Positions 1 through 45,736 of a stretch of DNA of 45,736 nucleotides are shown here, one piece after another. Numbering within the stretch: the stretch's first letter is position 1; each line of letters begins with the position of its first letter. This DNA comes from Methylomonas sp. (lineage in GTDB: Bacteria > Pseudomonadota > Gammaproteobacteria > Methylococcales > Methylomonadaceae), in the NCBI GenBank assembly GCA_026989395.1, contig JALSJK010000153.1:1-45736 (forward strand). Direction: 5' to 3'. The translations under genes and the position numbers were made by a program. A model generated the notes under the pieces. The model did not search any database, was not told the DNA's origin, and saw nothing but the letters and a program-made list of their open reading frames with translations.

Positions 1-1
1 G

Positions 2-1717
2 TTAATTTCTTGAGCGTCGTTTTTTTTTATGTTTATCTTTCTTTTTGCCGCCGCCTAGGCGTGTGGCTTTAAAATCGGTCAAGGAAAGGTTTAATTGCTG
101 GCCTGCAACCCAGGCATTTTGTATTTTATTAATCACTGAATCCGGAAGATCGGCAGGTAAGTCAACAAAGCTAAAATAGTCATGAATTTCAATTTGGCCA
201 ATTGATTTGCTGTCAAGGTTGCCTTCGTTAGCAATCGCGCCAACAATATTACCCGGTTTTGCATCATGATTGCGGCCAACTTCAATACGATATCTCAATA
301 ATTGGCCCGTTGATTTTGAGAAGCCTTTTTTTCTGGGCTGCTCGTTTCTTTCATGATGTTTTTCAATGGTTTGGTTGCGTTTCTCGGGGCGATGTTTGAT
401 CAGCAAAGGTTTGCCGCCTTGGGTCAGTTTGGCAAGGGCTGCGGCAATTTCGAGTGCTGGGACATCGTGTTCTTGTTGATATTGTTCAAGCAATGTGGCG
501 TAAAATTCGAGATTTTCCGCTGCCAAGGTGTCGGTGATTTTTTGAAAGAACTTGGCAATTCGTTGATCATTAATGACCTCTGTTGATGGCAGGGTCATGG
601 GTTCTATTTTTTTGTTGGTGGCTTTTTCAATGGCGCGTAATAATCGCTTTTCACGAGGGGATACAAACAGAATAGCTTCGCCGCTACGCCCTGCCCTACC
701 CGTGCGACCGATTCGATGAACATAAGCTTCGGTATCATAGGGGATGTCATAGTTGATGACATGGCTGATCCGGTCGACATCAAGACCTCTGGCGGCAACA
801 TCGGTTGCAACCAGAATATCGAGTTGGCCATTTTTCAGTCTAGTAATGGTTCTTTCGCGTTGGTTTTGAGCGATATCACCATTAAGAGCCGCGGCTGCAT
901 AGCCTCTGGCTTCCAGTTTTTCGGCAAGTTCTATGGTCGCAGTTTTAGTGCGTACAAAAATAATAATTGATTCAAAAGGTTCGCCCTCAAGAATGCGGGT
1001 TAAGGCATCCAGTTTGTGTACTCCGCTGACCATCCAGAAGCGCTGATGAATAGTTTCTGCGGTGGTGGTTTTAAGCTTGATGGTAACGTGTTCAGGCTGG
1101 TGTAAATATTTTTCAGCAATGCGGCGAATTGCAGTTGGCATGGTTGCGGAAAACAGGGCGATTTGTCGTTTTTCAGGAATTTGTTCTAGGACCCATTCAA
1201 CATCGTCAATAAAGCCCATGCGGAGCATTTCATCAGCTTCGTCAAGGACTAGGGTTTTAAGAGTGCCGAGTTTCAATGTGCCCTTGCGCATGTGGTCCAT
1301 TACCCGGCCAGGTGTGCCAACGACCACATGAACGCCGCGTTTGAGTTGCCGGATTTGACTGCCATATTCCTGGCCGCCATAGATAGGTAATACATGAAAG
1401 CCTTTTAGCTGTGAGGCGTATTTCTGAAAAGCTTCAGCAACTTGTAACGCTAGTTCGCGCGTTGGCGCAAGCGCCAGGACTTGAGGCTGTAGTTGATTAA
1501 TATTAATTCGGGATAAAATCGGTAACGCAAATGCGGCGGTTTTCCCGGTGCCGGTTTGGGCCTGCCCGAGCACATCTTTACCATTAAGAATGTGGGGAAT
1601 GGTTTGTGCTTGAATAGGGGATGGAGATTCATATCCAACGATATCTAAAGCTTTAAGAACCTCTGGGATAAGATTTAATTCATCAAACGCTGGTTGCGTT
1701 ATCGTTTTGTTGGTCAT
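2..1717 (-). CDS. deaD: DEAD-box ATP-dependent RNA helicase, DeaD/CsdA type
   Basis: This 571-residue protein is an ATP-dependent RNA helicase, probably acting in ribosome assembly and cold-shock mRNA remodelling. The helicase core is complete: Q motif near residues 10-40, Walker A AQTGTGKT at 53-60, PTRELA, TPGR, the DEAD box at 159-162, SAT at 190-192 and HRIGRTGR at 334-341. A DbpA-type RNA-binding domain follows at about 473-548, and the protein ends in a Lys/Arg-rich tail. The DbpA domain plus the basic tail points to DeaD/CsdA rather than the shorter RhlE or RhlB. The ATG start matches the family N-terminus, although no strong ribosome-binding site precedes it. It is transcribed divergently from secA across a 427-base gap. 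The family assignment is firm; the cold-shock role comes from family knowledge. Confidence 0.93.
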   Translation of the reverse strand: MTNKTITQPAFDELNLIPEVLKALDIVGYESPSPIQAQTIPHILNGKDVLGQAQTGTGKTAAFALPILSRININQLQPQVLALAPTRELALQVAEAFQKYASQLKGFHVLPIYGGQEYGSQIRQLKRGVHVVVGTPGRVMDHMRKGTLKLGTLKTLVLDEADEMLRMGFIDDVEWVLEQIPEKRQIALFSATMPTAIRRIAEKYLHQPEHVTIKLKTTTAETIHQRFWMVSGVHKLDALTRILEGEPFESIIIFVRTKTATIELAEKLEARGYAAAALNGDIAQNQRERTITRLKNGQLDILVATDVAARGLDVDRISHVINYDIPYDTEAYVHRIGRTGRAGRSGEAILFVSPREKRLLRAIEKATNKKIEPMTLPSTEVINDQRIAKFFQKITDTLAAENLEFYATLLEQYQQEHDVPALEIAAALAKLTQGGKPLLIKHRPEKRNQTIEKHHERNEQPRKKGFSKSTGQLLRYRIEVGRNHDAKPGNIVGAIANEGNLDSKSIGQIEIHDYFSFVDLPADLPDSVINKIQNAWVAGQQLNLSLTDFKATRLGGGKKKDKHKKKRRSRN

Positions 1718-2144
1718 TTAGGGTGCCTGTTGAGAAGAATGCTGATTCTCAGGATTGAGTAAATAGCAACCGATTATAATAACAGATTTTTTTAGCCCTG
1801 AAAAATTTTATTGCTTGTGATTTGCTCGTTAGCTGAGAAAGGACATAAAAAATGATTGGGCGAGGTCAATCTATTTGTTTTTTAATAAATCCTTTTATAT
1901 CAGTATGATATGTTGTATATTCGATTATATTTTGGGGGGTTGTTGGTGTTTTAAGAGACTAGTTCTATCGAATAGTCTTAAAACAGTATATAATTCAAAA
2001 GTTTTGATTGGTAACTTTCGTTTCATAATGAACAGTTTGGGATCGGAAAATATTCTGATCTTAAAAAATTGAGTGGCTATTGATATGGCGCTCAATTATG
2101 CAGTCAATTGACCTAAATAATTCATATTCACACCGGAAAAAAAT
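1718..2144. other. deaD-secA divergent intergenic region
   Basis: This is a 427-base AT-rich gap between two divergent genes. No protein-like reading frame stands out. A short frame at 1875-2072 has no ribosome-binding site and a composition unlike a protein. On the deaD side a TATAAT-like hexamer reads on the minus strand at 1778-1773. On the secA side TATATAAT lies at about 1986-1993, with no good -35 box. An imperfect inverted repeat occupies 1948-1984 and is listed separately. Long leaders for deaD or secA are possible but not shown. Confidence 0.5.
1948..1984. repeat. Imperfect inverted repeat between deaD and secA
   Basis: The arms GTTTTAAG-AG-ACTA and TAGTCTTAAAAC are complementary apart from a two-base bulge in the left arm, with an 11-base loop. 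A TATATAAT-like element follows immediately on the plus strand. The repeat is not followed by a T-run, so it does not look like an intrinsic terminator. It could be an operator, or a hairpin in a long leader transcript. Confidence 0.45.
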
Positions 2145-4859
2145 ATGCTGGGGAAGGTAGTTAAATCCATTGTAGGCAGCCGCAACGATCGGTTGATCAA
2201 GAAAAAAGGGAAGGTAGTCAAAAAAATTAATGCCTTGGAGCCAAGCTTTCAAAAATTAAGCGATGAGGCTTTGCAAGCAAAAACTCAGGAGTTTCGTGAG
2301 CGCCTGGATAAAGGTGAGACTTTGGATAAATTGCTACCTGAAGCTTTTGCTGCAGTTAGGGAGGCTTCCTGTCGTGTTTTTGGAATGCGTCATTTTGACG
2401 TCCAGCTAATCGGCGGGATGGTTCTGCATGATGGCAAAATTGCAGAAATGAAGACCGGTGAGGGGAAGACCTTGATGGCTACTCTTGCCGCATATCTAAA
2501 TGCTTTGCCGGGGTACGGTGTTCATGTGGTTACCGTCAATGATTACCTGGCTAAACGCGATGCTGAATGGATGGGGAAGCTATACAGCTTTTTAGGTTTA
2601 ACGACCGGTGTTATCGTTAGTGAATTAGGGCATGAGGAACGTCAGAAGTCTTACGCCGCAGATATTACTTACGGTACCAATAACGAATTTGGCTTTGATT
2701 ATTTGCGGGACAATATGGCTTTTAGTCTGGAGCAGAAGGTTCAGCGGCATTTGAATTTTGCTATTGTTGACGAGGTGGATTCCATTCTTATTGACGAGGC
2801 AAGAACGCCGTTAATTATTTCTGGACCAACGGATGATCAAACGGATGTTTATTTGAAAACCAATGCCATCATCCCATTTTTGATAAAGCAGGAAAAGGAA
2901 GATGGTCCTGGCGATTATTCGGTCGATGAAAAAACCAGACAAGTTCATTTGACAGAATCAGGCCATGAGCGAGTTGAGCAGCTTATGGTTGAGCATGGTT
3001 TGATGGCAGAAGGAGGGAGTCTTTACGATGCTACTAATATTCGCTTGATGCATTACCTGAATGCCTCATTGCGTGCGCATGCCTTGTTTCAAAAAGATGT
3101 TGATTATTTGGTGAGGGATAATCAGGTATTAATTGTCGATGAATTTACCGGGCGGGTAATGGTCGGTCGCCGCTGGTCTGATGGTTTGCATCAAGCTATC
3201 GAGGCGAAAGAAGGTGTCAAGATTCAGGAGGAAAACCAGACTCTGGCATCAATTACTTTCCAGAACTATTTTCGTCTCTATCATAAGCTGTCTGGTATGA
3301 CAGGTACTGCTGATACAGAAGCTTTCGAATTGAATAAAATTTATGGTTTGGAAGTAGTCGTTATTCCGACCCATAAACCGATGGTCCGAGATGATAGGGG
3401 CGATCTGGTTTATTTGACCGCCAAGGAAAAATATCAAGCTATCGTTGAAGATATTCTGGATTGCGTTAAGCGAGGCCAGCCAGTATTGGTCGGGACCACT
3501 TCAGTTGAAAATTCTGAATTGATTTCCAAAATACTGACCCAGAAAAATATCAAGCATGAAGTGCTTAATGCCAAGCAGCATGAGCGGGAAGCACATATTA
3601 TTGAGCGTGCCGGTATGCCAGGATCAGTCACTATCGCAACGAATATGGCCGGACGAGGCACTGATATTGTGTTGGGCGGCAATTTGGATGCGGAACTCGC
3701 TGCATTGGGTGAGGAAGCGACTGAAGAACAGCGGGAGCAGGTGCGGCGGAATTGGCAAGAAAGACATGAAAAAGTTATTGCCAGCGGCGGTTTGCATGTC
3801 ATTGGCTCAGAACGTCATGAGTCGCGAAGAGTGGACAATCAGCTTCGAGGGCGTTCAGGAAGGCAGGGTGATCCTGGTTCAACAAGGTTTTATCTGTCTT
3901 TGCAAGATGATTTGATGCGGATTTTTGCTTCCGATCGGGTGGCAGGTTTGATGCAAAAGCTGGGAATGGGCGAAGGTGAAGCCATTGAGCATCCTTGGGT
4001 GACGCGTTCGATAGAAAACGCCCAAAAGAAAGTTGAAGGACGAAATTTCGATATCAGAAAAGAAATTCTTGCTTATGACGATGTGGCTAATGATCAGCGA
4101 AAAGTCATTTACGAGCAGCGCAATGAATTGATGGCATCTGAAGATATTTCAGACATTATTAATGAAATAAGAAGAGATGTTATTAATGCTGTTATTACCC
4201 AGTATATTCCACCAAAAACCATGGAGGAGCAGTGGGATATTAAGGGGCTGGAAGAGCATTTGCGCGATGAGTTCAATGTCGATATTCCGATTGCTAAAAT
4301 GCTGGAGGAAGATTCCTCACTGCATGAAGAAAACCTGCGTGAAAAAATCGTTGGGATCATTGCAGATAAATACAAAGAAAAAGAAAGCGCATTGTCTCCT
4401 GATGTTATGCGGCATTTTGAAAAATCTGTCATGTTACAGGTTCTGGACAATAGCTGGAAAGAACATTTAGCGGCAATGGATCATTTGCGCCAGGGCATTC
4501 ATTTTCGCGGCTATGCGCAGAAAGATCCAAAACAAGAATATAAGCGTGAAGCTTTTGATATGTTTCAGAGCTTGCTCGATCATATTAAATATGAAGTTAT
4601 CGGCATTCTTTCCAAAGTTCAGGTTGCGCAGGAAGAAGATGTCCAAGCGATTGATGAGCAGCGTCAGGCGCCTCAGGAAATGCATTTTGAACATGCCGAA
4701 GCAAGTGCTTTATCTGCTGATGAGCAGAAGCAAGAGCCAATTGCTGAACCAGAACAGCAGCAGCCTTTTGTCAGAGGAGATAAAAAAGTTGGTAGAAACG
4801 AGCCGTGTCCTTGCGGTTCAGGGAAAAAATACAAGCATTGTCATGGAAAATTGACATAA
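2145..4859 (+). CDS. secA: Preprotein translocase ATPase SecA
   Basis: SecA is the motor ATPase that pushes unfolded preproteins through SecYEG in the inner membrane. At 904 residues it has the usual length and aligns from its first residues with the enterobacterial protein. Walker A MKTGEGKT is at residues 102-109, and the [16 protein letters not shown] segment carries the second ATP-site acid region. The NMAGRGTDI and [10 protein letters not shown] motifs of the second helicase domain are present. The C-terminus ends in a zinc-binding tail, [14 protein letters not shown] (C-x-C then C-H), which binds SecB; a secB gene lies 5 kb downstream. No neighbour shares its transcript: deaD is divergent, and glgP follows after about 210 bases. 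Confidence 0.98.
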
Positions 4860-5067
4860 ATAATTATTCAACAAGAGTTGTCATTTTCGTCTCAAAATAG
4901 AATTTTATCATTCATTAAAGCGTCAGGTCTGAGCAACGGATTTTGGCGAGGATTCGGTTTCAGCCATACAGCAAGATCGGGTGGTTGATAATTGAGTGGC
5001 GAAAAGGTACCTGGTTCCATTCAGGAACAGTAACATGCATTTTCAATAATATTTTCGAGGGTATAAC

Positions 5068-7575
5068 ATGCCAGGCAGTTTTGAAAAAAGTAAACCCAAT
5101 TTTCAAATATCTGAGCTTCCAAAATTAGAGCTGGATAAAGAACATCTAATATCAGATTTTAAACATAATTACAGTCATCGCTTGGGTAGGGATGAGAATT
5201 GCAGTTGCCTTCATTATGCGTATGAGGCTTTGGCATTAGCGGTAAGAGACAGGCTCGCTGAAAGGTGGAAAAAGACCTATAACGCCTATAAAGATGCTGA
5301 TTGCAAACGCGCTTATTATTTGTCCATGGAGTTTTTAATGGGCAGAACATTAACCAATGCCATGTTAAACCTGGGCATGACTGAAGATGTTCATAGCGCA
5401 CTTTACGAATTGGGGCTTGATATTGAAGAAATTATTGACAGCGAACCTGATGCGGGGTTAGGTAATGGCGGTTTGGGGCGGTTGGCTGCTTGCTTTATTG
5501 ATAGTTGTGCTACTTTACAACTACCGGTTACTGGCTATGGATTACGCTATGAATACGGTATGTTTAGCCAGATGATTGTGGATGGCGAGCAGGTCGAGAA
5601 ACCAGATCATTGGTTACGAAATGGCAATGTCTGGGAAATTGAGCGGCCCGAATATACTCAGCGGATCAAGTTTTATGGGCATACTGAGCGGTATATAGAT
5701 GAAAGTGGTTGTGAAAAAGTTAGCTGGGTTGGTACTCATGATGTTTTAGCCGTGCCTTACGATACGCCGGTTCCTGGTTATGAAAATGGGACAGTAAACA
5801 CTCTTCGGCTATGGAAGGCAACCGCAACGGAAGAGTTTAATCTTGATGAGTTTAATGCTGGAGATTATGCGGAATCGGTTGCCGCGAAAAACAATGCTGA
5901 AAACATCACGATGGTGCTTTATCCTAATGATGCTAATGAGAATGGTAAGGAGCTGAGATTACAGCAGCAGTACTTGTTGGCCTCTGCCAGTTTGCAAGAT
6001 GTGTTGGGACATTGGGTTGGCAGGCATGGCAATGATTTTTCCAGATTTGCCGAAAAAAATTGTTTCCAGTTGAATGATACCCACCCTAGTATTTCTGTCG
6101 CCGAATTAATGCGGCTGTTGATGGACATGCATGGTTTGGGCTGGGATGAAGCTTGGGAAATTACAACCCAAACTATGGCGTACACCAATCATACTCTGCT
6201 TCCTGAAGCATTGGAAAAATGGTCAGTGGGCCTGATGCAGCGGATGTTGCCGCGATTAATGGAAATTATTTTTGAAATTAACGCTCGGTTTATGAATCAA
6301 GTTTCAACTCATTGGCCTGGTGATTTTGCACGTATGGGCAGAATGTCAATTATTGAAGAGGGCGGAGAAAAACAGGTGCGAATGGCATTTTTGGCTATTG
6401 TTGGCAGTTTTTCTGTCAATGGTGTTGCGGAATTGCATTCCCAGTTATTGCAGCAGGATCTTTTCAGGGATTTTTATGAATTATGGCCGGAAAAATTTAA
6501 TAACAAGACCAATGGTGTGACGCCAAGGCGCTGGTTAGCGGCCTGTAACCCTGAGCTAGCCGATTTTATCACTGAAACCATTGGCGATGAATGGGTCACT
6601 GATCTTTCTCAGTTGCGTAAACTGGCGCCATTTGCAGAAGATGCTAAATTTCGTAGGCGCTGGCATCAAATTCAGCAACAGGCGAAGCAGAATTTACTGG
6701 ACTATAAGAAAGCAGAAATGGGCGACGGCCTGAATATTAATGTTAATGCGATGTTTGATATTCAGGTAAAGCGGATTCATGAATACAAGAGGCAGTTACT
6801 CAATGTACTGCATGTTATTCATCTTTATGATCGCATCAAGCGCGGCGATATTGATGATTGGGTTCCTCGCTGCGTATTGATCGGTGGTAAAGCAGCGCCT
6901 GGCTATTATATGGCGAAAAAAATCATTAAATTTATCAATAATGTTGCTGAGGTTATCGATTCTGATCCTGATGTTGGCGATAAATTAAAGCTGGTCTTCA
7001 TGCCTAACTATCGCGTTTCGGCAATGGAAAAAATTTGTCCGGGAGCTGATTTGTCTGAGCAAATTTCAACGGCAGGAAAGGAGGCTTCTGGAACCGGCAA
7101 TATGAAGTTTATGATGAATGGTGCGATAACAATAGGCACGTTAGATGGTGCCAACGTTGAAATTCGTGAAGAAGTGGGAGATGATAATTTCTTTTTATTT
7201 GGCTTGACTGAAGATGAAGTCGTAGAAATGAAAAAAGATTATGATCCTGCCGCCATCATTGATGGGGATGAGGATTTGCAGCGGGTTATGAATTTGATTA
7301 CCTGCGGTCATTTTAGCCGTTTTGAACCTGGAATTTTTGACGATATTGTTCATTCTATTACAAGCTCTGATGATCCCTGGATGACCATTGCAGATTTCCG
7401 CAGTTATATTGATGCTCAAAGACGTGTTGAGGATGCGTATCGTGATAAGGATCAATGGACCAAGATGAGTATTTTGAATTGCGCATCGAGCGGGAAGTTT
7501 TCAACTGATAGGACCATCTCTGATTATAATAACGAAATTTGGAAGCTAGCGCCGGTGCCAGTTCGGGGTGTTTAG
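5068..7575 (+). CDS. glgP: Glycogen/starch phosphorylase
   Basis: This 835-residue enzyme cleaves alpha-1,4-glucan ends with phosphate to give glucose-1-phosphate in the cytoplasm. The N-terminal part shows YYLSMEFLMGR and GNGGLGRLAACF, both typical of the family. The C-terminal part has KRIHEYKRQLLN and the cofactor region EASGTGNMKF, in which Lys680 is the expected pyridoxal-phosphate lysine. The ATG is preceded by GAGGG about seven bases upstream, which fixes the start. It stands apart from any glycogen-synthesis genes, but its stop codon overlaps the start of trmL, so the two are probably co-translated. MalP cannot be separated from GlgP by sequence reading alone, and no maltose genes are nearby. 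Confidence 0.95.
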   Translation: MPGSFEKSKPNFQISELPKLELDKEHLISDFKHNYSHRLGRDENCSCLHYAYEALALAVRDRLAERWKKTYNAYKDADCKRAYYLSMEFLMGRTLTNAMLNLGMTEDVHSALYELGLDIEEIIDSEPDAGLGNGGLGRLAACFIDSCATLQLPVTGYGLRYEYGMFSQMIVDGEQVEKPDHWLRNGNVWEIERPEYTQRIKFYGHTERYIDESGCEKVSWVGTHDVLAVPYDTPVPGYENGTVNTLRLWKATATEEFNLDEFNAGDYAESVAAKNNAENITMVLYPNDANENGKELRLQQQYLLASASLQDVLGHWVGRHGNDFSRFAEKNCFQLNDTHPSISVAELMRLLMDMHGLGWDEAWEITTQTMAYTNHTLLPEALEKWSVGLMQRMLPRLMEIIFEINARFMNQVSTHWPGDFARMGRMSIIEEGGEKQVRMAFLAIVGSFSVNGVAELHSQLLQQDLFRDFYELWPEKFNNKTNGVTPRRWLAACNPELADFITETIGDEWVTDLSQLRKLAPFAEDAKFRRRWHQIQQQAKQNLLDYKKAEMGDGLNINVNAMFDIQVKRIHEYKRQLLNVLHVIHLYDRIKRGDIDDWVPRCVLIGGKAAPGYYMAKKIIKFINNVAEVIDSDPDVGDKLKLVFMPNYRVSAMEKICPGADLSEQISTAGKEASGTGNMKFMMNGAITIGTLDGANVEIREEVGDDNFFLFGLTEDEVVEMKKDYDPAAIIDGDEDLQRVMNLITCGHFSRFEPGIFDDIVHSITSSDDPWMTIADFRSYIDAQRRVEDAYRDKDQWTKMSILNCASSGKFSTDRTISDYNNEIWKLAPVPVRGV

Positions 7576-8039
7576 TGTTCCAGGTTGTTTTGTATGAGCC
7601 GGAAATTCCTGCAAATACCGGTAACATCATAAGATTGTGCGCTAATACAGGCGCACAATTACATTTGATCAGGCCTTTGGGGTTTTCCCTGGATGATAAA
7701 AAATTACGTCGTGCCGGTTTGGATTATCATGAATATGCCGAAATAAATATTCATGATTCATGGGCTCAATTTTTGTCGGTCAATCAAAATGTTCGACTTT
7801 TTGGTTTAACGACCAAAGCAAGGAGGTGTTATTCTGATGTTGACTATCAGAAAAATGACTTTTTATTGTTTGGTCCTGAAACCAGAGGGCTACCGGATTC
7901 AATTCTATCTAAATTAACTGAGGGGTATCGGCTTAGATTGCCGATGCTGCCAGAAAGCCGAAGCCTGAATTTATCCAATACCGTTGCAATAGTATTGTAT
8001 GAGGCATGGCGACAGAACTCATTTGAGTTGCCTGTTTAG
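7575..8039 (+). CDS. trmL: tRNA (cytidine/uridine-34 2'-O)-methyltransferase TrmL
   Basis: This SPOUT-class methyltransferase adds a 2'-O-methyl group to the wobble base of leucine tRNAs. The first residues, VVLYEPEIPANTGNIIRLC, match the canonical TrmL N-terminus. FGPETRGLP and the knot segment LPESRSLNLSNTVAIVLYE are intact. I place the start at the GTG at 7575, which shares its G with the glgP stop codon (TAGTG) and gives a 154-residue protein of family length. An in-frame ATG at 7539 lies inside glgP and would add 12 residues with no counterpart in the family. The overlap suggests translational coupling to glgP, although the two functions are unrelated. Confidence 0.93.
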   Translation: MFQVVLYEPEIPANTGNIIRLCANTGAQLHLIRPLGFSLDDKKLRRAGLDYHEYAEINIHDSWAQFLSVNQNVRLFGLTTKARRCYSDVDYQKNDFLLFGPETRGLPDSILSKLTEGYRLRLPMLPESRSLNLSNTVAIVLYEAWRQNSFELPV

Positions 8040-8045
8040 CTTAAT

Positions 8046-8342
8046 CTAATTCCATGAGCGGATGGCTTCATCCTGTCTGGTGGTTAGATATTTAAAATCC
8101 TGAGTGTCCAGAATTGAGACTCCTTGAGCTAGTTCCTGGGGCAATATACCTTTAGTTGTTAAGTCGTCTTTTAAGACGCACAAATTAATGTGGGTGAAGG
8201 TTTTTTTAATTACGGAATGATTTTTTAAGGTATCTCGTTTTGCTGCTAAAACAGCATTCTCAGCCAGTATTACAGTGTCGCCGGAAGTGGTTTTTTTCAA
8301 GGTATCAGAGTTTACGGGATATTGTTTAATGATATAAAGCAT
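8046..8342 (-). CDS. Orphan TusB/DsrH-like sulfur-relay protein
   Basis: This small protein (98 residues from the ATG at 8342; an in-frame ATG at 8354 is also possible) resembles TusB/DsrH. It begins MLYIIKQYP, like the usual MLHT..SP opening, and ends in the characteristic GV-x-I/L-x-D-x-x-x-F segment followed by a terminal tryptophan region (SILDTQDFKYLTTRQDEAIRSW). TusB is a subunit of the TusBCD complex, which relays persulfide sulfur for 2-thiouridine synthesis at the tRNA wobble position. No tusC, tusD or tusE is adjacent, so its partners must be elsewhere, or it has another role. It converges on trmL with only six bases between the stop codons. The similarity is modest but consistent over the whole length. 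Confidence 0.6.
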   Translation of the reverse strand: MLYIIKQYPVNSDTLKKTTSGDTVILAENAVLAAKRDTLKNHSVIKKTFTHINLCVLKDDLTTKGILPQELAQGVSILDTQDFKYLTTRQDEAIRSWN

Positions 8343-8686
8343 AAAGTTACTCAATTTAAAATTATTTTAATAAAGAAGATAAGCTAAGTTCTTTAACTAT
8401 CTAAACAATAAGGATAATACAAATAAAGTAAAAGGCAATGTTTTTTGCGTTATATTACTTTTCTAGCCTGATTGCATAAGGGTTTCATATATCTTATTAT
8501 TTTATAACAAGTATGGATGGTTGCTGCTTGGTGTCCAGTGGCTAGGAGGCTGTCGCTTATTTATGAGGTTCGTAGCGAGGAAAGCTGAGGAATTGAACGT
8601 ATTTTCAAGTGCATAGCCACCGCTACGCAATGAAAAAGATAGGAAGAAGGGCAGGCAAGTTGTTCAAGTTATTTCATGTGCGTTTT
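8343..8686. other. Non-coding region between tusB-like gene and gpsA, with repeat-like sequence
   Basis: About 340 bases without a credible gene. The first half is very AT-rich. The second half is less so and contains a compact structured stretch. GTGGCTA (8538-8544) and CGTAGCG (8571-8577) are each complementary to one half of the contiguous TAGCCACCGCTACG at 8614-8627. The last part (8657-8684) matches a sequence near the right end of the window and is listed as a repeat. The region could be a decayed mobile or repeat element, or a structured RNA. Confidence 0.45.
8657..8684 (+). repeat. Dispersed 28-base repeat, copy 1
   Basis: This stretch, containing AAGTTGTTCAAGTTATT and ATGTGCGTT, matches 45581-45608 at 26 of 28 positions in the same orientation. 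It ends two bases before the gpsA stop codon region (gpsA is on the minus strand). The left flank GCAGG is also shared, with a small length difference. Two copies 37 kb apart, both just beyond a gene end, suggest a short interspersed repeat family. Confidence 0.6.
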
Positions 8687-9691
8687 TTAGCTAAGTGTTT
8701 CAGCTTTTTGCTCGCGTAAGAGTAGGTTTTGTACGGCAATATTTGGTTCGAGGACATTGTAAAGCACATTGTAAACTTGTTCGACAATTGGCATTTCAAT
8801 AGCATGTTGTTTGGCGAGTCGATAAGTATTTTTTGCAGTTGCAATGCCTTCTATTTCTTGATCAATGTCTTTTTTAGCTGATTCCTGGGTTTGTCCCTGC
8901 CCGATGGCTAAGCCAAAACGGCGGTTGCGGGATTGATTGTCTGTGCAAGTAAGGATTAAGTCGCCAAGTCCCGCCAAGCCAACAAAAGACTCTGGTTTGC
9001 CGCCAAGTTTTTGTCCTAATCTTTGAATTTCAGTTAATCCACGGGTTATAAGTGCGGCGCGCGTATTTGCTCCAAAACCAAGTCCATCGGCAATCCCAGC
9101 GGCAATTGCCAGAACATTTTTAACGGCGCCACCAATTTGTACTCCAATTATGTCTGTGCTGGTATAAACCCTGAATCTTGGGTTGCGAAAAATTGCTGCA
9201 AGTTGTTCAGAAAAAACAGTATTGGTTGATGCAATGGTAACGGCAGTTGGCAGGTTAGCAGCAACTTCAGTCGCAAAGGTAGGTCCGGATAAAACGGCGC
9301 TAAGAATATTAGGATCAAGTGTGTTTGCAACTGTTTGGTGCAAGAGTTCACCGGAGTCATTGCTGAAACCTTTCGTTGCCCAGGCAATTTTGTGATTATT
9401 TTCCAGATAAGGGTTGATTTTGACAAGTGTTTCTTTAAAAGCGTGGCTTGGAATTGCGATGAGTAAAAGATCAGAAAATTTTACAATGCTCTCAATTTCA
9501 GAAGTAACCTCTAGCAAGTCAGGAAATGGGGCTTTTGGTAGGTACTGTTTGTTTAATCTGGATTTCTCTAAAGAATCGATGTGCTCAGGGTCATGACCCC
9601 AAAGCATAGTAGGATTGCCATTTCTGGCTGCCAGAACAGCTAAGGCAGTGCCCCAAGAGCCTGCTCCCAGGACTGCTAATTTGCTTTGCAT
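8687..9691 (-). CDS. gpsA: NAD(P)-dependent glycerol-3-phosphate dehydrogenase
   Basis: GpsA reduces dihydroxyacetone phosphate to sn-glycerol-3-phosphate, the backbone for phospholipid synthesis. The 334-residue protein has the N-terminal dinucleotide fold VLGAGSWGTA (Gly9, Gly11, Gly14). The catalytic-lysine region GGAVKNVLAIAAG and the substrate-site segment GFGANTRAALITRG follow. VGLAGLGDLILTC is also typical. It is the last gene of a minus-strand set running ArsR regulator, rhodanese, secB, gpsA; the enterobacterial order is yibN-grxC-secB-gpsA. A spacer of about 100 bases with two hairpins separates it from secB. Confidence 0.97.
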   Translation of the reverse strand: MQSKLAVLGAGSWGTALAVLAARNGNPTMLWGHDPEHIDSLEKSRLNKQYLPKAPFPDLLEVTSEIESIVKFSDLLLIAIPSHAFKETLVKINPYLENNHKIAWATKGFSNDSGELLHQTVANTLDPNILSAVLSGPTFATEVAANLPTAVTIASTNTVFSEQLAAIFRNPRFRVYTSTDIIGVQIGGAVKNVLAIAAGIADGLGFGANTRAALITRGLTEIQRLGQKLGGKPESFVGLAGLGDLILTCTDNQSRNRRFGLAIGQGQTQESAKKDIDQEIEGIATAKNTYRLAKQHAIEMPIVEQVYNVLYNVLEPNIAVQNLLLREQKAETLS

Positions 9692-9753
9692 GGCATAGAT
9701 TGGTTTTTTTTATTTCGATTCATGCGAGTGAGCAAAGATGGCATAAACTGCTT

Positions 9754-9798
9754 GGCAACAAAGAAAATTGTTGCCGAATATGAGCAGCTTATTGCTCA
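9754..9798 (-). other. Two small hairpins between secB and gpsA
   Basis: Reading along the secB transcript, TGAGCA and TGCTCA (9798-9781) form a hairpin that includes the secB stop codon. GGCAAC and GTTGCC (9775-9754) form a second one. Neither is followed by a T-run, so they are more likely to affect mRNA processing or partial termination than to end transcription before gpsA. Confidence 0.4.
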
Positions 9799-10269
9799 GT
9801 TTACCGAATTTGAGCCGGGGGTTTGTTGTTGCGCTTGTTGCTGGTGCTGGGCATACAATGCATCAAAATTAACAGGTGCCAGCAATAATTGCGGGAAGCC
9901 GCCTTTGGCAACGAGGTCGGAAACTACTTCTCTTGCGTAAGGGAATAATATATTTGGGCAGAAACTTCCCAGCATTGGTCCCATTTCTTGCTCAGAAAAG
10001 CCATTGAGAGAAAAAATTCCGGCTTGGCAGGCTTCCACAAGGTATGCAGTATTATCCCCGGTTTTTACGGTAACAGTAACAGTTAATGTGACTTCATAAA
10101 GATTGTTATCTAAAGACTCAACATTGGTACCCAAGTTGAATTCCACGGCAGGTTCCCATTTTTCAGTAAAGATTTTTGGCGCTGCCGGGGTTTCAAATGA
10201 AATATCTTTGGTGTAAATTTTTTGGATTGAAAATTGTTTTTCTTCAGGAGTGTTGCTTTGTTCTGCCAT
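9796..10269 (-). CDS. secB: Protein-export chaperone SecB
   Basis: SecB is a cytoplasmic tetrameric chaperone that keeps preproteins unfolded and hands them to SecA. The 157-residue protein has the family segments FSIQKIYTKDISFE near the N-terminus, the beta-rich middle YEVTLTVTVTVK, and the conserved ILFPYAREVVSDLVAKGGFPQLLLAPVNFDALY segment (first residues ILFPYAREVV near residue 108). The tail is Gln-rich. It sits between the rhodanese gene and gpsA, the classical neighbourhood. The zinc-tailed SecA in the same window is its expected partner. Confidence 0.97.
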   Translation of the reverse strand: MAEQSNTPEEKQFSIQKIYTKDISFETPAAPKIFTEKWEPAVEFNLGTNVESLDNNLYEVTLTVTVTVKTGDNTAYLVEACQAGIFSLNGFSEQEMGPMLGSFCPNILFPYAREVVSDLVAKGGFPQLLLAPVNFDALYAQHQQQAQQQTPGSNSVN

Positions 10270-10301
10270 GATTTAAATTTTTTTGAAAAATTGATGAAAT
10301 T

Positions 10302-10730
10302 TTATTTTGACTTTGTAATAGGGTATTTGCTTTCTTCCCAGGCTTGCATTCCACCGATCATACTGGATACTTTATCAAAGCCTGCGGAAGTTAGTTTTTT
10401 GCAGGCAGTGGTGGAGCGGGTGCCAGTTTGGCATACGACTATAATGGGTTTATGTTTATACTTAGAGAGTTTTTCGATCTCTTTGTCAATATTGCTAAGT
10501 GGCTTATTGATAGCGCCTTCTATATGGCCTGTTTTAAATTCATTTGCCTCCCGTACGTCAATAATAACGGGGTCTTCATTGTTCATTTTAGCAACAACCA
10601 GTATCGGCGAAATCATCTCAAATTTTCTGAGTGCCGATTCAAATAGCTCCTGGAGAAGCAAAAAGGTAACCACCAACAGGGCGATAAACAGTAACCAATG
10701 ATTGGTTACAAATTCAATATAACGATCCAT
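10302..10730 (-). CDS. Membrane-anchored rhodanese-domain protein (YibN-like)
   Basis: This 142-residue protein has one N-terminal membrane helix (about residues 12-28) and a single rhodanese domain facing the cytoplasm. The predicted active-site cysteine is Cys100 in the loop CQTGTRS, a six-residue rhodanese loop preceded by IIVV. DVREANEF and GHIEGAIN are standard rhodanese motifs. Such domains carry a persulfide on the cysteine and transfer sulfur. It has the architecture of YibN, which accompanies secB-gpsA in enterobacteria, although grxC is missing here. The gene directly upstream encodes a probable persulfide-sensing regulator, so a sulfane-sulfur handling role is plausible. Confidence 0.88.
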   Translation of the reverse strand: MDRYIEFVTNHWLLFIALLVVTFLLLQELFESALRKFEMISPILVVAKMNNEDPVIIDVREANEFKTGHIEGAINKPLSNIDKEIEKLSKYKHKPIIVVCQTGTRSTTACKKLTSAGFDKVSSMIGGMQAWEESKYPITKSK

Positions 10731-10769
10731 ATAAATTAAGCAAATAAGAAAGAAAAATGATAAAAAAGG

Positions 10770-11084
10770 CTAGCAGTCTGTACAAAAAACTTCGCGCATC
10801 ATTTTAATGAGCTGCAGCATGCGATCATCGTCGATAAAATAAAAGACACGATTCGCATCTTTTTTATAGCCTAGAATGTCTTTTTCCCTCAAGATAGCCA
10901 AATGTTGTGAAATATTGCTTTGACTAGTGCCAACTTGCTCAACGATATCTTGGACACTAATTTTATTGCTTCCAAGAACACATAGAATCTTTAAGCGTAG
11001 AGGGTGCGACATGGCTTTTAAGCAGCGCGCAGCTCGTTTGATGTCAGCGTCATTATAATGTAAATGTTCGTCCTGTTTTTCCAT
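10770..11084 (-). CDS. ArsR-family regulator with YgaV/SqrR/BigR-type cysteine pair
   Basis: This 104-residue winged-helix repressor contains the ArsR core AMSHPLRLKILCVLGS and recognition helix SQSNISQHLAILRE. The metal-site motif of classical ArsR/SmtB (CxC in helix 3) is absent: the equivalent segment reads KISVQDI. Instead, Cys35 (in RLKILC) and Cys101 (in REVFC) lie 66 residues apart, the same spacing as Cys41/Cys107 of SqrR and Cys42/Cys108 of BigR, which form a polysulfide bridge on reaction with persulfides. E. coli YgaV, encoded next to the rhodanese YgaP, has the same pattern. Extra cysteines are Cys21 and Cys104. The rhodanese gene follows after 39 bases. The family call is firm; persulfide sensing is inferred from the cysteines and the neighbour. 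Confidence 0.85.
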   Translation of the reverse strand: MEKQDEHLHYNDADIKRAARCLKAMSHPLRLKILCVLGSNKISVQDIVEQVGTSQSNISQHLAILREKDILGYKKDANRVFYFIDDDRMLQLIKMMREVFCTDC

Positions 11085-11306
11085 TTTTTCAATTTTGTTA
11101 AAATGAATCAGTTTTGCGATAGTATGGATAGAAATTGGTTACTGAATTTAATGCGGAATAATCTCTCAAAATTCCCTTAAGAATATTTGAATGATATCTG
11201 TAGTATAATTGACTTAATTAAGAATAGTATGAAAATCTAATGAATGTAACAAAAAGATACTGCTATTTCAATTAAAATTTGAATTTGAATTTTGGAGACA
11301 AAAAAC

Positions 11307-12848
11307 ATGAAGGCTCGTCCAAAACCACTGGTTCTGTTAATTCTTGACGGCTTCGGTTACAGAAAAGAGACTAAATACAATGCGATTGCAGCGGCCCAAA
11401 CCCCATGTTGGGATCAATTGCAAAAAAGCTGGCCTCATACATTATTAAGCTGTTCTGGGCTGGATGTAGGATTGCCTGGTGGACAAATGGGTAATTCGGA
11501 AGTCGGACATACGCATATTGGCGTTGGTAGATTTGTACCTCAAGATTTAACGCGAGTGAATTTGGCAATTTCAGACGGTTCATTTTTTTCGAATCCCGCG
11601 TTATGTGGCGCTGTTGATAAAGCAATAAACAAAGGAAAAGCTTTACATATATTAGGTTTGTTATCTCCGGGAGGGGTGCACAGCCATATTGACCAAATCG
11701 AAGCTATGATCGATTTGGCTGCTAAAAGAGGATTAACTAAAATCTATTTACATGGTTTTTTGGATGGTCGAGATGTGCCGCCTAAAAGTGCTTCGGAATC
11801 TATTGAAAAGATGGAGAAAAAGTTTTCAGAGTTAGGATTTGGCCAGATAGCATCAATTATTGGCCGTTTTTATGCCATGGATAGAGATAAGCGTTGGGAG
11901 CGAGTCGAGCAAGCCTATAAATTAATCGTTGGAGGCGAGGCTCTTTATCAGGTTGAGTCTGCCTCGAAAGGATTGGAATTAGCGTATGAGCGTGGTGAAA
12001 CTGATGAGTTTGTTAGTGCAACGGCTGTTTTAAGTGATAATGAGCGGCCAATAAAGCTTGATCCTGAAGATTCAATTGTATTTATGAATTTTCGTGCTGA
12101 CCGGGCCAGAGAAATTTCGCAAGCTATAACCAATCCGGAGTTTTCTGGTTTTGAACGCAAATATCCGGTGCATTCTGGTGATTTTGTTACCTTAACCGAA
12201 TATCAGCAAGATTTTCCATATCCAGTAGCATTTCCACCGATGGAATTAAAAAATGGCTTGGGAGAGGTATTGTCAAATCACGGGTTGACGCAGTTAAGAT
12301 TATCGGAAACTGAAAAATACGCCCATGTTACTTTTTTTCTGAATGGCGGCATAGAGGAGCCTTTTTCAGGAGAAGAAAGAATACTAGTGCCCTCTCCAAA
12401 AGTGAAAACCTACGATATGCAGCCCGAAATGAGCGCCGCAGAGGTGACGGATCGTTTGGTAGAAGCAATTACTGGCGGGAAATACGATGTCATCATATGC
12501 AATTATGCTAATTGCGACATGGTAGGTCACACTGGGGTATGGGAAGCAGCCATTAAAGCTGTTGAGGCGGTTGATGCTTCGTTGCAGAGAGTTGTCGATG
12601 CGCTGGCGAGTGTTAATGGACAGATGTTGGTTACTGCAGATCATGGCAATATAGAGCAAATGGTCAATGAAGAAACTGGGCAGCCGTTAACTTCGCATAC
12701 AACAAACCCAGTGCCGTTGCTTTATTTTGGCAGCAAGATTGAGTTATCAGAGGGAGGGCGATTATCAGACATAGCGCCAACCATGCTGGATATTTTGGAC
12801 ATTGAGAAGCCAGAAGAAATGACTGGTCATTCTTTGTTAAAAAAATAA
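11307..12848 (+). CDS. gpmI: 2,3-bisphosphoglycerate-independent phosphoglycerate mutase
   Basis: GpmI interconverts 3- and 2-phosphoglycerate in glycolysis using two manganese ions and a phosphoserine intermediate. The 513-residue protein has [10 protein letters not shown] near the N-terminus, the catalytic-serine segment [46 protein letters not shown] and the metal-binding VTADHGN near the C-terminus. The start is the ATG at 11307, preceded by GGAG nine bases upstream. An upstream in-frame TTG overlaps that ribosome-binding site and is unlikely. It heads a probable operon with the EnvC-like gene and ctpA, a common gammaproteobacterial arrangement. Confidence 0.97.
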
Positions 12849-12869
12849 TTTTTTGAAAAATATATTGTT

Positions 12870-14048
12870 ATGCCTAGGGAGGGTGAAAGGTGTAATTTGA
12901 TTTCGCTTGTTTTTTTTCTGGCTATGATTATTTTTTGCAAGCCAGTTTTTTCAGGGGTTGATTCAAAACAAAATGAATTAAACCAAGTACTAAAGAAAAT
13001 CGAAAAGACCTCAAAAGAGAATAAACTCTATCGAAAGAAAAGAGCTGAATTGGTTGATAAATTAGCAGTTATTGAAAAAGAATTTGGAAAAATTGCTAGA
13101 GATTTACAAGAAATTCAGGTAGAAAGAGATAAAAAACAGCGGCAAATAAAAGAATTAAGCGATAAAATCATTGCGAAAAAATCGCTGATAAAAAAAACAG
13201 TCCAACAGTTGCAGGTGCAAATCAGGTCTGCATACGCGATGGGCGGGATGGAAAAATTAAAGTTGTTTCTAAATCAGCAGGATCCAGCACGCCTAAACCG
13301 AATTTTGGTGTATTATGGCTATCTAAACCGTGAGCGCATGGGCAAGTTGGAGCTTGCCAAGCAAGCGTTACAGGATTTGACTTTTTTGGTGGATGAGCAA
13401 AAAAATGTTGTTGGAGATTTACAGCAGCTTTCCGAGCAAAAGCTGGCAGAGCAGGCTAAACTGAAAAATGCAAAGCAGAAAAGAACTGTTTTATTGACTA
13501 GGCTTAATAAGGAACATTTGTCAAGGCAGGAAAAATTAGTCCTGTTAAAACGGAAAGAATCAGAGTTACGTAAGTTAATTAGGTCTTTAGAGAAAGAAGA
13601 TCGCTATAATGATTCATTTTTTACAGCTTCGGACAAACCCTTTGCATTACAGAAAGGCAATTTAATTTGGCCTGTGCAGGGAGAATTAAGTCAAAAATTT
13701 GGCAGTAGCAGAGGCGCTGGCAAATGGGATGGCGTTTTGATTGAGGCTCGTGAAGGTAGTGATGTGCGTTCAATCGCCAGTGGTCGGGTAGTTTATTCTG
13801 ACTGGCTTAAAGGTTATGGATTATTGGTCATTATTGATCATGGAAAGGGATATATGACTCTTTACGCCTTTAACCAGAGTTTATATAGAAAGGTTGATGA
13901 GCGGGTAAAGCAAGGGGATGTTGTTGCAAGCGTAGGAAAGAGCGGGGGGCGAGATCGTGCTGGGCTTTATTTTGCGATTCGTAAAAAAGGCAAGCCTTTA
14001 AATCCTGTTCGATGGTGTAGAAAAGTACGGAAAGGGAAAGTGAGTTAA
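12870..14048 (+). CDS. envC: EnvC-like murein hydrolase activator, degenerate LytM domain
   Basis: This 392-residue secreted protein has an N-terminal signal segment (hydrophobic stretch LISLVFFLAMIIF), then a long charged coiled coil (about residues 30-245) and a C-terminal LytM/M23-like domain (about 265-388). The LytM domain lacks the zinc ligands of active peptidases. The usual HxGxD site is replaced around KWDGVLI, and the HxH-like site reads YAFNQ. This matches EnvC, which activates the division amidases AmiA/AmiB rather than cutting peptidoglycan itself. The ATG at 12870 has no clear ribosome-binding site. A TTG at 12897 follows AAAGGTG and could be the real start, keeping most of the signal peptide. 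It lies between gpmI and ctpA. Confidence 0.87.
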   Translation: MPREGERCNLISLVFFLAMIIFCKPVFSGVDSKQNELNQVLKKIEKTSKENKLYRKKRAELVDKLAVIEKEFGKIARDLQEIQVERDKKQRQIKELSDKIIAKKSLIKKTVQQLQVQIRSAYAMGGMEKLKLFLNQQDPARLNRILVYYGYLNRERMGKLELAKQALQDLTFLVDEQKNVVGDLQQLSEQKLAEQAKLKNAKQKRTVLLTRLNKEHLSRQEKLVLLKRKESELRKLIRSLEKEDRYNDSFFTASDKPFALQKGNLIWPVQGELSQKFGSSRGAGKWDGVLIEAREGSDVRSIASGRVVYSDWLKGYGLLVIIDHGKGYMTLYAFNQSLYRKVDERVKQGDVVASVGKSGGRDRAGLYFAIRKKGKPLNPVRWCRKVRKGKVS

Positions 14049-14180
14049 GGGATGTTGGTTTTATATTTTTGTTTTCATTTTTTACGTTGTTGAATAGACA
14101 GGTTATTTTAAAAATATGCCTCAGGTAGTCTATAAATTAGAAATTTGGGAATGAACACGCATACTGGAGTTTTACAACTA

Positions 14181-15509
14181 ATGCTTAAGCAGAAAAATCT
14201 TATTTTATTAATGTTAGGCCTTGTGCTTGGAATCTTAATTAGTACCGGCACGGCCGTTTTGGCAGAGCGCGAAGCTTCCGCGCCTGAAGCAATAGCAATG
14301 GAAGTTCTTCCCTATGAAGATCTTAGAACCTTTACTGAAGTTTTTGGTAGGATAAAAAAGGACTATGTTGAGCCTGTGCCAGATAAAAAATTACTGGAAG
14401 ATGCCATTAGAGGGATGTTGACGGGTCTGGATCCCCATTCTTCATATCTGGATAGTGATCAGTATAAAGAGTTGAAGGTTGGCACCACTGGGCAGTTTGG
14501 TGGTTTGGGGATCGAAGTAACAATGGAAAATGGCTATGTAAAAGTTGTTTCACCCATTGATGATACGCCAGCACAAAGAGCGGGTTTGAAAGCTGGGGAT
14601 CTGATTATCAGGCTTGATGAAAAGCCGGTTAAGGGGATGACTTTGACTGATGCAGTCAAAATTATGCGTGGAAAGCCGGGGAGCGATATTACTTTGACGA
14701 TTGTTCGTGAGGGTGAGGGAGCGCCTTTAAAAATCACCATCACGCGCGATATCATTAAAGTTCAAAGTGTTAAAAGTCGGTTGTTGGAAAAAGATTTCGG
14801 ATACCTAAGAATTAGTAGCTTTCAATCTCCAACTGGAGAGGCTTTAAAAACAGCAATTAAAAAATTAGAGAAAGAAAATAAATCCGCATTGAAGGGCGCT
14901 GTTCTTGATTTGCGCAATAATCCGGGGGGGGTATTAAACGCTGCAGTGTCAGTGAGTGATGCTTTTCTTGAAAAAGGCCTGATTGTTTACACTGAAGGTC
15001 GAATTAAAGATTCCGAGATGAAATTTAATGCATCGCCTGATGATATCTTAAATGGTGCGCCAATCGTTGTTTTGATTAATGCAGGCTCTGCTTCAGCATC
15101 AGAGATTGTTGCCGGTGCGCTTCAGGATCATAAAAGAGCCGTCATTATGGGTGAAAAATCTTTTGGTAAAGGGTCGGTGCAGACTATCTTGCCGACCAGC
15201 AATGGCGGTGCGGTAAAATTGACTACTGCAAGATATTACACGCCTTCTGGAAGATCTATCCAGGCAGAAGGAATTGAACCTGATATAAAATTAGAGCGGG
15301 TAAAGTTAGAGGCATTAGACGCACCAAAATTTAAGCCGGTGAAAGAATCAGACTTGTCACACCATTTAAGCAATGGAAATGGCGACAAAAAAGAAGGGAA
15401 AAACAAAACTTCTGAGAAAGACAAGCAAAAAGAATTGGATTTAAAAGATTATGCGTTGCATGAAGCCCTTAATTTACTGAAAGGGGTCAGCATTATTATG
15501 AAAAAATAA
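14181..15509 (+). CDS. ctpA: Carboxy-terminal processing protease CtpA (S41)
   Basis: This periplasmic serine protease trims or degrades envelope proteins, often cell-wall hydrolases or their regulators. From the ATG at 14181 (GGAG 11 bases upstream) it has 442 residues and opens directly with a signal peptide, MLKQKNLILLMLGLVLG. In-frame starts at 14145 and 14151 would put a polar extension before it. The order is an N-terminal helical cap with GLDPHSSYLD, a PDZ domain (GLGIEV...AGLKAGDLIIRLD), and the S41 core with LDLRNNPGG, catalytic serine in NAGSASASEI and the lysine in SFGKGSVQT. A Lys-rich stretch follows. It forms the third gene of the gpmI-envC set. Confidence 0.94.
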   Translation: MLKQKNLILLMLGLVLGILISTGTAVLAEREASAPEAIAMEVLPYEDLRTFTEVFGRIKKDYVEPVPDKKLLEDAIRGMLTGLDPHSSYLDSDQYKELKVGTTGQFGGLGIEVTMENGYVKVVSPIDDTPAQRAGLKAGDLIIRLDEKPVKGMTLTDAVKIMRGKPGSDITLTIVREGEGAPLKITITRDIIKVQSVKSRLLEKDFGYLRISSFQSPTGEALKTAIKKLEKENKSALKGAVLDLRNNPGGVLNAAVSVSDAFLEKGLIVYTEGRIKDSEMKFNASPDDILNGAPIVVLINAGSASASEIVAGALQDHKRAVIMGEKSFGKGSVQTILPTSNGGAVKLTTARYYTPSGRSIQAEGIEPDIKLERVKLEALDAPKFKPVKESDLSHHLSNGNGDKKEGKNKTSEKDKQKELDLKDYALHEALNLLKGVSIIMKK

Positions 15510-15540
15510 CTCTCCATAGTCTGCGCTCGTTTGGAGGCTG

Positions 15541-15606
15541 CAGGGTTAAGGGGTAGCGAGCCAAGTGTAATTTACTATTGCTGTAGTAGAATCTCCCTTA
15601 ATCCGA
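15541..15606 (+). repeat. Palindrome-ended intergenic repeat, copy 1
   Basis: The element begins AGGGTTAAGGGG and ends CCCTTAATCCGA, which are imperfect inverted repeats. Its right half (15573-15609) aligns with 42446-42482 at about 28 of 37 positions in the same orientation, sharing AGAATC, CCTTAA and CCGA. It sits between the ctpA stop codon and the terminator. The organisation suggests a REP-like or MITE-like repeat. Confidence 0.5.
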
Positions 15607-15664
15607 AAGTTTCCTGGTGAAAGAGTGTGCTCAAAAAAAGCAATATAGAAGTGATGAGGGAATT

Positions 15665-15702
15665 AAAAAAAGCCTGTGGTTTGAACGGCCACAGGCTTTT
15701 TT
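15665..15702. terminator. Bidirectional intrinsic terminator after ctpA
   Basis: The stem GCCTGTGG / CCACAGGC encloses a nine-base loop and is flanked by an A-run on the left and a T-run on the right. It can end transcription of ctpA from the left and of the DUF934 gene from the right. Confidence 0.9.
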
Positions 15703-15720
15703 GTGTACAGTTGGCAGGCG

Positions 15721-16179
15721 TTAATTTACAGAGGCTTGGTAGGATTCAGAAAACTCATTGAACATGGCTACTGCATCTGCGAGGTTTTCCTTGTTTTCCA
15801 AGGCAAACGCATTGACGCCAACGCGAGACAGATAATAGATTTGATCAAGCATAAATTGCCCGACAGCGCGGATTTCTCCTTTGTAATTGAAGTGAGTCCT
15901 TAAAATTTTCGCAAGGGAAAAGCCGCGACCATCTGTAAAAGTTGGAAAGTTGATTTCGATTAACTTAGCGTTCTTTATAGTGGGCGGCAGGGAGTCAACA
16001 GAATCCTCTGGATTAAGTCTTATTCCTAATTTTCCGGGATATTTTTTTAGAATACCCTGCTCTTGGAGCCAGCGTTTCAGAGAAATAGTGATATCAATTG
16101 GTTTATCGGGTAAATCAGTACCGTCTGGAATAAACGTCCAAGTATTATCGGTTAATTGCTGATCTTTAAGAATTTTCAT
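15721..16179 (-). CDS. DUF934 protein paired with sulfite/nitrite reductase
   Basis: This 152-residue protein belongs to the DUF934 family, small proteins usually encoded after a CysI-type reductase and thought to assist sulfite reduction. Typical segments are the Gly-Arg-Gly-containing FTDGRGFSLAKILR and EIRAVGQFMLDQIYYLSRVG. No cofactor motif is recognisable. The start at 16179 is preceded by AGGGAG and overlaps the last 14 bases of the reductase gene, so the two are translationally coupled. A longer frame upstream lies wholly inside the reductase gene and is rejected. The biochemical role is unknown. Confidence 0.85.
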   Translation of the reverse strand: MKILKDQQLTDNTWTFIPDGTDLPDKPIDITISLKRWLQEQGILKKYPGKLGIRLNPEDSVDSLPPTIKNAKLIEINFPTFTDGRGFSLAKILRTHFNYKGEIRAVGQFMLDQIYYLSRVGVNAFALENKENLADAVAMFNEFSESYQASVN

Positions 16180-17818
16180 AAACTTTCTCCCTGAAAGGTG
16201 TGATGCCAACGCGTTTTACGGTGTTTAAAAATGGTTCTTCTTGGTGGCGTTGTTGTAAATAGACGTCAAGAATCGTACTGACCGCAGCAACCACGTCTTC
16301 TTTTGCAACGGCTGGGCCAAGTCGATCGCCAATTGCAGCCTCATTTTCAGAGGATCCTCCCAAGGTGATTTGATACCACTCGACGCCTTTTTTATCGACC
16401 CCTAAAATACCGATATTTCCAACGCTCTGATGTGCGCAGCCATTCATGCAGCCAGAAATGTTGATTTTGATGTCCCCAAGATCATGTAAATAATCCAGGT
16501 TATCAAAAGTGTCGTTAATTTGTTTTGCAATGCCGATCGATCCAGCATTTGCCAGGCTACAAAAATCCAGGCCAGGACAGCAAATCATGTCAGTGACAGT
16601 GCCAATGTTAGGCGTTGCAAGTTTGAGTGAGTTTAGTTTTTGCCATAAAGAAAATAGGTCGCTTGTTTTTACATCAGCAAATACCAGGTTTTGTCTATGG
16701 GTGGTGCGGATTTCGCCAAAACTATATTGGTCAGAGAGGTCGGCGATAGCATCAAGTTGTTGGTGGGTGACATCACCTGGGGGGGAGTCTGGGGCTTTTA
16801 GAGAAGCAAAAACAGCCCGATAGCCATTAACTTTATGGTCTGTGGTATTGAATTTTATCCATGTCGCGAAATCAGAGTTATTAGATAAGGCTTCATCAAA
16901 ACTAGTGTCTAGTGCAGCCTCAGAATTATATTCGGGTGGTGCAAAATGTGCTTTCATGTTTTCAAAATATTTTTCACTGACTTCCATGCCATGTTTGATT
17001 TTTTGCCATTCTGCATTAACCATTTCGGTAAATTTTTCCACGCCGGTTTCTTTAACTAGAATTTTTATTCGGGCCTTGTATTTGTTATCACGTCGGCCAT
17101 AAAGATTATAGATGCGTAGTATTGCTTCCAGATAAGAAAGCAAGTGTTGTTTTTCCAGAAATGGCTTAATAACTTTGCCTATGATTGGGGTTCGCCCTAA
17201 ACCGCCGCCTGCTAGGATCCTAAATCCGGTTTGTCCGGATTCATTTTGTACAAGATGCACGCCAATATCATGAAACTGTGTCGCAGCTCGATCAGTTGTG
17301 GATGCGCTAACTGCAATTTTAAATTTGCGAGGCAGGTAGGCAAACTCAGGATGGAAGGTTGACCATTGTCTAATGATTTCACAATATGGTCTTGGGTCCT
17401 CGAGTTCATCAGGGGCTACGCCGGCCAGGTGATCTGACGTGGTGTTTCTGAGGCAGTTACCGCTGGTTTGAATGGCATGCATTTGGACGCTGGCTAGTTC
17501 CTCAAGAATATCAGGTACTGTCTCGAGTTTCGGCCAATTATATTGAACATTTTGACGGGTCGAAAAATGGCAATAACCTTTGTCATATTTCCGTGCGATT
17601 TCAGCAAGTTTTCGTACTTGTCTGGAATTCAAAAGCCCATAAGGGATGGCAACTCTCAACATCGGCGCATGGGTTTGGATATATAATCCATTCATCAGCC
17701 GTAAAGCGCGAAATTGATCCTCGTTTAACTCACCTTTTAGAAATCGTTCAGTTTGTCGCCGAAATTGAGCTACTCTTTCATTAATAAGGGTTTGATCTTT
17801 GTCGTTGTACTGATACAT
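16166..17818 (-). CDS. cysI: Siroheme-[4Fe-4S] sulfite/nitrite reductase hemoprotein
   Basis: This 550-residue enzyme carries out a six-electron reduction of sulfite to sulfide (or nitrite to ammonia) at a coupled siroheme-iron-sulfur centre. The cluster ligands are in CCPGLDFC (about residues 411-418) and GCMNGC (about 456-461). The two half-repeats, RLMNGLYIQTHAPMLR and GEIRTTHRQN, are visible, as is SGNCLRNTTSDHLAGV. The start MYQYNDKDQ matches related proteins. A promoter-like pair lies just upstream at 17868-17896, so the longer frame to 17896 cannot be right. No flavoprotein subunit (CysJ) is adjacent, so electrons may come from ferredoxin. With DUF934 behind it, sulfite is the likelier substrate. 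Confidence 0.88.
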   Translation of the reverse strand: MYQYNDKDQTLINERVAQFRRQTERFLKGELNEDQFRALRLMNGLYIQTHAPMLRVAIPYGLLNSRQVRKLAEIARKYDKGYCHFSTRQNVQYNWPKLETVPDILEELASVQMHAIQTSGNCLRNTTSDHLAGVAPDELEDPRPYCEIIRQWSTFHPEFAYLPRKFKIAVSASTTDRAATQFHDIGVHLVQNESGQTGFRILAGGGLGRTPIIGKVIKPFLEKQHLLSYLEAILRIYNLYGRRDNKYKARIKILVKETGVEKFTEMVNAEWQKIKHGMEVSEKYFENMKAHFAPPEYNSEAALDTSFDEALSNNSDFATWIKFNTTDHKVNGYRAVFASLKAPDSPPGDVTHQQLDAIADLSDQYSFGEIRTTHRQNLVFADVKTSDLFSLWQKLNSLKLATPNIGTVTDMICCPGLDFCSLANAGSIGIAKQINDTFDNLDYLHDLGDIKINISGCMNGCAHQSVGNIGILGVDKKGVEWYQITLGGSSENEAAIGDRLGPAVAKEDVVAAVSTILDVYLQQRHQEEPFLNTVKRVGITPFREKVYENS

Positions 17819-17867
17819 TCGTTTGCGTTGTAAAAAACAGTTTGTAATAGATATCTGATAACCTTTG

Positions 17868-17896
17868 ATGATAAACGCTAATTGATTAAATGACAA
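17868..17896 (-). promoter_or_regulatory. Candidate sigma-70 promoter for cysI
   Basis: On the minus strand TTGTCA (17896-17891) is followed after exactly 17 bases by TATCAT (17873-17868). This lies 49 bases before the cysI ATG. The match to consensus is good, but no transcript data are available. Confidence 0.5.
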
Positions 17897-17979
17897 AGAT
17901 AATTGTTAAATGTTAATATTGCTTAGTTAAATTCTTAATAACTAAAATTGTTAATTTTCTGAGAGCGAGGAGGGTCGTT

Positions 17980-19344
17980 TTGTTGCGCTTATTTTTAATT
18001 TTTGCTGGGGTGCTATTTTTACCGCAGCTAGCCTTGGCATCTACAGATGTTGCTAATTTGGATTTAACAGGAACTGAGCGCGGAATATATTCAGTTCTGT
18101 TATTTATTATCGCATACGGTTTTGTGATGGCGGAAGAATTCACCGGATTGCGAAAATCAAAGCCAGTAATTATTGTAGCCGGAATAATCTGGGCAAATGC
18201 GGCATATCTGGCAAATCAAGCCGGGGTCTCTAACGAAGATCTGCATGAGGTATTCGAGTTAAATTTAAAAGAATATGCTGAGCTAATGTTGTTTTTGCTG
18301 GTGGCAATGACCTATATTAATGCTATGGCAGAGCGCAATGTGTTTGAGGCGCTAAGGTCCTGGATGATCCGAAAACAGTTTGGTTATAAAAAACTGTTTT
18401 GGATTACCGGAATTATCACTTTTTTTCTTTCTGCAGTTGCAGATAATTTAACCTCGGCATTATTGGTTGGTGCGGTGGTGTTGGCTGTTGGTAAAGATAA
18501 TGAAAAATTTATTTCAATTGGCTTTGTAAATCTCGTTGTTGCGGCAAATGCTGGTGGAGCATTTAGTCCGTTTGGTGACATTACAACGTTGATGGTTTGG
18601 CAGGCTGGTTATGTTGAGTTTTTTGATTTTTTCAAATTGTTTATTCCTTCTGTCGCAAACTATGTGGTTCCTGCATACATTATGTATTTGGCAGTACCTG
18701 ATGAACAGCCCGCAGTATCGACTGAAGCCGCCGTTCAAATGAAACCCGGAGCCATTCAGGTTTGTGTATTATTTGCATTTACCATTGTCCTGGCTGTGTT
18801 TTTTAAGCAAGCGCTACACTTGGCCCCATTTATGGGCATGATGACTGGTTTGGGACTATTAATGGTCTATGGGTTCAGAATCAAAGTTCTATATAGTGTG
18901 GGTGAAGCTGACGATTTTGATATTTTTAATAAAGTTCGGGATGCTGAATGGGATACTTTGTTTTTCTTTTATGGCGTAGTTTTTGCTGTCGGAGGGTTAG
19001 GGTATATTGGATATTTAGAGCTGCTTTCAAGTGCCATGTATGATGGTCTGGGGCAAACCCCTGCAAATATTTTAGTCGGTATCATTTCTGCAATTGTCGA
19101 CAATATTCCAGTAATGTTTGCGGTATTGAGTATGGATCTGGATATGGAGCTCTATCAATGGCTGTTAGTCACCTTGACGGCCGGTGTTGGCGGTTCCATG
19201 TTATCAGTCGGGTCTGCTGCCGGAGTAGCGTTGATGGGGCAGTCCAATCATAAATACACTTTTTTTAGTCATCTGAAATGGACGCCAGCAATTGCTGCAG
19301 GATATGCAGTAAGTATTTTTGTTCACTATCTGGTTAATGGCTAA
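17980..19344 (+). CDS. nhaD: NhaD-type sodium/proton antiporter
   Basis: This is an integral inner-membrane protein of 454 residues exchanging sodium (or lithium) for protons. A signal-like first hydrophobic segment is followed by about ten more membrane helices. Two inverted-topology motifs with membrane aspartates are visible: AVADNLTSALLVGAVV and AIVDNIPVMFAV. GGAFSPFGDITTLMVWQ is a family signature, and VGGSMLSVGSAAGVALMG lies near the C-terminus. No ATG occurs near the 5' end. Two adjacent TTG codons (17980 and 17983) follow a strong AGGAGGG, so translation starts at one of these. It is divergent from cysI and followed by ampG after 55 bases. Confidence 0.92.
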   Translation: MLRLFLIFAGVLFLPQLALASTDVANLDLTGTERGIYSVLLFIIAYGFVMAEEFTGLRKSKPVIIVAGIIWANAAYLANQAGVSNEDLHEVFELNLKEYAELMLFLLVAMTYINAMAERNVFEALRSWMIRKQFGYKKLFWITGIITFFLSAVADNLTSALLVGAVVLAVGKDNEKFISIGFVNLVVAANAGGAFSPFGDITTLMVWQAGYVEFFDFFKLFIPSVANYVVPAYIMYLAVPDEQPAVSTEAAVQMKPGAIQVCVLFAFTIVLAVFFKQALHLAPFMGMMTGLGLLMVYGFRIKVLYSVGEADDFDIFNKVRDAEWDTLFFFYGVVFAVGGLGYIGYLELLSSAMYDGLGQTPANILVGIISAIVDNIPVMFAVLSMDLDMELYQWLLVTLTAGVGGSMLSVGSAAGVALMGQSNHKYTFFSHLKWTPAIAAGYAVSIFVHYLVNG

Positions 19345-19399
19345 AATATTTGTTGTTCATTTTTGATTCGAAAGAGAATCTTCAATAGCTGCTAACACT

Positions 19400-20752
19400 A
19401 TGGCGACTCTACAGAGTTGGCGTGCAGCGTTTTCAATTTATACCCAGCCTCGAGTGCTGGGTATGATTTTTCTTGGCTTCTCCGCCGGATTGCCTTTTCT
19501 ACTGGTTTTTTCTACGCTCTCTGCCTGGCTAAGGGATGAAGGAGTTGAGCTTTCAGTCATTGGGTTTTTTAGTTGGGTGGGGGTCACATATTCAATCAAA
19601 ATTTTTTGGGCACCGATTGTGGATCGCTTGCCTTTGCCTGTCTTTACGCGGTTGTTAGGTAAAAGGCGAAGTTGGATGTTGTTGGCTCAAATTGGAATCG
19701 CGGCGGGGTTGATCGGTATGAGTGCTTCTGATACCCAGGGCCAAATCGAACAAATTGCTTTATTTGCTGTGTGGGTGGCTTTTTGTTCGTCGACGCAGGA
19801 TATTGTCATTGATGCTTACAGAATTGAAGCGGTCATTCCTGAGTTGCAAGGTGCAATGGCAGCAACTTATGTGTTTGGATATCGGGTGGCTTTATTGGTG
19901 GCTGGTGCAGGTGCTTTTTACATCGCTGAGTTTTTCAGTTGGGAAAGTGCTTATTTGGCAATGGCAGGTTTGATGTTGGTGGGTGTTATAACAACCCTGA
20001 TTATTAACGAGCCAGAGCATAAAATTGACAAGACAATTTATGAGCTGGAGACCCAAGTAGAAGCAGCATTGGGCGTAGAAAAAAAACAAGGCATTATTCA
20101 GCGATTTATTGCTTGGTTTTCAGACGCGGTTATTAGTCCATTTATTGAGTTTTTTGCCCGCAATGGCAAGTCAGGTTTCGTGATTCTATTATTAATCGCA
20201 GTTTATAGAATGAGCGATATTACTATGGGTGTTATGGCGAATCCTTTCTACCTGGATTTGGGGTATAGCAAAGCCGAAATAGCGGAAGTCAGTAAGGTTT
20301 TTGGTTTTTTTATGACCATTATTGGTGCCTCTTTGGGAGGGGTTATGGTGGTTCGGTATGGAATTATGAAGCCGCTTTTACTGGGGGCAGTGCTGGTTGC
20401 TGTAACCAATTTATTATTTGCGCTAATGGCGAATGCTGAGCCAGATCCGATGTTATTGGCGGGCGTGATAAGTGCAGATAATTTGAGTGGCGGGATTGCA
20501 ACTTCAGTATTTATTGCTTATTTGTCGAGTTTGACCAATAGTGCTTATACGGCGACTCAGTATGCTTTGTTTAGTTCACTTATGACCTTGCCCGCAAAAT
20601 TGCTTGGAGGATTCTCCGGTATTATTGTTGAAGCTTTTGGTTATAGCGCGTTCTTTTTTTACGCCGCTTTTGTGGGTTTGCCGTCAATTATTCTAGTTTT
20701 TATAATAATGAGCAGGAGCCGTGAATTTATAGTGAATAATCGTAATCTATAA
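19400..20752 (+). CDS. ampG: AmpG-family muropeptide/MFS permease
   Basis: This 450-residue major-facilitator protein resembles AmpG, which imports anhydro-muropeptides released by cell-wall turnover. Its N-terminal half follows AmpG closely: LGFSAGLPFLLVFSTLSAWLRDEG, IGFFSWVG, FWAPIVDRLPLP, GKRRSWMLLAQ and FCSSTQDIVIDAYR. About 12-14 membrane helices can be traced. The ATG has no strong ribosome-binding site. Its last 26 bases overlap the 3' end of xthA on the other strand. Recycling of wall fragments fits the presence of PBP1A, EnvC and CtpA in the region, but there is no direct operon link. Confidence 0.88.
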   Translation: MATLQSWRAAFSIYTQPRVLGMIFLGFSAGLPFLLVFSTLSAWLRDEGVELSVIGFFSWVGVTYSIKIFWAPIVDRLPLPVFTRLLGKRRSWMLLAQIGIAAGLIGMSASDTQGQIEQIALFAVWVAFCSSTQDIVIDAYRIEAVIPELQGAMAATYVFGYRVALLVAGAGAFYIAEFFSWESAYLAMAGLMLVGVITTLIINEPEHKIDKTIYELETQVEAALGVEKKQGIIQRFIAWFSDAVISPFIEFFARNGKSGFVILLLIAVYRMSDITMGVMANPFYLDLGYSKAEIAEVSKVFGFFMTIIGASLGGVMVVRYGIMKPLLLGAVLVAVTNLLFALMANAEPDPMLLAGVISADNLSGGIATSVFIAYLSSLTNSAYTATQYALFSSLMTLPAKLLGGFSGIIVEAFGYSAFFFYAAFVGLPSIILVFIIMSRSREFIVNNRNL

Positions 20753-21500
20753 TCAGAGGCGCATGATCTGAAAACCGGGTTTCTTTATAAATTGAAGCCG
20801 AGCGGGTTATTGATTTCAAGTTAGGGCTAAGAATTTGGTAGTCAATACGCCAACCTACATTTTTTGCCCATGCCTGGCCCCGATTTGACCACCAGGTGTA
20901 TTGCTCCGGTTCCTGATTGATTTCTCTAAAAGCGTCGATCCAATGTTCTTCGTAGAAAAGTTTGTCTAACCAAGCCCGTTCTTCTGGTAAAAACCCAGAA
21001 TTTTTTTGATTGCCACGCCAGTTTTTTAAGTCTATTTCTTTATGTGCAATATTCCAGTCCCCACAAATGAAATAGTCGCGACCGCTTTTGCTAAGTTTTT
21101 GCAAATAAGGCATGAATCGGTCAAGAAACTTGAATTTAATGGCTTGGCGTTCTTCGCTTGAAGATCCAGAAGGTAAATATATGGATACGACACTTAGATT
21201 TCCAAGTTGGGCTTCAATGTAGCGTCCTTCGGCGTCAATATCATCCCAGCCAATGCCTTTGATGATTTTATCAGGTCTTTTTTTGCAGTAGATTGCGACG
21301 CCGCTGTAACCTTTTTTTTGAGCGTCATGATAATAGCAATGAAAGCCTTTTGGGCAGAAAATATCGTCATCAAGCTGGTGTTCTTGGGCTTTAGTTTCCT
21401 GAATGCATACGAAATCAGCATTTTGTTTAGGCAGCCATTTAAAAAAGCCTTTTCGTTCCGCTGATCGGATGCCGTTAGTATTTAGAGTAATTATGCGCAT
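20727..21500 (-). CDS. xthA: Exodeoxyribonuclease III / AP endonuclease
   Basis: This 257-residue magnesium-dependent nuclease cleaves at abasic sites and removes 3'-blocking groups in base-excision repair. It has the exonuclease-endonuclease-phosphatase fold motifs: LNTNGIRSA at the N-terminus, the acid in CIQETKAQ, YSGVAIYCKK, IYLPSG, CGDWNIAHKEIDLKN, WRIDYQI and the final SDHAPL histidine. The start matches the family (MRIITLNTNGIR). It overlaps ampG tail-to-tail by 26 bases and is divergent from rpmE. Confidence 0.95.
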   Translation of the reverse strand: MRIITLNTNGIRSAERKGFFKWLPKQNADFVCIQETKAQEHQLDDDIFCPKGFHCYYHDAQKKGYSGVAIYCKKRPDKIIKGIGWDDIDAEGRYIEAQLGNLSVVSIYLPSGSSSEERQAIKFKFLDRFMPYLQKLSKSGRDYFICGDWNIAHKEIDLKNWRGNQKNSGFLPEERAWLDKLFYEEHWIDAFREINQEPEQYTWWSNRGQAWAKNVGWRIDYQILSPNLKSITRSASIYKETRFSDHAPLIIDYDYSL

Positions 21501-21517
21501 AAATTATAATATTAAGC

Positions 21518-21547
21518 TTGCAGGTTTTGAGCAAAATAGCCTATTAT
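21518..21547 (+). promoter_or_regulatory. Candidate promoter for rpmE
   Basis: TTGCAG (21518-21523) and TATTAT (21542-21547) are separated by 18 bases and lie about 50 bases before the rpmE start codon. It is the only good hexamer pair in the xthA-rpmE gap. Confidence 0.5.
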
Positions 21548-21597
21548 ATACAGTTCTCTTTTATGTGTGTAACCCTTGTGGCTAATGTGAAAATATT

Positions 21598-21798
21598 ATG
21601 AAACCAGAAATTCATCCTGAATATAAACAAATTACTGTGACCTGCGGTTGTGGGAGCAAATTTGAAACCGGATCGACTTTATGTAAAGATTTACATATCG
21701 AAGTTTGTTCTTCTTGTCATCCATTTTATACCGGTAAACAGCGTGTTGTTGATACAGCCGGACGTGTTGACAAATTCCGTAAGAGATTTGGTAAATAG
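21598..21798 (+). CDS. rpmE: 50S ribosomal protein L31, zinc-binding form
   Basis: This is a 66-residue protein of the large ribosomal subunit. The zinc-ribbon cysteines are all present: Cys16 and Cys18 in TCGCG, and Cys37 and Cys40 in [13 protein letters not shown]. This is the zinc-dependent (C+) paralogue rather than the zinc-free form expressed under zinc starvation. It has its own promoter candidate upstream and is followed by gltA after about 60 bases. Confidence 0.97.
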
Positions 21799-21860
21799 TT
21801 TTTGTGGGCGCTTTACTTTCAGTGTATAGTCGTTAATTATCTGCATTTTGGGCTATATCA

Positions 21861-23174
21861 ATGGAAAAAGACACGGTAACGATTAAAGTTAATTCAACCG
21901 GAAAGCAAGCGGATTTCCCTTTATTAAAAGGAACCCATGGTAATCCGGCAGTTGAAATAAGCTCTCTGAATAAAGAACTCGGGATTTTCACATATGATCC
22001 GGGTTTTATGGCTACGGCCAGCTGCAAAAGCTCAATCACCTATATTGATGGTGAAAACGGTATTTTGCTTTACAGGGGCTACCCGATTGACCAATTAGCA
22101 AAAAACAGTTCTTTTCTTGAGGTTGCGTATCTATTAATGAATGGCGATCTGCCTTCGAGGCAGGAATTGGGCGCATTTGTTAATGAAATTAATCAGCACG
22201 CAATGTTGCATGAAGCGCTAAGGGGCTTTTTTGATGGATTTCATTACGATGCCCATCCAATGGCAATGATGGTTGGAGTGGTTGGCTCATTATCTGCTTT
22301 CTACCATAGCGAGCTGGATATGAATGACCCTGAGCATCGTCGTATTTCGGCAATGCGGATGTTAGCCAAAATCCCTACAATTGCTGCGGCCAGTTATCGG
22401 CATTCAGTGGGTTGGCCTTATGTTTATCCACGGCAGGACTTGGAGTATTGTGAAAATTTTCTGAACATGATGTTTTCCCTGCCTTCACAAAAATATATTG
22501 ATGAGGCGCATTATATTGATCCTGCTGCTGTTAAAGCTTTGAATTTGCTGTTTATATTGCATGCTGACCATGAGCAAAACGCTAGCACCTCGACAGTTAG
22601 GCTTGCCAGTAGTACAGGAGCAAACCCTTATGCTTGCATTGCTGCAGGAATTTCTGCATTGTGGGGGCCTGCACATGGCGGTGCGAATGAAGCAGTGCTT
22701 AGTATGCTGGATGAAATTGGTAGTGCCGATAATATTCCAAAATTTATTGCAAAAGCCAAAGACAAAAATGATCCTTTCAGGTTAATGGGTTTCGGTCATC
22801 GGGTTTACAAAAATTTTGACCCAAGAGCTACGATTATCAGGGAAACTTGTCATGAAATTCTGGAAAAGTTTTCTTCTGATGATGAGCCACTTTTTGAATT
22901 AGCATTGGCTCTTGAAGAGTATGCTTTGAAGGACGAATATTTCATCGAAAAGAAATTGTATCCAAATGTTGATTTTTACTCAGGGATTATTTACAAAGCT
23001 TTAAAAATTCCGGTTGATATGTTCACGGTGATGTTTGTTATTGCCAGAACTGCTGGATGGGTATCGCATTGGCTGGAAATGATGGCAGAACCAACTCACC
23101 GAATTGGGCGGCCGAGACAGATTTATACGGGCTTGTCAGCACGTGATTATGTGGAAATAGCAGAAAGAAAATAA
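21861..23174 (+). CDS. gltA: Citrate synthase
   Basis: This enzyme condenses acetyl-CoA and oxaloacetate to citrate, the entry to the TCA cycle. The 437-residue protein matches the Gram-negative hexameric type. Catalytic residues can be placed in GPAHGGANE (His), [14 protein letters not shown] (His) and NVDFYSG (Asp). The N-terminal beta-rich extension typical of the NADH-regulated type is present (residues 1-50). The ribosome-binding site is weak (GGG about eight bases upstream). A bidirectional terminator follows directly. Confidence 0.97.
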
Positions 23175-23183
23175 CGATTGTTG

Positions 23184-23218
23184 TTTTGGGCTGACACTGA
23201 ATTTCAGCCCAAAATTTT
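23184..23218. terminator. Terminator between gltA and ponA
   Basis: A perfect 11-base stem, TTTTGGGCTGA / TCAGCCCAAAA, encloses a nine-base loop and is followed by TTTT on the plus strand. It lies between two convergent genes. The T-run is better for gltA than for the minus-strand gene. Confidence 0.75.
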
Positions 23219-23234
23219 AGATTTTACCCCAAGT

Positions 23235-25601
23235 TTAAAAAATTTCTTCCGAACTTGCACCTTCAGTTTCTGCAGCAGGCTCAGCAGGAGCATACTCTGT
23301 TGGGCTATTGCCTTGCAGAAAATATTCCCAAATTCCATTTTTTCCTGTTGGGCTCAGTAAGCCAGTTTCAGGATCGATGAATCGTTGTATAACTCCTTCA
23401 GGTTGTGGTAATTCATTTTCTGGTTGATCTTTTAACGCGGTTTCCATAAATTTTATCCACATGGGTAAAGCGGCTTTACCGCCCGACTCCCATTTTCCAA
23501 GTGACTTGGGTTCATCAAAGCCAACCCATGCTGTTGCAGCAATAGTGGCAGTGAAACCGTTAAACCAAGCATCGTGTTGATCATTAGTTGTGCCAGTTTT
23601 TCCAGCCAAATCGTTTCTGCCAAGAGATTTTGCCCGCGTTGCAGTTCCTCTCTGTACGACATCCCTAAGCATGGTATTCATAATAAAATTAATTTGTGGT
23701 GAAATGATTCTTGGAGCAAGATTTGAAGATGTTTTTATCGTGTCAGAACAATCGTTACAGGCTACTTTAGAATCTGCCTGATAAATAATATCACCGGAAT
23801 TAGACTCTATTCGCTCAATATAATAGGGGGTAACTAAATATCCCCCGTTAGCGAAAACTGCATAAACTCTGGCCATTTGTAAAGGCGTGGCTTGGCCGCT
23901 TCCCAAGGCAAGCGTTAAGCTGTGAGGCACTTGTTCTGGTTTAAAACCAAAACGGAGAGCCGTTTCTGTCACTTTTTTAATGCCGAGTCTATGTAAAAGT
24001 CTAATTGAGATAAGATTTCTGGATTTTCTGAGTCCGGTTCTCAATCTAGTTGGGCCAAAAAATTTATGACTGTAGTTTTGAGGTCGCCACTCGGTTTCTT
24101 GAGTCGGATCATCAATAACCAAAGGAGCGTCATTAATAATACTAGCAGCGGTAAAACCATTTTCCAAGGCAGTGGTATAAATGATGGGTTTAAACCCCGA
24201 GCCAGGTTGCCGACTTGATTGAATGGCCCTGTTATATTTACTGTTAAAAAAATCCAGGCCACCAGACAACGCAAGAATTGCACCATTACTTGGGTCTAAT
24301 GCAACGAATGCACCCTCAACTCCAGGAATCTGAGTTAGCATCCAAGAACCATTTTCAAGTTGTCTAACTCGAACAATATCCCCTTCTTTTAGTAGTGCAT
24401 GAGGTGATTTGATTGGGTCGCTAGTATAATGAGCGGTTTTATAAAGGCGTAAAGATTTTAGATTTTCCCATGGGATAGTTATATTTTTGTGATCGGATGT
24501 TATCGCTGTGACTCGATTTTCAGAAACGGTGCTGATTATGACAGGAATTGTGTCGCCAATAATTTTAAAATCATTCAAAGAAGCCCCTTGGCTTATATTA
24601 GGATGAGATTTAACGCGATAACCATGTCGGTCATCATATTCATGCAGCGCAGCTCTAAGCGCACGCGTTGCAGCCGTTTGTAATTCCCCCTTTATTGTAG
24701 TAAAGACTCTCATGCCTGAGTTGTAGGCTGTTTTGCTATGTTCTTCGATGATTTTATCGCGAACCATCTCTGCTAAATAAGGTGCGTAAAGCTCGGTTTT
24801 TGGAGAGTAAAGTTTGGCGACAGGCGGTTGTGCGATGGCATTATCGTATTCTTGTCTGGAGATGACATTCAGTGCCAACATTCGTCCTAATACATAATCT
24901 CTTCTTCGGATTGCCCGCTCAGGGTTAGTGATGGGATTGTATTGAGACGGGGCTTTTGGTAATCCCGCAATCATCGCCTGTTGAGCTAGATTGAGTTCTC
25001 CAAGGGTTTTTCCATAATAGGTTTCTGCGGCAGAAGCAATGCCATAAGAGCGGTGTCCTAGAAAGATCTTGTTTAGATAGAGCTCCAGAATTTCTTGTTT
25101 GGAAAATTGTTGTTCAATTTTTAACGAAAGGATGATCTCCTTGATTTTTCTTGTGAAGGTTTTTTCCCGAGATAACAGAAAATTTCGGGTAACCTGCATG
25201 GTTATAGTACTTCCTCCTTGTTTTTTCTTTCCAGTCAATAAAAGTTGTATCCCAGCACGTAAAAGTCCTTTGTAATCGACCCCGTTATGATCGTAGAAGC
25301 TATTATCTTCTGCAGCCAGGAATGCGTTAATTTGTCGGGTTGGCACATCTTTAATATCGACCGGTTTTCTTTTTTTATCGCCAAATTGGGCTATTAATAA
25401 ACCTTCGCTGCTGTAAATACTTAAAGGCTCTTGATATTCAATATTTCGTAACACCGAAATATCAGGCAATTCTTTCTCAAAGTTTTTGTACACAACATAA
25501 GCAATTGCTGTAGCAGCAATAAAAATGAGAATTGAGAAGATTGATAGCCATTTGAAGGCTGTTTTAAAAAAAGATTTTTTTTTGGCCAATGCAAATTCCA
25601 C
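23235..25601 (-). CDS. mrcA: Penicillin-binding protein 1A (bifunctional transglycosylase/transpeptidase)
   Basis: This is a class A PBP that polymerises and cross-links peptidoglycan at the inner membrane. The 788 residues contain a short cytoplasmic tail, one membrane helix (about 18-38), a GT51 domain with catalytic Glu98 in AAEDNSFYDHNG and GGSTITMQ, an inserted OB-like domain (about 320-425), and the transpeptidase with SxxK at Ser468-Lys471, SRN at 527-529 and KTG at 668-670. The proposed GTG start lacks a good ribosome-binding site, and a TTG 12 bases further in is an alternative. Its divergent placement from pilMNOPQ is classical for pseudomonads and relatives, where the gene is often called ponA. 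Confidence 0.95.
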   Translation of the reverse strand: MEFALAKKKSFFKTAFKWLSIFSILIFIAATAIAYVVYKNFEKELPDISVLRNIEYQEPLSIYSSEGLLIAQFGDKKRKPVDIKDVPTRQINAFLAAEDNSFYDHNGVDYKGLLRAGIQLLLTGKKKQGGSTITMQVTRNFLLSREKTFTRKIKEIILSLKIEQQFSKQEILELYLNKIFLGHRSYGIASAAETYYGKTLGELNLAQQAMIAGLPKAPSQYNPITNPERAIRRRDYVLGRMLALNVISRQEYDNAIAQPPVAKLYSPKTELYAPYLAEMVRDKIIEEHSKTAYNSGMRVFTTIKGELQTAATRALRAALHEYDDRHGYRVKSHPNISQGASLNDFKIIGDTIPVIISTVSENRVTAITSDHKNITIPWENLKSLRLYKTAHYTSDPIKSPHALLKEGDIVRVRQLENGSWMLTQIPGVEGAFVALDPSNGAILALSGGLDFFNSKYNRAIQSSRQPGSGFKPIIYTTALENGFTAASIINDAPLVIDDPTQETEWRPQNYSHKFFGPTRLRTGLRKSRNLISIRLLHRLGIKKVTETALRFGFKPEQVPHSLTLALGSGQATPLQMARVYAVFANGGYLVTPYYIERIESNSGDIIYQADSKVACNDCSDTIKTSSNLAPRIISPQINFIMNTMLRDVVQRGTATRAKSLGRNDLAGKTGTTNDQHDAWFNGFTATIAATAWVGFDEPKSLGKWESGGKAALPMWIKFMETALKDQPENELPQPEGVIQRFIDPETGLLSPTGKNGIWEYFLQGNSPTEYAPAEPAAETEGASSEEIF

Positions 25602-25779
25602 TTGAATGGTGATTGAGTTGATAAGGTATTGTGCGCATTGTCTTTAGTGTAGTCAACGGTTAAAGCATTTTCTCTAGTAACGTATTTGTTTTTGTAATCA
25701 TGAATAGTCGGCAACAAGGATTAAGAGGGCTTTGTGTTGAAAAAGTTCAGGGTCGAATAAATTTACACTTATTTAATGG

Positions 25780-25821
25780 TTGACAAGAATCTTTTCTAAT
25801 GAACTAAAAAAATTAGAAAAG
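25780..25821 (+). promoter_or_regulatory. TTGACA box and 10-base inverted repeat upstream of pilM
   Basis: A perfect -35 hexamer TTGACA lies at 25780-25785. Five bases later CTTTTCTAAT and ATTAGAAAAG (25791-25800 and 25812-25821) form an exact inverted repeat around an 11-base spacer. A TATACT follows at about 25827. The -10 at canonical spacing would fall inside the repeat, so a regulator bound there could control the pil operon. The rest of the 330-base ponA-pilM gap shows nothing else recognisable. Confidence 0.4.
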
Positions 25822-25931
25822 CCAACTATACTTTTGGTTTATAGAAATTTGATTGCTCGATTGATTCGAAGAGAGACCATAGTGTATTTCAAAATTAAGC
25901 CAATAGAAGCAGCCTCTGCAAGGGGCAAAAC

Positions 25932-26993
25932 ATGAGTTTGTTCGGTAAAAAAAATACGCCAGTATTAGGTATAGATATTAGTACAGCAGCGGTAAAATTG
26001 CTTGAGTTAAGCAAAGCGGGCGCAAGGTACAAAGTTGAAAGTTATGCTGTCGCACCATTACCTCAAGATGCTGTTGTCGATAAAACAATAGCTAATGTCG
26101 ATGTAATAGGAGATGTTATTAAAACAGCTCTTAAGCAATCTGGCTCGAAGGTAAAAGATGCTTGTGTTGCCGTTTCCGGTTCTGCGGTAATGACTAAAAT
26201 TATTTCCATGCCGGCTTCTTTGGAGGAAGAGGATATGGAAGAGCAGATTCTGGTGGAAGCAGATCAGTATATTCCTTATTCTTTGGATGAAGTCAGGCTG
26301 GATTTCGAAGTTCAAGGTCCAAGTAAAACAAATCCTGAAATGGTTGATGTTTTATTGGCCGCATCAAGAAAAGAGAATGTTGATGATAGGGTTGAAGCAT
26401 TAAAAAAAGCAGGACTGAAAGCAAAAATTGTAGATGTTGAAGCTTTTGCGACAGAAAATGCATTTACCTTGCTTGCCGATCAGCTACCAGACGCCATAGA
26501 AGACCAGACAATCGCAATTGCAGATGTTGGCGCTACAATGACCACATTGAACGTTATGCATGATTACCGAACGGTGTATACCAGGGAGCAAAGTTTCGGC
26601 GGCAAGCAGTTAACCGAAGAAATACAACGTCGATATGGACTTTCCCATGAAGAAGCTGGATTGGCAAAAAAACATGGCGGTCTTCCAGATAATTACACCA
26701 CCGATGTTTTAAATCCTTTCATGCAGGCAATGGTTCAACAAATTGCCCGATCATTACAGTTTTTTGTCTCATCCAGCGCAAACCGAAATGTTGACAACAT
26801 TGTGTTGGCCGGAGGTTGTGCGTCAATTCCTGGCATTGAAAAGCTAGTCGAGCAAAATCTCGGTATTCCCGCATTTGTGGCAAATCCATTCATTAATATG
26901 GCTTTGTCGAATAGAGTAAAACCCCAGAGTTTAAGCAACGATGCCCCAGCGATGTTGCTCGCCTGTGGATTAGCATTAAGGAGTTTTGATTAA
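25932..26993 (+). CDS. pilM: Type IV pilus inner-membrane accessory protein PilM
   Basis: PilM is a cytoplasmic actin-like ATPase-fold protein that binds the N-terminus of PilN and links the pilus motor to the alignment complex. The 353-residue protein begins with the canonical LFGKK..VLGIDIS segment. It has the nucleotide-binding features GIDISTAAVKLLEL and IADVGATMTTLNVM and the C-terminal LAGGCASIPGIE. It is the first gene of pilMNOPQ, and its stop codon overlaps the pilN start by one base (TAATG). Confidence 0.96.
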   Translation: MSLFGKKNTPVLGIDISTAAVKLLELSKAGARYKVESYAVAPLPQDAVVDKTIANVDVIGDVIKTALKQSGSKVKDACVAVSGSAVMTKIISMPASLEEEDMEEQILVEADQYIPYSLDEVRLDFEVQGPSKTNPEMVDVLLAASRKENVDDRVEALKKAGLKAKIVDVEAFATENAFTLLADQLPDAIEDQTIAIADVGATMTTLNVMHDYRTVYTREQSFGGKQLTEEIQRRYGLSHEEAGLAKKHGGLPDNYTTDVLNPFMQAMVQQIARSLQFFVSSSANRNVDNIVLAGGCASIPGIEKLVEQNLGIPAFVANPFINMALSNRVKPQSLSNDAPAMLLACGLALRSFD

Positions 26994-27568
26994 TGGCTAA
27001 GATTAATTTATTACCCTGGCGTGAAGAGCTGCGGCAGCAAAAACAGCAAGAATTTCTAACCGGAGTCGGTCTAGCAGCATTATTGACGGCAGCAATATTA
27101 TTAGCCGTCCACATGCATATTGAAAGCATGAAAGCTTATCAAAATAGTCGAAATTCCTTGTTAAAGAGTGAAATTGCAGTTCTCGATAAAAAAATCAAAG
27201 AGATTAAAGATATTGAATCGAAAAAGAACAAGTTGCTGACCAAGATTGATGTTATTCAGAAGCTTCAGGAAAGTCGGCCTCAAATTGTTCATTTGTTTGA
27301 TGAATTACCCAAAAGCACGCCAGAAGGCATTTATTTAACCAAATTCAAGCAATCGGGCGATAAATTAACCATGATCGGGATGGCTCAATCCAATGCACGG
27401 GTTTCGGCTTACATGCGATCAATAGAGGCCTCCTCTTGGCTTGAAGAACCCAAGTTGAGCATTATCAAATCAAAAGGTAAAAGGAACAGTATTCACATGC
27501 ATGATTTCACCATGCTTGCAAAACAAGGCAATGGAGAGCCAGACAGCCAGAAAAAAGGAGTTAATTAA
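26993..27568 (+). CDS. pilN: Type IV pilus assembly protein PilN
   Basis: This bitopic inner-membrane protein of 191 residues forms heterodimers with PilO. The cytoplasmic N-terminus carries INLLPWREELR, the conserved peptide that docks into PilM. One membrane helix follows (about residues 22-43), then a periplasmic coiled coil and ferredoxin-like fold. Both ends overlap neighbouring genes by a single base (TAATG), indicating tight translational coupling within pilMNOPQ. Confidence 0.95.
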   Translation: MAKINLLPWREELRQQKQQEFLTGVGLAALLTAAILLAVHMHIESMKAYQNSRNSLLKSEIAVLDKKIKEIKDIESKKNKLLTKIDVIQKLQESRPQIVHLFDELPKSTPEGIYLTKFKQSGDKLTMIGMAQSNARVSAYMRSIEASSWLEEPKLSIIKSKGKRNSIHMHDFTMLAKQGNGEPDSQKKGVN

Positions 27569-28185
27569 TGATGAACTTATCTGATATTAACTGGGAACTG
27601 GAAGCTGCAGGAACATGGCCAACGCCTATCAAAATTGCAGCTGGAGCCATCGTATGTGTTCTGGTTGCAGCTGGGTGGATTTACTATGACACCACTGATC
27701 AGTTGACTGAGCTTGAAAAACTTGAGCAACAGGAACAGGAATTAAAAAAATCCTTTGAAACCAAGCAGAGGAAAGCCATCAATCTGAATGATTACAGGGA
27801 TCAGTTGAAACAGATTGAATCTTCGCTGGGGGATATGATTAGGCAAATGCCAACCAAGGAAGAAGTGGCAAATTTGCTAGTTGATATTTCACAAACAGGT
27901 TTGGCCGCAGGTCTGGAGTTTAAGCTTTTTAAACCAGGGGCAACGATTCGCAAGGATTTTTATTCGGAATTACCGATAAATATCAAAGTGGTTGGGCTTT
28001 ACGAAGAATTAGGGTTATTTGTTTCAGGACTCGCAGCTTTGCCACGTATTGTTACTGTACATAATGTTGCGATCAGCCCTAAAAAAGACAGTAATCTTAT
28101 GGAAATGACAGCGATTATTAAAACCTATAACGAAGGCGGGGAGGGACGGCCCAAGAAGAAATCCAAGAAAAGGAGAAAACGATGA
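27568..28185 (+). CDS. pilO: Type IV pilus assembly protein PilO
   Basis: PilO partners PilN in the periplasmic alignment ring. The 205 residues comprise a short cytoplasmic segment, a single membrane helix (about 20-41), a coiled coil and a ferredoxin-like domain (LLVDISQTGLAAGLEF, then VVGLYEELGLFVSGLAALPRIV). The extreme C-terminus is strikingly basic, with a run of Lys/Arg after residue 190. The start follows pilN directly, and the stop overlaps pilP by four bases (ATGA). Confidence 0.94.
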   Translation: MMNLSDINWELEAAGTWPTPIKIAAGAIVCVLVAAGWIYYDTTDQLTELEKLEQQEQELKKSFETKQRKAINLNDYRDQLKQIESSLGDMIRQMPTKEEVANLLVDISQTGLAAGLEFKLFKPGATIRKDFYSELPINIKVVGLYEELGLFVSGLAALPRIVTVHNVAISPKKDSNLMEMTAIIKTYNEGGEGRPKKKSKKRRKR

Positions 28186-28742
28186 GCATACTCAATAAAT
28201 ACTCTAGCGGTATGACCAGCAGGATGTTTAAGATGCCAAGTCTGGCTTTGGCCATTGTTCTAACAGGCTGTGCCAGTGAAGACTACAGCGACCTTACGAA
28301 TTATGTCGCTGAAGTGAAAGCAAAGCCTAAACGGACAATTCCACCATTGCCAGAAATAAAGGTAGTTGAGCCTTATATTTTTAAGCCAGACGGGTTACGA
28401 GACCCCTTCAAGCCGATGCAAAGATCAGATGATTCAGAAGAAGAAGTCGTTGTGTTTGGTGGCGGGATTAGGCCTGACAATACCCGGCACAAAGAGGAGC
28501 TGGAAGCATTTTCTTTGGATACTTTGCGAATGGTTGGAACATTCTCAATGAAATCTAAATTGTGGGGACTGATCACAGCAGGCGATGGCACTATTCATAG
28601 AGTACAGGTTGGCAATTACATGGGTAAAAACCATGGAAAAATCATACGGATAGCCGACGACCGAATAGAGTTGATGGAGATTGTTCCTGATAAGCCGGGA
28701 ACATGGCGAGAAAAACAAACCTCGCTGGCATTAGTAGAGTGA
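28182..28742 (+). CDS. pilP: Type IV pilus lipoprotein PilP
   Basis: PilP is an inner-membrane lipoprotein connecting PilN/PilO with the secretin PilQ. The 186-residue precursor has a lipobox LTGC, with Cys30 as the lipidation site, followed by a proline-rich flexible stretch. A compact beta domain comes after it (YIFKPDGLRDPFKP, then LDTLRMVGTFSMKSKLWGLITAGDGTIHRVQVGNYMG). The N-region before the hydrophobic core is rather long. AAGGAG precedes the ATG by five bases, which supports that start. Confidence 0.94.
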   Translation: MSILNKYSSGMTSRMFKMPSLALAIVLTGCASEDYSDLTNYVAEVKAKPKRTIPPLPEIKVVEPYIFKPDGLRDPFKPMQRSDDSEEEVVVFGGGIRPDNTRHKEELEAFSLDTLRMVGTFSMKSKLWGLITAGDGTIHRVQVGNYMGKNHGKIIRIADDRIELMEIVPDKPGTWREKQTSLALVE

Positions 28743-28759
28743 TTTTGAGGGTTATTTAA

Positions 28760-31024
28760 ATGAAAATTGGACAAAATGGCATGATGATGAACAAAAAAAG
28801 ACCCTTGTTTCGGTCTCAAGCATTGGTATGGTTATTTTTGGTGTTGCAGGCAGCAATCGGCCAAGCAGGTGCAGTAACATTAAAATCTCTTGATTTTGCT
28901 GCCTTGCCAGGTAACAAGTTGCAAATCCATTTTGAGATGGATGGTGAGGCGACTGCTCCCAAGGTATTTCAAACCGATAACCCTGCAAGGTTGGCTCTGG
29001 ATTTTCAGGGTGTTAAAAGCGGTTTAAAGACAAAAAAGCATAATATTAATGTTGGCGTTGCAAGCAGTTTGTATGCAGTTGAAGCCTCAGGGCGTTTACG
29101 GGTAGTGGTAAACCTCTTGGAAACGGTTCCTTATGATGTCAAAATCGACGGTAATAAAGTTTTTGTGACATTGAATGGCGGTAAAAACGCCATAAATAAA
29201 GTTGCTAAAAAACATATTCAGACACGCGCGAGTAAGCGATCATCCACACTTGCAAAGTTATTGCCTAAGCAAACAATTGAAAAGCTTGATTTTAGAAGAG
29301 GCTCAAATGGTGAAGGGCGTTTGATAATATCGCTTTCCAATCCAAATACAGTAGTCAATGCTCAGGAGCAAGGCGACAAGATCATATTGAATTTCCTCAA
29401 TACAACTTTGCCAGCATCGTGGGGCAAAAAAATGGATGTTACCGATTTTGCAACGCCGGTGAAAACTATTAATGCAAAGTCCAAAGGTTTGAGCACCAGA
29501 ATTGAGATTACTCCGGTCAATTCCAATTACCAGTATTCATCTTTTCAGTCTGATGGGCAATTGACTGTTGAATTTCGGCCGCTTACGCCGGTTGAGCAGG
29601 AAATGCGCAAAGTGAAATTTCCTTATAATGGCGAGCGTTTGTCTTTAAATTTTCAGGATATTGAAGTTCGGTCAGTCTTGCAGATTTTGGCTGACTTTAC
29701 TGAACTGAATATTATCGCATCAGATACCGTTGCTGGTAATGTTACCTTGAGATTAAACGATGTTCCATGGGATCAGGCTTTGGATTTGGTTTTAAAATCA
29801 AAAGGGCTGGCTAAGCGTAAAACCGGAAATGTTATTTTAGTTGGACCAACCGCTGAAATCAGCAAAATGGAAAAAGACGAACTGGAATCAAAACAAGTTC
29901 AACAGCAGCTTGAGCCTTTGGTTACGGAATACATCAAAATTAATTTTGCACGGGCTGAGAATTTTAGGAATTTATTGAATGGGTTAGACACAGGGGCATT
30001 TGGAGACTGCGGAATTCAAACTGGTTCTAAAGGAGGAAGCGCAAGTAGTTCGAGTGGACAATCGCGATCTCAAAATGGATTAAATAATTCAAGGGGGAAT
30101 AGCAATTCTGGAATCAGTAGAGCAAGCGGAGACGGTTTATTCAAAGACGGCGAGTTCTCTTTACTCTCAGGGCGTGGTGTCGCATTAGTTGATTCCAGAA
30201 CCAATACCCTGATTGTACGTGAAACTGCTGGGCGTATTGAGGAAATGAAAAAGCTGATCAGACGACTGGATGTTCCGGTTAAACAGGTATTGATTGAAGC
30301 GCGGGTTGTTAGTGCCAATGAAAGTTTTGCAAGGGATTTGGGTACAAAATTTGGCGTGGCTAAAACTTCGAAATTGGATAGTGATAAGCAATTTACTTTC
30401 GGGGGTGGGGGATTAGGAAGTACTCGAACTTTGGAAACATTATCATCCGCCTTAAGTGCTTCAAGTGGTGGTGCATTAGCGATGACTTTGGCAAGAGGCG
30501 CTGATTATGTGCTGAATCTTGAAATCAGGGCTTTACAAGATGAAGGGAATGGCGAATCAATTTCAAACCCAAGAATTCTAACCTCAGACCGTTGTCAGGC
30601 AACTATCAAACAGGGTACACAGATCCCCTATGTCTCAAGAAGCCAGGACGGTACAACAACGGAGTTAATAGATGCAGTACTCTCACTTGAAGTGACTCCT
30701 CAAATTACACCTAGTGGCAAAGTGATTATGGAGCTGACAATCAAAAAAGATGAACCTGGAACCCCAATAATTGTTGATGGCGTACAAACTGTCCCCATTC
30801 TGAAAAAGGAAATTATAACTAATGTTCATGTGGAAGACGGCGAGACAGTAGTATTGGGTGGCGTGTATCAAGGTAATACATCAAGTTCATATAATACTGT
30901 GCCATGGCTTGCAGATTTACCTGGCGTTGGCTGGATGTTCCAACAAAGAAATAATAACCATGATAAAAGTGAACTACTTATCTTTATCACGCCAAAAATT
31001 GTAAAAGAAGCAATGAGAATTTAG
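28760..31024 (+). CDS. pilQ: Type IV pilus secretin PilQ
   Basis: PilQ forms the outer-membrane pore through which the pilus extends. The 754-residue precursor has a signal peptide (ending near residue 38), two AMIN peptidoglycan-binding domains (from about 39 and 174), an STN domain (about 300-350), an N1 domain and the secretin domain (about 505-754). VPWLADLPGVGWMF and LLIFITPKIV mark the C-terminus. The N1 domain is interrupted at about residues 412-463 by a Ser/Gly/Asn-rich low-complexity stretch that also contains a cysteine. A GAGGG ribosome-binding site precedes the ATG. Confidence 0.97.
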   Translation: MKIGQNGMMMNKKRPLFRSQALVWLFLVLQAAIGQAGAVTLKSLDFAALPGNKLQIHFEMDGEATAPKVFQTDNPARLALDFQGVKSGLKTKKHNINVGVASSLYAVEASGRLRVVVNLLETVPYDVKIDGNKVFVTLNGGKNAINKVAKKHIQTRASKRSSTLAKLLPKQTIEKLDFRRGSNGEGRLIISLSNPNTVVNAQEQGDKIILNFLNTTLPASWGKKMDVTDFATPVKTINAKSKGLSTRIEITPVNSNYQYSSFQSDGQLTVEFRPLTPVEQEMRKVKFPYNGERLSLNFQDIEVRSVLQILADFTELNIIASDTVAGNVTLRLNDVPWDQALDLVLKSKGLAKRKTGNVILVGPTAEISKMEKDELESKQVQQQLEPLVTEYIKINFARAENFRNLLNGLDTGAFGDCGIQTGSKGGSASSSSGQSRSQNGLNNSRGNSNSGISRASGDGLFKDGEFSLLSGRGVALVDSRTNTLIVRETAGRIEEMKKLIRRLDVPVKQVLIEARVVSANESFARDLGTKFGVAKTSKLDSDKQFTFGGGGLGSTRTLETLSSALSASSGGALAMTLARGADYVLNLEIRALQDEGNGESISNPRILTSDRCQATIKQGTQIPYVSRSQDGTTTELIDAVLSLEVTPQITPSGKVIMELTIKKDEPGTPIIVDGVQTVPILKKEIITNVHVEDGETVVLGGVYQGNTSSSYNTVPWLADLPGVGWMFQQRNNNHDKSELLIFITPKIVKEAMRI

Positions 31025-31047
31025 CAGCAAAACTTCTACTTAGATGC

Positions 31048-31074
31048 AAAAGGGGGCATAATGCCCCCTTTTTT
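31048..31074 (+). terminator. Intrinsic terminator after pilQ
   Basis: A GGGGGC / GCCCCC stem with short AT loop is flanked by AAAA and followed by TTTTTT. It ends the pilMNOPQ transcript. The aroK start codon lies 32 bases beyond it. Confidence 0.9.
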
Positions 31075-31105
31075 ATTGCCTTTTAAAAATGATGCGGTGG
31101 AAACA

Positions 31106-31636
31106 ATGGCCCAGTTTGAAAATATCTATTTAATAGGACTGATGGGGGCAGGTAAAACCACGGTCGGCAGGCAGTTGGCCAGGGTCTTAAAATACCCCTT
31201 CTATGACAGCGATAAGGTCATTGAGGAGCATACCGGGGTCGATATTCCAACTATTTTCGAATTTGAAGGTGAGCAGGGGTTCCGCCAAAGAGAGCAAAAA
31301 ACTATAAAAGATTTAACAGAATTACCAGGTATCGTTTTGGCAACGGGAGGAGGGGCTGTGTTGCTGGAGGAAAACCGCCGTAGTTTAATGACAAATGGTT
31401 TCGTTGTATATTTGCAGTGCTCTATTGACAAAATATTGCAACGAACAAGAAGAGATACCCAGCGTCCCTTGTTGCAAACCAAAGACCGCAAGCAAAAAAT
31501 GCAACGATTATTTTTGGAACGAAATCCGTTGTATCTAGAATGTGCTGACTTTACTATTGATACAGGGCGTTTAGCCAATAAAATAGTAGTGAAAAAAATT
31601 TTGGAAGCCTATCAAAAATCACACACAGGAAAATGA
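31106..31636 (+). CDS. aroK: Shikimate kinase
   Basis: This enzyme phosphorylates shikimate at the 3-position in aromatic amino acid synthesis. The 176 residues show Walker [13 protein letters not shown], the shikimate-binding [12 protein letters not shown] and FRQREQK, and TGGGAVL. The start is the ATG at 31106, which has GGTGG six bases upstream and gives family length. An in-frame ATG at 31061 lies in the pilQ terminator stem and is rejected. The stop overlaps aroB by four bases (ATGA). Confidence 0.96.
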
Positions 31637-32724
31637 ATAGTATAAAGCAATTAAATTTGGAATTGGGTGATCGAAGTTATCCCATTTATATTGGCCCGGC
31701 CACATTACACCAAGGCGAATTATTGACACAAAAAATTCGCGGCAAACAGGTTGCCATTGTAACGAACGACACGGTTGCCCCCTTATATCTTCGCCAAATT
31801 AATAATTTGTTGACCGGGTTTATTGTGGAAAGCGTAATTTTGCCTGACGGTGAACAATATAAAACTCTGGAGACCACAGCCACTATTTTTGATGCCTTAT
31901 TAGAGAAACGTTTTAATCGTAATACTACTTTAATTGCTTTGGGTGGCGGCGTAATAGGAGATATTGGGGGGTTTGCTGCGGCCTGTTATCAACGAGGTAT
32001 CGATTTTATTCAAATTCCAACAACTTTACTGGCGCAAGTTGATTCTTCAGTGGGAGGTAAAACCGGCGTAAATCATCCATTGGGCAAAAACATGATTGGT
32101 GCTTTTTATCAGCCTAAAGCAGTCATTATTGATACTGAAGTGCTGAAATCTTTAGACGACCAACAATTTTCCGCTGGCTTGGCGGAAGTGATAAAATATG
32201 GATTAATTAGGGATGCAGAATTTTTTCAATGGCTGGAAAAAAATCTTGATGCATTGTTAAGTCGGGATGATGAGGCTCTCACTTTTGCCATTGAAAGGTC
32301 TTGCACCAATAAAGCGGAAGTAGTTGCTGAAGATGAAAAAGAGTCAGGTATTAGGGCCATCCTGAATTTGGGGCATACTTTTGGGCATGCCATTGAAACC
32401 GGTTCTGGCTATGGCGTTTATTTACATGGCGAAGCTGTCGCCATAGGGACTTGTCAGGCTGCTGATTTATCGAGACGAATGGGGTGGTTGAGCGAACAAG
32501 ATGTGCAGCGAATCATTGATTTATTTCTACGTGCTAAACTACCCGTAACTCCTCCCACCGTATTAAAAACTCAGGAATTTTTGGAATTTATGGCTATCGA
32601 TAAGAAAAATATAGATGGAGGGATTCGCTTAATTTTACTGGAATCAATTGGTTCTGCTACTTTGCCTATGACAGTAGACCAGAAAAAATTAAAAGCGACA
32701 TTAGACGAATATGGCCGAGACTGA
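31633..32724 (+). CDS. aroB: 3-dehydroquinate synthase
   Basis: AroB cyclises DAHP to 3-dehydroquinate with transient NAD oxidation and a metal ion. The 363-residue protein contains the nucleotide-binding [39 protein letters not shown], and the metal-ligand histidines in [13 protein letters not shown] and LHGEAVAIG. Its start overlaps aroK, and its last 14 bases overlap damX, so the three genes are coupled. Confidence 0.97.
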
Positions 32725-34651
32725 TAGGTTTGCGCATCATTTGAACACTGCTTCACGAACAAAAGCAGCTGTACAGGCGCTATTAAGTGAGGAGCGGGCG
32801 CAAAAGTATGATTTATTAAATCATCTCATTAATAATCTCCAGCAATCATTGGTGATTTGCGGTCCAGAAGGAATTGGCAAAACCACTTTTTTAGAATATT
32901 TGCTGGAAAACAAACCCGATACCTGGCTGGTTTATAGCCTTAAGGGTTCGGCCCAGTTGGGGATTGACCGGGTAAAAGCTGAACTCATTCAGTTTATACA
33001 AAGAGGCCATTTTGGTACGACTGGACAGGATGTCACCCAAATATTATCGGCCGCAGAAAAACAAAATCAAAAATTTGTTTTCATTGTTGATGATGCGGGA
33101 TTACTACCGCCTGGAGTGATTGATTCCTTATGCGAGTTTGCTTCAGCACATGCTTCATTGCGCTTGGTTTTTGCTCTGACACCAGATGAGTTACATATCA
33201 AAAACAGTTCGGATAAGGCTGTCAGTGATTGTCATTTTATTGATCTTCCGCCTTTAACTGAGATGCAGTGTGGAGGGTTTTTAAAAAATCTGGCCGGCAA
33301 GGCAGGTGCGGCAATGCAAGTTGAGGATATAACTTCCCCGATAATTAAAAATATTTACCGAGAGAGCCATGGAATACCTGGCAAGATCATTTCCATGCAA
33401 AAAGGTCAGATTAAAATTCCTATGCCAGAAAATCAGCAATGGATTTACGCTTTAGCCGCCGGAGTTTTTATAGCAGCAATCATTAGTTTTTTTCTTTGGG
33501 GAGATGAGTCTGAAAAGCAAGAAATACAAATTGCAGAACAAACAACCCAAAGTGTCGAAAAATCCGAAGCTGAAAAGTTATCTCAAGAGACTAATAGCTT
33601 AGAGAAAGAGAGCAGTGTTGCAAATATTGAAACAGTTGTCCCGCTTGATGATCCTATTTTGGCTGATGTCGATGTGCTGGCAACAGAAAAATCAACAGAG
33701 CTTGAAAGTGTTGTTCAAGAAACTATTGTGCTTGCTGAAAATGAATTCCATTCTTCAGAAGAAGATGCTTTAAAACTGGGTGGTTTGGTTGCTCCTTCTG
33801 AGGAGCTTGAGTTTCTAAAAGAAAATAAAAATGAAAGTTCAGAACAAACAGCTTCAAATCAAGAGTCTGTAAGTTTAGATATTGAAAATAATATTGCATC
33901 AAAGAGGAATGACACAACTTCCACGCAGTCAATTGATGCAGGGGAAAAGCAGGCCGTTTCTTCAAAACCAGTCGTTGGACAAGATAAAAAGCTTGTCGAA
34001 AATGGAAAAAAATCGTTGACTGATGAGCAGATAAAGGCCCAACTTACCGAAGCAAAGCGTATCGAAAAGAGGTTAACATTTTTGAATTCTGCACCAAAGA
34101 TCGAGAGGCCTGTTTCGGAATTAAAAAAATCTGAAAAAAACCAGGAAACAAAAGCAGAAACAACGCAAGTCATCGATACAAAGCCTTCAATACCTGAAAA
34201 ACCAAAACAAATTAAAAAGAAGCTTGAAAAAGCAGAGCCGGAACAAAAGCAAAAATTAGTTGCTTCGAAACCTGAAAAGACAAAACCATTAGCAAAAAAA
34301 GTTAAACAGCCTAAGCCTGAAAAAGTTATTGAAAAAAATAATAAGATTACACAAGGAACAGAATGGGTGCTCTCTCAAAACCCTGGAAATTATTCATTAC
34401 AATTGATGGCGGTGGCAAAGGACCAAAAATCGGCATTATTAAAGACTATCAATAAATTCCCAAAGCTAAAGAATAAGTTTCATTATTTCCCCAGTACTAA
34501 AAAAGGCAAGCAATGGTTCGTACTACTTTACGGTAATTTTTCTACACTGGATGAGGCTAAAAGAGCAGCTAAAAAATTACCCAAAAAATTTGGGAAACCC
34601 TGGTTAAGAAGCTTTAAGTTATTACATAAGGAAATTAAAGCAAAAAACTAG
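32711..34651 (+). CDS. damX: DamX-like cell-division protein with AAA and SPOR domains
   Basis: This 646-residue inner-membrane protein has an N-terminal ExeA-like ATPase domain with Walker A GPEGIGKT (51-58) and a Walker B-like FIVDDAG. One membrane helix follows (about 244-264). A long Glu/Lys-rich, low-complexity periplasmic linker (about 265-555) leads to a C-terminal SPOR domain (about 559-635) that binds denuded peptidoglycan at the septum. Enterobacterial DamX lacks the full ATPase domain; this layout is that of pseudomonads and related groups. The aroK-aroB-damX-hemE order supports the name. The role of ATP binding is unknown. Confidence 0.88.
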
Positions 34652-34727
34652 CACAGGATGATTTTCTAAAATACCTGGATGTTTTAGTGTTGAAACCAAA
34701 CTCCCCTTTATTTTTTATGCCACTGAT

Positions 34728-35795
34728 ATGACCCTAAAAAACGATATTTTTATAAAATCATTACTAAAACAGCCGGTTGATAGAACCCCCGTGTGGATGA
34801 TGCGTCAGGCTGGCCGTTATTTGCCTGAGTATCGGGAGATTAGGGCGAAAGCAGGTAGTTTCATGGATTTATGTACCCAGCCTGAATTGGCCTGTGAGGT
34901 GACGCTACAACCTCTTGAGCGCTTCGATTTTGATGCGGCGATACTGTTCTCGGATATTTTGACTATCCCCGATGCAATGGGGTTGGGGTTGTATTTTAGT
35001 GAAGGAGAAGGGCCAAAATTTGAAAACCCGGTTCGAACCGAAATAGATGTCAAAAATTTATCTGTTCCGGATCCTGAAGCTGAACTGGGTTATGTTATGG
35101 ATGCGGTTCGCTTGATCAGAAAAAATTTGCAAGGTCGGGTGCCATTGATCGGTTTTTCCGGTAGTCCCTGGACTCTGGCCACCTATATGGTTGAAGGAGG
35201 AAGCAGCAAAAATTTCAGGCATGTGAAAGGGTTGATGTATGAGCAACCCGCATTAATGCATCAAATGCTGGATAAGCTGGCACAGTCGGTTGCCGCTTAT
35301 TTGAATGCGCAGATTGCCGCTGGCGCTCAAACCGTTATGTTGTTTGACACTTGGGGAGGCATGCTAAGTACCGAAGATTATCTGGAATTTTCATTACGCT
35401 ATGCCCAGCAAATTAGGGAGTCATTGAATACTACGGTTGACGGCCAAACCATCCCGACGATTTTGTTTACCAAAGGTGGTGGTCAATGGTTGGAAGCGAT
35501 GGCAAAAACCGGTTATGATGCTTTGGGTCTGGATTGGCAGACGGATATAAATTTGGCACGTACAAGAGTTGGCGACCAAGTAGCGTTGCAAGGTAATTTG
35601 GATCCGATTGCTTTGTATGCAGACCCGAAAGTTATTCGGGAAAAAGTTAAAACTATCCTGAAAAAATATGGGCAAGGCCCGGGCCATGTCTTTAATTTAG
35701 GGCATGGTATTTTGCCAGACGTTAATCCTGAGCATGTCCGGGTGATGGTCGATGCTGTGCATGGCTTTAGTCCAATTTATCATGATGCTGAATAA
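34728..35795 (+). CDS. hemE: Uroporphyrinogen decarboxylase
   Basis: HemE removes four carboxyl groups from uroporphyrinogen III to give coproporphyrinogen III in heme synthesis. The 355 residues include the N-terminal substrate loop [12 protein letters not shown], the catalytic aspartate region [35 protein letters not shown] and the C-terminal [15 protein letters not shown]. It follows damX after 76 bases. The transporter gene starts only three bases beyond its stop codon. Confidence 0.97.
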
Positions 35796-35798
35796 TTA

Positions 35799-37259
35799 AT
35801 GATCTTGAAAAAAGTCGGTCTGGTCTGTGGGATCGGCTTTTTTGTTGCCATTCTTTTGTTTGCCGATTTCGGCGAAACCCCCAAAGTCAGCCAGATGGCT
35901 GCTATTGCTATTTTGATGGCGATATTTTGGATTGCGGAAGCTGTTCCCCTCGCTGCCACTTCTTTATTGCCCTTGATTCTTTTGCCGTTATTCGGTATTG
36001 CCAGCAGTAAAAGTGTTGCGATGCACTACATGAATTCTACCGTATTTTTATTAATCGGTGGTTTCATGATCGCACTGGCGATGCAGCGCTGGAATTTACA
36101 TAAACGCATTGCCATCAATGTGCTGAGTTTGTTTGGTGGGCATCCAGCGAGTCTGGTGCTTGGCTTCATGGTGGCATCTGCAGGATTATCCATGTGGATT
36201 TCTAACACCGCGACGACATTAATGTTGTTACCAATCGCCCTGGCAATTATGACTCGTTTTGAACAAATTCTTGATGTCAAACATGCGCGACAATTTTCTA
36301 TAACATTATTGCTGGCAATTGCCTACTCAGCTTCTATAGGTGGAATGATGACGCTGGTTGGAACCGCACCTAATCTGGTTTTCTCCAGGTTTTATGAAAT
36401 GGCTTCCGGTGATTCAATAGGCTTTGCACAATGGATGTTCATTGCATTCCCTACTGGAGTAACTTTGTTGAGTACTTTAATCCTGATTTTTTGTTTTGTT
36501 TATTTGAGGGGAGTTCCCAGGGTCAGCGGGTTAAAAAGAATAGTTGCAGAGGAAAAAGTCCAGCTAGGAAAAATTACACATGAAGAGTTACTGGTTTTAC
36601 TGGTTTTTTTAGCGACAGCTTTTTTATGGATAACTCGAAAAGGCATGACTGTCAATGGATGGTCATTTTCTGGATGGAGTGATTATTTGCCCTTTGGAAA
36701 AATGATTGATGATGGCAGTGTCGCCATTACTATGGCAACTATAATGTTTTTTATTCCTGGCAGAGGAGCTGACGGCAGGAAAACCACATTATTGGATGAA
36801 AGTGTTTTTGTACAATTGCCTTGGTCTGTGGTTCTGTTGTTCGGTGGGGGATTTGCCCTTGCCTATGGTTTTGCAGAGAGCGGTCTTTCCGCGTATTTGG
36901 CGGCGCAGCTTCAAGGTTTAAAAAATGTTGGATTACCGGTTTTAATTTTTTCGGTTTCTGCTGGAATGAACTTGATAACCGAATTAACTTCCAATACTGC
37001 AACAACTCAACTAGTGATGCCTATTTTACAATCGGTGGCGCAAGTTGTTGCAGTTGAGCCAGTGTGGCTAATGTTACCGGCGACACTATCCGCATCGTGC
37101 GCATTTATGTTTCCAGTGGCGACCCCGCCAAATGCAATAATTTTTGGTAGTGGAAAAGTAAGAGTCATCGATATGATTAGGCTCGGTGTGATATTAAACA
37201 TCATTGCGGTTATTATTATCAGCGTTTTTAGTTATTATCTGATTCCCTTGGTATTTTAA
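35799..37259 (+). CDS. SLC13/DASS family sodium-coupled anion symporter
   Basis: This 486-residue inner-membrane transporter belongs to the divalent anion:sodium symporter family, which moves C4-dicarboxylates, citrate, sulfate or phosphate. The two family signature motifs are present as an inverted pair: SNTATTLMLLP in the first half and SNTATTQLVMP in the second. AEAVPLAATSLLPLILLPL and FPVATPPNAIIFGSG are also typical. About eleven membrane helices can be counted. The substrate cannot be told from the sequence. It probably shares a transcript with hemE and yjbQ. Confidence 0.88.
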   Translation: MILKKVGLVCGIGFFVAILLFADFGETPKVSQMAAIAILMAIFWIAEAVPLAATSLLPLILLPLFGIASSKSVAMHYMNSTVFLLIGGFMIALAMQRWNLHKRIAINVLSLFGGHPASLVLGFMVASAGLSMWISNTATTLMLLPIALAIMTRFEQILDVKHARQFSITLLLAIAYSASIGGMMTLVGTAPNLVFSRFYEMASGDSIGFAQWMFIAFPTGVTLLSTLILIFCFVYLRGVPRVSGLKRIVAEEKVQLGKITHEELLVLLVFLATAFLWITRKGMTVNGWSFSGWSDYLPFGKMIDDGSVAITMATIMFFIPGRGADGRKTTLLDESVFVQLPWSVVLLFGGGFALAYGFAESGLSAYLAAQLQGLKNVGLPVLIFSVSAGMNLITELTSNTATTQLVMPILQSVAQVVAVEPVWLMLPATLSASCAFMFPVATPPNAIIFGSGKVRVIDMIRLGVILNIIAVIIISVFSYYLIPLVF

Positions 37260-37269
37260 ATTTTACAAA

Positions 37270-37689
37270 ATGTGGTTTCAAAAAGACATTTCCCTACGAG
37301 CCCGAGAACGAGGCTTTCATCTTGTGACTGAAGAAGTATTAGCGCAGTTGCCTGAATTACGCGATTTTAAACAAGGCTTGGCGCATTTTTTTATTCAGCA
37401 TACATCCGCTTCACTGGCCATCAATGAAAATGCGGACCCGAGCGTTAGAATCGACATGGAGGCTTTTTTTAATCATGTAGTTCCAGAAAATGAACCCTAT
37501 TTCACTCATGTTCTGGAAGGCCCTGATGATATGCCGGCGCATTTGAAAGCAGTGACAATTGGTAGTGAATTAACTATTCCCGTCAAGGATGGACGATTGT
37601 GGCTGGGGGTGTGGCAGGGAATCTATTTGGGTGAGCACAGAGATTATGGCGGAAAACGGAAAATTATTGTCACTATAAATGGTGAATAA
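37270..37689 (+). CDS. yjbQ: UPF0047/YjbQ family protein
   Basis: This 139-residue protein is a full-length member of the YjbQ (UPF0047) family, small trimeric proteins with weak thiamin-phosphate-synthase-like activity in some assays and no settled physiological role. Conserved signatures are FIQHTSASLAINENADPSVR and LWLGVWQGIYLGEHRD. It follows the transporter by ten bases and has no convincing ribosome-binding site, so translation may be coupled. Confidence 0.9.
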   Translation: MWFQKDISLRARERGFHLVTEEVLAQLPELRDFKQGLAHFFIQHTSASLAINENADPSVRIDMEAFFNHVVPENEPYFTHVLEGPDDMPAHLKAVTIGSELTIPVKDGRLWLGVWQGIYLGEHRDYGGKRKIIVTINGE

Positions 37690-37770
37690 TAAGATTTTGC
37701 ATAAATTTTAGTTAAATTAAATACGCTGAATAGTTACCGAAAAAGTTACAAAAAAATCAGGAGATCAACA

Positions 37771-38166
37771 ATGAAAAAAATAAACCTATTAGCACTACTT
37801 TTTACAACTTTTTGTGTTTCTGCGCAGAATTACCCCCCAATGTCTATGGATTCTCAGCAGATGCAAGCGATGATGCAAAAGGCTCAACAAGTACAGGAAT
37901 GCATGTCGAAGATTGATGAATCTGAAATGCGGGCGCTTCAGGAAAAATTACAACACATGCAAGCGGAAGTGGATGCGCTTTGTCAGGCTGGAAAACGAGA
38001 TGAGGCGATGAACAGGGCGATGGAGATTGCTAAAGAAGTAAATCAAGATCCAACGTTGAAGCAAATGAAAAAATGTGGCGAGATCATGAAAGGCATTATT
38101 CCACCATTACCCGAGATTGCAAACATCCCAAAAGAGGGAGAGTCTAAAGGCCATGTTTGTGATTGA
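37771..38166 (+). CDS. Small secreted hypothetical protein with five cysteines
   Basis: I do not recognise this 131-residue protein. It has a clear signal peptide (MKKINLLALLFTTFCVSA, cut near residue 18) and a strong AGGAG ribosome-binding site seven bases before the ATG. The mature part is helical and Gln/Met-rich near its start (QQMQAMMQKAQQVQECM). Four cysteines remain after cleavage, one of them near the C-terminus, so periplasmic disulfides are possible. It stands alone and faces a second small secreted-protein gene on the opposite strand. Confidence 0.75.
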   Translation: MKKINLLALLFTTFCVSAQNYPPMSMDSQQMQAMMQKAQQVQECMSKIDESEMRALQEKLQHMQAEVDALCQAGKRDEAMNRAMEIAKEVNQDPTLKQMKKCGEIMKGIIPPLPEIANIPKEGESKGHVCD

Positions 38167-38174
38167 TTTTCACC

Positions 38175-38206
38175 TAACCTCCCATTTAGCCATAAATGGC
38201 AGGTTA
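38175..38206 (+). terminator. Terminator-like hairpin after the small secreted protein
   Basis: TAACCT-C-CCATTTA and TAAATGG-C-AGGTTA form a long stem with one C/C mismatch and a four-base loop. A T-rich stretch with an uninterrupted run follows about ten bases later on the plus strand, so the spacing is longer than in a textbook terminator. The right arm touches the stop codon of the gene on the opposite strand. Confidence 0.5.
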
Positions 38207-38501
38207 AATTTTCCTGTCATTTTTTTTGGCAACATTAGCTTCATAGGTATCTTCATTGGTGCCTGTGAAGCCACCTTCCAGAGCGCCTTCGTTAGCTTCG
38301 GGTAAACCGGCAGGCAAGTCGCCAAATGTTGGTCCTGTAAAGTGGGAAGGATCATTTTGGCACGGAAAAATACGTCCTCTTTTGTGCCCGGCATTGCTGT
38401 TGGTAACGGCTGTAGCAAGACTCACGGTCAAAAATGCTGTGAAAATTAATTTTAGTAATTGTGGTGCGCTAGCAAAACCACAGTGGGTGTTTATTATTCA
38501 T
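38204..38501 (-). pseudogene. Small secreted protein gene broken by a one-base frameshift
   Basis: The ATG at 38501-38499 has a strong AGGAG six bases upstream, but its frame stops after ten codons (MNNKHPLWFC). If one T is removed from the TTTT run at 38477-38474, the frame continues for 98 residues to the stop at 38204. The restored N-terminus (MNNKHPLWFASAPQ, then LLKLIFTAFLTVSLATAV) is a textbook signal peptide. The mature part has no family I recognise and is rich in Gly, Asn, Asp and Glu, with a single cysteine. Without the change, only an internal TTG at 38431 could start the downstream part, and that would cut the signal peptide. It may be a pseudogene, a sequencing error, or a site of frameshifting. 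Confidence 0.65.
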
Positions 38502-38865
38502 TGTAGACTCCTGTAATCTTTAGTTGATCAAAGTGTTAGAAGTTGCTGAATTAATGTATGTTTTAAGTTCTGCAATATCTTCAAAACTTATGGCGAAAAT
38601 ATGTAAAGTTTCATGATCAACTTTATCGAGTAAAGCCTACTGACAGTAAGGTAATAGGGTGTAGTGTTTGTGTGAATTATTAAACTTGACTTGGTAATTG
38701 TGATGTGAGTGATTTAGGCTTTTTTTATTTTAGAAACGTCTTGATAAACAATTGGTTGGTAGTGTGCTGATGAATATTCAAGACCAAGCGGTTATTTAGC
38801 AACTTATTCGTTTGAACCATAAATTCATTTTTATTTCTAATGCATAGGTTTTAATAATGGTATAA
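38502..38865. other. Non-coding gap before the ubiB-like gene
   Basis: About 360 AT-rich bases with no credible reading frame on either strand. It must hold the promoter of the minus-strand small gene (near 38520-38580) and that of the ubiB-like gene. No clear hexamer pair, hairpin or repeat shared with the rest of the window was found. Confidence 0.5.
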
Positions 38866-40578
38866 ATGGTTCAGAAACCACTACATAGATTAAATATGCT
38901 TTGGGAAATGATGACTGCCGCCAAGGATTTTGGCAGAGTCCAAGAAATTGCAGTTGTTTTAATCCGCTATGGATTTGGTAGCATTGTCCAAAAATTAGGC
39001 CTGGGGCAAGCATTGGAGAGAGTCGGTAAAACACTGCACTGGAAACATGCAGAAGAGTATATTAATCTCGATACTCCGCACCGAATAAGGATTGTATTTG
39101 AGGAGTTGGGACCTACCTTTATTAAAATGGGGCAAATTTTTGCTACCCGTGTTGATTTGTTTACTCCGGCTTTTATTACTGAATTTGAAAAGCTTCAAGA
39201 TCAGGCTCCGCCTTTACCATTTACTGATTTGATTGCACAATTGGAGCAAGATATTGGGAGTAGTCTTGATGAGACTTTTATGTTTGTTGACCCAAACCCT
39301 TGCGCCGCAGCTTCGTTGGCTCAAGTCCATAAAGCACAATTACTTGATGGTACATGGGTTATTTTAAAGATACGACGACCCGGAATTAGAAAAATTATTG
39401 AAGCTGACTTACGATTATTGAATCGAGTGGTTGAAATTCTTGAGGTCGATGCGCCTGATTTAAAGCATTTTCATCCTAAGGCGATTGTTCGCCAATTTAC
39501 ACAATCATTACGCAGAGAATTAGATTTTGCTGCTGAATGCAGAAATGCGGAGTGGATAGCGACTAATTTGGCAGAAGATTCTAATATTGTGATTCCCAAA
39601 ATATATTGGCAATGGACAGGGGAACGGCTAAATGTCCAAGAATATATTGAAGGTATTCCTGGAAGAGATGTAGAAAAGGCAGATAAAAGAGGTCTGAATA
39701 GAAAATTATTGGCAGAGCAAGGAGCCAAGGCTGTCATGAAAATGATTATGGAAGATGGTTTTTTTCATGCTGATCCACATCCAGGAAATATTTTCTATTT
39801 GCAAGGAAATAAGCTGGCGTTTATTGATTTTGGTATGGTAGGTCGATTGACAGTAGAACGCAGGGAGCAGGTTGTTAGTTTACTATATGGAATGGTTAAT
39901 CAGTCGACGTCTAAAGTAGTGGAGATTCTTGAAGACTGGTCCGGCTACGCTTATACCGATGAACAAGTTCTTGTGACCGAAATTGATGCATTTGTAGAAC
40001 AGTATAGTTCTTTGCCGCTTAAAAAATTGAGTTTGCCAATGATGCTGAGCGACTTGATGGGCATTTTAAGAAATCACAATCTGATTTTGCCTTCTGATCT
40101 GGCTTTATTAATCAAAGCTTATATCACGTTGGACGGCCTTGGTCGTCATCTTGATCCTGATTTTAATACATTAGTTTTTGCCAAGCCTTATGTGGAAAAG
40201 ATTATGGTTGATCGTTATAAACCAGAAGCAATAGCAAAGCGTGGTTGGCGGAATTTAATTAGTATTGTCGATTTAATGTCCAATCTTCCTAAAGAGTTAC
40301 ACATGCTTTTAAGGGCCTCAAGAAAAGGCGCGATACAAGTAGATATTAATGTGAAGCGCTTAGGTGAATATATTCATCGGGTAGATTTAGCAATCAGCCG
40401 ATTGACCATGGGTATTGTCACTGCTGCACTTATTATTGGTACCTCGATTATCATGACTGTTAAAGGAGGCCCCGAAATTTTTGGATTACCAGCGTTCGGT
40501 TTTATAGGATATGTTTCTGCGATTATTGCAGGTTTTTGGTTGTTGATTTCCATTTGGCAAAGTCGCAAGCATCATTAA
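38866..40578 (+). CDS. ubiB: UbiB/ABC1 (ADCK) family atypical kinase
   Basis: This 570-residue protein belongs to the UbiB/COQ8 family of atypical kinase-like ATPases needed for ubiquinone synthesis. The family hallmarks are present: KMGQIFATR (KxGQ motif), the alanine-rich nucleotide loop CAAASLAQVHKA, LKIRRPG, HADPHPGN and IDFGMVG. Two membrane helices at the C-terminus (about 512-532 and 540-562) anchor it. It is not beside ubiE/ubiJ, where the dedicated ubiB normally lies in gammaproteobacteria, so it may be a paralogue of the same family. The start codon has a weak ribosome-binding site, and an in-frame ATG at 38896 is an alternative. Confidence 0.85.
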   Translation: MVQKPLHRLNMLWEMMTAAKDFGRVQEIAVVLIRYGFGSIVQKLGLGQALERVGKTLHWKHAEEYINLDTPHRIRIVFEELGPTFIKMGQIFATRVDLFTPAFITEFEKLQDQAPPLPFTDLIAQLEQDIGSSLDETFMFVDPNPCAAASLAQVHKAQLLDGTWVILKIRRPGIRKIIEADLRLLNRVVEILEVDAPDLKHFHPKAIVRQFTQSLRRELDFAAECRNAEWIATNLAEDSNIVIPKIYWQWTGERLNVQEYIEGIPGRDVEKADKRGLNRKLLAEQGAKAVMKMIMEDGFFHADPHPGNIFYLQGNKLAFIDFGMVGRLTVERREQVVSLLYGMVNQSTSKVVEILEDWSGYAYTDEQVLVTEIDAFVEQYSSLPLKKLSLPMMLSDLMGILRNHNLILPSDLALLIKAYITLDGLGRHLDPDFNTLVFAKPYVEKIMVDRYKPEAIAKRGWRNLISIVDLMSNLPKELHMLLRASRKGAIQVDINVKRLGEYIHRVDLAISRLTMGIVTAALIIGTSIIMTVKGGPEIFGLPAFGFIGYVSAIIAGFWLLISIWQSRKHH

Positions 40579-40621
40579 TTGTTTTTTCTGTATTACCGTG
40601 GTTCGGTTAGTTATTGGAAAG

Positions 40622-42379
40622 TCAAACATCCAATAAAATATCCCCTCGCTGATGCTGCCACATAGAAAAATATTTGCCTTTTTGTAGGAGTAATTGTTGA
40701 TGAGTACCTTGTTCTATGATTTGGCCTTTATCCAGAACAATAATGCGATCCATACGTAATATGGTTGATAAACGGTGAGCGATAATGATTGCCGTTTTAT
40801 CCTTGATGAGCGTAAAGACAGCTTGTTGAATTTTTTGTTCTGTGAGCGAATCAAGAGCGCTGGTTGCTTCATCCAGAACCACAATGGGTGCTTGTTCCAG
40901 CAGTGCTCGAGCTATGGCAATCCGCTGCCTTTCCCCGCCAGAAAGCTTTACACCTCGTTCTCCCACTGGCGTATCAAATTTATCGGGCAGGGCATTAATA
41001 AATTCCAGACTGCGTGACTTTTCAGCAATATCGAATAATTGTTGCTCGGAAATGTCCTGGCCTAAAGTAATGTTATCCCTGATAGAACGATGGAATAGTT
41101 CCGGTTGCTGCGGCACTAAGGAAATTTGTCGGCGCAGTGCTTCCAACGTAAAGTCTTGAGCATCAAAATCATCAAATAAAATCCGTCCTTGTTGTGGCTC
41201 GACAAAACGAAATAACAATTTGGTTAAAGAAGTTTTTCCCGACCCGGAAGGGCCAACTAAAGCCACTTTTTCATGGGGTTTGATAGTTAGGCAAAAATCT
41301 TCAAACAGTTTCGGGGTGGCAGTGTCTTGAAAATTATAGGAAAAATAAAGATGTTCAAAGGCAATTTTCCCTAGTTTTATTTTGTATGGTTTTGCAGTAG
41401 GTGGATCAATTTCTATATCAGTTTGTTTGAATACATCAGCCATTTCGGATGCATCGGCCAAGGCAGTAAAAAAATTACGGAAATTTCGGCCAAATTCCCA
41501 CAAGCGCTGAATCAACATCAGCATAATAGATTGGAACAAGACAAATTCGCCTACCTGAAAGTTACCGGTTTGCCACTTTTTCACCATTAAATAGACAAGC
41601 AAAAGTTCAATGCCGAAAACCATTAATCCTTGAATGGCAAAAGAAATAAACATTAAAATCCAGGCTAGTTTTTTCTTTTTATAAACCGTGTCTGACGCCT
41701 GGTTGATTCGTTGTTGTTCACTGCTTTCCAAAGCGAAGCTTTTTACAAGAAAAATGTTGCTGATGGCGTCGGAATAAGCGCCGCCCACTTTTGAGTCGGC
41801 TTCTGCAACGGCTTTATCAAAACCCAGTTTCCATATCGAATAACTAACATTCCAGAAAATAAATACAGCAACCCAGATTATGAAATACCAGGCAAATTGT
41901 GTTTGTTGATGGTAGAAGATTACAAATGAAATTGAAACCGCCATGATGTTCATCAAAAACTGGAATAAAAACCAGTCCATAATGATTTCAAAAGAACGGG
42001 AAAAACGATTAGCCTGTTTGATGAGGCTGCCGGAAAAGCTATTTTCAAAAAAGGAGTATTTTTGCTTTTTCAAGACCTCGAAGCAGCGTTTTTCAAGCAA
42101 GTTAATACCACCACCTTCCAAGGGAATAATTCCAACTTCCAGAATTCGCCAGGACAGCCAGATACAACCGTAACAAATGACAATGTATATCAAATTCTGA
42201 ATAATCATTTGATAACTGTTTTCTGAATAATTCCCCGCAAGCCCGTTGGCAATATTTTTGTAGAATACCGGAACGTAAAAATCGAGCAGGGTAGCGCTGG
42301 TTAGTCCTATCAATACCAATAAAAACCAGCCCTTTTTTTGCCAGACAACTCGTCCGTATTCTTTCAATAGAGTGTCCAT
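40622..42379 (-). CDS. ABC exporter, fused membrane and ATPase domains (MsbA/MDR type)
   Basis: This 585-residue half-transporter works as a dimer. The N-terminal part holds six membrane helices (within about 15-305). The C-terminal nucleotide-binding domain has Walker A GPSGSGKT (376-383), Q-loop VPQQPELF, signature LSGGERQ (479-485), Walker B IVVLDEA (499-505) and the switch His535. Family members export lipids, drugs or peptides; no accessory gene indicates the substrate. It converges on the ubiB-like gene and is divergent from tas, with a palindromic repeat in the gap. Confidence 0.92.
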   Translation of the reverse strand: MDTLLKEYGRVVWQKKGWFLLVLIGLTSATLLDFYVPVFYKNIANGLAGNYSENSYQMIIQNLIYIVICYGCIWLSWRILEVGIIPLEGGGINLLEKRCFEVLKKQKYSFFENSFSGSLIKQANRFSRSFEIIMDWFLFQFLMNIMAVSISFVIFYHQQTQFAWYFIIWVAVFIFWNVSYSIWKLGFDKAVAEADSKVGGAYSDAISNIFLVKSFALESSEQQRINQASDTVYKKKKLAWILMFISFAIQGLMVFGIELLLVYLMVKKWQTGNFQVGEFVLFQSIMLMLIQRLWEFGRNFRNFFTALADASEMADVFKQTDIEIDPPTAKPYKIKLGKIAFEHLYFSYNFQDTATPKLFEDFCLTIKPHEKVALVGPSGSGKTSLTKLLFRFVEPQQGRILFDDFDAQDFTLEALRRQISLVPQQPELFHRSIRDNITLGQDISEQQLFDIAEKSRSLEFINALPDKFDTPVGERGVKLSGGERQRIAIARALLEQAPIVVLDEATSALDSLTEQKIQQAVFTLIKDKTAIIIAHRLSTILRMDRIIVLDKGQIIEQGTHQQLLLQKGKYFSMWQHQRGDILLDV

Positions 42380-42426
42380 AATGTGGTTTATTAGGGATGA
42401 TTACAAGGTGCTTGACTTGGGAGCTC

Positions 42427-42479
42427 TCGGATTAAGGAGCCGGTTTCCTATTACCGCAGCAGAATCCGCCTTAACCCGA
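42427..42479 (+). repeat. Palindrome-ended intergenic repeat, copy 2
   Basis: TCGGATTAAGG (42427-42437) and CCTTAACCCGA (42469-42479) are inverted repeats matching at 10 of 11 positions. The right half aligns with copy 1 at 15573-15609. The element sits between the ABC exporter and tas start codons and may contain or displace their promoters. Confidence 0.55.
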
Positions 42480-42551
42480 CAGTCTCTTCGAATTAGTTTA
42501 CAATCTCATCATAACATTCAATGTCTGTTGATTGAAAAAACAGGAGCTTTC

Positions 42552-43589
42552 ATGCGCTATAAAAAACTAGGTAGCTCGGATTTAAAAGTTAGCGAAATAT
42601 GTTTGGGAACCATGACCTTTGGCGAGCAAAACACTGAGGCTGAGGCTCATGCGCAACTGGATATGGCTGTCGATTATGGTGTCAATTTTATTGATACCGC
42701 AGAAATGTATCCGATACCTCCTCGTAGTGAAACTTATACCAAAACTGAACAAATCATTGGTAACTGGATGCAAAAAAATGGCAAGCGCGAACAGGTTATT
42801 CTGGCTTCCAAAGTTATAGGGCGTGCAGATTGGATGCCGCATGTTAGAGGCGGGAAAGCTTGTCTTGACAGGAAAAATATCGAACAGGCCGTTGAAGGTA
42901 GCTTAAAACGTTTGCAAACGGATCATCTGGATTTATATCAAGTGCATTGGCCTGACAGGAAAACCAATTTTTTTGGTCGCCTTGAATATCAACAGATAGA
43001 TAACGAAATAATTACTTCCATTGAAGAAACGCTTTCCGTTCTCGGCGATCTGGTTAAGGCCGGGAAAGTCCGTTATATCGGTATTTCCAATGAAACCCCG
43101 TGGGGAGTGATGGAATATCTTCGTGTTAGCGATAAGCTCAACTTGCCGCGCGTCATTTCAATTCAAAATCCTTATAATTTATTGAATCGTAGTTTTGAAA
43201 TTGGTCTTGCAGAAATCTGCCATCGTGAAAATATTGATTTGTTGGCTTATTCTCCATTGGGTTTTGGTGTTTTGACCGGTAAGTATCTTGATCGACAACC
43301 GAAGAATTCTCGATTGTCTTTATTTCCCAGCTATCAGCGATACAGTACCGAAAACGGGCTTACAGCAACGAGGTTGTATGTTGAGCTAGCTATTAAACAT
43401 CAGCTAACACCAGCGCAAATGGCTTTGGCCTTTATTAATCAACGAGCATTTGTTGGATCGAATATTATTGGTGCAACCAGTCTGGAACAATTACAGGAAA
43501 ACCTTGAAAGTACCCAAATTCAGTTGTCGAAAGAAATATTGAATGAAATAGATGCCATTCATCGACAGTTTCCAAATCCCTGTCCATAA
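42552..43589 (+). CDS. tas: Tas-like aldo/keto reductase
   Basis: This 345-residue NADP(H)-dependent oxidoreductase is of the length and sequence type of E. coli Tas. The aldo/keto reductase tetrad can be placed: Asp and Tyr in FIDTAEMY, Lys in LASKV and His in YQVHWP. MRYKKLGSSDLKVSEICLGTMTFG is the standard N-terminus (positions 1-24), and the RSETYTKTEQIIG insertion is characteristic of Tas. The start at 42552 follows AGGAG by five bases; a longer frame would run through the upstream repeat and is rejected. The natural substrate is unknown. Confidence 0.93.
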   Translation: MRYKKLGSSDLKVSEICLGTMTFGEQNTEAEAHAQLDMAVDYGVNFIDTAEMYPIPPRSETYTKTEQIIGNWMQKNGKREQVILASKVIGRADWMPHVRGGKACLDRKNIEQAVEGSLKRLQTDHLDLYQVHWPDRKTNFFGRLEYQQIDNEIITSIEETLSVLGDLVKAGKVRYIGISNETPWGVMEYLRVSDKLNLPRVISIQNPYNLLNRSFEIGLAEICHRENIDLLAYSPLGFGVLTGKYLDRQPKNSRLSLFPSYQRYSTENGLTATRLYVELAIKHQLTPAQMALAFINQRAFVGSNIIGATSLEQLQENLESTQIQLSKEILNEIDAIHRQFPNPCP

Positions 43590-43594
43590 CCCCG

Positions 43595-44494
43595 ATGAAA
43601 GTTTTATTCGCTTATATCGGTGTGGTTTTAATTTGGTCAACAACCCCGCTTGCTATTAAATGGAGTGGTCAGGGTGCAGGATTTATTTTTGGTGTAGCGG
43701 CTAGAATGAGCATCGGTGCAGCATGTATTTGGCTGTTCTTGCTGTTGTCTAGAAAAGCCATTCCCTTGCACCGAAAAGCACTAAAAACCTATTTTGCCGT
43801 GTCAATTCAGATTTATGGCGCGATGATGGCTGTGCATTGGGCAGCGCAATTTATTCCTTCAGGCTGGTTGTCAGTTATCTTTGGCTTGTCACCTTTTGTG
43901 ACAGCATTAATTGCAGCTGTTTGGTTAAAAGAGCGTAGTTTAACTGTCAGTAAATTGTTTTCATATTTGCTTGGTTTGGGAGGCTTGGCAGTCATTTTCC
44001 ATTCGGCGTTACAATTAGATATTAAAGCACCACAAGGTATCATCGGGGTTCTGGTGGCGGTCTTTCTGCAATCAGCAACAGCCGTGTGGGTAAAAAAAAT
44101 AAAAGCGGGTTTAGGTGGTTTGACTCAGGTTGCCGGCGGTTTAATTTTCGCTCTGCCTGCTTATGGATTGACGTGGTATTTTGTTGATAATGGCGCCTGG
44201 CCGTCTAATTTGAATGAGCGTAATTTATATTCCATTGTGTATCTTGGCGCAGTAGCAACCACTATTGGCTTTTCCTTGTACTATTATATTCTATTGCATT
44301 TATCAGCAACCAGCGTGGCTATGTTGACGCTGGTTTCGCCAGTGCTGGCTTTGTATATTGGTCATACTATCAATCATGAACCAGTTCCACTAAAAGTGAC
44401 AATGGGGACCGCGCTTATTTTGTCTGCATTATTGCTGCACAGTTTTTTTGACCGAATTTTGCAGAAGAAACTTAGAAGCAAGCAATACAAATAG
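43595..44494 (+). CDS. EamA/DMT-family transporter
   Basis: This 299-residue inner-membrane protein has ten predicted membrane helices in two EamA repeats, the layout of drug/metabolite transporters such as RhaT- or YdcZ-like exporters. VVLIWSTTPLAIKWSGQG at the N-terminus and the second-repeat VYLGAVATTIGFSLYYYILLHL with SPVLALYIGH are typical. A basic tail follows. It begins five bases after the tas stop codon, so the two genes are surely co-transcribed, but the transported compound is not evident. Confidence 0.87.
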   Translation: MKVLFAYIGVVLIWSTTPLAIKWSGQGAGFIFGVAARMSIGAACIWLFLLLSRKAIPLHRKALKTYFAVSIQIYGAMMAVHWAAQFIPSGWLSVIFGLSPFVTALIAAVWLKERSLTVSKLFSYLLGLGGLAVIFHSALQLDIKAPQGIIGVLVAVFLQSATAVWVKKIKAGLGGLTQVAGGLIFALPAYGLTWYFVDNGAWPSNLNERNLYSIVYLGAVATTIGFSLYYYILLHLSATSVAMLTLVSPVLALYIGHTINHEPVPLKVTMGTALILSALLLHSFFDRILQKKLRSKQYK

Positions 44495-44599
44495 CCCGAG
44501 TAGACGGCTTTATGGGGTTAGTCATGTGAAACGGAGAAATTGACATTGGGCTGAAGAAACCATAGGCTGTTAATTCCACATTTTTCATGGTGCAGAGCG

Positions 44600-45565
44600 A
44601 TGGGGCAGAGACATCATCATTGTTGCGTTTATCTGGGCGAGGCTTTAGCCCGATATGGTTTTGGCAACGATCACCCTTTTGGTCCGATGCGGCATCATGT
44701 TTTTGAGCAAGCTTTCCGCAACAAAACACTGGATAAAAAAGTCGATATTTTGCCGCCAAAATCTGTTGATCAAAGTGTCATTGAACTGTTTCATAGCCAT
44801 GATTATGTCGAGAAGGTCAAACAGCTATCAAAGGCTGGAACCGGGTTTCTAGACAATGGCGACACCCCTGCTTTTAAAGGTATGTTTGAAGCTGCATCAA
44901 GCGTTGTCGGTTCGGTTTGTGATGCTATTGACCGGATAGTCAATAATGAATACAAGCACGCTTTTATACCCATTGCCGGGTTGCATCATGCGCGTCGCGA
45001 TGTTGCCGCAGGCTTTTGTGTTTTCAACGATTGTGGTGTGGCAATTGAATATCTTAGGCACAAACATCGAATCCAGCATATTGCTTATATTGATATTGAT
45101 GCCCATCATGGAGATGGAGTGTTTTACAGTTTTGAAGCCGATCCCGATTTGATTTTTGCTGATATTCATGAAGATGGCCGATTTTTATACCCTGGCACCG
45201 GTGCAAAAACAGAAACCGGAAAAGGCGAGGCAAAAGCAACAAAACTGAATATTCCGATGTTACCTGAATCGGGCGATAAGGATTTTTTCCGGGTTTGGGA
45301 GTCTGTGGAAAAGTTCTTGTTAGCACACGACGTTGATTTTATTATTTTACAATGTGGCGCGGACAGTATTAAAGGTGACCCAATTACCCACATGGCATTT
45401 AGTGAAAAGGCACATGCCCATGCTGCGGCGAGACTAAGTGTGCTGGCAAATAAAATGTGCCGGGGACGGGTGTTAGCAGTAGGCGGTGGTGGATATAATC
45501 ATGTCAATATTGCCAGAGCCTGGACCGCAGTTGTGGAAAGTTTGGCTGATGTATCTGCGATTTAG
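44600..45565 (+). CDS. Histone-deacetylase superfamily (AcuC/HDAC-like) amidohydrolase
   Basis: This 321-residue zinc-dependent deacylase shares the arginase/deacetylase fold. Catalytic features are intact: the histidine pair at 129-130, zinc ligands Asp167 and His169 (IDIDAHHGDG), third ligand Asp255 in QCGADSIKGD, and the transition-state tyrosine Tyr299 in GGGGYN. Bacterial relatives deacetylate proteins, polyamines or other acyl-amines; the AcuC name refers to acetoin use in Bacillus, but no acetoin genes are here. The ATG at 44600 has only a weak ribosome-binding site. It follows the EamA gene after about 105 bases. Confidence 0.9.
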   Translation: MGQRHHHCCVYLGEALARYGFGNDHPFGPMRHHVFEQAFRNKTLDKKVDILPPKSVDQSVIELFHSHDYVEKVKQLSKAGTGFLDNGDTPAFKGMFEAASSVVGSVCDAIDRIVNNEYKHAFIPIAGLHHARRDVAAGFCVFNDCGVAIEYLRHKHRIQHIAYIDIDAHHGDGVFYSFEADPDLIFADIHEDGRFLYPGTGAKTETGKGEAKATKLNIPMLPESGDKDFFRVWESVEKFLLAHDVDFIILQCGADSIKGDPITHMAFSEKAHAHAAARLSVLANKMCRGRVLAVGGGGYNHVNIARAWTAVVESLADVSAI

Positions 45566-45610
45566 GAACGTGCAGGGAATAAGTTGTTCGAGTTATTTTA
45601 TGTGCGTTCC
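45565..45610 (+). repeat. Dispersed repeat copy 2, with GGAACG/CGTTCC ends
   Basis: Positions 45581-45608 match 8657-8684 at 26 of 28 bases. Here the unit is bounded by GGAACGTGCA and TGTGCGTTCC, inverted with 8 of 10 matches. It starts at the last base of the deacetylase stop codon and ends just before the insertion-sequence end. Confidence 0.6.
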
Positions 45611-45614
45611 CTAA

Positions 45615-45736
45615 GAGCCTGTTCAAGATCTATTCAGTAAAATTCTAATAAATGCGAGTACGACCATGTGTAAACTTGAATTCAAGAGCCTTTCACAGTT
45701 CTTCCAGAGTCGACGGCATTTCTCTATCCATGCAAA
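45615..45736 (-). mobile_element. End of an IS5-family insertion sequence (runs off the window)
   Basis: The transposase tail described in the next entry is followed, going outward, by a probable terminal sequence GAGCCTGTTCAAGATC that overlaps the transposase stop. The adjoining CTAA at 45611-45614 fits the YTAR target of IS5-type elements. The other end lies beyond the window, so the inverted repeat and target duplication cannot be confirmed. Confidence 0.6.
45623..45736 (-). CDS. IS5-family transposase, C-terminal fragment
   Basis: The minus strand encodes 37 residues up to a TGA at 45625-45623, entering from beyond the right edge. The segment FAWIEKCRRLWKNCERLL, followed by hydrophobic VVLAFIRILL, matches the C-terminus of DDE transposases of the IS5 family, in which a WxxRxRRL-like motif provides the catalytic glutamate neighbourhood. 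Nothing can be said about intactness upstream. No gene in this window is interrupted by it. Confidence 0.75.
   Translation of the reverse strand, partial: FAWIEKCRRLWKNCERLLNSSLHMVVLAFIRILLNRS

Follow-up and report, generated by a model that had tools for sequence, protein, structure and literature searches.

A cysteine-pair ArsR protein and a YibN-type rhodanese at the head of secB-gpsA: a candidate persulfide-responsive arrangement in Methylomonas and other Gammaproteobacteria

Most of what is known of persulfide sensors comes from the regulons of sulfur oxidation, biofilm formation and hemolysin. Their cysteine pair is numbered 41/107 in SqrR and 42/108 in BigR. In an ArsR network the known sensors of reactive sulfur species (RSS) with a Cys pair in α2 and α5 fall into one cluster and are co-localized with rhodaneses (PMC10509353). 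The targets of SqrR of Rhodobacter and of BigR of Xylella and Acinetobacter are sulfide-oxidation and biofilm genes (in part PMC10509353; PMC12423496), HlyU of Vibrio regulates a hemolysin gene (PMC10509353), and related ArsR proteins regulate sulfur oxidation in Hyphomicrobium (PMC12423496). In YgaV of E. coli the pair is C31/C98, 67 residues apart (PMC9774250). In the K-12 strain ygaV and ygaP lie side by side, which agrees with the YgaV–YgaP pairing named in a sequence-only reading of the DNA analyzed here, and yibN-grxC-secB-gpsA is found at another place. YibN co-purifies with SecYEG (PMC8082313), and another paper reports that it interacts with YidC and leaves the role of the rhodanese domain undetermined (PMC12282094).

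The window, by which we mean the whole stretch of 45,736 nucleotides from a Methylomonas sp. contig (JALSJK010000153.1), contains the following features around the ArsR gene:

10770 to 11084, minus strand: ArsR-family regulator, 104 amino acids; codon of Cys35 at 10980-10982, codon of Cys101 at 10782-10784
10302 to 10730, minus strand: membrane-anchored single-domain rhodanese, YibN ortholog, 142 amino acids; codon of C100 at 10431-10433, active-site loop CQTGTR
9796 to 10269, minus strand: secB, export chaperone, by profile matches
8687 to 9691, minus strand: gpsA, glycerol-3-phosphate dehydrogenase, by profile matches
11243 to 11271, minus strand: predicted sigma-70 promoter of the arsR operon, TTGAAA-17-TACATT with TG ahead of the -10
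11085 to 11306, no strand: divergent arsR/gpmI intergenic region, without the M1 element (described below) and without ATTC-N8-GAAT
11307 to 12848, plus strand: gpmI, phosphoglycerate mutase, the divergent neighbor; ATG at 11307 is preferred over the listed TTG at 11292

The open reading frames and the sequence bear out the order of regulator, rhodanese, secB and gpsA that had been read from this DNA; all four are on one strand, with gaps of 39 bp (arsR-rhodanese), 32 bp (rhodanese-secB) and 104 bp (secB-gpsA), and the divergent side carries gpmI, envC and ctp. The rhodanese was also correctly described as membrane-anchored, with Cys100, and directly downstream of the regulator, since its residues 12 to 30 form a hydrophobic segment (Kyte-Doolittle mean of 2.36 over 19 residues) and the loop cysteine is in place. 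As in the window, YgaV–YgaP combines an ArsR protein that has an α2/α5 Cys pair with a rhodanese, co-transcribed in E. coli (PMC9774250), but the rhodanese is a different one, the locus is different and no secB-gpsA adjoins it. A second E. coli K-12 region, with trmL, cysE-gpsA-secB-grxC-yibN and divergent gpmM-envC, equals the window neighborhood minus arsR; it differs in the presence of grxC and cysE and in the YibN loop, which reads DGSGMQ and has Asp in the Cys column.

The Pfam HTH_5 profile matches the window regulator (E of 3.5e-11) and, together with a winged-helix fold, places it in the ArsR/SmtB superfamily. In the AlphaFold2 model (mean pLDDT of 86.5), C35 lies within helix 2 (residues 28-37) and C101 just past helix 5 (residues 87-100). 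Foldseek matches the model to HlyU first and then to NolR, BigR, SqrR and YgaV, with metal sensors lower; by sequence, the nearest solved proteins are BigR, YgaV, HlyU and then SqrR. The cysteines of BigR and HlyU align with the window pair, SqrR shares the predicted fold and has a Cys pair likewise, and YgaV is 40% identical over 90 amino acids with both cysteines aligned, so that the likeness to YgaV seen in the sequence-only reading holds. HlyU differs in its target, a hemolysin gene (PMC10509353). The protein has cysteines at positions 21, 35, 101 and 104, and C35 and C101 are, as had been counted, exactly 66 residues apart. A metal-sensing ArsR protein can also be recognized by an α5 His/Asp site. 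Its other mark is an α3 CxC motif (PMC10509353). The window protein has ISVQDIV in place of the α3 CxC and no α5 His, and C21 and C104 are not conserved, which rules out a classical metal sensor and confirms the absence of a classical metal site. It is also ruled out as a member of the BigR equivalog NF040642, with a score of 69.3 bits (69 in round figures) against a cut-off of 155. In a tree built from 98 columns by a quick search, the orthologs split from the YgaV, BigR and HlyU-like rows with 96% SH-aLRT; the same tree resolves little beyond that split and places one very long row of uncertain kind (L142) inside the orthologs.

Both cysteines are kept in all 81 aligned sequences, the window included, where the count for Cys101 leans upward because the search was seeded with peptides that included KMMREVFC and CLKAMSHP. 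In the same alignment position 21 is Cys in 29 sequences and position 104 in 6, and the CxxC of C101/C104 is not conserved. In a larger set of 184 distinct ArsR sequences 183 have both cysteines, 173 of them with a spacing of 66. The pair is present in 166 of the 167 sequences with a rhodanese adjacent by the distance rule of our script and in all 17 others; these 17 include five more distant paralogs (L138-L142) and one sequence, L165, that is next to a rhodanese after all. The sole exception, L137/L191, belongs to a Methylococcales family. In 20 additional Methylococcales loci C35 is present in all and C101 in 16, the four losses being two substitutions in the L137/L191 family and two copies in which a stop or frameshift interrupts the gene ahead of Cys101. 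Loss of the cysteines in close homologs had been named beforehand as a refutation; it occurs for Cys101 in one Methylococcales clade with a decaying arsR, where 3 of 12 members lack this residue, against the near-universal pair in the large set. The losses are limited to decaying or broken Methylococcales copies, so the pair is constrained wherever the gene looks healthy. Signs of decay (lost Cys101, internal stop or frameshift) were seen in loci L191, L311, L319, L320, L322 and L323. With a spacing of about 66 residues between its α2 and α5 cysteines, the window protein matches the reactive-sulfur ArsR group (SSN cluster 4), and the structural model supports the view that it has the dithiol which defines this group, at the position predicted for it in the fold.

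The alignment of the rhodanese with YibN of E. coli runs from end to end (32%, E of 1e-25), and that with YgaP covers the domain only (30% over 88 amino acids). It has an N-terminal transmembrane helix, judged by hydrophobicity only, and a single rhodanese domain, and it lies upstream of (grxC-)secB-gpsA with gpmI/gpmM divergent. The end-to-end alignment and the synteny with K-12 rule out a YgaP-type enzyme in favor of YibN, the type that had been expected from its company with secB and gpsA.

We searched an even draw of 370 Gammaproteobacteria genomes with an ArsR profile. At E≤1e-20 there are 200 matching genomes, 12 of them between 1e-20 and 1e-24, and a close ortholog (E≤1e-30) is found in 188. 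For 103 of the 188 we inspected the best copy; this sample combines the 30 top matches, 25 of the weaker ones and 48 genomes drawn from 48 families. A rhodanese is directly downstream in 92 of the 103, from 71 families, in line with the sulfurtransferase and rhodanese neighbors of SSN cluster 4. A survey of the recurrence of this gene order had been proposed with the sequence-only reading; the pairing of arsR with the rhodanese recurs so often that it is more than chance, it persists where gpmI no longer adjoins arsR, and the longer order arsR-rhodanese-secB-gpsA is kept widely. In 80 named loci the rhodanese is downstream in 79, and the stretch of the last one (L048) ends just after arsR. Over the best segment, these loci are 68-85% identical to the window in ArsR, about 30-57% in the rhodanese, 43-82% in SecB and 47-67% in GpsA; for so small a regulator, 68-85% suggests that its DNA target is conserved. 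The best copy has no adjoining rhodanese in 11 of the 103 genomes. Next downstream of a close ortholog in L182, L185 and L187 is an outer-membrane efflux gene in the place of the rhodanese, followed by an HlyD-type gene in L182 and L185; arsR is divergent from gpmI-envC in L182 and L187, with no such matches within the L185 stretch. In L193 and L198 (the genomes of L135 and L134, respectively) a ctp-type S41 protease gene is divergent to arsR. The ArsR profile has a match at E≤1e-25 in 93 of the 121 Methylococcales genomes and none in the other 28.

From the 170 non-matching genomes of the draw 60 were searched for SecB, with 50 matches (49 above the family cut-off), and in 45 ArsR-lacking loci, which represent 42 families, a YibN-like rhodanese is encoded on the same strand. 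The loop pattern C..[GS].[RQ], which was fitted after the data were seen, is found in 80 of 87 ArsR-linked loci (69 families, same draw) versus 9 of these 45; the stricter C..[GS].R gives 75/87 versus 6/45, and C100 itself 86/87 versus 35/45. When the named loci are added, 157 of 167 ArsR-linked loci have the loop and 165 have C100. Relatedness weakens this association. The SecB tree contains 4 supported independent pairs, and a SecB+GpsA tree of 74 loci contains 5 on well-supported branches (mean of 2.3 for and 0 against); with support disregarded, the best SecB+GpsA tree gives about 18 independent pairs (mean of 11.5 for and 1.1 against, median p of 0.006), and the catalytic Cys alone gives 4.4 for and 0 against (median p of 0.125). 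These pair tests exclude 18 ArsR-lacking Methylococcales loci, obtained by searching 20 of the 28 non-matching Methylococcales genomes (2 without SecB). The rhodanese loop is intact in all 18, so the enzyme does not need the regulator and the coupling between them is loose. A strict co-evolution of ArsR with rhodanese activity is weakened by these loci and by the small number of supported pairs. Read fairly, the sequences indicate that YibN has remained catalytic alongside ArsR and, within Methylococcales, also in its absence, and that it has drifted in many other ArsR-lacking lineages. Opposite to the general trend, L114, from a small genome of about 1.1 Mb, has ArsR and a Cys-less loop (ASTDSD). 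In L273 an arsR remnant with both protein ends kept and the middle gone lies beside a yibN-grxC-secB cluster.

The gene arrangement is real and widespread, and its regulator is most likely a repressor of the persulfide type that acts on the YibN operon. As a mechanism, we consider it probable that a dimeric ArsR repressor, released by persulfide or polysulfide through a Cys35–Cys101 bridge, controls arsR and the rhodanese with read-through into secB-gpsA; here we infer the ligand, the direction of control, the identity of the operator, the co-transcription to gpsA and the substrate of the rhodanese. In such a mechanism ArsR would repress its own operon as a dimer and work in the manner of SqrR, BigR, YgaV and HlyU. 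When persulfides or polysulfides rise, a polysulfide bridge would join Cys35 and Cys101 of one subunit, and the bridged protein would leave the operator and allow the expression of arsR and the membrane rhodanese. Transcription may read through into secB and gpsA, and the rhodanese may then move sulfane sulfur off at the inner membrane. Since a Cys-pair ArsR protein heads a rhodanese/secB/gpsA cluster that recurs widely, a sulfur signal may tune a core membrane operon. The sequence-only reading had arrived at a similar idea, which stands as regards the dithiol, the YibN type, the place at the head of secB-gpsA and the wide recurrence, and to which the Cys101 losses in the one decaying clade are a partial counter-example.

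How far such control extends is the point on which the strongest alternative turns. There is a considerable possibility that ArsR controls itself and perhaps the rhodanese, with secB and gpsA using promoters of their own and no sulfur control of export or lipids. YibN-like rhodaneses occur near secB without ArsR, both in E. coli and in the 45 loci described above, so the rhodanese-secB linkage is independent of ArsR; the secB-gpsA gap in the window is the longest of the three, and M1 is single-copy at arsR. Against this alternative, the two other gaps are short and free of internal predicted terminators in the window scan, and the four-gene order is widely kept. The same scan placed a promoter-like site at 10784-10757, overlapping the arsR-rhodanese gap, and three terminator-like sites inside the arsR and rhodanese genes, the numbers of sites being at chance level (6 promoter-like versus 9.7, and 3 terminator-like versus 3.3). 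Promoters or terminators that isolate the regulator had been named beforehand as another refutation, and the scan speaks neither for nor against them. The arsR-rhodanese gap is at least 100 bp in 32 of 79 named loci, which leaves room for a separate promoter. Ahead of arsR, 14 of 30 upstream regions from Methylococcales, the window's among them, contain the pattern TTGAA[ACT]-N17-[TC]ANATT, and 0 of 149 from other groups do; with 0.08 expected in shuffles, the site is more than chance.

Another question is where the repressor binds. A dyad search over 179 distinct arsR upstream regions found ATTAT-N3-ATAAT in 30 regions, where shuffles give 0.33, and TAGAC-N3-GTCTA in 14, where shuffles give 0. 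The first could be extended to a block of about 35 bp around TATTATTGTATAATGTT, here called M1, which is found in 97 of the 179 regions, all of them non-Methylococcales (97/149); the matrix was trained on the same regions and the shuffles ignore relatedness, so these counts describe rather than test. A rescan with a flat background gives 93/179, versus 1/179 on the opposite strand and 0/179 in coding sequence. M1 persists in 24 loci that have envC but no gpmI match beside arsR, which indicates that it goes with arsR. The 17-base core was counted, with up to two mismatches allowed, in 18 genomes that had mostly been picked because they contain M1. Of its 31 sites, 17 are at arsR and the 14 others, each with two mismatches, lie elsewhere; 16 sites have no more than one mismatch, and these are all at arsR, one in each of 16 genomes. 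One genome is without any M1 site. A reversed control pattern gives 7 sites in the same genomes, and so a few further M1 sites are possible. This distribution suggests that M1 may be the promoter/operator of the arsR operon, and with it autoregulation.

That M1 is a core promoter or the site of another regulator, with ArsR targets elsewhere, for example on the divergent gpmI-envC side, appears unlikely. TATAAT lies inside M1; upstream of yibN in two ArsR-lacking genomes of one genus stands TATTGTATAATG; some orthologs are divergent to ctp with no adjoining rhodanese found; and the two-mismatch sites outnumber those of the reversed control. A second palindrome, M2 (TTTAGAC-N3-GTCTAA), is also present in 38 of the 179 regions, for example in L107 and L108. 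Yet M1 stays where gpmI no longer matches, and upstream of yibN without arsR it is nearly absent (2/45, both in that one genus and sharing mainly the right half). In 32 of the 35 regions that have both, M2 sits 70-142 bp above M1. M1 was found in 0 of the 30 Methylococcales regions and is absent from the window (best score of 0.0 versus a threshold of 11.8). The SqrR-type ATTC-N8-GAAT, which is not a strict criterion of the family, is absent from both strands of 11085-11330. A TTATATTAATACACGTT block is found with up to 4 mismatches in 12 of the 30 Methylococcales regions versus 2 of 149 elsewhere; in the window it was not found with up to 6 mismatches. A MAFFT alignment of the Methylococcales upstream regions is very gappy.

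More doubtful still is the option that the same dithiol responds not to a persulfide but to heme, to a thiophilic metal or to disulfide stress from peroxide or oxygen: CuCl2 oxidizes YgaV, a disulfide forms in BigR, heme is bound by both SqrR and YgaV (PMC9774250) and the window protein has the extra Cys21 and Cys104, but the counts given above for these two positions mean that a metal site using them is not conserved, the published RSS sensors are clustered separately from the sensors of peroxide and metals (PMC10509353), and the usual neighbor of arsR is a rhodanese.

The persulfide-type repressor that we prefer would belong to a known class of sensor, and the pairing of such a sensor with a rhodanese is known too. 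What appears to be undescribed within the literature searched is the subfamily as such, together with the conserved element upstream of it and its position ahead of secB-gpsA: among the matches listed from the open literature, to which most subscription papers and bioRxiv preprints do not belong, no paper deals, by its title or abstract, with an ArsR protein at yibN-secB-gpsA, and among the listed papers with three of ArsR, rhodanese, secB and gpsA, none has ArsR. We tentatively suggest that about half of the sampled Gammaproteobacteria have persulfide sensors of an ancient, undescribed subfamily, which might tie reactive sulfur to YibN-SecB-GpsA and by this to membrane insertion and export and to phospholipid precursors; its long absence, as in E. 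coli, might have gone with the decay of YibN, once an active sulfurtransferase, into a membrane factor without catalytic activity. Should sulfane sulfur be what the subfamily senses, many sulfur-oxidizing and methane-oxidizing bacteria would have a core envelope operon under sulfur control, YibN would gain a plausible ancestral activity, and the purpose of its rhodanese domain would become a testable question.

Beyond gpsA the window contains a TusB/DsrH-like gene (8046-8354, minus strand) that scores 42.5 bits, below the TIGR03011 cut-off of 49.2 and above that of Pfam; none is shown among the 80 related loci. Other contigs of the same genome carry a second, stronger DsrH match and three DsrE matches.
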